A stretch of DNA of 53,554 bases from Thermoflexus hugenholtzii JAD2. Lineage in GTDB: Bacteria; Chloroflexota; Chloroflexia; Chloroflexales; Roseiflexaceae. The stretch covers positions 1 through 53,554 of the forward strand of contig CAMCVW010000021.1 of the NCBI GenBank assembly GCA_945881915.1. The letters are read 5' to 3'. Under the pieces are notes generated by a model. The model saw only the letters and a program-made list of their open reading frames with translations, ran no database searches and had not been told where the DNA came from. The translations under genes and the position numbers were made by a program. How positions within the stretch are numbered: position 1 is the stretch's first letter; each line of letters starts with the position of its first letter. Below are positions 1 through 53,554 of the stretch, piece after piece.

Positions 1-1286
1 TCGGGGATGGCGATGCACTCCCACAACAAGCCTTTGCGCAACGGTCCAATCGTCCACAGCCAGGGAATGGTCTGCCCCGTACCATCGATCAAGCGGGCAT
101 CGATGCCGTTGGCAATCCCCAAGCGCAGCGCATCGGGATTGAGTAGACCGCGATTGCGCAAGGCGACGATGAGCGGAGCCTCTAGTGTGCCGAAGTCGGT
201 GCTTGGTCCGGTACAGTTGATCACATACGCTGCCTGGAGGTGCGCGGTGCCGGCCGTGGTAGCTAGTGTCATGGCGATTCCGTTGGGGTTTTGTGCTGCG
301 CTTGTCAGCCGGCCAGTGAGACTGCGCAGTTGACCACGCTGGCGTGCGGCATCGAGCTGGGCGGCGATTTCGGGAGCGATGCGGTGCCGGTGCACATCCC
401 AGTAGGGCCGCAGATGGCGCAGAAAACGCCGCTGCGTGACCGTCCCGAATTGCTGCCATAACCCCTGCGTATGCGGCCGCAGACTATCGACGACTGCCTG
501 CCATGGGATCCCTGCGGCGGCTGCAGCGGTGACGGCGGCGCGGAATATGCGGAGCAATTCGCTCAAGGGCCGCTGCCCATCGACGTGCGTGAAGGGCGCG
601 GGGTAGGTCACCCGAGCCACATGCGTGCGTGGTTCGTAGCCGCGCCGCGAGAAGGCGGTGATGCTGCCACGATGACCGTTGCCGAGCAGGGCAATCACGC
701 TATCGACCATCGTCAAGCCGGTGCCGATGATGACGACTGCGTCATCCGACTGGATGTCGGTGCCGATGCGCTGCCAGTCGTACCCTTGGATGATACGTGG
801 CACAGCGGGAATCCAGCGTGCCAATGGATGAGCGGGTTGATTGTGCCCAATCGCCAGGATGATCTGATCGGCCGCGATGATCGAACCATCTGCCAGCACC
901 ACACTGGCACCTGCACCGCGAGGAATCACATCGGTTGCCGTCGTCGCTGCATGCCGGTACTGCCCTGCACTCGCAGCAATTGTGTGTTGGAGGGAGTCAC
1001 GGAGGTAGGCGGCATACCAGCTGCGCGGCACAAATGCATCGCCATCGGCGCCGGGGTGCGTCTGGGCGAGCCAGGCCACGAAGTGCCCCGGCTGGTCCGC
1101 GCAGATACTCATGTTGCTCGCGCGGACATTCAGTAGCAACCGCTCGTTCTGGGTGGCATAGGCCACTCCCTCGCCCAATGCTGCTGGCTCGATCTGCGTA
1201 ATGACGTCTGCTGCCGCAGCCGCGCGCAATAACGCGTGTGCCGCCAAGACGCCGCCTGCCCCACCGCCGATGATGACTATCTGCAT
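1..1286 (-). CDS. FAD/NAD(P)-binding oxidoreductase-like protein (YdhS/pfam13454 type), 3' end cut by window edge
   Basis: The reading frame runs off the window, so the C-terminal residues and stop are missing. The start is ATG at 1284-1286. The N-terminus begins MQIVIIGGGAGGVLAA, a dinucleotide-binding Rossmann motif (GxGxxG). Further on come an NAD-type segment (VVIIGTGLTMVDS) and a C-terminal block (WTIGPLRKGLLWE) typical of the YdhS-like FAD-NAD(P)-binding family. That family is found in many bacteria; its substrate is generally not known. A promoter of its own is visible upstream (1330-1357), so it need not belong to the rhodanese operon behind it. Function beyond 'flavoprotein' is not inferred. 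Confidence 0.85.
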   Translation of the reverse strand, partial: MQIVIIGGGAGGVLAAHALLRAAAAADVITQIEPAALGEGVAYATQNERLLLNVRASNMSICADQPGHFVAWLAQTHPGADGDAFVPRSWYAAYLRDSLQHTIAASAGQYRHAATTATDVIPRGAGASVVLADGSIIAADQIILAIGHNQPAHPLARWIPAVPRIIQGYDWQRIGTDIQSDDAVVIIGTGLTMVDSVIALLGNGHRGSITAFSRRGYEPRTHVARVTYPAPFTHVDGQRPLSELLRIFRAAVTAAAAAGIPWQAVVDSLRPHTQGLWQQFGTVTQRRFLRHLRPYWDVHRHRIAPEIAAQLDAARQRGQLRSLTGRLTSAAQNPNGIAMTLATTAGTAHLQAAYVINCTGPSTDFGTLEAPLIVALRNRGLLNPDALRLGIANGIDARLIDGTGQTIPWLWTIGPLRKGLLWECIAIP

Positions 1287-1329
1287 CGCAACCTTCTTTG
1301 TTCTGTGCTTGCTGGCACTATATCACAAA

Positions 1330-1357
1330 AGTATACTATGTCTATAGATTATTTCAA
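1330..1357 (-). promoter_or_regulatory. Sigma70-like promoter for the FAD protein
   Basis: Read on the minus strand: -35 TTGAAA (1352-1357), 16-nt spacer, -10 TATACT (1330-1335), about 44 nt before the ATG at 1286. Its architecture (16-nt spacer, TATACT) matches that of the marR promoter at 3150-3177. Confidence 0.55.
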
Positions 1358-1404
1358 GTTTAAGTCGATTGTCAGCAAGCTATCAGGTGGGCTGCACGGG
1401 CCGC

Positions 1405-1818
1405 CTAATACTCGGTGGGCAGGTTTGCATTGCGCCAAGCGCCGATACCACCGGTGACATTGGTGACGTTGGTAAACCCGTTGCTGAGGAGCAGATCCTG
1501 GGCAACCTTGCTGCGATTGCCGGAGCGGCAGAAGGCAGCGATGGGGCGGTCCTTGGGAATTTCGGCCAGGCGCGTGGCGAGCTCGGGCAGGGGGATGAGG
1601 ATAGAACCGATGACGTGGCCGTCTTGGGTGTATTCTTCGGGGGAACGCACGTCGAGGACATAGATGTCGGTCTTGGCATTGATGCGGTCGTTGAGTTCGT
1701 TGACGGTGATGTTCATGGGAAGTGCTCCTGCAAAAGATGCGCTGGTGGGTGCTCCACATGCGCTAAAGATGAGTGCGGCGACGGGGAGTGTGAAAAACAA
1801 ACGTCGGGTCCTATTCAT
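1405..1818 (-). CDS. Rhodanese-domain lipoprotein
   Basis: About 137 aa. It starts MNRTRRLFF, followed by a hydrophobic stretch and a lipobox-like FSAC, which predicts a lipid-anchored exported protein. The rhodanese domain follows, with the substrate loop around YVLDVRSPEEY and the active-site loop FCRSGNRS, whose Cys is the persulfide-carrying residue in this family. I chose ATG at 1816-1818 because a GGAGG lies 7 nt before it; an in-frame TTG 12 nt upstream overlaps that site. It is the last gene of a marR-led operon that contains a second, cytoplasmic rhodanese, suggesting sulfur (persulfide) transfer on both sides of the membrane. The sulfur substrate is not known. Confidence 0.85.
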   Translation of the reverse strand: MNRTRRLFFTLPVAALIFSACGAPTSASFAGALPMNITVNELNDRINAKTDIYVLDVRSPEEYTQDGHVIGSILIPLPELATRLAEIPKDRPIAAFCRSGNRSKVAQDLLLSNGFTNVTNVTGGIGAWRNANLPTEY

Positions 1819-1834
1819 ACCATCCTCCAAGTAG

Positions 1835-2317
1835 CTAGGGATTCATTGTGTGACTTGTGTGCTCGGCAGACATCTGCGTTGCCCAGGTCGAAAGGAGCGT
1901 TACGACCAGCGGATCGTCGGAGCGGAATTGGATGGTCGATCCTGCAGCGTCCGACACAACCGTGACGGCAATAGCAGCCCGATTGGCGCGTAACCGGGCT
2001 TGTGTATCCGTGCTGACCATCGCCATATCATCGGTATAGTCGCCGGTGCGGAAGCGCGTGGCTTCGGATTCCATGTGCTGACGTATAGCCGCCGCCGTGA
2101 TTGCATCGTCTGCGCGGTGCGCAGTCATCATCATATCGACGCCATTCAGCAGCACCATGTAGTGGTGGGTACTTTTTTCCATCGTGCCGCTCAGCGCTGC
2201 GCCATGGTCTGCGTGACCGCCTACCAATCCGTAGTACGGAATGAGCGCCACGAGCGCCCCGGCGAGCACCAGCGAACCGATGAGGGTGAGCCAGTTGCGA
2301 CGATCGAGACGTTGCAT
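1835..2317 (-). CDS. Hypothetical membrane-anchored extracytoplasmic protein
   Basis: 160 aa, no family recognised. A basic start (MQRLDRRNW) leads into one hydrophobic segment (about residues 9-29), then a His/Met-rich exported part (HADHG, HHYM, DMMMTAH, and HTSHTMNP at the C-terminus). The His and Met residues could bind metal, but this is only a composition argument. A GAGGAAG ribosome binding site lies 7 nt before the ATG. It lies 4 nt after the rhodanese gene at 2322 and 16 nt before the rhodanese lipoprotein, so it is most likely co-transcribed with them and acts at the cell surface with the lipoprotein. Confidence 0.7.
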   Translation of the reverse strand: MQRLDRRNWLTLIGSLVLAGALVALIPYYGLVGGHADHGAALSGTMEKSTHHYMVLLNGVDMMMTAHRADDAITAAAIRQHMESEATRFRTGDYTDDMAMVSTDTQARLRANRAAIAVTVVSDAAGSTIQFRSDDPLVVTLLSTWATQMSAEHTSHTMNP

Positions 2318-2321
2318 ACGG

Positions 2322-2690
2322 TTACTTCCTCACCACGGGCAATCCCGCGGACTGCCAAGCCATCATCCCACCGCTGAGGTTTTTCACATTGGTAAAACCC
2401 GCATTCTGCAGCTGTGCATGTGCCGAACCGCTGCGCGCGCCTGAGCGACAGACGGTGACGACCATCCGATCGGTGGGGATTTTCTTGAGGTGGCTGGCGA
2501 GTTCGCCCAAGGGAATCAGATTCGCTCCGGCGATGTGGCCATCGCCACGGAATTCCTGAGGTGAGCGAACATCGAGGATGTATAGCTTTTCTTTGGCGGT
2601 GACAAGCGCCGACAATTCGGTCGCACTCACGCGGTACTCACCCCCTGATACAGCATCCATCCACTTACGCAACCGGTGCAAGAGACTCAT
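2322..2690 (-). CDS. Single-domain rhodanese (cytoplasmic)
   Basis: 122 aa, no signal sequence. Rhodanese features: YILDVRSPQEF, the GHIAGANLIPLGEL block and the active-site loop VCRSGARSG with the catalytic Cys. I chose the ATG at 2688-2690 (MSLLHRLRKW) because GAGGTGG lies about 8 nt upstream and the domain starts soon after; a longer frame to 2771 has no domain support. The gene overlaps the 3' end of the MarR gene by 26 nt, which suggests translational coupling. The family transfers sulfane sulfur between thiols and small acceptors. Confidence 0.88.
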   Translation of the reverse strand: MSLLHRLRKWMDAVSGGEYRVSATELSALVTAKEKLYILDVRSPQEFRGDGHIAGANLIPLGELASHLKKIPTDRMVVTVCRSGARSGSAHAQLQNAGFTNVKNLSGGMMAWQSAGLPVVRK

Positions 2691-3117
2691 TCTGTACCAC
2701 CTCTGCAAGTACTTGTATTGCTTCGACAACCTGTGCCCGTTGAGCGAGCGGGATGTGGTCCAATAATCCACCGAGTCGTTCGTTCCGCGCTGTAGAGATT
2801 GCCTGACTTTTGTCGGTTCCCACAGCGGTACGTCGAAGGAGGGTGACGCGGGCGTCGTGTTCTGCCTTTTCGCGCACGATCCAACCGCGCTCCTCGAGGT
2901 CTGCCACCAACCGGCTGACCGTGCTCTTGTCGAGGTTCAACACCTGTGCCAGGTCGCGCTGCGGCATGGGCTCAGCGCGTTGCAACGCAACCATCGCACA
3001 CGCCTCGGCCAAAGACACAGGGAATCCGCATGGCGTTGCGTCTGGCCGATGCAGACCCAACCCGCGTACGATGCTCATCAGAGCCTCTTGGAATACTTCC
3101 CGCTGGGGTTTTTTCAT
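2665..3117 (-). CDS. MarR-family transcriptional regulator
   Basis: 150 aa winged-helix protein. The recognition region QRDLAQVLNLDKSTVSRLVADLEERGWIVREK shows the usual MarR helix-turn-helix and wing, followed by a dimerisation helix at the C-terminus. The start is ATG at 3115-3117, with GAGG 9 nt upstream. It heads a four-gene operon with two rhodaneses. Two near-identical inverted repeats sit in its leader and over its -10 box, so it probably represses itself and the operon. There is one Cys in the N-terminal helix (TPCGFP) and one in EACAMV; a thiol-based sulfide or persulfide switch is possible but unproven. Confidence 0.88.
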   Translation of the reverse strand: MKKPQREVFQEALMSIVRGLGLHRPDATPCGFPVSLAEACAMVALQRAEPMPQRDLAQVLNLDKSTVSRLVADLEERGWIVREKAEHDARVTLLRRTAVGTDKSQAISTARNERLGGLLDHIPLAQRAQVVEAIQVLAEVVQNESLAPVA

Positions 3118-3121
3118 ATTT

Positions 3122-3136
3122 GTTGCCTCATACAAC
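3122..3136. promoter_or_regulatory. Putative MarR operator O1
   Basis: GTTGCCTCATACAAC: arms GTTG and CAAC separated by 7 nt. It lies in the leader just before the marR start and covers its Shine-Dalgarno. It matches the second operator at 3145-3159 in 12 of 15 positions. Confidence 0.55.
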
Positions 3137-3144
3137 TAATAACA

Positions 3145-3159
3145 GTTGCAGTATACAAC
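3145..3159. promoter_or_regulatory. Putative MarR operator O2
   Basis: GTTGCAGTATACAAC, extended to AGTTG-N7-CAACT (3144-3160). It overlaps the -10 box of the marR promoter and is 23 bp from O1, about two helical turns. Confidence 0.6.
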
Positions 3160-3177
3160 TATCTACACAAAAGTCAA
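3150..3177 (-). promoter_or_regulatory. Promoter of the marR-rhodanese operon
   Basis: On the minus strand: -35 TTGACT (3172-3177), 16-nt spacer, -10 TATACT (3150-3155). The -10 box is inside operator O2, the arrangement expected for simple autorepression. Confidence 0.65.
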
Positions 3178-3294
3178 GAAGTAAGGAAATTCAAGCGTAA
3201 AAGGCTATGTTCAGGGAATTTTAACAATAATTCAAGAATATAGGGCAATTTCGGTATACAATGAACGCAGAATAGCCGAATATAGAGAACCAGA

Positions 3295-4002
3295 ATGACG
3301 AACAAACAGATTGCTTCGGTGTTGATTGTTGATGACGACGTGCAGTATTGCGAAATGTTAGCAAATTTTCTGCAGGAGCAAGGCTTCCACGTTGTTGTTG
3401 CGCATGATGGCTCGAGCGCACAGGAGCTTTGTGTCCGGCAGACGTTTTCGTGCATTGTATTGGACGTCAACATGCCGACCGTGAACGGGGCAACCTTCCT
3501 GCAATTGTTACGTGCTTTTTCATTCACACCAGTGATTATGTGCTCGGGGATTTCGGACGAGAGCGAGATGGTACGGTTCTTTACCTTGGGGGCGGACGAT
3601 TACGTGGTCAAGCCGATTCGCATCCACGAACTCACTGCACGCATCAAAGTCGCCATACGGCGCGGAGCACCCGAAGAACCCGCCTACACCGACGATGTTG
3701 GGTTGTATGTCGATCCGCGCACCCGGACGGTCGTTACCAATGGGCGCAGCGTGAAGTTGACTCCGTCTGAATTCCACATATTGACCGTATTGATGACCAA
3801 ATCGAATCAACTCGTGACTCGCCGTGATTTGGTCGAAAGTCTGTACCCGAATGTTGAATACACCGGCGGATTCCGCATCCTCGACGTGCATATTTCGAAT
3901 ATTCGGAGCAAATTGACATCGACGAACGGTCCAGCTTCGGACATCATCACATCCGTATATGGGGTGGGGTATGTGTATAACGGAGTGAAACCACGCGTGT
4001 GA
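3295..4002 (+). CDS. OmpR/PhoB-family response regulator
   Basis: 235 aa. The receiver domain (residues about 8-120) has the acidic pocket D13-D15, phospho-acceptor D57 (CIVLDVNMP), S84 and K106 (DYVVKP). The C-terminal part (about 135-232) is a winged-helix DNA-binding domain ending in the SVYGVGY hairpin usual for OmpR/PhoB proteins. The stop overlaps the start of the kinase gene by 3 nt (GTGTGA), so the two are translated together. The input signal is not evident from this protein. Confidence 0.93.
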   Translation: MTNKQIASVLIVDDDVQYCEMLANFLQEQGFHVVVAHDGSSAQELCVRQTFSCIVLDVNMPTVNGATFLQLLRAFSFTPVIMCSGISDESEMVRFFTLGADDYVVKPIRIHELTARIKVAIRRGAPEEPAYTDDVGLYVDPRTRTVVTNGRSVKLTPSEFHILTVLMTKSNQLVTRRDLVESLYPNVEYTGGFRILDVHISNIRSKLTSTNGPASDIITSVYGVGYVYNGVKPRV

Positions 4003-5339
4003 AGCAACTTCGTTACCGGTCCATCATCTTCGCTTGTTTAATATCGGTGTTGAGCATTTTTGCAACCACACTGGGATTTTTGTACACAACCGGAGATCTC
4101 GCGTATAGCTACTTCCGCCCACTCCAGGTTGCCCACTACCGGCTACTCCTCCAAAACTACTACAACGATGGTGGACAGGATGAGCAACTCGACTCGGTGT
4201 TTCAGGCATATGTGCTCACCACCGCACAAGAATCAAATCCCCTGATAATCACGGACGACAAAGGGGTGGTGTTGTTCAACATCCACTCCTTCAGTAGCCG
4301 GATTGACCTCGACGCATACAGCAGTAAATATCCGGTGGCATTGTCACTCAGCAAGCAATTGTGGATTGTGTATCCATTTTCGGCTGCAACCCTGACCTAC
4401 CAACTCTTGGAGAGTGGCAAATTCAGCTGGATTTTTGTGCTGATTTTGCTCGTTCTCATCGTCTGTGGCTACTTTGGAATCACGGTGGCATCCCAGTTCG
4501 AAAAACTGATGCAACGCGCTCGTGACCGTGACGGCCAGCCCGATAGTCGGGAGGACGATGCGTTCTCACGCGAGGTCAACGATTTTATCGGAAGCATCAA
4601 AAAAGAAACACTGACGACTGCGGAAAACATCGAAAAACTCAAGCAATTCAATGCAACGATTGCACACGAGCTGCGCAATCAGCTGAATACGATTACGGTC
4701 GCTGTCGATATGTTGCAGTACAAGTCTGACGTGACCTCCGAAAAAACCGTTGCGGTTTTGCATGGTGAGATACGCCAGATAACGCGTCTCGTGAACGACC
4801 TCCACTTACTCTCGCTCATCGAAGTTCAGCGTCTCGTGGTCACACCGCATCCTATGCCGATGAATGCGGTAGTGGAATACATCGTCAGTGCTGCTCGCTC
4901 ACGCAGTGCGCCAGTCAGTGTCCGCTACATGGTCGCTGCAGATGCCGAAGGATTATCTGCATATATCGACGAAGAGCGCTTCAGGCAGGCATTAGATAAC
5001 CTGATAGACAATGCGATACGGCACAGCGAAGCCGATAGCGCTGTGTGCGTTGAACTGAGTCGATCTGCCGATGATTGTCTGATTACCGTCCAGGATGAGG
5101 GCTCGGGTATCCCCGCCGAAGAAATAGATAATTTGTTCCGCCGCTTCTACCGCGCCAGTAATGCACGTGGCAAAGGGACTGGCTTGGGATTGGCCATCGC
5201 CCACGAAATCATCAATGCGCACTGTGGAAACATCCGCGTCCAGAGCACGTTGGGTATCGGTACGTCCTTCGAAATCCGGCTTCCCGTAGCTATCCAAGTG
5301 CAGCTGCCTGCCATGCCCGTAGACGTCCACCGGAACTGA
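3999..5339 (+). CDS. Two-component sensor histidine kinase
   Basis: 446 aa, GTG start overlapping the response regulator stop. TM1 about residues 8-28, an extracytoplasmic loop of about 110 residues, TM2 about 143-164. Next comes the HisKA dimerisation helix with phospho-accepting H223 (AHELRNQLN). The HATPase domain shows the N box (DNLIDNAIRHS), G1 (DEGSGIP) and G2 (GKGTGLGLAI). There is no HAMP domain that I can recognise. It partners the regulator just upstream. The sensory loop has no family I recognise, so the stimulus is unknown. The 258 bp that follow (5340-5597) show no gene. Confidence 0.93.
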   Translation: MKQLRYRSIIFACLISVLSIFATTLGFLYTTGDLAYSYFRPLQVAHYRLLLQNYYNDGGQDEQLDSVFQAYVLTTAQESNPLIITDDKGVVLFNIHSFSSRIDLDAYSSKYPVALSLSKQLWIVYPFSAATLTYQLLESGKFSWIFVLILLVLIVCGYFGITVASQFEKLMQRARDRDGQPDSREDDAFSREVNDFIGSIKKETLTTAENIEKLKQFNATIAHELRNQLNTITVAVDMLQYKSDVTSEKTVAVLHGEIRQITRLVNDLHLLSLIEVQRLVVTPHPMPMNAVVEYIVSAARSRSAPVSVRYMVAADAEGLSAYIDEERFRQALDNLIDNAIRHSEADSAVCVELSRSADDCLITVQDEGSGIPAEEIDNLFRRFYRASNARGKGTGLGLAIAHEIINAHCGNIRVQSTLGIGTSFEIRLPVAIQVQLPAMPVDVHRN

Positions 5340-5597
5340 TTCCGCCCCGATTACACCTCTACCCTGTGATAATTCCAACCGCATACTCTGGCACACATGC
5401 ATGACGGACACTGCGCTCGCTATCGTGACGCATTGCACAGCGCACATCCACCCCAGTGAACAAACCGTTCGCTGCCCTTGGCATGCAATGCGGTACATGT
5501 GACACAGATTGTATGTGCATCTTCCTGGGCCTAATGGTCAAGCGTCGAGCCCAGAAGTTGGTCTACAATTGTGGAACACGCACCAAAGGGAGATTCT

Positions 5598-6956
5598 ATG
5601 ACACCGCTTGACGCAGTCTATGCACATATATCCACGCATGAGCAGGTATTCATTCAGCGGCTGATGGACTATGTACGCAACCCGAGCATCAGTGCCCACG
5701 GCATCGGCATTGGCGAAACAGCCGAATGGCTGACTGGGTATTTGCGCACAATCGGATTCGACACCACAGCCTACCCCACTGCAGGCTGGCCGATGATCGT
5801 CGGTCGTCACCACCACAAACCGGGCAAGCCAACGGTGTTGTTCTATGGACATTACGACGTCCAGCCGCCTGATCCATTGGAGGCCTGGGTATCGCCCCCG
5901 TTCGAGCCAACCATTCGTGATGGACGCATCTATGGTCGTGGCGCCGGCGACAACAAAGGGCAACACTATGCGCAGTTGTTGGCACTCGAATCATGGCTGC
6001 AGGTCGCCGGTGAACTGCCCTGCAACGTGACGTTCTTGTTGGAAGGTGAAGAAGAGGTCGGCAGTCCGAACCTCGCTGCATTTGTCAGCGCACACCAAGA
6101 GCTCCTCAAAGCGGACTTGGTCATCACCGCCGACGGACCGATTCACGAGGATGGGACACCGCAGATTGAATACGGCGTGCGTGGCTGTCTCTCGTTTGAA
6201 CTGCATGCTCGTGGCGCAAACACAGACCTGCATTCGGGCAATTGGGGTGGTGTCGCTCCGCAACCGCTGTGGAAGTTAGTCCACCTATTGGCAACCATGA
6301 AGAACGCCCGCGGCGAGATTACCATCCCAGGCATCATGGAGCAGGTTGCCCCCATCACTGCACGGGAACGGGCTGCGCTCGATGCGCTGCCGCTCGATTT
6401 GGCGCGCCTCATGGCAGGGGTGGGCATGACCGAGCTCGATGGACCAGCAGAAGTCCCGTTCTATGACCGGATTTCGTGCAGACCGACCTTGACCATCAAC
6501 GGGTTCCACGGCGGCTATGGTGGTCCCGGATCCAAAACTGTCTTGCCGCACGAAGGGTTCGTCAAGTGCGACATGCGGTTGGTTGGTGGTATGTCTATTG
6601 CGGCCTGTCAGGCAGCCATCAGTGCGCATATCGCAGCCATCGACCCATCGATAGAGGCGATTTTTGAGTCGGGGATGGAGCCCTCACGGACGTCACTGGA
6701 ATCACCGTTTGCTGTACCCATCCACCGCGCGATTGTGCATGCCCAGGGCGCCGAGCCGTACCACATCCCGTCACTGGGTGGCAGTTTGCCCGATTATGTC
6801 TATACGAAAATCCTGGGCATACCGGCATTCGTTGTCCCCTATGCCAACGCGGACGAACGCAACCATGCCCCCAACGAAAACATTATCATCGATTGCTTCA
6901 TCAAGGGTATTCGCACTGGCGCTGCGTTGGTGCAGTTCCTCGCAGAAGAAAAATAA
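5598..6956 (+). CDS. M20-family metallopeptidase (dipeptidase type)
   Basis: 452 aa. Zinc-ligand motifs of M20: H85 and D87 in YGHYDVQPPDP, bridging D118 in GRGAGDNKGQ and the catalytic/ligand Glu pair at 151-152 in LLEGEEEVGS. The phrase RGANTDLHSGNWGG belongs to the dimerisation (lid) domain of the dipeptidase/carboxypeptidase branch. I chose ATG at 5598 because AAGGGAGA sits just upstream; the frame is open nine codons further but without a site. It probably hydrolyses dipeptides or related amides in the cytoplasm; no signal peptide is seen. It stands alone on its strand, with the PLP enzyme 150 nt downstream. Confidence 0.9.
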   Translation: MTPLDAVYAHISTHEQVFIQRLMDYVRNPSISAHGIGIGETAEWLTGYLRTIGFDTTAYPTAGWPMIVGRHHHKPGKPTVLFYGHYDVQPPDPLEAWVSPPFEPTIRDGRIYGRGAGDNKGQHYAQLLALESWLQVAGELPCNVTFLLEGEEEVGSPNLAAFVSAHQELLKADLVITADGPIHEDGTPQIEYGVRGCLSFELHARGANTDLHSGNWGGVAPQPLWKLVHLLATMKNARGEITIPGIMEQVAPITARERAALDALPLDLARLMAGVGMTELDGPAEVPFYDRISCRPTLTINGFHGGYGGPGSKTVLPHEGFVKCDMRLVGGMSIAACQAAISAHIAAIDPSIEAIFESGMEPSRTSLESPFAVPIHRAIVHAQGAEPYHIPSLGGSLPDYVYTKILGIPAFVVPYANADERNHAPNENIIIDCFIKGIRTGAALVQFLAEEK

Positions 6957-7113
6957 AGACTGCGATATGGATTGAGTCATCCATTGACTGAGTTACTGAG
7001 TCGGCTTGCCATACTCCTCTAGTACTCATACACGGAGCCTGGAACTGTGCTACTGTCGCAGTGTAACGAACGCATTAACATTTGATGCATTCTGAATGGC
7101 AAAGGAACATCAC

Positions 7114-8385
7114 ATGAAGGCAAAGAAGCCCGCTGATTCTTCTCTGAAGCCCGAATCGCAGATGATGCGGTACGCGTACGACCCCGAACTTGCCAGCCAC
7201 GCCGTCAAACCGCCGATGTACCTGACCTCGACTTTTTCGTTCACGAGTGCCGAGCATGGGAAAGCCTACGCCGAGGTCATCAACGGCTTGCGCACGCAAC
7301 GACCCGACGAAGATTTTTCGAATACCTACATCTATGGTCGCGACACCAATCCCAATCTCGAGATTTTTGAGCGCCGCCTGGCAATCTGGGAGGACGCCGA
7401 AGCTGGCGCTGCGTTCGAGAGCGGGATGGCCGCCATTGCATTCACCTTTTTGGCGTTCTTGAGTCCGGGCGATATTTTGGTGCATAGTGAACCGACCTAC
7501 GGCGGCACGGATTTTTTGCTCAAGAGCATCCTGAATCGATTCCAGATTCGTGCGGTGGGCGTCAACATGAAGGATGGCCGCGCTGGCCTCGAAAAAGTCC
7601 TCGCAGATCCGACCGTCGCTGCCAAAGTGGGCATCATCTACCTCGAATCACCCTGCAATCCAAGCAACCTGATGGCCGATATCGGTCATGCAGTGGCCTG
7701 TGCCAAGAAGCTCGAGAAGAACGGCAAGCGTCCACTCGTCGTCGTCGACAATACGTTCCTCGGCCCGGTGTTCCAGCAGCCACTGCGGCACGGCGCTGAC
7801 CTATCGCTCTACTCGGCGACGAAGTATATCGGTGGCCATAGCGACATCCTCGCAGGAGCAGCACTCGGTCGCAGCGAACTGATTGGCAAGCTCAAGTTGA
7901 TGCGGGCTATGTTGGGGGCTATTCCATCCCCACACACATGCTGGTTGTTGACCCGCAGCCTCGAGACACTCAAACTACGCATGAATGCCCAGGTCGAAGG
8001 CGCAAAACGCGTCGCTGCCTACTTGGCACAACACCCCAAGGTCGAGCGTGTCAATTATTTGGGGCTGCTCGACCCGCACAGCGAGCAGGGCCAGATCTAT
8101 GCAAAACAGTGTAGTGCGCCGGGAGCCATGATTTCGGTGTACCTCAAAGGTGGCGAGGCGGAATCGTTCCGATTCCTCAATCACCTCAAACTCATCACCA
8201 TGGCAGTCAGTCTGGGCGGCAACGAATCCCTGGCCGAACATCCCGCCAGTATGACGCACATCGAGGTCGACCTCGAAGACCGCCTCGAAGGCGATATCAC
8301 CGATGCACTGGTTCGCCTGTCGATTGGTATCGAAGCACCCGAAGACCTCATCGACGACATTGGCCAAGCACTCCTCTACGTGTGA
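7114..8385 (+). CDS. Cystathionine gamma-synthase/methionine gamma-lyase family PLP enzyme
   Basis: 423 aa fold-type I PLP enzyme. The PLP lysine is K237 in YSATKYIGGHSD, with the cofactor-pairing Asp in VVVDNTFLGP and the phosphate-binding FESGMAA loop. These motifs define the Cys/Met metabolism family, but they do not separate synthase from lyase or O-acyl-homoserine sulfhydrylase. I prefer ATG 7114 (MKAKKPADSS), with AAAGGA 7 nt upstream; ATG 7096 is the alternative and adds six residues. An inverted repeat GGGTTGCA/TGCAACCC lies just after the stop (8395-8430) but has no T tract. Confidence 0.9.
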   Translation: MKAKKPADSSLKPESQMMRYAYDPELASHAVKPPMYLTSTFSFTSAEHGKAYAEVINGLRTQRPDEDFSNTYIYGRDTNPNLEIFERRLAIWEDAEAGAAFESGMAAIAFTFLAFLSPGDILVHSEPTYGGTDFLLKSILNRFQIRAVGVNMKDGRAGLEKVLADPTVAAKVGIIYLESPCNPSNLMADIGHAVACAKKLEKNGKRPLVVVDNTFLGPVFQQPLRHGADLSLYSATKYIGGHSDILAGAALGRSELIGKLKLMRAMLGAIPSPHTCWLLTRSLETLKLRMNAQVEGAKRVAAYLAQHPKVERVNYLGLLDPHSEQGQIYAKQCSAPGAMISVYLKGGEAESFRFLNHLKLITMAVSLGGNESLAEHPASMTHIEVDLEDRLEGDITDALVRLSIGIEAPEDLIDDIGQALLYV

Positions 8386-8589
8386 GCTTCATCAGGGTTG
8401 CATCGCTCTGGAACAAAGATCGTGCAACCCTGGCAAGAACGGAGAGAATACGGAAAATATATTATTTAGACAGTGTATAAGTTGATTTACATATTAAAAA
8501 TTTAGTATTTCGACAAATGTTGGTGGTATGTGGTTTTTTTCGCTTTAATTTGCAATAATAAACGAAAATAAAACATTCGAAATGGCAGA

Positions 8590-8620
8590 TTGTCACGAAG
8601 ATGCGAAAATCTGATATAAT
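8590..8620 (+). promoter_or_regulatory. Likely promoter for the sugar isomerase gene
   Basis: TTGTCA (8590-8595), 19-nt spacer, TATAAT (8615-8620), 37 nt before the ATG at 8657. It lies in an AT-rich stretch (8456-8656) unlike the rest of the window; no gene is seen in that stretch. Confidence 0.45.
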
Positions 8621-8656
8621 TTTATCCACTATTAGTTTCACGAAGAAAGATTTATT

Positions 8657-9550
8657 ATGTTGAAGCACGCATTTGTATGGTGGTGCCTGACGCAGCAAGG
8701 GCTGACGGATGCACAGATTCTCGACGCCGGCCAACAGGCTGGATTCGAAGGGGTCGAAATGGCTCCCGAGCACCTGTGGCGTGAGGTTCAGACGCGTGGC
8801 TTGACGATGGTGTCGACCCAAGCACACGGCACGATTGAATCTGGGATGAATGACCCAAAGCAACACAATCGCATCATTAGCGAGACCTGTGCAATGCTCG
8901 AAAAAGCGGTCAAGTGGAACATTCCCACCCTCATCTGCTTCAGTGGCAATCGTGGTCAAAACAACGACCGGGAAGCCATCAAACAAATCAATGAAGTACT
9001 GTTCAAAGTCGCCTCGTTGGCAGAGCAAGCCAAAGTGTCGGTAGTACTCGAGCTTCTCAATAGCCGTGTGGATCACCCCAATTATCACTGTGACCGGACC
9101 GAGTTCGGCATTGCCTGTGTGGAACCCATCCGATCTGAGCGCATCAAGTTGCTCTACGACGCCTACCATATGCAGATTATGGAAGGTGACCTGATTCGCA
9201 CCATCCGCGCCCATCATAGATACTTCGGGCATTACCACATCGCCGGTAACCCCGGGCGGAATGACCCCGATGGCACCCAAGAGATTCATCACCCGGCATT
9301 GATGCAAGCCATTGCCGACACCGGGTACACGGGCTTTGTCGGTCACGAATATCTGCCCAGTGGCCCGATCGCGGCAGCACTCAAGGCCTCGCGCATACTC
9401 CTCGATGTGGTTCCGAGTGTGAAGGCAACGATCGAGCGCTCGATTCGCCCAGGCGCACTCGACCCCATCCCGGCGGCTGCAGCCCCTGTCGACGAAGTCG
9501 CTCCGGTGATTGAGCCTGAAGCCACGATCGTTGTGCCCCAAAAGAGGTAA
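8657..9550 (+). CDS. Sugar phosphate isomerase/epimerase, hydroxypyruvate-isomerase-like TIM barrel
   Basis: 297 aa, AP-endonuclease-2/xylose-isomerase-like barrel. Metal-site candidates: VVLELLNSRVDH (Glu), LLYDAYHMQIMEGD (Asp and His), YFGHYHIAGNPGRNDPDG (His) and FVGHEYLP (Glu). This pattern is that of the Hyi/hydroxypyruvate isomerase branch, but the exact sugar cannot be read from sequence. The last 35 residues form a Pro/Ala-rich tail (PAAAAPVDEVAPVIEP) absent from typical members. AAGAAAGA precedes the ATG. The downstream GH29 fucosidase remnant suggests that this was once a carbohydrate-use locus. Confidence 0.85.
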   Translation: MLKHAFVWWCLTQQGLTDAQILDAGQQAGFEGVEMAPEHLWREVQTRGLTMVSTQAHGTIESGMNDPKQHNRIISETCAMLEKAVKWNIPTLICFSGNRGQNNDREAIKQINEVLFKVASLAEQAKVSVVLELLNSRVDHPNYHCDRTEFGIACVEPIRSERIKLLYDAYHMQIMEGDLIRTIRAHHRYFGHYHIAGNPGRNDPDGTQEIHHPALMQAIADTGYTGFVGHEYLPSGPIAAALKASRILLDVVPSVKATIERSIRPGALDPIPAAAAPVDEVAPVIEPEATIVVPQKR

Positions 9551-9603
9551 AAAGCTGATTTCGAACGGCTGTACAGCCCTGCATGGGAATCGTTACAACG
9601 CTC

Positions 9604-9871
9604 CGGATTAGGGATTGTGACGGCACGTATGGTATATTCACCCTTTGGGTTCCCTATACAGTGCCCGCATTCGGTGGTGAATAGTATCCATGGATGATGT
9701 ACATGCAGGGGAGCATAGAATTTAATCAGCACGTGGCGACCTACGGGCCGCAGTCACGATTCGGCTAAAAGACTTCATCCCCCAATTTCGCGCCCCGCAG
9801 TTCGACGCAACTGCGTGGGCGCAGTTGTTTGCCGCAGCAGGAGCACTCTTTGTGGTACCGGTGGAAGAAAA
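9604..9871 (+). pseudogene. Decayed fragment of a GH29 alpha-L-fucosidase
   Basis: No open frame covers this stretch, but translated pieces match the N-terminal region of GH29 alpha-L-fucosidases in order. In one frame (9604-9765): YGIFTLWVPYTVPAFGGE, then TAG (9682-9684) where the family has Trp, then YPWMMYMQGSIEFNQHV and ATYGPQSRFG. A one-base loss (GGCTAAAAGAC for GGC TAC AAA GAC) moves the frame, which continues KDFIPQFRAPQFDATAWAQL and FAAAGALFVVPVEE. The match stops at a terminator hairpin at 9872. The family HWG motif has become TLWV. Both ends are missing, so only about 90 codons remain. Assignment is from family memory, not a search. Confidence 0.78.
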
Positions 9872-9888
9872 CCAGCGTGCGACGCTGG
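9865..9888 (-). terminator. Intrinsic terminator of the 9896-10474 gene
   Basis: On the minus strand, stem CCAGCGT/ACGCTGG (9872-9888, 3-nt loop) followed by TTTTCTT. It lies 8 nt past the stop of the minus-strand gene and marks where similarity of the GH29 remnant ends. Confidence 0.7.
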
Positions 9889-9895
9889 TGTTTGT

Positions 9896-10474
9896 CTAGG
9901 AAGTAGGCGTATGGGAGGATACATGCACGTGCGCGTGCAGTGTATCGCGGAGCGTCGATAAGTGACGGTATTGTTCGATGCGGACGACGTGGGATTTGGT
10001 GCGGCGTAATGTGGTGAGGAGGGCGCTGACTTCGCGGTCAGCCTGCTTCCACTGCGCGGTGAGGCGGTCGGCACTCGCTGCATCGAAGGCACGTCGGCTG
10101 CGTGCGATGCGTCGTTTGAGTGACGCATAGGTGACACGGGCCGGACGCCGGGCGCGCCCACGTAATTGCGTCATCAGCAGTGAGACATCGGCCAATAACG
10201 CCGCCCGGGCCATGACCGGGTCCCGATAGACCCGGCTCGCCCATTGCCAGCGGACCAGTTGGATGAGGGCGACAGCGATGAGAATGACAGCAGCGCTGAG
10301 TTGCTCGCGCTGGGTGGCCTGCAAGACACGGATCTGCACGTCACGCAACAGCGACTGAACGAGCATACCAACAGTGGCGTCACCACGCACGGCAGCCAGC
10401 CAGAGCGTAGAGAGCATGGCCCAAGTCTGCATGAACCAGGCGACGAGTTGCATCAGATATGATTGCCAATCCAT
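9896..10474 (-). CDS. Hypothetical small membrane protein, divergent from the STAND ATPase
   Basis: 192 aa, no family recognised. It is hydrophobic at the N-terminus (about residues 4-27) and has a second hydrophobic segment near 62-76 (AAVILIAVALIQLVR). The rest is a strongly basic, Arg-rich helical region (RGRARRPARVTYASLKRRIARSRR), probably cytoplasmic and coiled. GAGAGG lies 9 nt before the ATG and a good terminator follows the stop, so it is a real transcription unit. It faces away from the NB-ARC/TPR gene across a 90-nt shared promoter region, so the two may be co-regulated and could function together; this is inference. Confidence 0.65.
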   Translation of the reverse strand: MDWQSYLMQLVAWFMQTWAMLSTLWLAAVRGDATVGMLVQSLLRDVQIRVLQATQREQLSAAVILIAVALIQLVRWQWASRVYRDPVMARAALLADVSLLMTQLRGRARRPARVTYASLKRRIARSRRAFDAASADRLTAQWKQADREVSALLTTLRRTKSHVVRIEQYRHLSTLRDTLHAHVHVSSHTPTS

Positions 10475-10564
10475 CGAATATTCCTCTCACGGATGTGGAT
10501 GCGCTGTGAAGCGTTGACCGTTTTGCGACGATAATACGTCATACTGCCGGTTATGGAGGTCGAT

Positions 10565-13474
10565 ATGGAACTCAGTGTATACCCTGATTATACCTTTCGG
10601 CTTGGAAGTGTCCACAGTCGTATCGCGTGGCAGCGTCCCACAACCCCACGGCTTGGAGCGGCAGCGACGGACCGACACGCGCTCAACGGAGTGATCCGTG
10701 CAGCCTTGGCGCGCACGGGGAGCTGCGTTTTGTGTGGAGTCCCCGGCACCGGCAAGAGCACGCTGGCCGCGCGCTACGGTATAACGGCAGTCGAAGACTA
10801 CCCCGGCGGCGTCATCTTGGTGCGCATCGGTCCGCACTCCACAGAGGGCACGAGTCAGTGGGTGCTGCGCGAATGGTTTGTGCGGGCTACGGAACTCACC
10901 GAAACGCCGGCGGGGCTGCACATCCACCCCAGCCATGTCCAAACGCTGTGGGAACACGCCCCGCGCATGCTGGTGATCTTGGATGATGTCATCGAACCGG
11001 CACACATCGACACCTTGCGTATCGCGTTGCCGGCACATGCACACATGATTGTGACGACCCGCAGCGACGCCTGTGCGACCGGGTTGCAGATGCAACACGT
11101 ACACGTGGACGCCTATAGCCTCCCAGATGCACTTGCAGCCATGGTGACGGTACTCGGGCATCCACAGCCGACACTCGTACAGTGGCAGTGGCCAGCGGCA
11201 TTGGCGCGACACTTACAGTTGTACCCGCTCGCAATCGACCAAGCCTGCCAGTATTTGGTGCATCTGACCGATAATCCTGCAGGCTGGGCAAGCGAGGCAG
11301 AAGAGCTGTGCGCCCAAGACATTGATAGCATATTCCCCATGTTGCTCCACCGCCCGATTGCGCTTGGGGAGCAACAGAGTAGCCTGATTGAGCGGGGGTA
11401 TCAGCGCCTCCATCCGCTCGACCGGCAACTGTTGTTGTCGCTGGCCTGCTGCGCATTGGATGTCGACATCCCGCTCACATTGCTGTGCACCGCCTGGACA
11501 CTCGACGAAGACACTATCACGCAGATGATGACGCGTTTGGATGACCACGGGCTGGTGGTACGCACAAGCGACACCCTGTGGCGCCAGCACGCTGTGCTGC
11601 GCGCTTGTGTGCGCAATCAACTCGTCCACCCCGACGCCGAGGAGCTGCTGATGCGGCGCATCCTGATGGCGGCTACGGCACAGATGGCGCGCGCAACACA
11701 TGACTACCAATACGGACGAGCCGGTCCCGTATACCAGCAGCTGGCTGGATTGTTCGACAGCGCGCTGGCGCTGGATGTTGCAATTGCGCTCGATCTGGTG
11801 ACTACCTGTGCGCCGTATCACGCCGGGATGGGGATGCACGACGAGCAACTCGCTTGGGCACAGCGTGTCGCCGATACCGGTGCATCGAGCAGCGATGCCG
11901 AGCAGGTAGTGTGGAGCCAGATGCTGGTTGCGGATGCGTGTGTCGCACTGGCGGCACACGTCGGCATCGATCGTGGGCGACACTTACGGGCGGCTGTGGC
12001 GCACTACCATGCAGCGCGGATGAGTGATGCGAGCATTGCGTTGCATCCGCAGCGAGCCGCGTTGTTCAACCGCCGGGCGATTTGTATGATCGAAATGGCA
12101 GATCTGCCGGACGTTGATCGTGAAGCGCTCCTCACCGATGCGGTGGCCAGTTGTACAGAAGCGCTGCGAGACCCGCAGCTCGACGCCGCATTACACGCAG
12201 CGGTGAGTCAAAACAAAGCCAACGTACTCCACGAACTGTCGATGTATGCCTACCCAGCCGGCACCGAGACACTGGACGAGGCGATTGCCAGTTGTCACGG
12301 CGCATTGCAGTATCTGCCCACACAACTGACGACACAGCACTTCATCGGGCTGCACGCCACGCTTGCTTCGCTCTATCGCACGTATGCCGAGCGTGAGGGT
12401 GTGGATCGTGCCAGCCTCCTGCACCATGCGCGTGATGCGAGTAGTACGGTGTTGCTGCATCTGGATGCGACGAGTGACCCGATGCGGTATGCCAAGGAAT
12501 TGATGAATCGGGCGAATATCTTTAGTGATTTGGCGGAGCAGTGCGACGTCGACCAGCTGCACTGTATCGACGAAGCAGTCGATGGGCTGCACGAGGCACT
12601 CACGTACCGGACCGAAGACATCGTGCCCCTCGAGTATGCCTGGACGCAACACAATTTGGCACTGGCTTACCGTATCAAAGCGCATCTGGAGGGCCAAGAG
12701 CGAATCACGCTGTTGCGTGCGGCAATCACGGCCATGGAGGAAGCCCTGCGCTATCGTACGCGGAGCGAAGTACCCACCCATGCGAGCCTCAGCCACTACA
12801 TGCTGGCAACGATATGCCGCGATGTGGCAGATAGTCATGCCCTCGGCGACCCGGCCCGGGAAGCGGCGTTGGTGGCAGGGCTCGCACAGATTGATGTGGC
12901 GCAGGATATCTATGGCACACTCGAGAAAACGTTCGAAGTCAGCGCGTGTCACGACGTGCGGGCCGGGTTGTTGTGGCGGCGAGCGCTGCTTCCCAGCGCA
13001 GGAAGGGACCACTTCCTGGCGCAGGCAACCAACGAAGTCGCGCTGGCGCTGGCTGGCTTTGATCACGACCAGGAACCAAACGACTCCGGCGAATGCTTGC
13101 TCACGGCTGCCTGCATCGCCGCCTGGACCCCGGGGCAACAGCACCGGGCGGAAGAGTCTGCGCTCCGTGCAGTCAGTATGATTACCCTGGACCACAATGC
13201 AGAGCTCTATTGCAGGGCGCGGTTGGTCCTGGGCGATGTGCTGGTGCAGCGGGTATTGGATGCCGACGACGCTGCAGTGCTGGTGCAGCAGGGAATGACG
13301 GCATTGGACATCGCCCAGCGCCTCGGCCATGGGCCACACGAATTGCGTGCCTACGGGATGTTGCAGGCTGCGGCGGATGTCCTCGGCGCAACGGCATTTG
13401 GGCGGCTATGGCATGCACAGAGCGCTCTGCCGGTCCCGCTTGTCCTGCGACTGCGTGATGTGCCGGATCGGTAG
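10565..13474 (+). CDS. STAND-family NTPase: NB-ARC ATPase with TPR-like repeats
   Basis: 969 aa. Walker A is GVPGTGKST (residues 58-66), Walker B MLVILDDV (135-142) and the NB-ARC sensor MIVTTRSD (161-168). A winged-helix-like segment follows near 280-350, then about 600 residues of helical, TPR-like repeats with Ala-rich pairs such as ALHAAVSQNKANVLHELSMY and YAWTQHNLALAYRIKAHLEG. There is no N-terminal effector domain: only about 50 residues precede Walker A. I chose ATG 10565 because GGAGG sits 5 nt upstream; the ATG at 10553 overlaps that site. STAND proteins of this shape act as signal-gated switches in regulation or defence. The repeats would be the sensor; the output is not visible here. 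Confidence 0.85.
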   Translation: MELSVYPDYTFRLGSVHSRIAWQRPTTPRLGAAATDRHALNGVIRAALARTGSCVLCGVPGTGKSTLAARYGITAVEDYPGGVILVRIGPHSTEGTSQWVLREWFVRATELTETPAGLHIHPSHVQTLWEHAPRMLVILDDVIEPAHIDTLRIALPAHAHMIVTTRSDACATGLQMQHVHVDAYSLPDALAAMVTVLGHPQPTLVQWQWPAALARHLQLYPLAIDQACQYLVHLTDNPAGWASEAEELCAQDIDSIFPMLLHRPIALGEQQSSLIERGYQRLHPLDRQLLLSLACCALDVDIPLTLLCTAWTLDEDTITQMMTRLDDHGLVVRTSDTLWRQHAVLRACVRNQLVHPDAEELLMRRILMAATAQMARATHDYQYGRAGPVYQQLAGLFDSALALDVAIALDLVTTCAPYHAGMGMHDEQLAWAQRVADTGASSSDAEQVVWSQMLVADACVALAAHVGIDRGRHLRAAVAHYHAARMSDASIALHPQRAALFNRRAICMIEMADLPDVDREALLTDAVASCTEALRDPQLDAALHAAVSQNKANVLHELSMYAYPAGTETLDEAIASCHGALQYLPTQLTTQHFIGLHATLASLYRTYAEREGVDRASLLHHARDASSTVLLHLDATSDPMRYAKELMNRANIFSDLAEQCDVDQLHCIDEAVDGLHEALTYRTEDIVPLEYAWTQHNLALAYRIKAHLEGQERITLLRAAITAMEEALRYRTRSEVPTHASLSHYMLATICRDVADSHALGDPAREAALVAGLAQIDVAQDIYGTLEKTFEVSACHDVRAGLLWRRALLPSAGRDHFLAQATNEVALALAGFDHDQEPNDSGECLLTAACIAAWTPGQQHRAEESALRAVSMITLDHNAELYCRARLVLGDVLVQRVLDADDAAVLVQQGMTALDIAQRLGHGPHELRAYGMLQAAADVLGATAFGRLWHAQSALPVPLVLRLRDVPDR

Positions 13475-13598
13475 CACACACAGGGACGGGGAGGCTATGA
13501 AAAAATCGCGTGCTGCGGTTTTCTGTGACCAAAAGGCGCCGCGGCAGATTATGGAATGCGGGGAATGGCGGAGCCGGCAGCATTCCAGACGACCGCAA

Positions 13599-13631
13599 CG
13601 CCCCGGCTGCAGTGCAGCCGGGGCGCTTTTT
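13599..13631 (+). terminator. Intrinsic terminator after the STAND ATPase
   Basis: Stem CGCCCCGGCTGCA paired with TGCAGCCGGGGCG, then CTTTTT on the plus strand. It lies between the plus-strand ATPase and the convergent minus-strand sugar genes. Confidence 0.85.
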
Positions 13632-13645
13632 CATCCAAAAAGAGA

Positions 13646-14467
13646 CTACTGGGCTGCCTGTAACGCCTTGAGATCAGCGCGGGCAGAAGCGTCGACGGTG
13701 CCGAACGTACCCGTCTCGCAGACGACGTGACCGGTATAGCCGCCGGCGCGCAACGCGGCCAAGATGGCTTTGAGGGGTACATCGCCTTGGCCGAGCGGCT
13801 TGTGATTGAGCATGTCGAAGCGCGGCGCATTGCGGGTGCCGACGGGACCGGTGTCGCGCACGAATTCTTTGGCGTGGACCTGCACGATGACACTGGCGAG
13901 GGCTTTGGCGTCTGCGACGGCGTCATAGCCGACCGCCATGCCGTTGGCCATATCCCAGTATATGCCGACGTGTTTGGAGCCGACGGACTGTACGACGGCT
14001 AGGTTAGCGGCGGCGGGGAGCGTGCTCTCGATGCCCAGAATGACCCCGACTTTTTCGGCGTCGGGGGCGAGGGTTTTGAGCGAGCGCACCAAGCGTTCGA
14101 TACCGGCGTCGCCGATAATGTCGGCGTCGTAGAAGAACGGCACGAGCAAGACTTTGGCGCCGATATCGGCACACAGGGCGATGCCGCGTTTGATATTGAG
14201 GATGGCTGCAGCAACGGCAGCAGGGTTATCGTTGGCGATATTGGCGGCGTTCAGGAAGTGAGCGGCCACCGAGGCGATAGTGATGCCGTTGGTGCGCGCC
14301 GTCATGCGGATCATGTCGCGCATGGAGGGGCTCATCCGGCCGCCGGGGAGGGCGTCAGCGGGGGTATTCCAATCGAGTTCGACGCTGCTATAGCCGAGGC
14401 TCGCGGCGCGGTGAAAGACCTCGCCGATGTCGCATTTGAGGACGGACTGCATGGTACCGAAGTGCAT
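13646..14467 (-). CDS. Sugar phosphate isomerase/epimerase (TIM barrel)
   Basis: 273 aa, xylose-isomerase-like barrel. It begins MHFGTMQSVLKCDIGEVFHR; possible metal ligands are in LGIESTLPAAAN (Glu), GIYWDMANG (Asp), VQVHAKEF (His) and VVCETGTFG (Glu). Its ATG directly follows the stop of the Gfo/Idh/MocA gene (TAAATG), so the two are coupled. Such pairs commonly oxidise and isomerise an unusual sugar, inositol or sugar acid. The substrate cannot be read from these sequences. It differs clearly from the Hyi-like protein at 8657 and is not a recent copy. Confidence 0.85.
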   Translation of the reverse strand: MHFGTMQSVLKCDIGEVFHRAASLGYSSVELDWNTPADALPGGRMSPSMRDMIRMTARTNGITIASVAAHFLNAANIANDNPAAVAAAILNIKRGIALCADIGAKVLLVPFFYDADIIGDAGIERLVRSLKTLAPDAEKVGVILGIESTLPAAANLAVVQSVGSKHVGIYWDMANGMAVGYDAVADAKALASVIVQVHAKEFVRDTGPVGTRNAPRFDMLNHKPLGQGDVPLKAILAALRAGGYTGHVVCETGTFGTVDASARADLKALQAAQ

Positions 14468-15430
14468 TTAGGACTCCAATCGAATGGTTTGGCCGCCGTT
14501 TTGGAGGGAGCGCTCGGCAGCCATGGTGAGCTGGAGCGACGTGACTGCATCGGCGTAGGAGGATTTGATCATGGCTTGGTTTTTGGTTTTGAGGGCGGTC
14601 AAAAATTCGCCCACTTGGCGGATGTAGCCGGTCTCTTCGCCGCGGTAGCTGACGGCTTTGCCGTCAATGACACCGCTGAGGTCGAGGTCCATAGTGAGTT
14701 TGAGGTAGAAGTCGCGGCCAGTGAGTTCCCAGCCACAGCCTTCGGGGACTTCGGTGCAGCTGGTGCTGATGACCGTGCCGATGCCGCCGTTGGCGAATTT
14801 GAGCGAGACAATGGTGCTGTCTTCGAAGTCAGCAATGTCGTCGGCAGCACCTAGGTGGCCGAATGCCTGGACGTGCGCGACTTCGCCCATCAGGTGGCGC
14901 AGGAAGTCAAACATGTGGGTGCTTTGTTCGATGATTTGGCCGCCGCAGATGCTGCGTTTGCCCCACCACGGGTGATTGGCAGGCATGCGCACCATGAAGC
15001 GGGCCAGGCCCATGATGATTTTGCGGTCGCCAATGAGTTCACGGGCTTTGGCGGTGATATCGGCGTAGCGAGCCATGTAGCCCACTTGGTTGATGACGCC
15101 GGATTTCTGGATGGCAGACAGGGTCTGGGCGACGAGGGTGGCGTCGAGGCCGACGGGTTTGGCGACAAATACGGCGCAGCCGGCGTTGACACAATCGATG
15201 ACTTGTTGTTGGTGGAAGCCTGGAGGAATGGCGATGAAGACTGCATCGAGGTGCTCTTTTTGGAGCATTTCGCGGTAATCAGTATAGCCAGCGCAGTTTT
15301 CGGCTTTGGCGACTTCCGCGACGCGGGTGGCATTGATGTCGCAGACTGCGGTGACGGGCGTCTGGTATTGGGCCAATGCTTTGCGATAGATATCGACGAT
15401 TCCGCCGATTCCGATAAACCCGATTCGCAT
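14468..15430 (-). CDS. Gfo/Idh/MocA-family NAD(P)-dependent oxidoreductase
   Basis: 320 aa. The N-terminal Rossmann fold begins MRIGFIGIGGIVDIYRKAL; the family Lys motif is VAKPVGLD (usually EKP, here AKP). The C-terminal alpha/beta domain contains GGQIIEQSTHMFDFLRHLMG, the usual catalytic His region. ATG at 15428-15430 is chosen for the GGAGG 6 nt upstream; an upstream in-frame start is unsupported. It is followed without a gap by the sugar isomerase, and a TetR regulator lies 41 nt upstream on the same strand, probably controlling both. The Glu-to-Ala change in the EKP motif is unusual, but the catalytic Lys is kept. Confidence 0.88.
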   Translation of the reverse strand: MRIGFIGIGGIVDIYRKALAQYQTPVTAVCDINATRVAEVAKAENCAGYTDYREMLQKEHLDAVFIAIPPGFHQQQVIDCVNAGCAVFVAKPVGLDATLVAQTLSAIQKSGVINQVGYMARYADITAKARELIGDRKIIMGLARFMVRMPANHPWWGKRSICGGQIIEQSTHMFDFLRHLMGEVAHVQAFGHLGAADDIADFEDSTIVSLKFANGGIGTVISTSCTEVPEGCGWELTGRDFYLKLTMDLDLSGVIDGKAVSYRGEETGYIRQVGEFLTALKTKNQAMIKSSYADAVTSLQLTMAAERSLQNGGQTIRLES

Positions 15431-15471
15431 ACAAACCTCCATTGGTGGACATGCAACAGTGCGGAACAATG

Positions 15472-16140
15472 CTAATGTACCACAATTCGTTTTGGGTCAA
15501 ATTCGGGTTTGATAAGGTAGATCAAGGCATTTTGATAGAGCTCACCCTCGACGGTGTTGCACATATGCAGGTCGCCCATCTTGCCACTGTAGTAGAGGAA
15601 GTAGGGGGAATTCATCATGGTCAACGTGGTAATCGCGGCGATGAACGGATCGCGTTCGTAGAGAATACCGCATTGGATGCCGTAGGCGAGGACTCGGGCA
15701 AATTGATTCACCAAAGCGCGCAGACGATCCAGGTTTTGTTCGTGGCTTTCGAACCCGCTGTGATTCATGACCCAAGTGAGTTTATACATGTTGGGATTTT
15801 GGGTTGCATAGACGCTGATGTACTGCAGGACGCGATGAATGACGGGGATGACGGTGTCTGGTGTCATTTCGCCTTCGAATGCTTCCAGATCGGACCGTAC
15901 TCGGATCCACTCACGGTCGATGAGGCTCTGTAAAATGTCGCCCTGGTTGGCAAAGTAGGTATACAGCGACATGTGCGCCATTCCCAATCGTTCGGCAATG
16001 GCTCTACTGCTGATGGCATCTGGGCCAGCTTCGTTGAGGATGGCGGTGGCGCAATCGAGGATGCGATTGCGCATTATTTGTTTTTTCGGCTGCGGTTTTT
16101 TTGGGACGTGGCATAGACAACCTTGTGTGGTACACACCAT
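15472..16140 (-). CDS. TetR-family regulator with a probable frameshift near its start
   Basis: The body is a typical TetR protein: helix-turn-helix AISSRAIAERLGMAHMSLYTYF, then a helical ligand domain. The frame as it stands opens at ATG 16138-16140 and reads MVCTTQGCLCHVPKKPQPKKQ, an odd start without a ribosome binding site. In the next frame, ATG 16112-16114 with AAGG upstream reads MPRPKKTAAEK, the classic TetR N-terminus. It would join the body as MPRPKKTAAEKQIMRNRILD if the A6 run at 16081-16086 had one A fewer. An A7 run (16096-16102) is also present. So this is a one-base frameshift, a sequencing error or slippage. It probably controls the Gfo/Idh and isomerase genes downstream. Confidence 0.75.
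   Translation of the reverse strand: MVCTTQGCLCHVPKKPQPKKQIMRNRILDCATAILNEAGPDAISSRAIAERLGMAHMSLYTYFANQGDILQSLIDREWIRVRSDLEAFEGEMTPDTVIPVIHRVLQYISVYATQNPNMYKLTWVMNHSGFESHEQNLDRLRALVNQFARVLAYGIQCGILYERDPFIAAITTLTMMNSPYFLYYSGKMGDLHMCNTVEGELYQNALIYLIKPEFDPKRIVVH
16125..16137. promoter_or_regulatory. Possible TetR operator
   Basis: GTGTG-GTA-CACAC, a 13-bp inverted repeat placed 11-23 nt upstream of the MPRPKK start. Its position inside the otherwise predicted MVCTTQG codons argues that those codons are leader, not protein. Confidence 0.45.
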
Positions 16141-16176
16141 ATAGCGCTGTATAATTTACCTTTGCTGAATAGCATA

Positions 16177-16213
16177 CAAAAATCGCGGTGTCTCGTCTAC
16201 GAGACACCGCGAT
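16177..16213 (-). terminator. Intrinsic terminator after tRNA-Thr
   Basis: On the minus strand, a 14-bp perfect stem (16182-16195 with 16200-16213, 4-nt loop) followed by TTTTT. It ends tRNA transcription and insulates the TetR gene. Confidence 0.85.
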
Positions 16214-16217
16214 ACAT

Positions 16218-16292
16218 TGGAGCCGATAGTCGGGGTTGAACCGACGACCTACTGTTTACGAAACAGTTGCTCTACCACTGAGCTACATCGGC
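16218..16292 (-). tRNA. tRNA-Thr (anticodon CGT)
   Basis: 75 nt including an encoded CCA. Acceptor GCCGATG pairs with TATCGGC (one G-T pair), discriminator T. D arm GCTC/GAGC, anticodon stem ACTGT/ACAGT around loop TTCGTAA, which gives anticodon CGT for ACG codons, and T arm GTCGG/CCGAC. A strong terminator follows. Confidence 0.95.
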
Positions 16293-16336
16293 AATATTTT
16301 TAGTGTAGCAGAAAAAAACAGCGAATGCAAAAGGGA

Positions 16337-16370
16337 TTGAGCAGGGCTTATTGCAATAAGCCCTGCTCAA
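16337..16370 (-). terminator. 34-bp perfect palindrome, likely terminator of the trxB-moeA-AlkD operon
   Basis: Arms 16337-16352 and 16355-16370 are perfectly complementary, with a GC centre. On the minus strand the stem is followed by TCCCTTTTG, only a partial T tract. It lies 23 nt after the stop of the AlkD-like gene. Confidence 0.6.
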
Positions 16371-16393
16371 ACAGCAAGCCTTGCGCAAAATGC

Positions 16394-17065
16394 TCAACGC
16401 CGTTGCAATCCGCGAAGCGCCTCGCGCCGCGCGACGGTGCTTATCTGCGGATGTGCGTCGACGAACTGTTGCACGCGGTCAGGCTGATATCTGGCGATGT
16501 CACGCAGCGCCCAGCCGATTGCTTTGGCCACAAAAAACTCGCTGTCGGCCACATGCGGAGCACTCAGGGCAAACACCACATCGACATCATAATGCTGTTT
16601 GCGGCCACGTTGATGCTGGATAGACGCACGGATCAGCCAGCGATTGCCGCTGCTGTTCCAGTGCCACATCGTCGATGCACAATCGTAGCGGGTGCAGAGG
16701 GGATTGATGACATCGCTCCCCCACAAATCGACGCTATCCCACCAGGGTGTCTGGAGCAACAGGGTGGCAGCATGGTCTGCAATGAACGACGCATCGAGCA
16801 GACTGCGCCAATACGCGGCGACATCAGCGGCTGCGTAATGGAACTCACGCTCAGGCTCGCGGCACAGGAGCATTGCAAGGCTATAGACATCGTCTGCGGT
16901 CCGCACGGAGAGCTGACTGCACCATTCACGCACCACCCGCCGGCGCAGTTCGGCTTGAACCCCGACAAATGGCGCAATGTGCTTCATGTAGGCAGCCATC
17001 GGCGCGGCAGTGGCGGGGTCGGCAACCGCAGCGAGCAACTGGCGCAACTGAGCAACAGCATCCAT
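16394..17065 (-). CDS. DNA alkylation repair protein, AlkD-like HEAT-repeat family
   Basis: 223 aa. Family features: MAAYMKHIAPFVGVQAELRR at the N-terminus, WWDSVDLWGSDVI in the middle and FFVAKAIGWALRDIARYQPD near the C-terminus; the last holds the aromatic and charged residues lining the DNA-binding cleft. Members excise N3- and N7-alkylated purines without base flipping, or bind DNA only, so glycosylase activity is likely but not certain. Its ATG overlaps the moeA stop by one base (TGATG), making it the third gene of the trxB-moeA-alkD-like unit. That grouping has no obvious metabolic logic and may reflect only transcriptional coupling. Confidence 0.87.
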   Translation of the reverse strand: MDAVAQLRQLLAAVADPATAAPMAAYMKHIAPFVGVQAELRRRVVREWCSQLSVRTADDVYSLAMLLCREPEREFHYAAADVAAYWRSLLDASFIADHAATLLLQTPWWDSVDLWGSDVINPLCTRYDCASTMWHWNSSGNRWLIRASIQHQRGRKQHYDVDVVFALSAPHVADSEFFVAKAIGWALRDIARYQPDRVQQFVDAHPQISTVARREALRGLQRR

Positions 17066-18291
17066 CAGTGCACATCCCCGACCAGCAGTGCGTCGACGAG
17101 GCTCCCCGCTGCCAGACGCTGCTCGCCCGGGGCAATCACTAGGAGCGCATTGGCCGCGCGCATCGACAGCAATCGGCTCGAGCCCTGAGCGCCAGTGGTA
17201 ATAGCCACCAATCGACCATCCTGCCAGCGCACCGCAGCGCGCATATACTCGGGACGATCGGGCGACGGCATGATGGAATCAGCGAGATGCACGGGCACCC
17301 GTGGTCGCTCGGGGGTTGCATCTCCCATCAGTCGGCGCAATGCGGGCCGCACAAATACCTCGAACGACACAAGCGACGACACCGGATTACCCGGCAAACC
17401 GAACACAATGGTCGTGCCAACAACGGCGCACATTGTCGGTTTACCGGGTTTGAATGCGATGCGCCCGAACTGCACCTGGCCCAATTCGGCCAAGAGCGGC
17501 TTGATGAAGTCGCGCGTGCCCATCGACACACCACCACTGGTAATCAGCACATCTGCACGGGCTAATCCAGCCATCACACGGGCGCGTTGGAGCTCGGGTT
17601 GATCGGGCGCAATGCCGAGCGAAATCCCTTCGCACCCCGCGGCGGCTATTGCAGCCAACAATGCAGGCCGATTCGAATCACGCACACCGCCGTAGGGTAG
17701 TGGTTCGTCGTATTCGTAGACTTCGTCACCGGTGGACAACACCGCCACCACGGGGCGGCGGTAGACCGTGACGTGGCGCAGACCGATGTTGGTCAGCAGA
17801 CCGACGTCGCCGGCAGAGATGACGCTCCCCACCGGCATCACGACATCGCCGGCGCGCATATCGCTGCCAGGCTGAATCACACATTCACCAGCCCGTACCG
17901 TGCCCGTGTAGGTCAGTACACCGGCGACTTCTTGGGTACGTTCGACCATCACGGCTGCGTCGGCACCAGCGGGCAGTGGCGCCCCCGTCATAATGCGGAC
18001 GGCCTGGCCAGGGAGCAGCTGCGCGAGTGTGTCGCCGCCCGCAGTCAATTCTGCGACCACGGGGCGGGCGATGTCGCCGTCCGCGCTGCGGATGGCATAG
18101 CCGTCGATGGTCGACCGTGGCTCGGTAGGCATGTCGGCCGGTGCGGTGACGATGTGTGCGACGACGCGCCCTGCCGCGCGATGCGACAAGACGCGTTCGG
18201 TACCCAACGGGGTCGCACTTACCCGAGCAATTGCGGCGTGGGCATCGGCCACACTGACCATCGGCCAGGACGATTCACGCTGCATGCTCAT
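17065..18291 (-). CDS. moeA: Molybdopterin molybdenumtransferase MoeA
   Basis: 408 aa, the usual MoeA length. Domain order: N-terminal domain with STIDGYAIRSAD and GQAVRIMTGAPLPAGADAAVMVE, then the MoCF/MPT-binding fold with VLSTGDEVYE, SNRPALLAAI and the ITSGGVSMGTRDF loop, and a C-terminal beta-barrel after GNPVSSLVSFEVF. MoeA inserts molybdate into adenylylated molybdopterin during cofactor synthesis in the cytoplasm. Other Mo-cofactor genes are not in this window. CAGGAG lies 6 nt before the ATG. It follows trxB by 20 nt on the same strand. Confidence 0.95.
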   Translation of the reverse strand: MSMQRESSWPMVSVADAHAAIARVSATPLGTERVLSHRAAGRVVAHIVTAPADMPTEPRSTIDGYAIRSADGDIARPVVAELTAGGDTLAQLLPGQAVRIMTGAPLPAGADAAVMVERTQEVAGVLTYTGTVRAGECVIQPGSDMRAGDVVMPVGSVISAGDVGLLTNIGLRHVTVYRRPVVAVLSTGDEVYEYDEPLPYGGVRDSNRPALLAAIAAAGCEGISLGIAPDQPELQRARVMAGLARADVLITSGGVSMGTRDFIKPLLAELGQVQFGRIAFKPGKPTMCAVVGTTIVFGLPGNPVSSLVSFEVFVRPALRRLMGDATPERPRVPVHLADSIMPSPDRPEYMRAAVRWQDGRLVAITTGAQGSSRLLSMRAANALLVIAPGEQRLAAGSLVDALLVGDVH

Positions 18292-18311
18292 GGAGTGCTC
18301 CTGTGTGGTGA

Positions 18312-19265
18312 CTAGTTGGCGGCTGTGACTTTGAGCTGATCGGCATAGTCCTGGGCAGCCAAGTACCAGACCGCCTCCATGGCAGCTTTGCAGCCCTCAC
18401 CGGCGGCCGTGATGGCCTGGCGGTAGACGTGATCGACGACGTCGCCGGAGGCAAAGATGCCGGGGATGTTGGTGCGTTGGTGTGCGTCGGCGACGACATA
18501 GCCGTTTTCGTCCAGCGTGAGCAAGCCATTGAAAATCTTGGTGTTTGGGGTATGACCGATGTACGGGAAGACGCCCTCGGTGGGCAGATCACTGAGTTCG
18601 CCGGTTTTGAGGTTGCGAATCTTGACGCCGGTGACGTTGTTCTCGCCCAGGATTTCTTCGACGGCCGAATCCCAGATGAAGCGTACCTTGGGATTGCTCA
18701 TGGCGCGGTCCTGCAATACCTGATCGGCACGGAGGCTATCGCGGCGATGCACGATGACCAATTCGGTGACGAAGCGGGTCAAAAACAACCCTTCGTCCAA
18801 GGCACTATTGCCGCCGCCGACCACGACCGCGCGCTTGTCACGGAAGAAGAAGCCGTCGCAGGTGGCGCAGTACGAGACACCGCGATTGGCGAGTTTGTCT
18901 TCACCCGGGACGTTCAACTTCTTGGGCGATGCGCCAGTCGACACAATAACCGTGTCTGCGGTAATCACGTCGCCGTCGTCGGTGAGCAATTTGAATGGAC
19001 GTGACGACGCGTCGATAGAGGTAATCAGCGTGTCGCGGTATTCGGCACCGAAGCGTTTGGCCTGTTGTTCGATGTTATCGGCTAATTCGAATCCACCGAT
19101 GCCATGCACAAAGCCGGGATAGTTTTCGACTTCACTCGTCGTGGCAATCAAGCCACCTGGCTGCAAGCCGCGAATGACCAATGGGGCCAGGCTCGCCCGG
19201 GCGGCATAGAGTGCAGCGGTCAACCCTGCAGGTCCGGAACCGATGATAGCGACGCGCGTATGCAT
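18312..19265 (-). CDS. trxB: Thioredoxin reductase
   Basis: 317 aa. The FAD-binding start is VAIIGSGPAGLTAALYAARA, the redox-active disulfide C133-A-T-C136 (SYCATCDGFFF) and the NADPH-binding motif AVVVGGGNSALDEGLFL. It reduces thioredoxin with NADPH. I set the start at ATG 19263-19265 because GAGG lies 6 nt upstream and the Rossmann motif follows at once; an open frame extends upstream without any support. First gene of a three-gene unit with moeA and an AlkD-like gene. No Trx gene is adjacent. Confidence 0.95.
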   Translation of the reverse strand: MHTRVAIIGSGPAGLTAALYAARASLAPLVIRGLQPGGLIATTSEVENYPGFVHGIGGFELADNIEQQAKRFGAEYRDTLITSIDASSRPFKLLTDDGDVITADTVIVSTGASPKKLNVPGEDKLANRGVSYCATCDGFFFRDKRAVVVGGGNSALDEGLFLTRFVTELVIVHRRDSLRADQVLQDRAMSNPKVRFIWDSAVEEILGENNVTGVKIRNLKTGELSDLPTEGVFPYIGHTPNTKIFNGLLTLDENGYVVADAHQRTNIPGIFASGDVVDHVYRQAITAAGEGCKAAMEAVWYLAAQDYADQLKVTAAN

Positions 19266-19412
19266 GAGTGCCTCGTTTCGTGATGTCTTGTACCGCATCA
19301 GATAGCGGTGTATTGCCTGTATTTTAGCACATTTCGTTTTTGTAGCGTGCCCATGCGTACCTTTTTTGCATGTTCTAACGGTATTCATAGAAACAGCCGA
19401 AAAGGAGTCGCC

Positions 19413-20834
19413 ATGCTCGCTCTCATCCTCGTGCTCCAGTTACTCATCAACGAAGTCATGCCCGCCCCCGCTGCTGGGCCTGAATGGGTCGAACTCTACA
19501 ACCCCACCGATGCCGACATCGCTGTAGCTGGCTGGCATATCGACGATGATACTCCGGGGGGCACGCAAACGACCATCCCGCCTGGCAGTATTGTGCCTGC
19601 GCGCGGCTACCTCGTGGTCACGCTGACCGCCGCAATCCTCAACAACACCGGCGATAGCGTCACACTGCTCGGCCCAGACGGAACAACCGTCGACGTCGTT
19701 GCGTTCGGCGCACTCAAAGGCAGCGAGAGCTATGCCCGCAGCCCCGATGGCAGCACAATCTGGCAGAAAACGACACCGTCGGCCGGCACACAAAACCCTG
19801 CTCCCACGCCGATCTTCCCTTCCGCGACGGTGTCGCCAACTCCACAACCCTCTGCAACTGCTGTCACGACCTTCCTTCCGACAATCACCGGCATTATCCT
19901 TGCGACGGTTCCACCCACACCGCCCGCGCTGACCGACACCGCTATCCCGCTACCGACGCAGTCACCCACCATCATCGCGACCGTCGTTGTCACGCAAACG
20001 CCGCACGCCGCCGATACGCCGACCGAGACAGATACCCCATCTTCAACCAGAACCCCTTCGCCGACCAAAACTCCCAGCGTGACACGCACACCATCCGAGA
20101 CCAAGACACCGTCACCGACCAGAACTTCCTCCGAGACCAAAACCCCTTCGACAACCAGAACTCCTTCCGTGACCAAAACGCCTTCGACGACCAAAACCCC
20201 ATCACTCACCAAAACCCCATCATTCACGAAAACCCCATCACTCACCAAAACCCCATCACTCACCAAAACCCCATCGCTCACCAAAACCCCATCACTCACC
20301 AAATCACCATCGCTCACCAAAACCCCATCGCTCACCAAATCACCATCACTCACCAAAACTCCATCGCTCACCAAAACTCCATCACTCACCAAATCACCGT
20401 CGCGGACTAAAAACCCTGCGCAGACCAAGCGCACCAGTCGTATTTTGCAGCCGACAGCGGCACCGGCACGATCACAATCGACATCTGGCGGGATTGTGGC
20501 CCGAACGACCACGACGACCGGCGTTGTTGCAGACCGTATCGTGGCCAGTCCGGTATTGGCAATTATGGTTGCTATCAAGAATCCAAGTCCCGTGCCTGCG
20601 ACGGCCACTGCGCTACCAACCAGCCTGCCGACTCCGGCAGCAGCAGCAATGACGGACATCCCCGCTCCACCGCGGTCATTCCCAGTCATGCCGGTTGCGG
20701 GGGTGTTGCTCTTGGCAGGTTGGATAGGACTGCGTCTGTCTGCACCGGCGACTGCGCCCGTGGTATACTCGCAAGTAGACGAAGACGCGGAGAGTAGTGA
20801 ATCCGACCTGCCCAGCGAGTCGAGAGCGGTGTGA
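19413..20834 (+). CDS. Lamin-tail-domain surface protein with Thr/Pro/Ser hexapeptide repeats and C-terminal membrane anchor
   Basis: 473 aa. A short hydrophobic N-terminus (MLALILVLQLLINEV) leads directly into a lamin-tail domain (about 12-118: PEWVELYNPTDADIAVAGW, then the GGTQTTIPPGSIVPARGYL block). A low-complexity Thr/Pro region follows. From about residue 205 to 335 there are many copies of the hexapeptide TPSLTK (variants with S, E, V, F). A membrane segment lies near 427-445 (VAGVLLLAGWIGLRL), then an acidic tail of about 28 residues. AAGGAG precedes the ATG at 19413. It is probably anchored outside the cell with the repeats as a stalk, perhaps O-glycosylated. The tail codons double as the T-box Stem I of glyS. 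Confidence 0.82.
   Translation: MLALILVLQLLINEVMPAPAAGPEWVELYNPTDADIAVAGWHIDDDTPGGTQTTIPPGSIVPARGYLVVTLTAAILNNTGDSVTLLGPDGTTVDVVAFGALKGSESYARSPDGSTIWQKTTPSAGTQNPAPTPIFPSATVSPTPQPSATAVTTFLPTITGIILATVPPTPPALTDTAIPLPTQSPTIIATVVVTQTPHAADTPTETDTPSSTRTPSPTKTPSVTRTPSETKTPSPTRTSSETKTPSTTRTPSVTKTPSTTKTPSLTKTPSFTKTPSLTKTPSLTKTPSLTKTPSLTKSPSLTKTPSLTKSPSLTKTPSLTKTPSLTKSPSRTKNPAQTKRTSRILQPTAAPARSQSTSGGIVARTTTTTGVVADRIVASPVLAIMVAIKNPSPVPATATALPTSLPTPAAAAMTDIPAPPRSFPVMPVAGVLLLAGWIGLRLSAPATAPVVYSQVDEDAESSESDLPSESRAV
20030..20412 (+). repeat. 18-nt tandem repeats coding for TPSLTK hexapeptides
   Basis: In-frame 18-nt units of the type CTCACCAAAACCCCATCA, almost identical from about 20200 to 20400 and more diverged before that. 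The near identity suggests recent expansion and predicts copy-number differences between strains. Confidence 0.85.
20761..20769 (+). promoter_or_regulatory. Extended -10 promoter of the glyS T-box leader, inside the upstream gene
   Basis: TGGTATACT (TGn plus TATACT). A start 6-8 nt downstream coincides with the first bases of Stem I at 20774. No good -35 box is seen, as is usual for extended -10 promoters. Confidence 0.55.
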
Positions 20835-20970
20835 GCTCGACCAGGTACGCCACGAACGGCACCGTAGAGTCTACTGACAATCAAGAAAAGTGACCGAGTC
20901 CGCTCGGTAACTGGGGTGGGACCACGCAAACATTGCGTCCCCAGGCGATTCATTTCGCTTGGGGTTTTTT
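20774..20970 (+). ncRNA. Glycine T-box riboswitch (transcriptional attenuator) for glyS
   Basis: All parts are visible. The Stem I base is AGTAGAC (20774-20780) with GTCTACT (20869-20875). Distal arm ACCTG/CAGGT with the conserved AGCGAG bulge and a GTCGAG/CTCGAC hairpin whose loop contains GGTGTGAG. The specifier codon is GGC (20858-20860) in a GAAC-GGC-ACC context, i.e. Gly. There is no Stem II, as in minimal glycyl T-boxes. Stem III is ACCGAG/CTCGGT (20893-20908). The antiterminator is CTGGGG/CCCCAG around bulge TGGGACC, plus ACGC/GCGT. The competing terminator is 20939-20964 followed by six T. Uncharged tRNA-Gly would stabilise the antiterminator and turn glyS on. Confidence 0.93.
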
Positions 20971-21001
20971 GTGCCCCCAAGCCCAGCGACAGGAGCAGGC
21001 A

Positions 21002-22597
21002 ATGCCGGCAGCATCCCTCGAACAGTTGGCGTCACTGTGCAAACGGCGCGGATTTATCTTCCCCAGTTCCGATATCTACGGCGGTATTCAAGGCGTCTTC
21101 GACTACGGCCCGCTCGGTGTCGAACTCAAAAACAACATCATCAACTCGTGGTGGCGTACCAACGTCTATGCCCGAGACGACATGGAAGGCCTCGACGCAG
21201 CCATTCTGATGAACAAACTGGTGTGGAAGTATTCGGGCCACGAAGAGACCTTCAACGACCCCCTCGTCGACTGCCGCGCCTGCAAAGGCCGTTGGCGGGC
21301 AGACCACATCAACGGCAAATGCCCCAGCTGTGGATCGAGTGATTTGACCGAAGCACGGCCGTTCAACATGATGTTCAAAACTGCCGTCGGCCCTGTCGCC
21401 GATAGTGAGTCGTTTGCGTATCTGCGACCCGAGACGGCTCAGGGAATTTTTGCCAACTTCAATAATGTCTTGTCCAGTACCAGCCGCAAACTGCCGTTCG
21501 GGATTGCCCAGGTGGGCAAGGCGTTCCGCAACGAAATCAATCCGCGCAACTTTTTGTTCCGCGTCCGTGAATTCGAACAGATGGAAATCGAGTTCTTTGT
21601 CATGCCTGGCACCGACGAAGAATGGCACGAAAAGTGGCTCGAAGCCCGCCTCGCCTGGTGGGAATCCATCGGCGTGCCCCGTTCCAAAATCCAGATCTAC
21701 GACGTCCCCAAAGACGGCTTGGCCCACTACTCGAAGCGCACGTACGACCTGATGTACGACTACCCCACCCTGGGCTACGAAGAGATTGAAGGCATCGCCA
21801 GCCGCAGCGACTACGACCTCGGTTCGCATTCACGCGACCAAGAGAACCTCAACATCAGCGCCAAAGTCAGTGTCAACCGTGACAGCGTCGCCAAGTTGAA
21901 CTACTACGACCAGCCCAACAACCGTCACCTCGTGCCGTACGTCATCGAGCCATCGGCCGGCGTGGGTCGTTGCTTCTTGGCGGTGTTGTCCGAAGCCTAC
22001 GACGAACAGATGGTCAAAGAGCCCACCGCCGACAAGCTCGAAGCAATCCAGGCGGCCCTCGACACCTACAAAAAATCCGTCAGTCGCAGCGAAAAACTGA
22101 GTCCTGAACAGCGTGATGCCATCATCGCGCAGTCGGATGCGATTAGCGCAGACTTGAGCAAAAACCTGCCGCAGATCGAGTCGATGCTTGCCTTGCCCGG
22201 TGCAGACGGCATCGAGGTCGGCAAAAAACTACGCGGCGTGACGCAACCGGTGGTCGATGAGTTCTACCGCACGGTGCTGCACCTCAAGCCGCACCTTGCG
22301 CCGATCAAGGTTGCAGTATTCCCCCTCAAGCGGAACCACGACGGGCTGGTCGCAATGGCCAAGGGCATCCGCACCGATTTGCAACTCAACGCCGACATGC
22401 GCACCGTCTATGACGACACTGGAGCGATTGGCAAGCTGTATCGCCGCCAAGACGAAATCGGTACGCCGTTCTGCGTCACGGTCGACTTCCAATCTCTCGA
22501 AGACCAAACCGTCACTGTTCGCGATCGCGACACGATGCTCCAAGAGCGCATTTTGGCGAGCGACCTCGAGCAGTACGTGCGTGAACGCTCACGATGA
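21002..22597 (+). CDS. glyS: Glycyl-tRNA synthetase, alpha2 (single-chain) type
   Basis: 531 aa class II synthetase. It begins [20 protein letters not shown] followed by [19 protein letters not shown] four-Cys zinc-knuckle insert is present ([18 protein letters not shown]), then RPETAQGIF and motif 2 around [12 protein letters not shown], motif 3 around [14 protein letters not shown], and a C-terminal anticodon-binding domain ([12 protein letters not shown]). This single-chain form is the one found in eukaryotes, archaea and some bacteria, unlike the two-subunit glyQ/glyS. AGGAG lies before ATG 21002. Expression is controlled by the glycine T-box directly upstream. A terminator hairpin follows at 22658. 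Confidence 0.96.
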
Positions 22598-22643
22598 ATT
22601 ATGAATTATGAATTAGGAATTTTGAATTAGGAATTAGGAATTG
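22595..22643 (+). repeat. AT-rich heptanucleotide repeat (copy 1)
   Basis: Seven units of consensus (T/G)GAATT(A/T/G), beginning at the glyS stop codon. The same heptamer recurs inverted at 49164-49198 and directly at 53349-53369. Tandem heptamers of this kind are known in cyanobacteria as STRR elements; no function is visible. Confidence 0.75.
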
Positions 22644-22657
22644 GAGTGAGCTGTTTT

Positions 22658-22706
22658 CAGGTATCAGTGAGGATAGTATTCCGCCACTGATACCTGATTT
22701 CTTTTG
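22658..22706 (+). terminator. Intrinsic terminator of glyS
   Basis: 12-bp perfect stem CAGGTATCAGTG (22658-22669) with CACTGATACCTG (22685-22696), then ATTTCTTTTG. Confidence 0.75.
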
Positions 22707-22722
22707 TCTGATCTCTGCTACA

Positions 22723-22747
22723 CTATCTAGACAGTCTAGCTAGATAG
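22723..22747. promoter_or_regulatory. Operator-like palindrome of the toxin-antitoxin pair
   Basis: CTATCTAG (22723-22730) and CTAGATAG (22740-22747) form a perfect inverted repeat just before the antitoxin start, with an extra TCTAG in the centre. Phd-type antitoxins bind such sites to repress their own operon. Confidence 0.6.
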
Positions 22748-22754
22748 TATGTAT

Positions 22755-23009
22755 ATGACACAGTCCTGGCAACTCCAAGAAGCAAAAAACAAGTTCAGCG
22801 AAGTTGTCGCACGCGCAGAAGCAGGTGAAGTCCAAATCGTCACCAAACACGGCGTGGCGACGGCAGTGGTCTTGTCGTATGCCGCATACAAAACGCTCAG
22901 TGAGCCGCAGCGACGTCTGAGTGAACTGCTCCGTCCATATCCGGATGACGGTATCGAGCTCGATATCGACCGTGATGGAACGGGGTTGCGCGAGGATCCT
23001 TCGTGGTGA
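22755..23009 (+). CDS. Type II antitoxin, Phd/YefM family
   Basis: 84 aa. The N-terminus TQSWQLQEAKNKFSEVVARA is the standard Phd/YefM DNA-binding and dimer region; AEAGEVQIVTKHGVATAVV follows. The C-terminus is acidic and variable (DDGIELDIDRDG), the part that binds and blocks the toxin. The start could also be ATG 22749, two codons earlier; neither has a clear Shine-Dalgarno. The stop overlaps the toxin start by one base (TGATG), the usual coupling for these pairs. Confidence 0.9.
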   Translation: MTQSWQLQEAKNKFSEVVARAEAGEVQIVTKHGVATAVVLSYAAYKTLSEPQRRLSELLRPYPDDGIELDIDRDGTGLREDPSW

Positions 23010-23434
23010 TGTATGTGCTCGATACCAACGTCATTTCGGAGCTGATGAAGCCGCAACCCGACCACCGCGTGGTTGCGTGGGTCGATGCACGAGACAACGA
23101 ATCGCTTTTTTTGTCAGCGATTACCATCGGTGAGCTCATGCGTGGGGTCGCCAAACTCCCCAGCGGCGCTCGTCGCACGGCGACTGGGGCAATCATCAAT
23201 GATGCGTTGATTCCACAATTCGAGTCACGTATTCTCCCCGTGACACATCAGGTGATGGTGACATGGGCGACACTCACCATCACCTGTGAACGCACTGGAC
23301 GGACGCTCCCAGCCATCGATAGCATGATTGCAGCAACTGCGCTCCACCACCGTCTGACCTTGGTCACGCGCAATACCCGTGACTTCGATGCTACAAGCAT
23401 CCCATTGCTCAATCCTTGGGAACACCACGGGTGA
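23009..23434 (+). CDS. PIN-domain ribonuclease toxin (VapC/FitB-like)
   Basis: 141 aa. The acidic PIN active site is visible: D5 in YVLDTNVISELMK, a Glu in SAITIGELMRG, Asp in LPAIDSMIAATAL and Asp in LVTRNTRDFD. In the family these bind Mg2+ or Mn2+ for RNA cleavage, often of tRNA. All four acidic positions are present, so it is probably active. The Phd/YefM-type antitoxin is encoded just upstream and overlaps by one base. Pairing PIN toxins with Phd antitoxins is common. Confidence 0.92.
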   Translation: MYVLDTNVISELMKPQPDHRVVAWVDARDNESLFLSAITIGELMRGVAKLPSGARRTATGAIINDALIPQFESRILPVTHQVMVTWATLTITCERTGRTLPAIDSMIAATALHHRLTLVTRNTRDFDATSIPLLNPWEHHG

Positions 23435-23540
23435 CTGCTCCATGAGCGTGGTACAGTACCCATCATTCATTCATCTTTTCAACGACGCAACCGGCACACC
23501 CCAAAGCGCAACGGTGCGACCATCCGTACGGAGCAACAGC

Positions 23541-23729
23541 ATGAACCCAGCTACCATCACCTGCCCGTTCTGTGCGTCTCATACCGCTGCCGACATCCCT
23601 ACCGATCAATGAGTGCAACGCTGGACCTGTCCGCACTGCGCGCAGGTACTGACGCCCCGTGCGGGCGATTGTTGTGTGTTTTGTTCGTATGCCGACCATG
23701 GCTGTGACGATGCCACTGCCTCTGCGTAG
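23541..23729 (+). pseudogene. Small Cys-rich (GDCCxFCSY-family) protein interrupted by an in-frame TGA at a conserved Cys position
   Basis: From ATG 23541 (GGAG upstream) the frame reads ITCPFCASHTAADIPTDQ, then TGA (23610-23612), then VQRWTCPHCAQVLTPRAGDC and CVFCSYADHGC to TAG at 23727. Both halves together match a family of about 65-residue zinc-ribbon-like proteins often found in metal-resistance loci; their pattern, from memory, is CPxCG...MPTDAC...WxCxxC...GDCCVFCSYG. The TGA falls exactly where the family has Cys. It is either a Cys-to-stop mutation or, less likely, a selenocysteine codon. GTG directly after TGA could allow re-initiation. The intact paralogue lies 48 nt downstream. Confidence 0.65.
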
Positions 23730-23776
23730 GTGCGTGACGCGACACCGCTCGCAGTGAACTATCCATGGAGGCCCCG

Positions 23777-23986
23777 ATGCCCGTCCTCATTGCCACGTTG
23801 ACCTGCCCGCACTGCAAAACCCAATCCCAGGAGACGATGCGGGTGCGTGTCATCGAGCGCGACATCCGCTGCCTCGCATGTGGGCAGCACATCATTCCGC
23901 GTGCCGATGATCATTGTGTCTGGTGCGCGTATTCGGACACACCCTGTCCGGTGGTGCAGAACGAAGGCAGCTGCAATCCCTGTTAA
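23777..23986 (+). CDS. Small Cys-rich zinc-ribbon-like protein (GDCCxFCSY family)
   Basis: 69 aa, paralogue of the interrupted gene upstream. Motifs: LTCPHC, IRCLACG, then ADDHCVWCAYSDTPCPVVQ, corresponding to the family GDCCVFCSYGSVPCPPIQ. The first Cys of the usual CC pair is His here, and the position aligned with the upstream TGA is Ile. It ends in NEGSCNPC. The pattern of seven to nine Cys suggests bound zinc or another thiophilic metal. I chose ATG 23777, with GGAGG 5 nt before it. Role unknown. Confidence 0.75.
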   Translation: MPVLIATLTCPHCKTQSQETMRVRVIERDIRCLACGQHIIPRADDHCVWCAYSDTPCPVVQNEGSCNPC

Positions 23987-23994
23987 CGCACAAA

Positions 23995-24022
23995 CGGCAG
24001 CACGCATGCGTGCTGCCGGTTT
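23995..24022 (+). terminator. Terminator after the Cys-rich genes
   Basis: 24-bp perfect palindrome (23995-24018, arms CGGCAGCACGCA and TGCGTGCTGCCG) followed by GTTTCTC. It lies between convergent genes. Confidence 0.65.
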
Positions 24023-24041
24023 CTCATGCCCAAAACACCCG

Positions 24042-25850
24042 CTAGCCGAGCTTCTCGAGTTCGTCGAGGAGGGTATCGAAGCGGTCCATGGCCGCCTGCA
24101 CCGGGGCGGGCGATGCCATATCGACACCGGCACCACGCAGCAGTTCGATCGATGATTTGGATGATCCGCCGCTCAAGAAGCCGAGGTAGTTCTTGACGGA
24201 GGCTGCATCGCCCTTTTCGACGTTGTCTGCCAACGCGAGTGCCGCCGAAATTCCAGTTGCGTATTGGTAGACGTAGAAGTTGTAGTAGAAGTGCGGGATG
24301 CGCGACCACTCCAAACCAATCTCGTCATCGAGGGTCACGGCCGGACCGTGATAGTCCTTGACCATCTGGAAGTAGCGCTCGGTCAGGCCATCTGTGGTCA
24401 GTGGTTCGTCGTTTTCGGAGCGGGTGTGCATGTCGAGTTCGAACTCGGCAAACATCGTCTGGCGCACGAGGGTGCGGCGGATGTCTTCGAGTTGTTGCAC
24501 AATCAAATGGCGCCGCACCTCGGGTTCGCTACGGGTTTTGAGTAGGTGGGCCACGAGCAGTGCTTCGTTCAGCGTCGAGGCGACTTCGGCGACGAAAATC
24601 GTATAGTCGCCATAGTGATACGGCTGGGTTTTGCGCGTATAGAACGAGTGCATCGAATGCCCGAGCTCGTGTGCCAGGGTGAACACGTCGTCGAGGCGAT
24701 TCTGGTAGTTGAGCAAAATGTACGGAGCGGTCGTATACGAACCGGTGCTGTAGGCGCCCGAGCGCTTACCCTTGTTTTCGTAGACGTCGATCCAGCGTGA
24801 TTCATAGGCCATGTCGAGCGCGGCGGCATAGTCTGCCCCGAGCGGACGCAATGCGGCAGCCACGAGTTGGCAGCCCTCACGGTAGTCGACGGCGAGCTCG
24901 ACGCCCGCGTTGATGGGTGGGTAGAGGTCATAGATGCGCAGGTCGTCGAGCTTCATCAGTTTTTTGCGGAGCGCATAGTAGCGATGCATCTTGGGCAGGT
25001 TGGCTTTTACCGTGCTGACCAGGTTGTGATACACCGATACCGGGATGTCGTTGGGTGCCAGGGCCGCCTCGACGGCGCTGTTGTAGCCGCGGACGCGGGC
25101 ATTGACGACATTGCTTTTGACCCCTTGCGACAACGTCATGGCCAGGGTGTTTTTGTGGGCGGTGAAGGATTTGTAGTAGGTGTGGAAGGTGTCTTTGCGG
25201 ACGCGGCGATCGTTGCTCTCGAGGTATTTGCCGTAACGGCCATGACTCAATTCGACCGTGCTACCTGATTCGTCGGTGATCGAGCCGAAGGTCATGTCGG
25301 TGTTGTTGAGCATGCCAAAAATCGCATACGGTGCCGAGGTGACTTCACCGAGCTGCGCAAGGACACCCTCGACCTCGGCCGATCGGGTGTGCAAGCGGTT
25401 GCGCAGGAGCACATCGAAGGAGTAGGCGTACTGTGACAAGGTGGCTTCGCTGCTGATCCAGCCGCGTAATTCGGCCTCGGGCAGGGCCAAAATCTCGGGT
25501 TCGACGAATGCCAGCGCGGCTTGCGCCTTGGCGACCATTGACTGGGCCTGGGCATTGAGTTCTTGGCCGGTGGCATCACCCGAATCACTGTCGTAGCGGC
25601 AATGGGCATAGATGTAGAGTTGGTGGGCGACGGTCATCAGCGCTTCGCGCGTTTTGAGGACCTGCACCAACGCGCTGGCACCGTGCTGAATCGTGCCTGC
25701 CAGGGCGTTCATCGTGGCGATGCGGCCGTCAATGGTGGCGAGCTCGCGCTTCCAAGCGGCATCATCGGCGTACATCAGGCTCAAATCCCACGTATCAGCG
25801 CTTTTGGCCTCGCTACGGGTGGGAACACTCTGTGGAGCGGGAGTGGTCAT
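24042..25850 (-). CDS. pepF: Oligoendopeptidase F (M3B metallopeptidase)
   Basis: 602 aa, full length for PepF. The zinc-binding HExxH is H394-E-L-G-H398 (TLAHELGHSMHS) with the third ligand Glu expected in FVAEVASTLNEALL. The family signature NYQNRLDDVFTLAHELGHS precedes it, and the C-terminal region FYVYQYATGISAALALA is characteristic. It cleaves short peptides (about 7-17 residues) in the cytoplasm. AAGGAA lies before the ATG. It is a single gene convergent with the Cys-rich genes. Confidence 0.95.
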   Translation of the reverse strand: MTTPAPQSVPTRSEAKSADTWDLSLMYADDAAWKRELATIDGRIATMNALAGTIQHGASALVQVLKTREALMTVAHQLYIYAHCRYDSDSGDATGQELNAQAQSMVAKAQAALAFVEPEILALPEAELRGWISSEATLSQYAYSFDVLLRNRLHTRSAEVEGVLAQLGEVTSAPYAIFGMLNNTDMTFGSITDESGSTVELSHGRYGKYLESNDRRVRKDTFHTYYKSFTAHKNTLAMTLSQGVKSNVVNARVRGYNSAVEAALAPNDIPVSVYHNLVSTVKANLPKMHRYYALRKKLMKLDDLRIYDLYPPINAGVELAVDYREGCQLVAAALRPLGADYAAALDMAYESRWIDVYENKGKRSGAYSTGSYTTAPYILLNYQNRLDDVFTLAHELGHSMHSFYTRKTQPYHYGDYTIFVAEVASTLNEALLVAHLLKTRSEPEVRRHLIVQQLEDIRRTLVRQTMFAEFELDMHTRSENDEPLTTDGLTERYFQMVKDYHGPAVTLDDEIGLEWSRIPHFYYNFYVYQYATGISAALALADNVEKGDAASVKNYLGFLSGGSSKSSIELLRGAGVDMASPAPVQAAMDRFDTLLDELEKLG

Positions 25851-25895
25851 TGTATGTTCCTTTCGAATCAGATAATGCTAGTATAGCCGACGGAT

Positions 25896-28106
25896 TTATT
25901 GGATGGTCAGCCAATCGAGGCGTGCCATCAAGCGACGCATCTGGCCGGTGAGGGGGCCACGTTGTGTGCGGTAGTCTTGTGCGTCGGGCACAAATGTCGG
26001 GCCACGCAGCGTAATCACGATGTCGGACCCCTGCGGTTGCACCGGCAGATCGATGACTTCGACGCGCACCCGGGGGGTATTGGCGGCGAACGTACCAATG
26101 ACGCGGTTATCCAACCAGACCTCGATGGGACCACTAGGCACGACATCGATTGGCCAGCCGCGGCCGTCGACGCGCAACGCCAATCGCTGCGTCGTCCCGT
26201 TGCCTGCGGCGGGGAAGCGGAACTGCGCGCCGTCGCTGCACCAGCGCAGATTGACGTTCAACACCGCGTCGCCTTCGCCCAGATAACAGCCACGCAGATA
26301 CCCCAGGTCCAGATCACTGCCTACGTCGATATCGACCGCGGCAGTGGGTTTGAGCCATTGCCAGGCCCATTCGACCGGATTGCGGCGGTCAACGTTGGGG
26401 GCACCCAAGAGTTTTTTGGCGGCGTCACGGTCGCCGAGGGTGCGCAGGGCATCAGCGCGGGTGATTTGAATCTCGACCTGCTCGGTAGCGTCGGCCGGCA
26501 ACAACCCAGCCACATCCTGTGCACGACCCTGCCAACTGGCCTGCAAGCCAGCCCCGACGCGATCGAGCGGTAGCGGCAATGGCAGCGGGATAGGATTGAT
26601 ATAGGGATCGGCGCGGAGCAACGCCGTATAGGCATCGCTGTTGGCGCGCAACACCTGTGCGTCGGCGACCAACGTGTTGCAGAACAACACCGATGGCCAT
26701 GGTCCAAAGAACGACGGTGACACGCCAGGCCATGCGGTCAGCCACGGCGTCGCTGCCATACACCAGACCACGCTAGCCAGAGCAATCGTGGCACCAGCAC
26801 CCGGCGTCAGGAATTCGCGCCAGCGGCGCTGCCACACAAAAACGACACAGCCGGCTGCAGCAATGGCCAACAACGGCAATAGAATGAGGCGAAAACGGGT
26901 GATGCTGAATACCCCAGCGCCCAACACAATGGGCACCAGCACAAACAGCAGAAAAACTTCGTGCTGGCTCCGTGTCGCACCATCGCGGCGCATCACCCAC
27001 AACCCCACCAACGCGGGGAACAACACGACGATGTACCAGACATCATCCAACCAAAACAGCATCTGGGCGTATGAAGCGGTCACATTGCCAATGGTGAAGC
27101 CCTTGGTGAAGCGCTCTGCGCTGCCGTAGCGAATCTGCCAAAACGACACAAATTCGCCCGGGATGCGCTGCACGAATGCAACAGGGTGCGCCGCAATCAC
27201 GCACAATGCCTCTTGTGTCATGGCGGATTGGCGCGCGCCTTGGGTCGTCAACACACCAGGCAACGGCGCACAGGTCTGTGCGGGCACCGGCGCGCGCACA
27301 TCCATCAGCGCGGCCACGAATGCGTCGGTGCGTACACTGCGCTGCGCTGGCTCGACACTGGCGTGCGCACTCAACAGCAGGTTATAGGCACCGGTCGTAT
27401 CGACCAACACCACGCCACCGTATGTGCGGCTGGCGTAGATACTCCACGGCGCGACACAGATGATGCACGCCAGCACCATTGCCAGCGTTGCCCGCGTGCG
27501 GTCGACGCCCGCAGCCCCGCCGCCGTAGCGCATCCACAGCATCAATAACGGCACGTACACAAGGGTCATCCCACGCGTCAAGATGGCCAGTGCGAGCAGG
27601 ATGCCGATTGCAACGGCCCGCCAGATGCTCGGCTGGGCAATGCGGAAGCCCACCGCCAACCAGATGATAGCGAGTATGAGGGTCAGGAAGACCGTCTCGG
27701 TCAATACCATCAATGTGGCCGTCGCCAACGGCAATGCAATTGCGACCAGCACGGCGGCGATGTTGGCGACGGAGCTGTGTTGCGGCCACATCCGCCGGGC
27801 TATCAGCCACACCAAAAGAACGTGGCTCAACGAGAGCACGCTTTGGATGGCTGCGACCCAGGTGGGATTGCCACCGGCGCGCAAGATGGAGGAGACAAAC
27901 AGCGGGTACAGCGGCGCCCGCGTCCAAAAATAATCGAGATACCAGGCAAAGCCGCGCCCGTAGGCGAGCCATTGCGCTGCAGACAAGTATTCGCCTTCGT
28001 CCGAGAGGAGCGTGGTGCGCGGAAGGGCAATCCAAACCGCGATGCGCAAGCCAATTGCCATCGCCAAAGCAGCCCAGAGCCAACGCAGACGGACGAATTT
28101 TTCCAT
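25896..28106 (-). CDS. GT39-type integral membrane glycosyltransferase (ArnT/PMT-like)
   Basis: 736 aa. The N-terminal half is polytopic, with about ten hydrophobic segments. The first extracytoplasmic loop carries the acidic motif LLSDEGEYLSAAQW, where GT-C transferases keep their catalytic Asp/Glu, and it is followed by WTRAPLYPLFVSSIL. The C-terminal 230 residues are soluble and extracytoplasmic, beta-rich and unlike a known domain (they end in GPLTGQMRRLMARLDW). The family moves a sugar from a polyprenyl-phosphate carrier onto lipid or protein. AGGAG precedes the ATG. The acceptor is unknown; surface Thr/Ser-rich proteins such as the one at 19413 are a possible class. Confidence 0.85.
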   Translation of the reverse strand: MEKFVRLRWLWAALAMAIGLRIAVWIALPRTTLLSDEGEYLSAAQWLAYGRGFAWYLDYFWTRAPLYPLFVSSILRAGGNPTWVAAIQSVLSLSHVLLVWLIARRMWPQHSSVANIAAVLVAIALPLATATLMVLTETVFLTLILAIIWLAVGFRIAQPSIWRAVAIGILLALAILTRGMTLVYVPLLMLWMRYGGGAAGVDRTRATLAMVLACIICVAPWSIYASRTYGGVVLVDTTGAYNLLLSAHASVEPAQRSVRTDAFVAALMDVRAPVPAQTCAPLPGVLTTQGARQSAMTQEALCVIAAHPVAFVQRIPGEFVSFWQIRYGSAERFTKGFTIGNVTASYAQMLFWLDDVWYIVVLFPALVGLWVMRRDGATRSQHEVFLLFVLVPIVLGAGVFSITRFRLILLPLLAIAAAGCVVFVWQRRWREFLTPGAGATIALASVVWCMAATPWLTAWPGVSPSFFGPWPSVLFCNTLVADAQVLRANSDAYTALLRADPYINPIPLPLPLPLDRVGAGLQASWQGRAQDVAGLLPADATEQVEIQITRADALRTLGDRDAAKKLLGAPNVDRRNPVEWAWQWLKPTAAVDIDVGSDLDLGYLRGCYLGEGDAVLNVNLRWCSDGAQFRFPAAGNGTTQRLALRVDGRGWPIDVVPSGPIEVWLDNRVIGTFAANTPRVRVEVIDLPVQPQGSDIVITLRGPTFVPDAQDYRTQRGPLTGQMRRLMARLDWLTIQ

Positions 28107-28221
28107 ACCTACTCCTTTTCGATAGCGTCATTATATCGCAGACAATGCTACGACGATAGGTCGTAGAGACACAGCGTTATACCATTCCGCTATACTGATT
28201 GAACCGTGAGTGAGGACGTGC

Positions 28222-29232
28222 ATGCTCCAACTGAGCGCTGTTTCGCATAGTTATACAAAAAAACCTGCCGTCATCGACGCGACGTTGTCGCTTGATGACG
28301 GCGCTCGGATGGCTATCATTGGCCCATCCGGCTGTGGCAAAAGCACCTTGTTGCGCATCATTGCAGGGCTCGAACCGGGGCATACCGGGCGCATCAGCTA
28401 CCGCGGCCGCGATATCACGGCGGTGCCGACGCATCAGCGTGGCATCGGCCTCATCTTCCAAGACCATGCGTTGTTCCCGCATATGACCGTCGCTGCCAAT
28501 ATCGCGTATGGCCTGTACGGCCAACCGCGCGACACCAGCGCACGGCGCGTCACCGAAATGGCCGAGCTCTTTGGCATTACCGGCTTATTGCCGCGCAAAC
28601 CCGACGACCTATCGGGTGGTGAACGGCAGCGCGTCGCGCTGGCCCGCAGCATTGCGCCGAGCCCAGGGTTACTGCTCTTCGACGAGCCCTTTGCGTCGCT
28701 CGACCGCACCCTGCGCGATCGATTCCTGTATGAGCTCCCACCGCTCCTCCGCGCAGCCGGTGTGTCGAGCATCTATGTGACCCACGATCCGGCCGAAGCA
28801 TGCCTCATCGCCGATACGATGGTCATCATGTGCGCTGGCCGGATGCTCCGGCAAGCGACACCCACAGCGCTCTATCGAGACCCGCAGACCTGTTTTGTGG
28901 CGAGTCTGCTGGGCATGCGCGACATTCTGCCTATCGGCACAGCCCATGGCACGTTCCTTGAAGCACGCCCCGGCGCGACACACCTGCACATCCACCCCCA
29001 AGCCGGCGTCGACGCACAGAATCACCCGCACAGCACCATTACTGCCACAGTACAAAACAACACACTACGGCCACCATGGCCGCAACTCAGCCTCTGTATG
29101 GTCGCTGGAGGGCCCTGTTTTGGCTATGATTGGCCGTTTGGCGATCCTCCCGCGCTGGGCAGTCGCATCAGCGTGCAGGTACGCCACGATGCCATCGCCT
29201 GGCTGCACGACGATGAGCGCGACGCAGAATAA
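28222..29232 (+). CDS. ABC transporter ATP-binding protein (Fe3+/polyamine/thiamine-type importer ATPase), without partner genes
   Basis: 336 aa. Walker A GPSGCGKST, Q-loop LIFQDHALFPHMT, signature LSGGERQR, Walker B LLLFDEP, H-loop THDPAEA. After about residue 230 comes a TOBE-like regulatory tail of about 100 residues (DILPIGTAHGTFLEARPG), as in MalK/FbpC-type ATPases. I chose ATG 28222 with GAGGA 5 nt before; the frame also opens at GTG 28210, which overlaps that site. No permease or binding protein is nearby, so it must serve distant subunits or several permeases. Substrate unknown. Confidence 0.9.
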   Translation: MLQLSAVSHSYTKKPAVIDATLSLDDGARMAIIGPSGCGKSTLLRIIAGLEPGHTGRISYRGRDITAVPTHQRGIGLIFQDHALFPHMTVAANIAYGLYGQPRDTSARRVTEMAELFGITGLLPRKPDDLSGGERQRVALARSIAPSPGLLLFDEPFASLDRTLRDRFLYELPPLLRAAGVSSIYVTHDPAEACLIADTMVIMCAGRMLRQATPTALYRDPQTCFVASLLGMRDILPIGTAHGTFLEARPGATHLHIHPQAGVDAQNHPHSTITATVQNNTLRPPWPQLSLCMVAGGPCFGYDWPFGDPPALGSRISVQVRHDAIAWLHDDERDAE

Positions 29233-29295
29233 CCTGCTTTTTCTGTCATAATGACAACATCCAACACCCACCGATTACCATAGAGGAGGCGCAGC

Positions 29296-30105
29296 ATGCG
29301 CATCGGACTCGTCCAAATCAACTCCCAAGAAGACCGCCAGCGCAACGTCGCCCGCGCCGTCGAACTCATCGGCCAGGCAGCGGCCCAAGGTGCACAACTG
29401 GTCGCGTTGCCCGAATACACCACCTTCCTCGGGCGCTCCGAGGTCCAGCCGCAGCACGTCGAAGCCATCGACGGCGAGACTGCCCAGGCCCTGTCGTCCG
29501 CAGCCAAGCGCCACAATGTCTGGATTCACGGCGGCTCGATGATCGAACGCAGCGGCCAGCCCCACAAAAACTACAACACCAGCCTCGTCTTCAACCCCAA
29601 TGGCGAGCGCGTGGCGATGTACCGCAAAATCCACCTGTTCGACGTGGACATCGCACCGGGCAGCTACCGCGAATCGGATTCACTCATCCCCGGCGAAGAC
29701 ATCGTCACCACTGACATCAACGGCGTGCGTCTGGGCTTGACCATCTGCTTCGATGTACGCTTCCCCGAGCTCTACCGCGCGTTGGCATTGGCCGGCGCCA
29801 AAATCATCGCCGTGCCCGCCGCCTTCACGGCCTTTACGGGCAAAGACCACTGGGAAGTGCTGTTGCGCGCCCGTGCCATCGAAAATCAGTGCTACATCAT
29901 TGCCCCCGCCCAATGGGGTGAACATCCTGTCGGCCGGATGTGCTATGGCCGCAGCATGATCATCAACCCCTGGGGCACCGTCATCGCCCAAGCATCCGAT
30001 GGCGAAGGCGTGGTCGTGGCCAACCTCGATATGGCCGACCTCGAGCGCATCCGCACTGCTGTGCCATCCCTCGCCAATCGGCGACCGAGCGTGTACGCCA
30101 AGTAG
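29296..30105 (+). CDS. Nitrilase-superfamily carbon-nitrogen hydrolase (Nit1/YbeM-like)
   Basis: 269 aa. The catalytic triad is E40 (VALPEYT), K111 (YRKIHLFD) and C151 (TICFDVRFPELYR). The surrounding sequence is closest to the Nit1/YbeM branch, whose known members repair deaminated glutathione; omega-amidases are the next alternative. A strong AGGAGG lies 6 nt before the ATG. It follows the ABC ATPase by 63 nt on the same strand and may share its transcript. A long hairpin after the stop ends the unit. Confidence 0.92.
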   Translation: MRIGLVQINSQEDRQRNVARAVELIGQAAAQGAQLVALPEYTTFLGRSEVQPQHVEAIDGETAQALSSAAKRHNVWIHGGSMIERSGQPHKNYNTSLVFNPNGERVAMYRKIHLFDVDIAPGSYRESDSLIPGEDIVTTDINGVRLGLTICFDVRFPELYRALALAGAKIIAVPAAFTAFTGKDHWEVLLRARAIENQCYIIAPAQWGEHPVGRMCYGRSMIINPWGTVIAQASDGEGVVVANLDMADLERIRTAVPSLANRRPSVYAK

Positions 30106-30126
30106 CTTTGTCAGTCTGAGAAAACC

Positions 30127-30161
30127 AATCGCCCCAGTCGACGTTGTCGACCGGGGCGATT
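30127..30161. terminator. Terminator hairpin between convergent genes
   Basis: AATCGCCCC-GTCGAC paired with GTCGAC-GGGGCGATT, one A/C mismatch, 3-nt loop. The T tract is poor (CATTG on the plus strand). Confidence 0.55.
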
Positions 30162-30177
30162 CATTGTGCACCTGCAG

Positions 30178-31170
30178 CTATGGTTTGAGCACGATTTTGC
30201 CGGCACCCATCGCATCCTGATAGGCCCTGATGCCCGCCGGTGCATCGGCGAATGCATAGGTCGCCAACACCTCTGTCGACATACACGACGCCAACGAAGT
30301 CTGGATGTCGTACATGGCTCGGAGCAGGGTGAGCATGCCGCGTTGTTTGATCCACTCGGTCAACCAAAATCCTTCGACGGCACGATTACCAAACAATAAT
30401 GTGCCCACATCGACCTGTACCGGCTCGAGCGAGAGCGCGCCATAGGTCAGTACCCGTGCCCCACGTGGCAAGGCGGCGAGCATCTGGCCCGTTTGTTTGC
30501 CAGATACCGCATCAAACCCAATACCGCAGCCATGTGCCGCGCACGCTTCTTTGAGGGTGGCCGCATAGTCGTCTGCCTCACTGAGGACCACCGCACTGGC
30601 ACCGAGTGCCATTAATGCAGCGACGTGCGTCTGCGAGCGCACAATTGCCACCGCGCGTAGGCCGCGCGCTTGGGCGGTGCGGATCATCATGCGTCCCAAT
30701 GCGCTATTGGCTGCATTGAGCAAGACCCCGCGGACGCCGTCGCGGCGCGCCCGATCAATCAACGCCCAGGCAGTGATCGGATTGACCAGCATCATTGCGC
30801 CTTGTTCGTCACTGATACGCGCACGCAACGGCAAGCAACTCGTGGCGTCGGCGATGGTGTACTCGGCCCAGCTGCCATACGTGCCCTGCGTCGCGAGTGC
30901 GACGCGCCGGCCAACCAGCAGTGACCCCATCCCCGAACCAGCATCAACCACGTCGCCGCAGCCTTCAAAGCCCGGCGTGGTGGGTGGTTCACGGCGCACG
31001 CCATAGCGCCCACGCAGAAACATCAAATCTGATGGGTTTACTGCGGCACTGCGGATTTTGACCAGAACTTGCCCAGCCCGTGGCGTGGGGGTCGGGACCT
31101 CGCGCAGATGCAATCCCTCGGGCCCATCAAACGACTCCAGCTGGAGCGCCCGCATCGTCTTTGGTATCAC
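30178..31170 (-). CDS. Zinc-independent MDR-superfamily oxidoreductase (quinone/enoyl reductase-like)
   Basis: 330 aa, GroES-like N-terminal domain (REVPTPTPRAGQVLVKIRSA, AVNPSDLMFLRGRYG) and a Rossmann domain with the modified nucleotide motif LLNAANSALGRMMIRTA, as in mitochondrial-type 2-enoyl reductases and some quinone reductases. Catalytic zinc ligands of alcohol dehydrogenases are absent. It starts at GTG 31168-31170 with AGGAG 7 nt upstream. Last gene of the minus-strand unit that begins with the tRNA nucleotidyltransferase, 17 nt after the formyltransferase gene. Substrate not known. Confidence 0.88.
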   Translation of the reverse strand: MIPKTMRALQLESFDGPEGLHLREVPTPTPRAGQVLVKIRSAAVNPSDLMFLRGRYGVRREPPTTPGFEGCGDVVDAGSGMGSLLVGRRVALATQGTYGSWAEYTIADATSCLPLRARISDEQGAMMLVNPITAWALIDRARRDGVRGVLLNAANSALGRMMIRTAQARGLRAVAIVRSQTHVAALMALGASAVVLSEADDYAATLKEACAAHGCGIGFDAVSGKQTGQMLAALPRGARVLTYGALSLEPVQVDVGTLLFGNRAVEGFWLTEWIKQRGMLTLLRAMYDIQTSLASCMSTEVLATYAFADAPAGIRAYQDAMGAGKIVLKP

Positions 31171-31187
31171 GATTTTTCTCCTGTTGG

Positions 31188-32063
31188 CTATGCCTCGAGT
31201 GGCGTAGCAACCACTGCAACGACGCCGTCGGCTACGGCAATCTGCCAGACCGCATCGGTACGTGCCAGCACCGTCCCTGCTTTGTGTTGCCCTGCATCAG
31301 CAACGACAGTTGCCTTGCGCAACGCCAGTTGCACCCCATCGATGGTCACTTGTGGGGTATGCCCGAATATCTGCAGGGCGATACACCGGCGCACCAGCAA
31401 CTGTGCCGGGACGTCCCAGTCAAGCAGATCTTCTGCGGGACTGAACGGCGCTGCATACGATGCCTGCGCATCGTCCTGGACTCGCCCCGCTTCCCCGGCA
31501 AAGAACGCCGCCATCCCCTGGCTCAACGCACCCGCCGCTGCCTGAAACAAACCCATACCCAGTAACTCAGGAGTCAGATTATCGGGCACCGGACTCGAAT
31601 ACTGTGCGAGGATCGGGCCGGTGTCGAATTCTGCATCCATCCGATGCAACGTCGATCCAAACACCGGCACGCCGTCGTACAACGGTCGCATCGGATTGGG
31701 ACCACGATAGGCTGGTAACAACGTTGGGTGCAGATTGACCGCGCCATAGCGCGGTATCTCGAGGATTTCTGCGGGGAGTCGATACGGGAAGGTGAACGTC
31801 ATCAGCACATCCGGCTGCAACGCACGCAGATGCGCCACGATACGACGCACGTGGGTGGTCACGATGACATCCTGTGCCGGCGGCGCGAGCGCCACGATCT
31901 CGCGATAGGAATCCAAACGGCGCGATGTCGGTCCCGGCGTGGTCACCACTGCAATGTGCTGATGCCCATTGGCAGTGATCCAGTTCGCCAGACTACGGTA
32001 CGCGAATGGCAACACATTAAACGTCACAATCCGCAACGGACCTGCAGGAATAGGGTTTGGCAT
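31188..32063 (-). CDS. Formyltransferase-family protein (Fmt-like)
   Basis: 291 aa. The N10-formyl-THF-dependent catalytic set is visible: N110 and H112 in GAVNLHPTLLPAYRGPNP, D147 in AEFDTGP. A C-terminal domain resembling Fmt_C is present (residues about 205-290). It is shorter than ordinary methionyl-tRNA formyltransferase, and the N-terminus (RIVTFNVLPFAYRSL) differs from Fmt, so it may act on another amine, e.g. a sugar or amino-acid derivative. It could also be the true Fmt; no def gene is adjacent. AAGGAG lies before the ATG. Confidence 0.82.
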   Translation of the reverse strand: MPNPIPAGPLRIVTFNVLPFAYRSLANWITANGHQHIAVVTTPGPTSRRLDSYREIVALAPPAQDVIVTTHVRRIVAHLRALQPDVLMTFTFPYRLPAEILEIPRYGAVNLHPTLLPAYRGPNPMRPLYDGVPVFGSTLHRMDAEFDTGPILAQYSSPVPDNLTPELLGMGLFQAAAGALSQGMAAFFAGEAGRVQDDAQASYAAPFSPAEDLLDWDVPAQLLVRRCIALQIFGHTPQVTIDGVQLALRKATVVADAGQHKAGTVLARTDAVWQIAVADGVVAVVATPLEA

Positions 32064-32090
32064 GCTATGACTCCTTTGTCACATCCGCAA

Positions 32091-32969
32091 TCAGACCGCT
32101 ACGTGTGCGGTCGCAGCGAGAAAACCACGCACCGATGTCGCTGCTTCTGCCGCGCACTCATCCTGTACCGCCATCGCACCCGGCAATACCTGCCCCGTCG
32201 CCTGCGGCAACAACGCCAAAAATGCCGGCATGCGCGTGACCGGCGTCGTCATCGCATACTCCCCCCATAGAATCAACACCGGTTGGGCGATGCGCGGCAA
32301 CACATCGTGCAAATCGGCATTGAGGAGCATGGTGAGGAAGCAAATCGGCGCGAAACGTGCCCCTGGTCGCCGTGCTGCCCGGGCACATACCTCGACCATT
32401 GCATCGTCGCACGCGGCGGGATTGTGGTATGCCATGCTGCGGAGAAAATACCGCAAGCTCGCGCGTGACGTCAACAAGCGATAGACGCCTGCCCCGAATG
32501 TACCATGTAAAATCCGATAGGCCCGACCGACACTCCCTTTGACCACCAAATCAACCAAACCGGTCGGGCAAATCAGCACCACGCGCGCGATGACCTCGGG
32601 GTGCGCAGCCGCGGCCATACAGGCAAATGCCGTACTCAACGACACCGCATACATGCACGCGACGCCGCCCAATGCGCGCGCCACATCCGCCAATAATTCC
32701 GCGTAGAGTTCTGCACTATAGAGCATATCGGGGCGATCCGAATCGCCGTACCCCAGCAAATCGATGGCCACGACGTGGTAGTCGCGCTGCAAATCAGCGA
32801 ACGGTTTGCGCATCTCGTAGCACGACGCAGACGCGTTAATACTATGGATCAGCAGCACGGTCGGGCCCGTACCGGCTTCGTGCAGGGCAATCTGATGACC
32901 GCGCCATGGTATGTATCGAACCGAGACACCTAATGGAGCGAGTGGGGTAGGCACATTATTTGCTTTCAT
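32091..32969 (-). CDS. Alpha/beta-hydrolase-fold protein with a degenerate active site
   Basis: 292 aa. The fold is clear: TVLLIHSINASASCYEMRKP at the oxyanion strand, then HVVAIDLLGYGDSDRP. The nucleophile elbow reads AVSLSTA, so Ser is present but both Gly of GxSxG are replaced. Where the acid is expected the sequence is LWGEYAMTTPV (no Asp), and the C-terminal His motif reads PGAMAVQDE (no His). The enzyme may be inactive or use another mechanism; a subfamily with HSINA and SLS motifs exists in Chloroflexota. ATG 32969 follows the upstream stop by 5 nt; ATG 32984 would overlap that stop. Confidence 0.8.
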   Translation of the reverse strand: MKANNVPTPLAPLGVSVRYIPWRGHQIALHEAGTGPTVLLIHSINASASCYEMRKPFADLQRDYHVVAIDLLGYGDSDRPDMLYSAELYAELLADVARALGGVACMYAVSLSTAFACMAAAAHPEVIARVVLICPTGLVDLVVKGSVGRAYRILHGTFGAGVYRLLTSRASLRYFLRSMAYHNPAACDDAMVEVCARAARRPGARFAPICFLTMLLNADLHDVLPRIAQPVLILWGEYAMTTPVTRMPAFLALLPQATGQVLPGAMAVQDECAAEAATSVRGFLAATAHVAV

Positions 32970-32974
32970 TCTTT

Positions 32975-34306
32975 TCACAACCATTCATCACGTAATTGTG
33001 TCTGCATCCACTGTAGCGCATCTGCACGGGTCTCGTACACACCATCCAGCTGGGCATCGTAGGCAATCCTCAGCAGTTCCTTGACTCGTGGCCCTGCGGC
33101 AATCCTCAGCGCCAGCACATCATTGCCGTTCAGCAACGGCGCAATGGGCTGCTGGGTCGTACCCAATGCAGCTGCAAGTGCCATGAACGGCGCGCCGGGT
33201 TCTTTGTAGGGCAACGGCGGTCGTCCCGAACTATCGGCGGCGACCAAGCGCGCCCACAGGTCCATGGTGGCGGGCGCCAAACGATGCGCGAGACGGCGCA
33301 CAAAGCGCGGGCTGGCGGGGCCGTCGTTGGCAGCCATGTGTTCACGCACCAAGGCACAGACCGGGGCGACGTATTTTTCGGGGGCACCCAACAACCGCAA
33401 AAAATCAATCGTGAATGGCACGCCAGCTGCCGCATGCGTCGGACAGTGGATGCGCCCGTTTTCGACGTAGCTCGTGGTCGGCTTGCCCAAATCGTGGCAG
33501 ATTGCTGCCAATGAGAGAATCAATACCTGCTCGCTCTCCAAATCGCCGCGCCGGGCGACCGCACCTTCGCAGACGTACAAGGTGTGGATCCAGGCATCGC
33601 CCTCGGGATGATGGATGAAGTCCTGCGCACAGCCCATCAGCGCGACCAGCATGGGGTAATGCCGCAGCCACCCCGTTGCATACAACACCATCAGCCCGGC
33701 CCACGGGTGCGGCGCCAGCGCAAACAAGCGCCACTCGTGCCACACGCGCTCGATGGGAATCTGGGTGATGCGATCCACCACTGCCTGCGCGTGTGCCAAT
33801 GTCTCGGGCGCGACACGGAAGTTGTATTGCCCCGCAAAGCGCATCAACCTCAATACCCGCAACGGGTCATCGGCAAACGCAGTGCCGATGTGGCGCAACA
33901 CCCCGTGCTGCATGTCTGCGACCCCATCAAAGGGATCGATGAGTGACCCATCGGGCAAGACAGCCATGGCATTGATGGTCAAATCACGAAAAGCAGCTGC
34001 TTCTGTGACATCGCCAGCACGTGCGAGACTCACATCGACCGACACTGCACCAGAACGCACTCGAATCACCGGATGATCGCCACCGACCGCACCCTGAGGT
34101 GCGTCAGCGCGGTAGACTGATTCGAGGGCTGCCAGCGACGGCGCGACGACTTCGATATCGATGTCGTGGACGGTGCGGTCCAACAGGATGTCGCGGACTG
34201 CGCCGCCAACGATACGCCAACTCCAGCCTACCTGCTGCAGCGGCTCGACGATGGGTACAATCGTCAGCAAGAGCTGGTTGATGCGCTGCTGGGTAGGTGA
34301 TTCCAT
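32975..34306 (-). CDS. tRNA nucleotidyltransferase/poly(A) polymerase family protein with HD domain
   Basis: 443 aa. The N-terminal head is the class II nucleotidyltransferase: VGGAVRDILL followed by the metal-binding DIDIEV, then FRDLTINAMAVLPDGSLIDP and the DPLRVLRLMRFAGQYNF neck. The C-terminal half has an HD motif (AAICHDLGKPT) of the kind found in CCA-adding enzymes and their relatives. It probably adds or repairs tRNA CCA ends; the tRNA-Thr here already encodes CCA. I chose ATG 34304-34306 (MESPTQQR) with GAGAGGG 5 nt before. First gene of the unit that continues with the hydrolase, formyltransferase and oxidoreductase. Confidence 0.92.
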   Translation of the reverse strand: MESPTQQRINQLLLTIVPIVEPLQQVGWSWRIVGGAVRDILLDRTVHDIDIEVVAPSLAALESVYRADAPQGAVGGDHPVIRVRSGAVSVDVSLARAGDVTEAAAFRDLTINAMAVLPDGSLIDPFDGVADMQHGVLRHIGTAFADDPLRVLRLMRFAGQYNFRVAPETLAHAQAVVDRITQIPIERVWHEWRLFALAPHPWAGLMVLYATGWLRHYPMLVALMGCAQDFIHHPEGDAWIHTLYVCEGAVARRGDLESEQVLILSLAAICHDLGKPTTSYVENGRIHCPTHAAAGVPFTIDFLRLLGAPEKYVAPVCALVREHMAANDGPASPRFVRRLAHRLAPATMDLWARLVAADSSGRPPLPYKEPGAPFMALAAALGTTQQPIAPLLNGNDVLALRIAAGPRVKELLRIAYDAQLDGVYETRADALQWMQTQLRDEWL

Positions 34307-34343
34307 CAATCCCTCTCTCATCTCCACGTTCCTATTCCCTTTG

Positions 34344-34349
34344 TATAAT
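34344..34349 (+). promoter_or_regulatory. -10 box for the glutaredoxin gene
   Basis: TATAAT, 34 nt before the ATG at 34384; no convincing -35 at the right distance. Confidence 0.4.
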
Positions 34350-34383
34350 ACGTGAGAGCTTGGATGTTTTTGAGGAGAATGCA

Positions 34384-34629
34384 ATGAGCGCTGGTATTAC
34401 AATGTACAGCACCACCTGGTGTTCGGACTGCAAATTGGCTAAACGAGTCTTCAAAGAACTCAATGTGACGTACACCGAAATCGACATCGAGCAGGATGAA
34501 GCCGCACGTGCCGAAGTCATCCGCCTCAACAATGGTGGCCAGTCGGTACCGACCATTGTCTTCCCCGATGGATCAGTCTTGGTCGAGCCTTCGGCTGCGG
34601 TCCTCAAGGCCAAAATCGACAGCATGTAG
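34384..34629 (+). CDS. Glutaredoxin-like (mycoredoxin/NrdH-type) thiol oxidoreductase
   Basis: 81 aa single thioredoxin fold. The active site C-S-D-C follows MYSTTWCSDCKLAKR; the cis-Pro loop is SVPTIVFPDGS. The family reduces disulfides or mixed disulfides using mycothiol, glutathione or thioredoxin reductase. The CSDC sequence does not tell which donor is used; trxB is encoded in this window. GGAG precedes the ATG and a strong terminator follows directly, so it is a single-gene unit. Confidence 0.93.
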   Translation: MSAGITMYSTTWCSDCKLAKRVFKELNVTYTEIDIEQDEAARAEVIRLNNGGQSVPTIVFPDGSVLVEPSAAVLKAKIDSM

Positions 34630-34643
34630 GCTGTGTACGAACA

Positions 34644-34674
34644 CCCCCGCTGCTGTGGCAGCGGGGGTTTTTTT
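34644..34674 (+). terminator. Intrinsic terminator of the glutaredoxin gene
   Basis: Stem CCCCCGCTGC (34644-34653), loop TGTG, GCAGCGGGGG, then seven T. Confidence 0.92.
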
Positions 34675-34677
34675 GCG

Positions 34678-35973
34678 CTACAAAACGGGCAACACTTCGA
34701 TAATCTGGTCGTGTCCTGGTCCAATTGACACCATCGAAACCTCGGCACCGACCAGCTGGGCCACGCGTTCGACGTAGGCCCGCGCATGGGCTGGCAGATC
34801 CTGCCAACGCCGCACATCACTCGTCGGTGTCAACCAGCCGGGCAGGGTCTCGTAGATGGGTTCTACCCGGTCATATTGTTCGGTGTAGGTGGGTGGGTGA
34901 TCGATGATTTGACCATCGAGGCGATAGCCGATGCAGATTTTGATCTCGCTGAGTTCATCCAGCACATCGAGTTTGGTCAGTGCCAGTCGGTCGATGCCGT
35001 TCAACTGCGCCGCATAGCGCGAGGCCACTGCATCGAACCAGCCCACGCGGCGCAGGCGGCCTGTCGTCGTGCCCACTTCGGCCCATGGTTTGCCCATTTG
35101 GCGCAACGCGTCGGCGGTTTCGCCCGAGACCTCGCTGGGGAACGGCCCTGAGCCGACGCGACTGGTGAATGCCTTGTAGACACCCAGCACATGGTTCAGC
35201 GCGCGCGGGGCAATCCCGGCTCCTTGGCAGGCCCCGGCGATGCCCGGCATCGACGACGTCACAAATGGGTACGTGCCGTGATCGATATCCAACATGACAC
35301 CCTGCGCACCTTCGAGGAGCATGGGCGTTTTGGCCGCCAAGGCGGTCTGGACGACGCCATAGATGTCACCGATGTATGGCGCCAAGCGTTGTCCGTAGGC
35401 AGCGTATTCGGTAATCAGTGCCTCGAGGTCATAGCGTGTCTCGGCACCATAATACCCTGCAAAGAGTCTGTTTTTTGTGGCGATGATAGGCGTCAAAACG
35501 CGCCGTAGGACGGCGACATCACACAAATCACCGATACGCACGCCGTTGCGGGCGGTTTTGTCTGCGTAGGCGGGGCCGATGCCGCGGCCAGTGGTGCCGA
35601 TTTTGGCATCACCACGCTGCAATTCGTCGAGGCGATCTTGTTCGACATGGTAGGGCATCACGACGTGGGCGCGATGACTGATGCGCAGATTTTCGACCAC
35701 AATCCCGCGGGCAATCAGGCCATCGAGCTCACCGATGAAGTGCTTCGGATTGACGACGGTGCCGTTGCCGACGATGTTGACGGTGGCTGGCTCGAATATG
35801 CCGGCAGGTACCAGGTTTAGCTTGAATGTGCCGTGCCGGTTGACCACGGTGTGGCCGGCATTATTACCACCGCCGTAGCGTATGACGGTCGCAGCGCGCG
35901 CCGCCAGAATATCGATGATATGGCCTTTGCCTTCGTCGCCCCATTGTGCACCGACTACTGCTACCACTGCCAT
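34678..35973 (-). CDS. purA: Adenylosuccinate synthetase
   Basis: 431 aa, normal length. It begins MAVVAVVGAQWGDEGKG, the GTP-binding P-loop with catalytic Asp, followed by IRYGGGNNAGHTVV with the catalytic His. The IMP-binding segments KIGTTGRGIGPAYADK and TSSMPGIAGACQGAG are present. It joins IMP and aspartate using GTP, the first step to AMP. The ATG at 35971-35973 has GGAAGGA upstream; a much longer open frame to 36189 is not supported by homology. It is divergent from the TerC gene. Confidence 0.96.
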   Translation of the reverse strand: MAVVAVVGAQWGDEGKGHIIDILAARAATVIRYGGGNNAGHTVVNRHGTFKLNLVPAGIFEPATVNIVGNGTVVNPKHFIGELDGLIARGIVVENLRISHRAHVVMPYHVEQDRLDELQRGDAKIGTTGRGIGPAYADKTARNGVRIGDLCDVAVLRRVLTPIIATKNRLFAGYYGAETRYDLEALITEYAAYGQRLAPYIGDIYGVVQTALAAKTPMLLEGAQGVMLDIDHGTYPFVTSSMPGIAGACQGAGIAPRALNHVLGVYKAFTSRVGSGPFPSEVSGETADALRQMGKPWAEVGTTTGRLRRVGWFDAVASRYAAQLNGIDRLALTKLDVLDELSEIKICIGYRLDGQIIDHPPTYTEQYDRVEPIYETLPGWLTPTSDVRRWQDLPAHARAYVERVAQLVGAEVSMVSIGPGHDQIIEVLPVL

Positions 35974-36094
35974 GTATGAATCCTTCCGAATGAGCGGGTT
36001 GTTCCAACGCATGTCACAAAAATACACGCGCGCAACCTTTCGTCTGTCCACGTCGTGTAATGGTATTATAGAGGAACTGCGAAAAAGAGGGTAT

Positions 36095-36922
36095 ATGGAC
36101 ATTACGACGCTGACAATTATCATCCAGTTGATTTTTCTTGAGGGTATTTTGTCGATCGACAATGCGGCCGTGTTGGGTGCAATGGTCAATCACTTACCCA
36201 ATGACAAACCCATTCCGTGGCCGCGGCGCTTGCAATTTTTGCACGAATGGGGGCAACGAAGCCTCGGCAATCAGCGCGATGCAGCCCTCAAGGTTGGTCT
36301 GATCGGCGCATATGTCGGGCGTGCTGCCATGCTTGTCCTAGCGGGCTGGATTATCCAGTTCCCATGGCTGCGTGTGCTCGGGGCTGCATATCTCATCTAT
36401 TTGGCAATTCGGTACTTTGGTGAACAATACGCGCACAGCAGCGCGGACGGTGAAGCTGGTACGAATCGTCTCAATACGAGTGGTTTTTGGGGGACCGTTT
36501 TGGCGCTCGAAATAGCGGACCTTGCATTCAGCATCGATAATGTCATCGCCGCCGTCGCCCTTTCAAATCAATTGTGGGTTGTGATGCTCGGTGTCGCAAT
36601 CGGTATTTTGGTGATGCGTTTTGCTGCGCAGATATTCGCCCGTCTGATATCCTGGGAACCAGCAGTGCAAACGGCCGCGTTCCTGCTTCTTTTGACCATC
36701 GGCACCGAGTTGATTTTGCATGAATACGCCCACATTACGTTCACCGAATTACAGCAGTTCCTTATCTCGTTTTCGGTGATGGGGCTGACCATCCTCATTG
36801 CACGGTCACCCATCAAACCATACGTCGTGACGGCGCTCAAACCTATTCGCTGGTCGTTCTACATGATTGCATCCGGCTTGGATAGCATCATGAGCCTCTT
36901 CAAAACGCCACACGTCAAGTAA
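36095..36922 (+). CDS. TerC-family integral membrane protein
   Basis: 275 aa with about seven membrane segments. Family signature acidic motifs in membrane helices: FLEGILSIDNAAVLGAMV near residue 15 and LEIADLAFSIDNVIAAVAL near 150, repeated halves with ESIDN/FSIDN-type Asp pairs. Such proteins have roles in Mn2+ efflux or metal loading of exported proteins and in tellurite resistance clusters; which applies here is unknown. AGAGGG precedes the ATG. A very strong terminator separates it from malate synthase. Confidence 0.92.
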   Translation: MDITTLTIIIQLIFLEGILSIDNAAVLGAMVNHLPNDKPIPWPRRLQFLHEWGQRSLGNQRDAALKVGLIGAYVGRAAMLVLAGWIIQFPWLRVLGAAYLIYLAIRYFGEQYAHSSADGEAGTNRLNTSGFWGTVLALEIADLAFSIDNVIAAVALSNQLWVVMLGVAIGILVMRFAAQIFARLISWEPAVQTAAFLLLLTIGTELILHEYAHITFTELQQFLISFSVMGLTILIARSPIKPYVVTALKPIRWSFYMIASGLDSIMSLFKTPHVK

Positions 36923-36931
36923 ATCGGATAC

Positions 36932-36973
36932 AAAAGACCACGGGGTGCGCTGGCGCGCACCCCGTGGTCTTTT
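36932..36973. terminator. Bidirectional terminator between terC-like gene and malate synthase
   Basis: 19-bp perfect stem (36932-36950 with 36955-36973, 4-nt loop), AAAA on one side and TTTT on the other, so it works for both converging genes. Confidence 0.93.
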
Positions 36974-36980
36974 CGGCAAC

Positions 36981-38543
36981 CTACGCCATCTGGTCATACC
37001 CCGGGACGGTCAGGAATTCGACGAATTCCGGATTGAGCACCAGTTCGTCGAGCAGTGCCACCGCCTGGTCGAGCCGTTTGCCGCCCAAGCGCTCTTGTAG
37101 CTTCTGGACCTCTTCGGTGCGCGTCATTTTGTAGAGGTAGGCATCGACTGCGCGGCCATCGTTCAGTTTGGCGCCGTGGTGGACCCACTGCCAGATCTGC
37201 GAGCGCGAGATTTCTGCCGTCGCGACGTCTTCCATCAGGTAGTTGATCGCCACTGCTCCACGACCACCAAACCAGGCTTCGATGTACTGCAACGCCACGC
37301 TGATGTTGCCACGCAGCCCTGCCTCGGTGATATCGCCCATCGGAATGGTCAGCAAATCCGCTGCGGTGATGTCTACCTTGGGCACGTAGGTGATTTGGTT
37401 TTCGCTCGAAAAGGCCTTCTTGAATATCTCGTGGACGGGTTTGACCAGCCCTGGGTGGGCTACCCAGGCACCATCAAAGCCCTGATCGGCCTCGCGCTGC
37501 TTGTCGTCGGCCAAGCGTTGCATCGAGCGCGTATTGGCGTTGGCATCGTCCTTGCGCGGGATAATCGCCGACATGCCACCCATTGCATGCGCACCGCGGC
37601 GGTGACACGTCGCCACCAATACTTCGGCAGCTGAGCGCAAAAAGTGCGTCGCCATGGTCACTTGTGCGCGGTCCGGGAGCACAAAATCATCACGGTGATT
37701 GAATGCTTTGATGAAGCTGTAGATATAATCCCAGCGACCGTGATTCAGACCGCTCGAATGATCACGCAATTCGTACAAAATCTCGTGCATTTCGAACACG
37801 GCCAAAATGTGCTCGATGAGCACCGTGGCGCGGATGCTGCCCTGTGCAACGCCCAGTTTGTCTTGGGCATAGACAAAAATCTCGTTCCACAGGCGGGCTT
37901 CGAGGTGGTTCTGCAACTTGGGCAGGTAGACGTACGGCCCACTGGCACGCTTGAGCAATTCTTTTGCGTTGTGGAATAAGTACAAGCCGAGGTCGAAAAT
38001 GCCGCCCGACACCGGTTTGCCGTTGTAGGTGACGTGCTTTTCGTCCAAATGCCAGCCACGCACACGCACCGCCAGTACTGCCGTCTGGTCATTGAGGCGA
38101 TAGACCGTGCCGTCTTTGGCGGTGAACGATATCGTGCGGCGGATGGCGTCGCGCAGATTGATTTGACCCTGCACGATGTTGTCCCACAGCGGCGCATTGG
38201 CGTCTTCGAAGTCTGCCATGAAGACTTGTGCGCCAGAGTTCAACGCATTGATGACCATTTTGCGATCGATGGGACCCGTGATTTCGGTACGGCGATTGCG
38301 AAAGTCAGCCGGGATTGGTGCGACCTTCCAGTCGCTGCTGCGGATGTGCACGGTCTCGGGATTGAAGTCGGGCAGCACGCCCTTCTTGAGCTCTTCCCAG
38401 CGGGTGACGCGGCGTGCCAGCAGTGCAGTACGCTTTTCTTCGAAGCGTTCGATCAAATCAGCCACGAAGGCCAAGGCTTCACGCGTCAAAATCTCGTTGT
38501 ATTCCGGCTTCAGCGGTCCGGTAATCACTAATCCTTCTGGCAT
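36981..38543 (-). CDS. aceB: Malate synthase A
   Basis: 520 aa, the A-type length. Recognisable blocks: ITGPIDRKMVINALNSGAQV, FMADFEDANAPLWDN (metal and glyoxylate site), LAVRVRGWHLDEKHV and GFDGAWVAHPGLV. It condenses glyoxylate with acetyl-CoA. AAAGGA precedes the ATG. Isocitrate lyase is not in the window, so glyoxylate may come from another source. It lies 21 nt after a GH57-family gene and downstream of glgB on the same strand, linking acetyl-CoA use to glycogen metabolism by position. Confidence 0.95.
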   Translation of the reverse strand: MPEGLVITGPLKPEYNEILTREALAFVADLIERFEEKRTALLARRVTRWEELKKGVLPDFNPETVHIRSSDWKVAPIPADFRNRRTEITGPIDRKMVINALNSGAQVFMADFEDANAPLWDNIVQGQINLRDAIRRTISFTAKDGTVYRLNDQTAVLAVRVRGWHLDEKHVTYNGKPVSGGIFDLGLYLFHNAKELLKRASGPYVYLPKLQNHLEARLWNEIFVYAQDKLGVAQGSIRATVLIEHILAVFEMHEILYELRDHSSGLNHGRWDYIYSFIKAFNHRDDFVLPDRAQVTMATHFLRSAAEVLVATCHRRGAHAMGGMSAIIPRKDDANANTRSMQRLADDKQREADQGFDGAWVAHPGLVKPVHEIFKKAFSSENQITYVPKVDITAADLLTIPMGDITEAGLRGNISVALQYIEAWFGGRGAVAINYLMEDVATAEISRSQIWQWVHHGAKLNDGRAVDAYLYKMTRTEEVQKLQERLGGKRLDQAVALLDELVLNPEFVEFLTVPGYDQMA

Positions 38544-38564
38544 GGGTTGTCCTTTCGGTATCTA

Positions 38565-40961
38565 CTATTCCGTGATAATGGCCATATTGAGATGCTCACC
38601 CAGATTGCGGAAATCTGCAGTCCAATCCATTGCAGCCGTGTCGCCACGGTCTGCTGCGCTTTTCTGCAACGGGTAATCGCGCTGCCAGACAACATTATAG
38701 TAGTTTTGGACCATCCACATATCGACGTCGTATGCTTTGGCCACATCCACCAGCCGGACCACTGTGCGCAGCAATTCATGTTTGAATGGGGTAGCGACAA
38801 TTTGCCGGCCGATGCGCTCGAGTGCCTGCGCCATCTGTAAGCGCACCATCGCACTGTCGAGTTGCACGCCGGTGAGGGCTGCGTCTTCGATGAGCGCTTG
38901 GACACGTGTGCTGTCTGGGACCACTATCGCCAAGGCAGTACGCACATCGGCGTGCAGGGCAGCCGATGCCGCCACTTGTAATTCACTCGGCACCGGGAGC
39001 TTCATCCGCTGCAGAAACCGCATCAACGTTGTGTGCTCGGCATACATGGTGTGATACCGTGCGACGACTTTGTCGACGACACCTACCAACATCAGCTCGA
39101 GGATGGAGCGTTGTTCTTCGCGGAATATCGAGTGCAGCGAATAGCTGAACGGACCCAGTGCCTCGTCCATGATGTGCGTGACTTCGACCTGATCGTTCTT
39201 GGCTACGGCAGGGACGATTGCGTGCATCAGCGCATCGAGATTGTCGCCGTCGGGTCGCACACCACCGTGCATGATTTGATCCGGGGTCAGGACCACTCCG
39301 TATTGGAAGCGGCGCTGTTCGCCGGTCAGCAACGCCGTCACCTCGGTGGTACCGATGGCGATGCGCATCGATCCCAACGTCCAGCGGTGCTGCGCGATGC
39401 GGACAATGCGATGTAAGTAGATTTCTTCTTCGTTGACGGTGTCATGGAACACCGCCGTCAACGCATCGTGGGCGCAGACGTCGGCCAACGTCAACACCAG
39501 CGGAGTCACCTCACGCCGATACACGCTCTCGAGGGAGACGCCGGTGTTGCTGATGACTTTTTCGAGCTGTTCGTTGAACGCTTCTTCGATGTTCAAATCC
39601 ATCGTCTGCGCACCGAGTTGCATCGCACGTGCTGCGTACCGCAACACCTGGACAGTCTCGATCCCCGTCGGATCATTGAAGAACCAGGCACAGCTGGTAT
39701 AGCTCTGCATCAACTGCCGTTGCAATTCCATCAACCCCAACGCAGGCCAGCGTGCCTTGGTGAGGCCGTACTGCGCAATGAACGCATCCATACCGGCCTC
39801 GTTGGGCTGGTTGATGACGGCGATGTAGGCATCGCGGGCTACCCATGGATCACGGAAGTACTGTCGTGCACGGGATTCCCAAGCCGCATTGACGGCTTCG
39901 GTCATGTAGTCCAGGGCTGCCCGCAAGGGACCACGCCAGGATTGATTCCAGCCCGGTTGGCCACCGGTGTGGCAGCCACAGTTGCTGCGCCAGCGTTCGA
40001 CGCCATGGGCGCAACTCCACGAGCTGTTTTCGACGATTTGGGCTTCGTAGGTGGGCGGGAATAATTCCAGATATTCGCCATAGACCGTGATTGTGGCGAG
40101 ATTGAGTTTTTCGATATTGGCGAGAGCGAATGCCAACGCCATTTCGCCGTGGCGATGATGATGCCCGTAGGTTTCGCCATCGGTGGCCACGTGCGCCAGG
40201 CGAGGCTGCCCGTCATCGGGCACGTCACGCAGGAGGGCATTGGCCAACGCATCCCCGTTTTGAAGCAAGTTCTGGAACGCAATGGCCTGCGACGTAGCGC
40301 CGTTGTAGAAGAAAATCGCAATGCTCCGTCCCGAAGGCAGATTGACGCGGTAGGGCATCGTCGTATCGACCCCATAGCCCGTCTGCCGCCATTGGGTGGC
40401 ACCAATCTGGCGCACCGCTGCTGCCTGATGCGGTGCAAGCACCGTGAAGGCAATCCCGTACTCGGCCAATGCCTCGAGCGTGTCGGTACAGACGGCTGCC
40501 TCAGGGAGCCACATGCCCTCGGGTTTGCGGCCGTAGTGATGCACAAAATCCGCCACACCCCAGGCGACCTGGGTGCGTCGATCGCGCGCAGTCGCCAGCG
40601 GCATGATGATGTGCCCGTAGGATTGTGCAATTGCCGAACCATGACCACCGAAGCGCTGCCGACTGTCGGCATCGGCAGCGATGATGGCCGCGTAGGTGGT
40701 GGGGTCAGATTGCTGGAGCCAGCGCATCAGGGTGGGGCCGACGTTGAAGCTCATGCGCGCGTAGTTGTTCATAATCGCCCGAATTCGACCACGCTCGTCG
40801 AGGATGCGCGCGGCAGTGTTTGGGGCATAACACTCAGCCGAAATGCGTGCATTCCAATTGTGATACGGCGCGGCGCTCGGTTGCACATCGATTGCATCGA
40901 GCCAAGGGTTTTCACGCGGGGGTTGATAAAAATGTCCGTGCACGCACACATATCGGGTCAC
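38565..40961 (-). CDS. GH57-family protein, DUF3536 type
   Basis: 798 aa. The N-terminus MTRYVCVHGHFYQPPRENPW is the GH57 barrel start with the His motif; EGMWLPEAAVCTDTLEALAE contains the GMWLPE motif with the catalytic-nucleophile Glu region, and LAHVATDGETYGHHHRHGEMA the second acidic motif with Asp. The C-terminal half (about 400-798) is the DUF3536 helical region. GH57 enzymes are amylases, branching enzymes or glucanotransferases; this subtype is uncharacterised to my knowledge. It starts at GTG 40961 with AGGA upstream. It lies between glgB and malate synthase, so a role in glycogen turnover is likely. Confidence 0.88.
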   Translation of the reverse strand: MTRYVCVHGHFYQPPRENPWLDAIDVQPSAAPYHNWNARISAECYAPNTAARILDERGRIRAIMNNYARMSFNVGPTLMRWLQQSDPTTYAAIIAADADSRQRFGGHGSAIAQSYGHIIMPLATARDRRTQVAWGVADFVHHYGRKPEGMWLPEAAVCTDTLEALAEYGIAFTVLAPHQAAAVRQIGATQWRQTGYGVDTTMPYRVNLPSGRSIAIFFYNGATSQAIAFQNLLQNGDALANALLRDVPDDGQPRLAHVATDGETYGHHHRHGEMALAFALANIEKLNLATITVYGEYLELFPPTYEAQIVENSSWSCAHGVERWRSNCGCHTGGQPGWNQSWRGPLRAALDYMTEAVNAAWESRARQYFRDPWVARDAYIAVINQPNEAGMDAFIAQYGLTKARWPALGLMELQRQLMQSYTSCAWFFNDPTGIETVQVLRYAARAMQLGAQTMDLNIEEAFNEQLEKVISNTGVSLESVYRREVTPLVLTLADVCAHDALTAVFHDTVNEEEIYLHRIVRIAQHRWTLGSMRIAIGTTEVTALLTGEQRRFQYGVVLTPDQIMHGGVRPDGDNLDALMHAIVPAVAKNDQVEVTHIMDEALGPFSYSLHSIFREEQRSILELMLVGVVDKVVARYHTMYAEHTTLMRFLQRMKLPVPSELQVAASAALHADVRTALAIVVPDSTRVQALIEDAALTGVQLDSAMVRLQMAQALERIGRQIVATPFKHELLRTVVRLVDVAKAYDVDMWMVQNYYNVVWQRDYPLQKSAADRGDTAAMDWTADFRNLGEHLNMAIITE

Positions 40962-40981
40962 GAGGGTATATTCCTGTAGAG

Positions 40982-41013
40982 CGCCGGTGATGCATGCGCA
41001 TCACCGGCGTTTT
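40982..41013. terminator. Stem-loop between glgB and GH57 genes
   Basis: 12-bp perfect stem CGCCGGTGATGC/GCATCACCGGCG with ATGC loop. The T run (TTTT) is on the plus strand, where no gene ends, so on the minus strand it would act as a partial terminator or RNA-stability element within the operon. Confidence 0.5.
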
Positions 41014-41025
41014 CGCATAATCAGC

Positions 41026-42927
41026 CTACTGCTTGGGGGCCAAATAGACCGTCGCCAACGGAGGTATGGTCAACACAATCGACGCCGCCATCCCATGGCA
41101 GGCAACGGACTCGACGCGCAGATGCGTCATTACTCCACTGCCACCCCATTGGGTGTCGTCGCTGTTCGAGATAATCTCCCAGCGACCATCTACCGGCACG
41201 CCGATGCGGTATTCGTGGCGCGGTACGGGCGTGAAGTTACAGATTACCACCACATTGCGGGCATCTGCGCCACCACGGCGCAACATCGCCACCACGCTCT
41301 GGTCGGCGTCGTCACAGGCAATCCAGTGGAAGCCCCACGGGTCGAAGTCCAATTCGTGCAAGGCAGGTTCGTCGCGATGGAGCCGATTCATGTCGGCCAC
41401 ATACTGCTGCAATCCCGCGTGCATCGGCTCGTTGAGCAGATACCAATCGAGCTCACGCTCATAGGACCACTCACGCCACTGACCGATGTCGCCACCCATG
41501 AAGAGCAGTTTTTTGCCAGATTGGCCATACATATAGCCATACAAGGTACGTAGATTGGCGAATTTTTGCCACTGATCGCCGGGCATTTTGCTCAACAACG
41601 AGCCTTTGCCGTGCACGACCTCGTCGTGTGACAAGGCCAGCGTGAATTGTTCACTGAACGAGTAGAGCGACCGAAAGGTCAGTTTGTTGTGGTGGTATCT
41701 GCGATGCACGGGGTCTTCGGTCATGTAGGTCAGCGTGTCGTGCATCCAGCCCATGTCCCACTTCATGTTGAAGCCCAGGCCGCCGATATACGTCGGCCGC
41801 GACACCATCGGCCAGGCCGTCGACTCTTCGGCGATCATCACAATTCCGGGGAAGCGCGCGTGCACCGCCTCGTTGAGGCGGCGCAACAACACAATTGCAT
41901 CGATGTTTTCGCGGCCTCCAAAGGCATTAGGAATCCATTCGCCCTCTTTGCGCGAATAGTCCAGATACAGCATCGACGCCACGGCATCGACGCGGATGCC
42001 ATCGATGTGGTAGCGGTCAAACCACGAAACAGCGCTCGACACCAAAAAGCTGCGCACCTCGTGGCGACCATAGTTGAAGATGTAACTGCCCCAGTCTGGA
42101 TGGTAGCCTTGGCGCGGATCGGCGTGCTCATAGATGGCAGTGCCATCGAACTGCGCCAGGCCATGCGCGTCGACGGCAAAGTGGGAGGGCACCCAGTCCA
42201 GGATCACGCCGACCTCGTTTTGGTGCAGGTAGTCGACGAATTCCATGAAGTCGGCGGGGCTGCCATAGCGACTCGTCGGCGCGTACAACCCCACCGACTG
42301 GTAGCCCCACGACCCGTCGTAGGGGTATTCCATGATGGGCAACAGCTCGACGTGGGTATAGTTCATCATCTTGCAGTAGTCGCCCAATTTGCGCGCCACG
42401 TCGAAGTAGCCCAACCACGAGCCATCCGGATTACGCATCCACGACCCCAAATGCACCTCGTAGATGCTCATCGGCATGCCGTTGGTGTTGCGGGTGGCGC
42501 GTGCCTCCATCCAGGCTGCATCGCCCCAGCGGTGCGCACTCAGATTACTGACAATCGAGGCGGTGTTGGGCCGGACTTCGCCAGCGGTAGCGAGGGGATC
42601 GGCTTTTTCGAGGAAGTCGCCGGTCTGTGTTTCGATGGAATATTTGTACGGCGTGCCGATAGGCACATGGGCAATGAAGCCCGCCCAGATGCCCGAAGAC
42701 CCCTGCGCCCAGAGCATGTTGCCGCCACGCTGCCAGCCATTGAAGTCGGCGATCACGGCAACACTACGGGCACCCGGCGCCCACACCGCAAAGTGCACAC
42801 CCGCGACGCCGTTTTGGAGGCACGGGATGGCACCGAGTTTTTCGTGGAGCGCAACGTGTGAACCTTCGTTGAACAGATATAAATCGTCTTGTGTCAGGAG
42901 TGTATGACCGGTGAGTTGAATGGGCAT
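41026..42927 (-). CDS. glgB: 1,4-alpha-glucan branching enzyme
   Basis: 633 aa GH13 enzyme. A CBM48-like N-terminal domain (VHFAVWAPGARSVAVIADFNGW) precedes the barrel. Conserved regions: region 1 DWVPSHFAVD, region 2 IDGIRVDAVASMLY with nucleophile D314, region 3 VMIAEESTAWP with general acid at E367/E368, region 4 LALSHDEVVHGKGSL. It makes alpha-1,6 branches in glycogen. I chose ATG 42927 with AGGAG 5 nt before. First gene of the glgB-GH57-aceB unit. Confidence 0.95.
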   Translation of the reverse strand: MPIQLTGHTLLTQDDLYLFNEGSHVALHEKLGAIPCLQNGVAGVHFAVWAPGARSVAVIADFNGWQRGGNMLWAQGSSGIWAGFIAHVPIGTPYKYSIETQTGDFLEKADPLATAGEVRPNTASIVSNLSAHRWGDAAWMEARATRNTNGMPMSIYEVHLGSWMRNPDGSWLGYFDVARKLGDYCKMMNYTHVELLPIMEYPYDGSWGYQSVGLYAPTSRYGSPADFMEFVDYLHQNEVGVILDWVPSHFAVDAHGLAQFDGTAIYEHADPRQGYHPDWGSYIFNYGRHEVRSFLVSSAVSWFDRYHIDGIRVDAVASMLYLDYSRKEGEWIPNAFGGRENIDAIVLLRRLNEAVHARFPGIVMIAEESTAWPMVSRPTYIGGLGFNMKWDMGWMHDTLTYMTEDPVHRRYHHNKLTFRSLYSFSEQFTLALSHDEVVHGKGSLLSKMPGDQWQKFANLRTLYGYMYGQSGKKLLFMGGDIGQWREWSYERELDWYLLNEPMHAGLQQYVADMNRLHRDEPALHELDFDPWGFHWIACDDADQSVVAMLRRGGADARNVVVICNFTPVPRHEYRIGVPVDGRWEIISNSDDTQWGGSGVMTHLRVESVACHGMAASIVLTIPPLATVYLAPKQ

Positions 42928-42966
42928 AGACGCTCCTATTTTACGAGACACAACGACGGTTCTCTG

Positions 42967-44283
42967 CTACCGGCTGTTTACTGCATCGCGTACCGCATCA
43001 TAGAACGGATCAACCGCGACGACAGATTCCAAATCAGCCAAACCCGCTGCGTTTTGGGGATCGAGCAACGTCTGTGCCCAGCCGCGCAGAAACTGTGCAC
43101 TCGTCAGTGTGTTGTCTTGGGCCAATGCGGTGGTGGTCAATCGTACCACATTATCTACGACAATCTCACCAAACGGCGCCAAATCGCTCGGGAATGCGGG
43201 ATTCTGTGTGTCGACCAGCGCCGTCGGTTGATAGCGTTTGAGGACGGCCACCGCTGCATCGTAGTCGCCATACAACAGCGCACTCATAAACGGCGAAGCG
43301 TCATCGACTTTTGGTGCACGCAACGTCACCATGCGCTTGAGCACTGCGACGGTCCAGGTGTCTGCTTCGTTCGTTGGCGTGACGCCGTCTGTCAACAAGG
43401 CGGCGACAACATTCCAACGTCCTGCTTCGGCTGCGGTGATTGCAGCTTGGATCGTCGCGTCATCGCTGGGCATGGGTTGCTTGAGGACAAATGCGTTCCC
43501 GTCCCAAGAATAGACTTCTTCAGCGCCCGACTGCACGCTACAGGCATAACAAAAGACGTAGTAGTCTGTAGCATCACCGACTGCGTCGAGTACTCCGTCA
43601 CCATTGACGTCCGCCATGGTCAATGCCCAGCCGCCGGCATCAGAATTGGTGGTCAATTCGAGTTTCAACGATTTGCCATCGAACGAAAAAATCTGCCCAA
43701 AGCTGCTATGCGCACCGACGCCACCCTCGACCAGGAGGAAGGTCGTTCCTTCGCGGTAGGTCGGAATCTCGCGCAGGCTCACAATGTACTGTCCGTCTTT
43801 GAAGTCAAATTCAGTGATTTTTTGCAGTCCCGTGGCAGTTTTTTGATAAATAGCCAACGGATGGTACGAGACATATTCTTCGTTGCCACCCTCATCATTT
43901 GCCCTGCCCATGGTCAGGCTGGCAAAATACGGGCCGTCGGTGCCTTCCATGAGCTGGATGACGGCTGTTTCGCCCTGACCTGAAGCGCTCAAACCGTCCG
44001 CATCGGGGGTTGCGGTGGGTGCGAGGGCCGCTTCGGCCGTTGCCACAATCGCGGTGGCATCGACAGCGTCGACATTGCTCGGCGTCATTGTTGGCACCAC
44101 AAACAGCGTCGGGGCTGCCGTCTCGGTGTCTACTGCTTGTACGGTACTGGTGGTCGGAACGATCGCCGTCGCTGTTTTTGCGTTATCTTCGGGGATGGTC
44201 CCCGGTTGCGACTCCGCTGCGGGCGCTCCACACGCCACCAATACACACACCACCGCACCCACCCATACACTGCGCAGCCACAT
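42967..44283 (-). CDS. Hypothetical lipoprotein with a Ca-loop-like repeat motif
   Basis: 438 aa. Signal peptide with lipobox (VVCVLVACG), then a Thr/Ala-rich low-complexity linker to about residue 95. The middle part (100-260) resembles VCBS/FG-GAP type repeats; it holds the calcium-loop-like MADVNGDGVLDAVGD. The rest (265-438) is helical and Ala-rich, rather like tetratricopeptide arrays. No specific family recognised. AGAGG lies before the ATG. It is probably anchored to the outer face of the membrane; function unknown. Confidence 0.75.
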   Translation of the reverse strand: MWLRSVWVGAVVCVLVACGAPAAESQPGTIPEDNAKTATAIVPTTSTVQAVDTETAAPTLFVVPTMTPSNVDAVDATAIVATAEAALAPTATPDADGLSASGQGETAVIQLMEGTDGPYFASLTMGRANDEGGNEEYVSYHPLAIYQKTATGLQKITEFDFKDGQYIVSLREIPTYREGTTFLLVEGGVGAHSSFGQIFSFDGKSLKLELTTNSDAGGWALTMADVNGDGVLDAVGDATDYYVFCYACSVQSGAEEVYSWDGNAFVLKQPMPSDDATIQAAITAAEAGRWNVVAALLTDGVTPTNEADTWTVAVLKRMVTLRAPKVDDASPFMSALLYGDYDAAVAVLKRYQPTALVDTQNPAFPSDLAPFGEIVVDNVVRLTTTALAQDNTLTSAQFLRGWAQTLLDPQNAAGLADLESVVAVDPFYDAVRDAVNSR

Positions 44284-44672
44284 AACAGCCTCTTTTATCT
44301 GTAGATCGAATATTTATAGTTTACACGACCAAGGGTGCTCGCATGCCCACACTGCGCTGAGGTTTTGCTTACTACGTACTGAGGTATTCTGTCGTTTCGC
44401 GGTGCTACCCGCACCTGCGTTTCGCCGAATCTGTCTGCTGTCATTTTGCTAGAGCGCATTCATAAGCTATCTACGCACATCCACTGCCGCGCACAGGAAG
44501 CTGTGACGTGAGCGGGCGTATCAGGATACTGAAAAAAACCTGACAGGGACGTTTTTCCTGTGAAAAATCAAATTTATGCTTCACCAATCATTCATGGTGT
44601 AACGAATAATCATTCCACTATCAGCCACACGGCGCCTAGCAGGCGATGCAACGCAACACGCCGTTGCGAAAT
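44284..44672. other. Intergenic stretch, no gene seen
   Basis: 389 bp between the lipoprotein gene start and the end of the fused permease-prenyltransferase gene. I see no open frame with support and no tRNA. A weak hairpin with a T run on the minus strand (ACAGG/CCTGT, 44543-44561, A tract 44532-44538) could end transcription of the ABC transporter operon. TATAAA on the minus strand near 44312 may be part of the lipoprotein promoter. Confidence 0.5.
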
Positions 44673-46325
44673 CTAAACCCACAGCGCAATCACCCAACCC
44701 AGCACATACAGCAGACCAAAGCGCATGTGGAGAACGGCTGAGCCGCGCAGGACGGAATGAAGCTTTTCGGCGGCGTCCTCGGTCGCTGCGGTGCGCATCA
44801 AGCGCCACGCCAACGGTGCCACTGCATAGCAGAGGAGCGTCGGCCACGGCGCCAATCCCAGTGCGATGAGTACCAGCACGCTGACAAAAGCACCGCCCAC
44901 CAGCACATAGAACTCGACGCGCGCGCCGGCGCGACCCAACATGGTGGCCAGGGTACGCTTGTGATTGAGGATGTCGGTGTCGATGTCGCGCAGATTGTTG
45001 GCGTGCAGAATCGCTGCCACTACAAATGCCACGGGCAGCGATGCCCAGATGGCCGGCCACGAGACGACCGGTTGCTGCAGGTAGTACGACCCCAACACCA
45101 TCACTGGCCCCATAAAGATGAACACCGCCAGCTCGCCCAAGCCCACATAGGCCAATGCGAACGGCCCCGCGGTATAGAAGTAGCCCACCGCCACACTACA
45201 CAACCCGAGCCAAAAGATGAACGGACCCGTCATGTAAACAAGGTACAACCCAATGGTTGAGCCGACGGCAAACGCGATGATGCCGGCCCAAAATATCTGG
45301 TTGGGCGTCATTTCGCCGCGGAGCAACGCGCCACCGGTACCCTTGACCGCCGGGGTGTCCGTGCCTTTTTTGTAGTCGTAGTAGTCGTTCATCAGGTTCG
45401 TCCCGCCCTGGATGGCAATCGACCCGATCAGCGCCAACGCCAGCCATAGCCAGTTGAGCCCACCCTGCTGCGCGGCAATGGAAGCGCCGAGGAGCACCGG
45501 GATGATGGCTGCGGTATAACTCCACGGGCGCACGGCACCCCACCATTTTTTGAGCAACGGCATACGTGACTCCTTGACGGTGTGGCGCCAGGGCACCACT
45601 AACCGCTCGACTTCGTCCAATCCAATCGTGATTATCCAGCCCAATGCAGCGATGACACACACCGACGCCATCATGTCGGCGATGGAATACAACTCGTACG
45701 ACTGCCAGATGCGGTAGCCGATGCCATTACTGGCCCCAACGAACTCCACGCCGACGATGAGCGTCAGCGCAAACCCCATCGCCAGCTTCCAGCCTTCGAT
45801 AATCGCGGGTAGGCTGGCGGGCAGCGCCACGGTGCGGAACAACGTCCGTTGATTGGCACCATAGACGCGACCGACCTCGAAGAAGCGTTGGTCGATTTGC
45901 ATCACCCCGCCGATGGTGTGAATCACCACCATCAAAAAGACACTGATGGCCACCGTGACGATTTTGCTCACTTCGCCAATCCCCAGCACCACGATCACCA
46001 ATGGCAACAAGGCGATTTTGGGGACCGGGTAGAGCATCGTCGCTAACGGGCGCACCAGCAGATAGACCGTGCGATTCAAGCCGCTCCAGATGCCCAACAG
46101 TGTGGCGGGAATAGCGCCAATCAAAAAGCCCAGCGCGATGCGTCTGCTACTAATCAGCACATCGGCCACCATCGATCCGTCGGCCAAGCCTTTTGCTAAT
46201 GCGACCACGACCTCGCTGGGCGGCGGGATGAAAATCCGATTGAGCAGGCCCAGCTGGACGGCCGCCTCCCACAGCACCACCAACAGCAGCGGCGACAACC
46301 ACGACAACCAGCGGTTTTGGGGCAT
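44673..46325 (-). CDS. In-frame fusion: SsuC/TauC-type ABC permease with a MenA/UbiA prenyltransferase
   Basis: 550 aa. Residues 1-252 are a complete six-helix ABC permease of the sulfonate/nitrate/thiamine-precursor class, with the EAA loop GANQRTLFRTVALPASLPAI. Residues 255-550 are a complete UbiA-family enzyme with both Asp-rich sites: NDYYDYKKGTD and NNLRDIDTDILNHKRTLA, most like 1,4-dihydroxy-2-naphthoate prenyltransferase (MenA). At the junction, AGGAG (45570-45574) lies 6 nt before an internal ATG (45561-45563, MPLLKKWW). Between them TCA (45567-45569) would be a TGA stop with one base change. So the fusion looks like a recent stop loss or a sequencing error; both products may be made. 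The ATPase gene overlaps upstream by one base. Confidence 0.85.
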   Translation of the reverse strand: MPQNRWLSWLSPLLLVVLWEAAVQLGLLNRIFIPPPSEVVVALAKGLADGSMVADVLISSRRIALGFLIGAIPATLLGIWSGLNRTVYLLVRPLATMLYPVPKIALLPLVIVVLGIGEVSKIVTVAISVFLMVVIHTIGGVMQIDQRFFEVGRVYGANQRTLFRTVALPASLPAIIEGWKLAMGFALTLIVGVEFVGASNGIGYRIWQSYELYSIADMMASVCVIAALGWIITIGLDEVERLVVPWRHTVKESRMPLLKKWWGAVRPWSYTAAIIPVLLGASIAAQQGGLNWLWLALALIGSIAIQGGTNLMNDYYDYKKGTDTPAVKGTGGALLRGEMTPNQIFWAGIIAFAVGSTIGLYLVYMTGPFIFWLGLCSVAVGYFYTAGPFALAYVGLGELAVFIFMGPVMVLGSYYLQQPVVSWPAIWASLPVAFVVAAILHANNLRDIDTDILNHKRTLATMLGRAGARVEFYVLVGGAFVSVLVLIALGLAPWPTLLCYAVAPLAWRLMRTAATEDAAEKLHSVLRGSAVLHMRFGLLYVLGWVIALWV

Positions 46326-47092
46326 CAGTTCACCCCTTCGTGCATCTGTACGTCGACTTCTTGGCGAATCTGGGCCCAGATGTCGGCAAAGGCCTGGTTG
46401 AAGGCCGGCAACGCACGTTTGTCGGCGCTGGGCACATCGGCCAATTGCGGCGTCAGGTCGGCGATGATACGGCCCGGCCGCGCCGACATGACGATAATCC
46501 GATCGGCCACGATGAGCGCTTCGTCGATGGCATGCGTCACAAACAGCATCGTGCCGCAGACGCCCTGACGGCGCAGGTCACAGACGAGTTCTTGCATAAT
46601 CAGGCGCGTCTGGGCGTCGAGTGCGGCGAATGGTTCGTCGAAGAGCACGATGTCTGGTTGGATTGCCAGCGCCCGGGCGATGCCCACCCGCTGCTGCATG
46701 CCGCCGGATAACTGATGCGGGTACGCGTCGATGAAGCGTTGCAGACCCATTCGGTCGGCCCATTCACGGGCGATGACGCGGCACTGCTCTGCCGGGGTAC
46801 CACGTGTCATCAGCCCATAGCTGATGTTGTCGGCCACCGACATCCAGGGGAACAACAGCCCGCTCTGGAATACCATGGCCCGTTTTGCACCGGCCGCCAC
46901 CTGCAACGAACCGACACTGACCCGCTCGAGGCCGGCGATGGTGCGCAAGAGTGTCGTTTTGCCACAGCCGCTCGGACCGACCACGGCGACGGCGCTCTGA
47001 TCGGCAATCGTCAACGAGATGTCAGTCAGCGCCTCGACTCCATTGGGATAGGTCAAGCCAGCCTGTATAAATACAATGGGTGCTGCCTGCAT
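46325..47092 (-). CDS. ABC transporter ATP-binding protein (SsuB/TauB/NrtD-type)
   Basis: 255 aa. Walker A GPSGCGKTT, Q-loop MVFQSGLLFPW, signature LSGGMQQR, Walker B IVLFDEPFAALD, H-loop THAIDEAL. The class imports sulfonates, nitrate, thiamine precursors or similar small molecules. The stop overlaps the permease start (TGATG). The binding protein is encoded 75 nt upstream, with a hairpin (47111-47138) in the gap that probably lowers expression of the membrane genes relative to the binding protein. Confidence 0.93.
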   Translation of the reverse strand: MQAAPIVFIQAGLTYPNGVEALTDISLTIADQSAVAVVGPSGCGKTTLLRTIAGLERVSVGSLQVAAGAKRAMVFQSGLLFPWMSVADNISYGLMTRGTPAEQCRVIAREWADRMGLQRFIDAYPHQLSGGMQQRVGIARALAIQPDIVLFDEPFAALDAQTRLIMQELVCDLRRQGVCGTMLFVTHAIDEALIVADRIIVMSARPGRIIADLTPQLADVPSADKRALPAFNQAFADIWAQIRQEVDVQMHEGVN

Positions 47093-47110
47093 AGCTATAC
47101 TCGCAATACA

Positions 47111-47138
47111 AAACGCGCCGTCCTGCGACGCCGCGTTT
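47111..47138 (-). terminator. Intra-operon hairpin between binding-protein and ATPase genes
   Basis: AAACGCG/CGCGTTT plus CGTC/GACG, one C/C mismatch. On the minus strand the T run is within the stem; partial termination or mRNA protection is likely. Confidence 0.45.
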
Positions 47139-47166
47139 CGTGGAAGAGGATACCGGATTCGGCGTG

Positions 47167-48246
47167 TTACTTGCCGGTTGCCCGGGCAACCAGGTCTGTG
47201 TTGATCAACGTATTGATGTCTAGGTCTGTATCATACTCCAAATAGCCGCGCTCGCGGAAGTACGACTGCAGCGTCTTGAGGTTTTCGACCGGAATGACGC
47301 CCTCGGCGTTGTAATGGGGTGCGGACGCTTTTTCGACCACGGCTGCTGGGACCTTGGTGTACTTTTCGATAATCGCGGCAATCTCGGGCGTCATGTAGTT
47401 GCCTTGCAAATCGCCGCAGGCCTTCAGGTACGCGCGCATGAAGCCTTCGGAAGTCTTGGTGTCGGCCAACATCGCCTCGCCCATGTACAGATAGGTCGCA
47501 TAGAAGCCATCGATGAAGTCGTTGGCCAAGACCGCAACCGTGCCGTTTTGGACATTGATGGTCGCCAATGGCTCACCCAGAATGGCGGCGTCGATCGAGC
47601 CGTTTTCGAGTGCTGCCGGCACATCCTTGAAGCCCACGGTGACCAACTCGATGTCGGCCATCGTCAAGCCGTTCTTGATAAGTGCCTGATCGACCCAGTA
47701 CTCGGTGGCTGCGCCAGTGGCGTTGATGGCGACCTTTTTGCCCTTGAGGTCAGCGACGGATTTGAGCTCGTCGACGCGCTTGGCACTGATGACCAGCGGG
47801 CTCGTCATCGGCGCAGATTCGTTGTGCATCGGGGCCACAATCGAGAACTTCACGCCACGGGCGGCGGCGTTGAGCAAGCCTGCACCGGCACCACCGAATG
47901 CGGCATCGAAGTTGCCTGCGGCCATCTGGACCACCGGCTCGCTGCCACCTTGGACTGGCGTCGATTCGATCTGGATGCCCTCGGCGGCGAAGTAGCCACG
48001 CTCGATGCCCACGTACAACGGTGCATAGATCATCACCGGTACAAAGCCCAAGCGCACGATTTTGAGTTCGGCGGGGGCGGCTACCGTCGCCTCAGCGGCT
48101 GCCGGCTCTGCGGTGGCGACAAGTTCGACGACAACGGTCATTTCGGCAGGGGATGGGATTGGCTCGGTGGCAGGCGCGGCAGCACCACAGCTTGCCAGAA
48201 CCATAGAAACCATCAACAGGCTTATCAAACGTTTCATTCGTTTCAC
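47167..48246 (-). CDS. ABC transporter substrate-binding lipoprotein (NMT1/SsuA-like)
   Basis: 359 aa. Signal peptide with lipobox (MVLASCG), a Thr/Pro/Ala-rich linker to about 60, then a two-lobe periplasmic-binding fold (IVRLGFVPVMIYAPLYVGIE, RGYFAAEGIQIE, DLKGKKVAINATGAATEYW, DAAILGEPLATINVQNG). This is the class that binds aliphatic sulfonates, nitrate, taurine or thiamine precursors. The ligand cannot be read from sequence; the prenyltransferase fused to the partner permease would fit an aromatic or quinone precursor, but that is a guess. Start is GTG 48246 or ATG 48237; neither has a clear site. Confidence 0.9.
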   Translation of the reverse strand: MKRMKRLISLLMVSMVLASCGAAAPATEPIPSPAEMTVVVELVATAEPAAAEATVAAPAELKIVRLGFVPVMIYAPLYVGIERGYFAAEGIQIESTPVQGGSEPVVQMAAGNFDAAFGGAGAGLLNAAARGVKFSIVAPMHNESAPMTSPLVISAKRVDELKSVADLKGKKVAINATGAATEYWVDQALIKNGLTMADIELVTVGFKDVPAALENGSIDAAILGEPLATINVQNGTVAVLANDFIDGFYATYLYMGEAMLADTKTSEGFMRAYLKACGDLQGNYMTPEIAAIIEKYTKVPAAVVEKASAPHYNAEGVIPVENLKTLQSYFRERGYLEYDTDLDINTLINTDLVARATGK

Positions 48247-48317
48247 ACTTTCGTCTTACAGTCTCTGTAACGGACAACATTGTACCAGAATTCACGACGT
48301 CGGGGGCGTTAAGATAG

Positions 48318-49124
48318 ACGGGCCATGGAATCGTGTGCGAGATGGAGAATTACTGTGTGGATGTGGTGCAGTTCATCTGAGATGCAGCGCTGTAAGCATC
48401 TTGTACACGATGGCATGCCGACGTCGGACATTTGCCATACGACATCGCCGACAGTCGGCATGCCATGACGGTGTCCCGTCATTCCATGGGCCGTGGCGTT
48501 TGTGTCGGGCGCAGCGATTGTCCGGGCCATGGAATCGTGTGCGAGATGCAATACGTGTACGCCCCGCGATACAACAACTACTCTCTGAAACCTACTCACT
48601 GATAACTATAAATAGTCGGCATGCCATGACGGCAGGGGGAATCGTATGCCAGACGGCGAATCACAGCGTATCTGAGATGCAGTCAAGTAAGCATCTCATA
48701 CACGATGGCATGCCGACGACGGACAATTGCCATACGACAACGCCGATAGTCGGCATGCCATCACGGCAGGGGGAATCGTGTGCACGATGGCGAATCTCAG
48801 CGTATCTGAGATGCAGTCAAGTAAGCATCTTGTACACGATGGCATGCCGACGACGGACATTTGCCATACGACATCGCCGACAGTCGGCATGCCATGACGG
48901 CAGGGGGAATCGTATGCAAGATGGAGAATCACAGCGTATCTGAGATGCAGTCAAGTAAGCATCTTGTACACGATGGCATGCCGACGACGGCAGGGGGAAT
49001 CGTGTGCAAGATGGCGAATCACAGCGTATCTGAGATGCAGTCAAGTAAGCATCTTGTACACGATGGCATGCCGACGACGGACAATTGCCATACGACATCG
49101 CCGACAGTCGGCATGCCATGACGG
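48318..49124. repeat. Tandem array of 134-bp composite inverted-repeat units
   Basis: Fills the gap between two divergent genes. Each unit holds two dyads. Dyad A: ATCGTGTGCAAGATG and, 36 nt later, CATCTTGTACACGAT. Dyad B: GGCATGCCGAC and, 31 nt later, GTCGGCATGCC. Start points of GATGGCATGCC are 48409, 48704, 48838, 48972 and 49062, so the period is 134, 134, then 90. Ten GGCATGCC octamers occur (48412, 48457, 48618, 48707, 48752, 48841, 48886, 48975, 49065, 49110), spaced 45 and 89-90. The first part (48318-48610) is a diverged copy and contains a longer-spaced ATTCCATGG/CCATGGAAT pair. 134 is not a multiple of 3 and no frame is kept, so it is not protein-coding. Function unknown. Confidence 0.93.
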
Positions 49125-49163
49125 GTTGAGGGGACGTTTCATGCCGCACCGAGACAACCCATC

Positions 49164-49198
49164 CAATTCATAATTCATAATTCATAATTCCTCATTCA
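49164..49198 (-). repeat. AT-rich heptanucleotide repeat (copy 2, inverted)
   Basis: Five units of TAATTCA-type heptamers, the reverse complement of the repeat at 22595 and 53349. It ends two bases before the -35 box of the kinase gene. Confidence 0.75.
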
Positions 49199-49200
49199 TT

Positions 49201-49229
49201 TTGACACTGTTCCCAGCACAACCTAAAAT
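49201..49229 (+). promoter_or_regulatory. Promoter of the GAF-GAF-PAS histidine kinase gene
   Basis: TTGACA (49201-49206), 17-nt spacer, TAAAAT (49224-49229), about 46 nt before the ATG. Near-consensus sigma70 form, placed just after the repeat array. Confidence 0.75.
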
Positions 49230-49274
49230 AGACTGATAGAATTTTGCCTCATAGATACTTGAGTATCCCACCAT

Positions 49275-51428
49275 ATGCCATCCACAACACCACTCACCCA
49301 ACCGCATCTGCGGGTCATCGCAGCATGTGCCAAAGCGCTGAACACCGACCAGGCCTTCCCTACCCGCGTCGAGCAGGTATTTGTGTTGTTGCGCACGGTC
49401 GTCTCGTTCGACGAGGTGCGTTTGACGTACTGGACGGACTTCCCCACGCACGAGGGGCTCGTCCACGTCGCCGGCGGGGGCACCTGGGGCATCCCATGGG
49501 ACGACGATATGGTGCAGACCTGCATCGCCACCCAGAGCCCGCAGACGCGCGACGGCACCTTCGAATTGCCCGCCCGCCCCGGCGAATTCATCAGCCGCCT
49601 GTATACCAGCCACTGCGTCCCCATCGTGGCCAACGGGGAGGTCTATGGCGTCTTTGCCTATCGTACCGATGCTAATCACCCCGCCAACAGCCGTGACCTG
49701 GCCACCATCGACGCCATCATCCCGCTCCTTGCCACCCAGCTCGTGCTCAGCGCCGCCACGACCCCACATTCGAATCACGACGAGCGCTTGCTGCAGGCTG
49801 CCCGCAAGCAACTGCGTATCGTCGATGTGATGGCGCAGCTGCGCACCGAATTCGATCCACCCATCCCGCTGCATGCACTCCTGCCGATGATTTTGGCCCG
49901 CACCGTGCAGTACACCGGCGCCGAATACGGCAGTGTCGTCTTGGTCGACGCCGAACGCCAAGAAATAGAGCTCATCGCCGTGCATGGCTACCACGTCAAC
50001 ACGCTCCACTCCGGGGCGGTCGAACACATCCGCCACCGTTGGAACTGGGACAGCGGCATTGCCGGCAAGGTCGCCCGTTCGGGTCGCCCACTCATGCTGA
50101 CCGAGGTCCACGACGACGTCGACTACTTCTATACCGACCGCCCCGTACTCCGCGCCAAGCTCGCCATTCCGCTGACCGTCGATAAACGCGTCGAAGCAAT
50201 CCTCAGCGTCGACAGCGTGCGCATTGACGCCTTTGGAGAACACGAATCGGCCCTGGCCCTGGGCATCGCCGAGGTGGCCGCGCAGCCGCTGCGCCGGGCC
50301 ATCCGCTATCAAGAGCTCCTCGAACGGAGCACGCAGCTCAATCAGGTCTTCCAGAGCATCCCATCTGGCCTGGTCCTCATCGATCGCTTCGGGCAAGTCT
50401 TGCGCACCAACCCGGCCTTCCTGCACATCTGGGGACTGACTGCCGAACAAGTCGGCCCTGGATTCCGCATCCCGTTCGACATGTTGGCGCTGCTGTTGCC
50501 GCGCTTCATCGACTCCAATGCGTTCTCGCAATTCAGTGATCAGGCCCACACCAAACCCGACCAGGAATTTTCGCTCAGCCTCAAGCTACGCAACCCGCAC
50601 CAAGAACTGCAAATTCTATCGGTGCCCACCCGCGACAACAGCGAACACATCACCGGCCGCATCTGGGTCATCAACGACACCACGCGTGAGACCGAGGCAG
50701 ACCGCCTCAAGAGCGAATTTGCCTCGCTCGTCTCGCACGAACTGAAAACGCCGTTGACCTCAATCATGGGCTACTCCGACATTCTGCTCAATCGCGATTT
50801 GCCCAGCGAAGCCCAGAAAAATCTGCTGCGCATCCTCCACAGCGAAGCCGAAAATCTGCAGAGCCTTGTGCACGAAATGCTGGACTATGCTCGCATCGAA
50901 GCCAACACCGTGCGCATCAATCGCTGGCCTATTGCAGTAGGCGAACTCGCCGTCGATCTGGCGAAAAAGCTCCAACACAGCGTCACCTTTGCCAACCACC
51001 AGATTACCTTCGACGTTATTCCACAGCTGCCGCCGGCCTACGCCGACAAAGACCGCGTGCGCCAGATTTTGACCAACCTGATATCGAACGCAGCCAAGTA
51101 CTCACCCGACGGCGGCACCATCACCGTCCGCGTGCGCGAGCTGCACAATGCGCCTGCAAAGCACCCCGACGGCCAATTCCTGCATATCAGCGTCAATGAC
51201 GAGGGCATCGGCATCACCGCCGAAAATCTGTCGCGCATCTGGGATCGCTTCGTGCGGGTCGACACCAGCAATACCAAGAGCATCGGCGGCACCGGCTTGG
51301 GACTGACCATTGTCAAAGGGCTGGTCGAACTGCATGGCGGCCGTGCCTGGGCACACAGCGAAATCAACAAAGGCAGTTCCTTCCACTTTTCGTTGCCCAT
51401 TGCCACGGATTTGGCGCACCAAGAGTAA
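49275..51428 (+). CDS. Soluble GAF-GAF-PAS sensor histidine kinase
   Basis: 717 aa, no membrane segments. Two GAF-type sensor domains (about residues 10-165 and 180-350, the second with YTGAEYGSVVLVD and a GIAGKVARSGRPLMLTEV pattern), a PAS domain (about 355-470: LNQVFQSIPSGLVLIDRFG), HisKA with H488 (VSHELKTPLTSIMGYSDIL) and HATPase (NLISNAAKYSPDGG, DEGIGI, GGTGLGLTIVKGL). No response regulator is adjacent, so it is an orphan kinase. A near-consensus promoter precedes it. The signal is unknown. Confidence 0.93.
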   Translation: MPSTTPLTQPHLRVIAACAKALNTDQAFPTRVEQVFVLLRTVVSFDEVRLTYWTDFPTHEGLVHVAGGGTWGIPWDDDMVQTCIATQSPQTRDGTFELPARPGEFISRLYTSHCVPIVANGEVYGVFAYRTDANHPANSRDLATIDAIIPLLATQLVLSAATTPHSNHDERLLQAARKQLRIVDVMAQLRTEFDPPIPLHALLPMILARTVQYTGAEYGSVVLVDAERQEIELIAVHGYHVNTLHSGAVEHIRHRWNWDSGIAGKVARSGRPLMLTEVHDDVDYFYTDRPVLRAKLAIPLTVDKRVEAILSVDSVRIDAFGEHESALALGIAEVAAQPLRRAIRYQELLERSTQLNQVFQSIPSGLVLIDRFGQVLRTNPAFLHIWGLTAEQVGPGFRIPFDMLALLLPRFIDSNAFSQFSDQAHTKPDQEFSLSLKLRNPHQELQILSVPTRDNSEHITGRIWVINDTTRETEADRLKSEFASLVSHELKTPLTSIMGYSDILLNRDLPSEAQKNLLRILHSEAENLQSLVHEMLDYARIEANTVRINRWPIAVGELAVDLAKKLQHSVTFANHQITFDVIPQLPPAYADKDRVRQILTNLISNAAKYSPDGGTITVRVRELHNAPAKHPDGQFLHISVNDEGIGITAENLSRIWDRFVRVDTSNTKSIGGTGLGLTIVKGLVELHGGRAWAHSEINKGSSFHFSLPIATDLAHQE

Positions 51429-51537
51429 CCAGAACTGTGCGCCTTTCGGGCGCATACACGCCGTCACCGCAACCGTCCCGCGGCCAATGCCACTCGTGGT
51501 CCGGCCGGACTTTTCAGCCATAAAAAAGAGCCCATAC

Positions 51538-52149
51538 ATGCCCAACGAAATCCCCGCGGCACCGGTCGACGTCGAATTGCGCGTCAGTAATTCGCGCTTT
51601 ATCACCCACCTGGCACCCGTCGCAGACGTCGTATCTGCGCGGGCGTTTATTGCATCTATACGCGCCAAAATGCCGGACGCTAATCATCACGTCTATGCCT
51701 ACGTCATCGGCCACGGCGGCACCACCACCCTCGGGATGAGCGACGACGGCGAGCCATCCGGTACCGCTGGCCGGCCGGTATTGGCGGTGCTCAAAGGGAG
51801 TGGCTTGGGCGACGTGGTGGTGGTGGTGACGCGCTACTTCGGCGGGACGCTGTTGGGCACCGGCGGGCTGGTGCATGCGTATGGCGATAGTGTCAAAGCG
51901 GTGCTGAGCGAGGTGGTCCGGATTGAGAAAATCGCCCGTACCAAGCTTTTGTTGAGTATGACATACCCGCTCTACGAAGGCATAAAGCGGGTCTTGGCGG
52001 GGTATGATAGTCAGATTATCGAAGAATTGTTTGGCACCGATGTGACCCTGACGGTCGTCGTGCGCGTCGACGATGCACCCAAAATAAGTGCCGTCCTCGT
52101 CGAACACAGCGCCGGCACCATCGAGATCCTGCACGACGACAACAATTAG
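51538..52149 (+). CDS. YigZ/IMPACT-family protein (UPF0029)
   Basis: 203 aa. N-terminal UPF0029 domain: SNSRFITHLAPVADVVSARA, HHVYAYVIGHGG, DDGEPSGTAGRPVLAVLKG and VVTRYFGGTLLGTGGLVHAYGD, followed by a DUF1949-like ferredoxin-fold C-terminus. The family is linked to translation control in eukaryotes (IMPACT); its bacterial role is unclear. I chose ATG 51538 with AAGAG upstream; an open frame extends far upstream inside the kinase 3' end and is not supported. Its stop overlaps the convergent cysteine desulfurase stop by 4 nt. Confidence 0.92.
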   Translation: MPNEIPAAPVDVELRVSNSRFITHLAPVADVVSARAFIASIRAKMPDANHHVYAYVIGHGGTTTLGMSDDGEPSGTAGRPVLAVLKGSGLGDVVVVVTRYFGGTLLGTGGLVHAYGDSVKAVLSEVVRIEKIARTKLLLSMTYPLYEGIKRVLAGYDSQIIEELFGTDVTLTVVVRVDDAPKISAVLVEHSAGTIEILHDDNN

Positions 52150-53303
52150 GCAGCCGCGCGGAGCAACTGCACCACCTGCACGACGCTGGCGATGGCATGT
52201 TCTACCGTGCGGGCATCACTTCCGCGCCCCAATGACAAACGCAGCGCGGCTTGCTCGTCATTGCCGATGGCACCGATGGCGTCGAGCACATGCGATGGCT
52301 CGAGCGACCCGCTGGTACAGGCCGACCCGCTCGATGCACAGATGCCGCGCTGATCGAGCAGAATCAACAGACTATCGCCGTCGATACCGTCGATGACGAA
52401 GCTTGCGTTGTTGGCCAAGCGCTCGCTCGGGTGCCCGGTCAGGCGGATGCCTGGGAGTTCACCCAATATTCCGGCAATCAAGGCATCCCGCAAGGGCGTC
52501 AGACGGGCGACCTCGGTCACGCGTTTGGCTTCGGCATGAGCCAGTGCCGCCGCAAAACCAACGATGCCGGCGATATTTTCGGTACCAGCGCGACGGCGAC
52601 GCTCTTGTGCGCCGCCATGAATCTGCGGTGTGCAGGCCACGCCACGGCGCACATAGTTGACGCCTGTGCCTTTGGGCCCATAGAACTTGTGCGCCGTCAT
52701 GGTCAGCAGATCGACGCCCAGTGCGGCCACCCCGATGGGCAACAAACCCGCCGCCTGTACTCCGTCGGTATGGAATGGCACTTTGCGCGCTTTGGCCACT
52801 GCAGCCAATGTGGGAATGGACTGGATGGTGCCGATCTCGTTATTTGCGTACATAATCGACACCAACGCCGTATCGGGTCGCATTGCCGACTCGAGATCCG
52901 CCGCCGAGACCAGACCATTGGCATCGACGGGCAGAATGGTCACCGTGATGCCGCTGCGTTCCAACGACTCAGCGGCATGTAAACCAGCGTGATGCTCGAT
53001 GGCGCTGATGATGACGTGGGCGCTGCCATGGTCTCGCAGATGCGTCTGCGCGACGCCTTTGATGGCTAGATTGTCGCCCTCGCTGCCGCTGCCGGTAAAC
53101 ACAATCTCGGCTGCAGTGCAGCCCAAAATCCCCGCCACTGTGTCGCGGGCCTGATCGAGTGCGTTCATGGCCTGTTGGCCCGCCTGGTGTTTGCTCGAAG
53201 GATTGCCGTAGACGGTGGTCAGATACGGCATCATCGCCTCGAGCACCTCGGGTGCGAGGGGCGTCGTGGCAGCGTGATCGAGGTAGTACAGGGGCTGGGT
53301 CAT
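52146..53303 (-). CDS. Cysteine desulfurase (NifS/IscS class V aminotransferase family)
   Basis: 385 aa. It begins YYLDHAATTPLAPEVLEAM. The PLP-binding Lys is in MTAHKFYGPKGTGVNYVR, with the PLP-ring His in SAIEHHAGLHAAESL and Asp/Gln in HTDGVQAAG. The catalytic persulfide Cys is in CASSGSACTSGSLEPSHVL. It removes sulfur from cysteine for Fe-S clusters or tRNA thiolation. ATG 53301-53303 has AAGGAA upstream. IscU or mnmA partners are not seen; the neighbouring gene on this strand is a transposase fragment. Confidence 0.95.
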   Translation of the reverse strand: MTQPLYYLDHAATTPLAPEVLEAMMPYLTTVYGNPSSKHQAGQQAMNALDQARDTVAGILGCTAAEIVFTGSGSEGDNLAIKGVAQTHLRDHGSAHVIISAIEHHAGLHAAESLERSGITVTILPVDANGLVSAADLESAMRPDTALVSIMYANNEIGTIQSIPTLAAVAKARKVPFHTDGVQAAGLLPIGVAALGVDLLTMTAHKFYGPKGTGVNYVRRGVACTPQIHGGAQERRRRAGTENIAGIVGFAAALAHAEAKRVTEVARLTPLRDALIAGILGELPGIRLTGHPSERLANNASFVIDGIDGDSLLILLDQRGICASSGSACTSGSLEPSHVLDAIGAIGNDEQAALRLSLGRGSDARTVEHAIASVVQVVQLLRAAA

Positions 53304-53348
53304 AGCGGGGTTCCTTCGGTTGATGTGTTGTGTGCAGTATACCTTGGG

Positions 53349-53369
53349 AGAATTATGAATTATGAATTG
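53349..53369 (+). repeat. AT-rich heptanucleotide repeat (copy 3)
   Basis: AGAATTA, TGAATTA, TGAATTG: three units of the heptamer seen at 22595 and 49164. It abuts the end of the transposase gene. Confidence 0.7.
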
Positions 53370-53377
53370 GCAGATTG

Positions 53378-53554
53378 TCACTTCAACTGCGACAACGCTG
53401 TAAGGAATAACTCACTCGTCGATCGCCACTGATGACATTTCCGAGGACGGTAATTAATCAGCGCAACAGCTGATGAAAGCTGCTGGTTTGAGACGGTGGT
53501 AAAATCCGTTTCCTTTGGGTAAAACTCGCGCAACAGCCCATTGTGATTCTCGAT
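53378..53554 (-). CDS. IS30-family transposase, C-terminal part (cut by window edge)
   Basis: 58 codons before TGA (53378-53380); the rest lies beyond the window. The translation contains ENHNGLLREFYPKETDF and INYRPRKCHQW, followed by a T/S-E-L-F stretch. These are the C-terminal hallmarks of IS30-type DDE transposases (NGLLR.FFPKGTDF, NNRPRK). The catalytic Glu lies in the ENxNG motif. The element end should be just past the stop, but its terminal inverted repeat cannot be confirmed without the other end. Confidence 0.85.
   Translation of the reverse strand: MENHNGLLREFYPKETDFTTVSNQQLSSAVALINYRPRKCHQWRSTSELFLTALSQLK

Follow-up and report, generated by a model that had tools for sequence, protein, structure and literature searches.

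A tandem array of CGTC-tagged, long-loop hairpins between two divergent genes of a freshwater Roseiflexaceae genome

The 1028-bp spacer between an ABC substrate-binding gene (minus strand, start 48246) and a sensor kinase gene (from 49275) holds a repeat array of ∼800 bp, which is probably a copy of a non-autonomous repeated element built from hairpins that has been tandemly amplified and has partly decayed. The window, by which we mean the whole 53,554-nucleotide stretch analyzed, corresponds to contig C21 in a genome of 3.09 Mb and 63 contigs that is 98.6% complete. The family to which the array belongs has copies scattered through one clade of a genus of freshwater Roseiflexaceae, and the array is probably a local pile-up of this dispersed element, without a dedicated function for the two neighboring genes. 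Judged by analogy, the element is a long-loop variant that would work like a CGTC-tagged REP and stands outside the four published families.

Composition of the array

Ten copies of the octamer GGCATGCC are found within 706 bp (48412–49117), compared with 2.95 expected in the full window, and no shuffled sequence reached this count. The tandem array of ten octamers described at 48318–49124 in a first-pass annotation, made from the letters alone, is thus confirmed. The word CATCTTGTACACGATGGCATGCC occurs five times (0.01 expected), and Tandem Repeats Finder reports a period of 134 across 48612–48990 with 93% matches. The strict 45/89–90-bp spacing claimed for the octamers does not hold: consecutive copies are 45, 161, 89, 45, 89, 45, 89, 90, and 45 bp apart, the regular spacing being interrupted by one 161-bp step and one 90-bp unit. 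The spacing is uneven because two of the B dyads are incomplete, the octamers at 48618 and 48975 being lone remnants of a 3′ and a 5′ half, respectively. Both inverted repeats assigned to the unit (A and B) exist, but there are four complete B dyads rather than five. The parts of the array and the signals that flank it are as follows.

47167–48246, minus strand: neighboring gene, ABC substrate-binding protein (NMT1/SsuA-like), present in all genus genomes (11/11)
48280–48297, minus strand: TTGTACCAGAATTCACGA, outside the array, upstream of the substrate-binding gene and found, slightly varied, in most genus genomes
48320–48331, plus strand: left edge of the array, 3′ arm left over from a CC-type hairpin (GGGCCATGGAAT), matching in sequence the arm in complete elements of contigs C11 and C29 of the same genome
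48330–48411, plus strand: tail-tail (A) stem of unit 1, ATCGTGTGCGAGATG / CATCTTGTACACGAT, loop of 50 nt (34 nt in the other units)
48409–48471, minus strand: unit 1, complete GG-type CGTC-tagged hairpin of 57 nt with tag CCGTC (covariance model 64.0 bits, E 9e-12)
48476–48536, plus strand: CC-type CGTC-tagged hairpin, CCGTC-ATTCCATGGGCCG...CGGGCCATGGAAT-C (TTCCATGG; covariance model 54.0 bits)
48533–48548, plus strand: 5′ tail (A arm) of the CC hairpin, AATCGTGTGCGAGATG, orphaned without its 3′ partner
48615–48632, plus strand: GG-type hairpin reduced to an orphan 3′ half (GTCGGCATGCCATGACGG)
48640–48766, plus strand: unit 2, A stem with a degenerate 5′ arm and complete GG-type hairpin (48704–48766, tag mutated to CCGTG)
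48774–48900, plus strand: unit 3, A stem and complete GG-type hairpin (48838–48900)
48908–48987, plus strand: unit 4, A stem and first half only of a GG-type hairpin (90-bp unit)
48998–49124, plus strand: unit 5, A stem and complete GG-type hairpin (49062–49124)
49201–49229, plus strand: kinase promoter-like TTGACA-N17-TAAAAT, outside the array, present also in the sister genome G008
49275–51428, plus strand: neighboring gene, GAF/PAS sensor histidine kinase

The CC-type hairpin at 48476–48536 stands head to head with unit 1 (ATGACGG-tgtc-CCGTCAT), and a promoter-like sequence is indeed found behind the array, where the kinase promoter had been placed. The 134-bp unit corresponds to the tail-stem and GG-hairpin half of the complete element, and local duplication of this A+B half would account for the 134/90-bp tandem arrangement.

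Several other repeats and one unusual reading frame were noted in the window. A heptamer microsatellite (AATTCAT/ATGAATT) occurs twice, directly between the array and the kinase promoter (49165–49199) and at 22594–22642. Short-loop hairpins that fit a CGTC/TGTC/CCTC tag rule are located at positions 18072, 20936, and 28861 and may be due to chance. An 18-bp tandem repeat (20094–20417) lies within the ORF 19308–20834 and specifies a Thr/Pro/Ser/Lys-rich repeat (TPSLTK) in a probable surface protein. On the minus strand, a 550-aa ORF (44673–46325) joins an ABC permease (residues ∼6–249, SsuC/TauC-like) to a MenA-type 1,4-dihydroxy-2-naphthoate prenyltransferase (residues ∼257–546), which, if a natural fusion, would suggest that menaquinone synthesis is served by the transporter.

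The tagged hairpin and the complete element

We gathered each GGCATGCC or CCATGG dyad together with its flanks, obtaining 40 distinct hairpins from four genomes. The family comprises two arm classes, GGCATGCCGAC and TTCCATGGTCCG. GG-class hairpins follow the scheme CCGTC-AT-GGCATGCCGAC-N(29–33)-GTCGGCATGCC-AT-C-tail, and the CC (sister) class follows CCGTC-AT-TCCATGGTCCG-∼30 nt-CGGACCATGGA-AT-C-tail. All have a 13-bp stem and a loop of 29–33 nt, and hairpin lengths range from 55 to 59 nt (57 or 56 nt in 40 of 45 copies). Within the CGTC tag, T is found in 40/40 and G and the final C each in 39/40 distinct hairpins. The stem starts with AT (A first in 34/40, T second in 40/40) and closes with AT at the 3′ end (39/40 for each base), and the tail begins with C (40/40), continues with G or T, and then mostly T. 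The arms share 92% identity and the loops 37%, and no secondary structure is detectable inside the ∼30-nt loops (mean z 0.0). Arm cells are paired in 97.8% of cases, and the covariation that the first-pass annotation had suggested looking for in the dyad arms is present, with two-sided changes at 7 of the 13 pairs (47 cells compared with 13.5 in shuffles), most of them going back to a single GG-versus-CC class contrast and thus to few events. What is kept in the long-loop version is the tag, the arms, the hairpin length, and the complementarity of the tails, with the loop being free. A hairpin length held at 55–59 nt beside a free loop is not obviously needed by a pure transposition substrate and counts against the mobile-element reading.

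The complete element measures ∼205 bp and consists of a CC and a GG hairpin arranged tail to tail (contig C11 of the window genome; contigs C36, C46, and C64 of the sister genome G007). The two tails are complementary, ATCGTGTGCAAGATG / CATCTTGTACACGAT in the window species and ATCTTCATCTGGC / GCCAGATGAAGAT in G007, and they match at 12.0 of 13 positions inside a dimer compared with 6.25 across species. The outer ends CCGTC/GACGG also pair, and the tags can pair with each other in complete dimers; the element hence possesses the terminal repeats that had been reported as lacking. When folded with RNA parameters, the complete elements of C11 and G007 adopt a four-way junction with 0 unpaired junction bases, formed by the outer CCGTC/GACGG stem, the two hairpins, and the tail-tail stem. 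DNA parameters again yield the four-way form for most complete elements, and the copy in G001, in which the outer stem is damaged, does not form this fold. On contig C63 of G007, the four-helix plan is repeated with short, REP-sized hairpins.

Known palindromic repeats share many of these features. CGTC-tagged REPs (Di Nocera et al. 2013, PMC3733652) have a CGTC tag, AT at the stem start, a stem of 8–9 bp, a loop of 4–5 nt, and a CCA tail, and they form dimers with often complementary spacer ends and are reported to lack a dedicated transposase (PMC3733652). The tag, the AT, the dispersal, the head-to-head and tail-to-tail dimers, the complementary spacer ends, and the lack of a known dedicated transposase all recur in our element, but its 13-bp stem and 29–33-nt loop are longer, a C and a long pairing tail take the place of CCA, and Chloroflexota are not among the CGTC phyla of that study (PMC3733652). 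Short-loop CGTC relatives coexist with the long-loop element in the same genomes. The closest analogue of the array are the neisserial intergenic mosaic elements (NIMEs), intergenic arrays of 200–2700 bp in which a 20-bp dRS3 repeat, ATTCCC(N8)GGGAAT, flanks RS units (PMC3898611); dRS3 of Neisseria is CGTC-1 (PMC3733652). In both cases CGTC palindromes alternate with other repeat units between genes, but the likeness is one of architecture only: the sequences differ (the window arms are ATTCCATGG / ATGGCATGCC, with ∼30-nt loops), and the dimer here represents one pre-formed four-way-junction unit. Enterobacterial BIMEs are likewise mosaic, tandemly amplified palindromic intergenic units, but with other units and another tag. 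GTAG REPs and REPINs resemble the element in having a mobile unit made of two inverted, tagged palindromes and in their decayed singletons and clusters, and differ in carrying GTAG instead of CGTC; moreover, the window genome contains no RAYT. The earlier remark that such a layout belongs to no named element was wrong as to the kind of element, given CGTC REPs and NIME arrays, and right for the long-loop form.

The inverted ends (CCGTCAT...ATGACGG) would allow CCGTCATnsCATG to be read as the terminal inverted repeats of a MITE that a conventional DDE transposase mobilizes. However, half-elements on their own and partial units in tandem are frequent, unlike in a MITE bounded by such repeats, and a non-exhaustive search revealed no transposase with ends of this type, making this origin unlikely. 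The distance between octamer centers is 43–47 bp, mostly 44–45 bp, although the sequence between them is unrelated. This constancy would be expected of a chromosome-organizing site at which each NNCATGNN palindrome is bound by a nucleoid-protein dimer and two palindromes 44–45 bp apart are bridged. Yet the copies are few and clustered, half of the genus is without them, the distances cover more than one third of a helical turn, and the CGTC tags and complementary tails are left unexplained; we give such a site little credence.

A repeated structured non-coding RNA would agree with the strong folding of the units (z about −5), with the two-sided changes in the arms, and with the complementary tails. 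An Rfam search of the window, a check that the first-pass annotation had recommended, returned only a tRNA at gathering score and no match for the array unit, the loops are neither conserved nor structured, both hairpin orientations occur (here between divergent genes), and folding as DNA fits equally well. Nothing specific favors the RNA or the chromosome-organizing role, and we consider the former decidedly improbable.

Dispersal in the genus and the locus in sister species

A blastn search with the unit gave 19 matches on eight contigs of the window genome. The strict paired pattern is present there at 11 sites (0 for the reversed control), and the tag pattern at 33 sites in the window genome and 31 in G007, compared with 2 and 0 for the respective reversed controls. 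A covariance model of the tagged hairpin recovers 45 matches in the window genome, 39 in G007, 12 in G006, and a few in G001, G004, and G008, near-palindromic sites sometimes being counted on both strands so that distinct sites are fewer. Elsewhere in the genus and family the model finds practically nothing, with one marginal match among 15 other family genomes. The element itself is also found in the sister genomes G001, G006, and G007, and blastn returned 0 matches in 29 genomes of the family and order outside the genus. These copy counts derive from genome searches in which sequence was read only around matches. Contigs of the sister MAG end in or beside repeats (end of L047; starts of L057, L059, and L061), and for this reason short-read assemblies under-count the repeats and may lose genes within them. 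Named carriers are freshwater Roseiflexaceae MAGs (Lake Erken; RH-23may17-1005, RE-26jul17-102). That the unit might belong to a REP family in many genomes, an outcome the first-pass annotation had set against its own reading, is true at the level of one genus. In a genome contig collection, the paired pattern matched Roseiflexaceae MAGs and, as scattered single matches, Acidobacteriota, Prevotella, and others; the latter lack the CCGTCAT flanks, and we rejected them as a sign of spread outside the genus; a viral origin was discarded as well, the paired pattern being absent from a viral contig collection. A perfect palindrome, GAGCGGGGCTTTTTGCAAAAAGCCCCGCTC (with TTATTGCAATAA variants), is also dispersed in the window genome and its relatives, often beside CGTC elements (L023–L027, L143).

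Comparison of the locus across the genus reveals that in G002, G003, G005, G009, and G010, a repeat-free spacer of only 190–231 bp leads to the kinase, compared with 1028 bp in the window. G008 has a 452-bp spacer with a single short-loop CGTC hairpin, and in G001, G004, and G006 another gene takes the place of the kinase. The orthologous place in RH-23may17-1005 (G007) is occupied by a separate array of 139-bp units, which has the GGCATGCC arms in common with ours and differs in loops and tails, the latter being complementary internally. Two loci are shared by both species, one upstream of a TetR-like gene (contig C11 of the window genome, C64 of G007) and one in which loop and tail are nearly identical (C24 and C80, respectively). 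With one genome per species and orthologous spacers too diverged, neither a target-site duplication nor a precise empty site could be established.

As far as can be read from sequence, the locus comparison agrees with old insertions followed by lineage-specific re-amplification and does not agree with a role in controlling the gene pair. Copies would have spread as mobile DNA recognized via the tag and the hairpin, with different tail families re-amplified in separate lineages. We infer this mobility from sequence; no copy was seen to move. A regulator-binding array that controls the ABC transporter operon and the sensor kinase had been among the first proposals. It would fit the position between divergent promoters, the palindromic octamers, which suit a dimeric protein, and the occurrence of arrays at this locus in two species. 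The gene pair is kept, however, in five sister species without any repeats, the element adjoins unrelated genes on many contigs, and the A words are wholly different between the two species, so that an array specific to these two genes is very improbable. The suggestion of an amplified REP-like element fared better, given its dispersal on many contigs, its CGTC tag of the published REP superfamily, and the repeat-free gene pair in sister species.

A REPIN mobilized by a RAYT (an IS200/IS605-like Y1 transposase) would be similar in style, with tagged hairpins, dimers, and clusters, but is hardly credible here, as the tag is CGTC and not GTAG, Y1_Tnp is missing from the window genome and from every genus member rich in the element, and the Y1 loci of the genus have no tagged hairpins. 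Our search for a RAYT/IS200 mobilizer in the window genome, leaving aside any Y1 gene in unassembled sequence, gave 0 Y1_Tnp matches, and control genomes were positive. Y1 (IS200-like) genes occur only in genus members without the long-loop element (G005, G002, G010, and G009; L103–L106). A CRISPR-like reading of the variable loops of fixed length was discarded, the arms being inverted and the loop common to copies within an array.

A small GIY-YIG nuclease beside related repeats

On contig C63 of G007, two short-loop copies bracket an intact gene for a small GIY-YIG protein (L136:1431–1739, minus strand; Pfam E 2.8e-12). No second small GIY-YIG gene was detected in the genus, making this a single instance there; other genus matches are of the UvrC type, judging by their long frames. 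The protein weakly matches structures of UPF0213-type small GIY-YIG proteins, with the GIY-YIG domain in common. In the window genome we detected only UvrC and no small GIY-YIG gene, which could be missed in contigs that often end in repeats.

A tblastn search of plasmids with the C63 protein identified 33 records, mostly from Rhizobiaceae and sphingomonads, but also from Azospirillum, Neisseria, Novosphingobium, and others. Several of these genera have been named as hosts of CGTC repeats (PMC3733652). The same bracketing was observed for plasmid-borne relatives in Alphaproteobacteria, Neisseria, and Aeromonas. We picked 15 of the 33 records before their flanks had been seen and counted hairpins with CGTC, TGTC, or CCTC tags within 250 bp. 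Tagged hairpins are present on both sides in 10/15 and on at least one side in 13/15 records, which include related Rhizobiaceae and sphingomonads and therefore represent fewer than 15 independent events. The corresponding values for random anchors on ten of the same replicons are 0/1970 and 55/1970. Tagged-hairpin density amounts to 4.3 per kb at the GIY-YIG records compared with about 0.07 in the control, and among control genes that a simple ORF caller places between two intergenic gaps, 0/44 have hairpins on both sides and 1/44 on at least one side. When all 256 tetranucleotides were tried as the tag, CGTC ranked first (25) and TGGA next (14), the rank of TGGA possibly reflecting the opposite ends of these hairpins. 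Two GIY-YIG records without a call have visible TGTC-tagged palindromes with longer loops. The Pfam domain is shared by UvrC, whose loci contain 3 tagged hairpins across 68 kb; Y1 loci contain 0.

Small stand-alone GIY-YIG nucleases are candidates for the mobilizing enzymes of CGTC palindromes, including dRS3 and the window element. We propose this tentatively, as it is a correlation and outside the genus concerns short-loop CGTC repeats rather than the long-loop form. The enzyme would recognize the tagged hairpin or the tail-joined four-way junction and nick at the base; a nick at the hairpin base or junction could be followed by repair or recombination that spreads copies. SLX1 is a GIY-YIG junction nuclease that nicks branched DNA. 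The role would parallel that of RAYT for GTAG REPs. CGTC palindromes are widespread intergenic repeats in bacteria, and if the GIY-YIG link is true, a large orphan class would gain an enzyme and a mechanism. We found no link of GIY-YIG proteins with REP, dRS3, or palindromic repeats in the literature searched (most subscription journals and all preprints were outside the search), and the association is apparently unreported.

On plasmid AZO_p3 of Azospirillum lipoferum (L177:1483–1776), a GIY-YIG gene flanked by CGTC hairpins lies between sufB and sufC and splits a gene cluster for iron-sulfur assembly.
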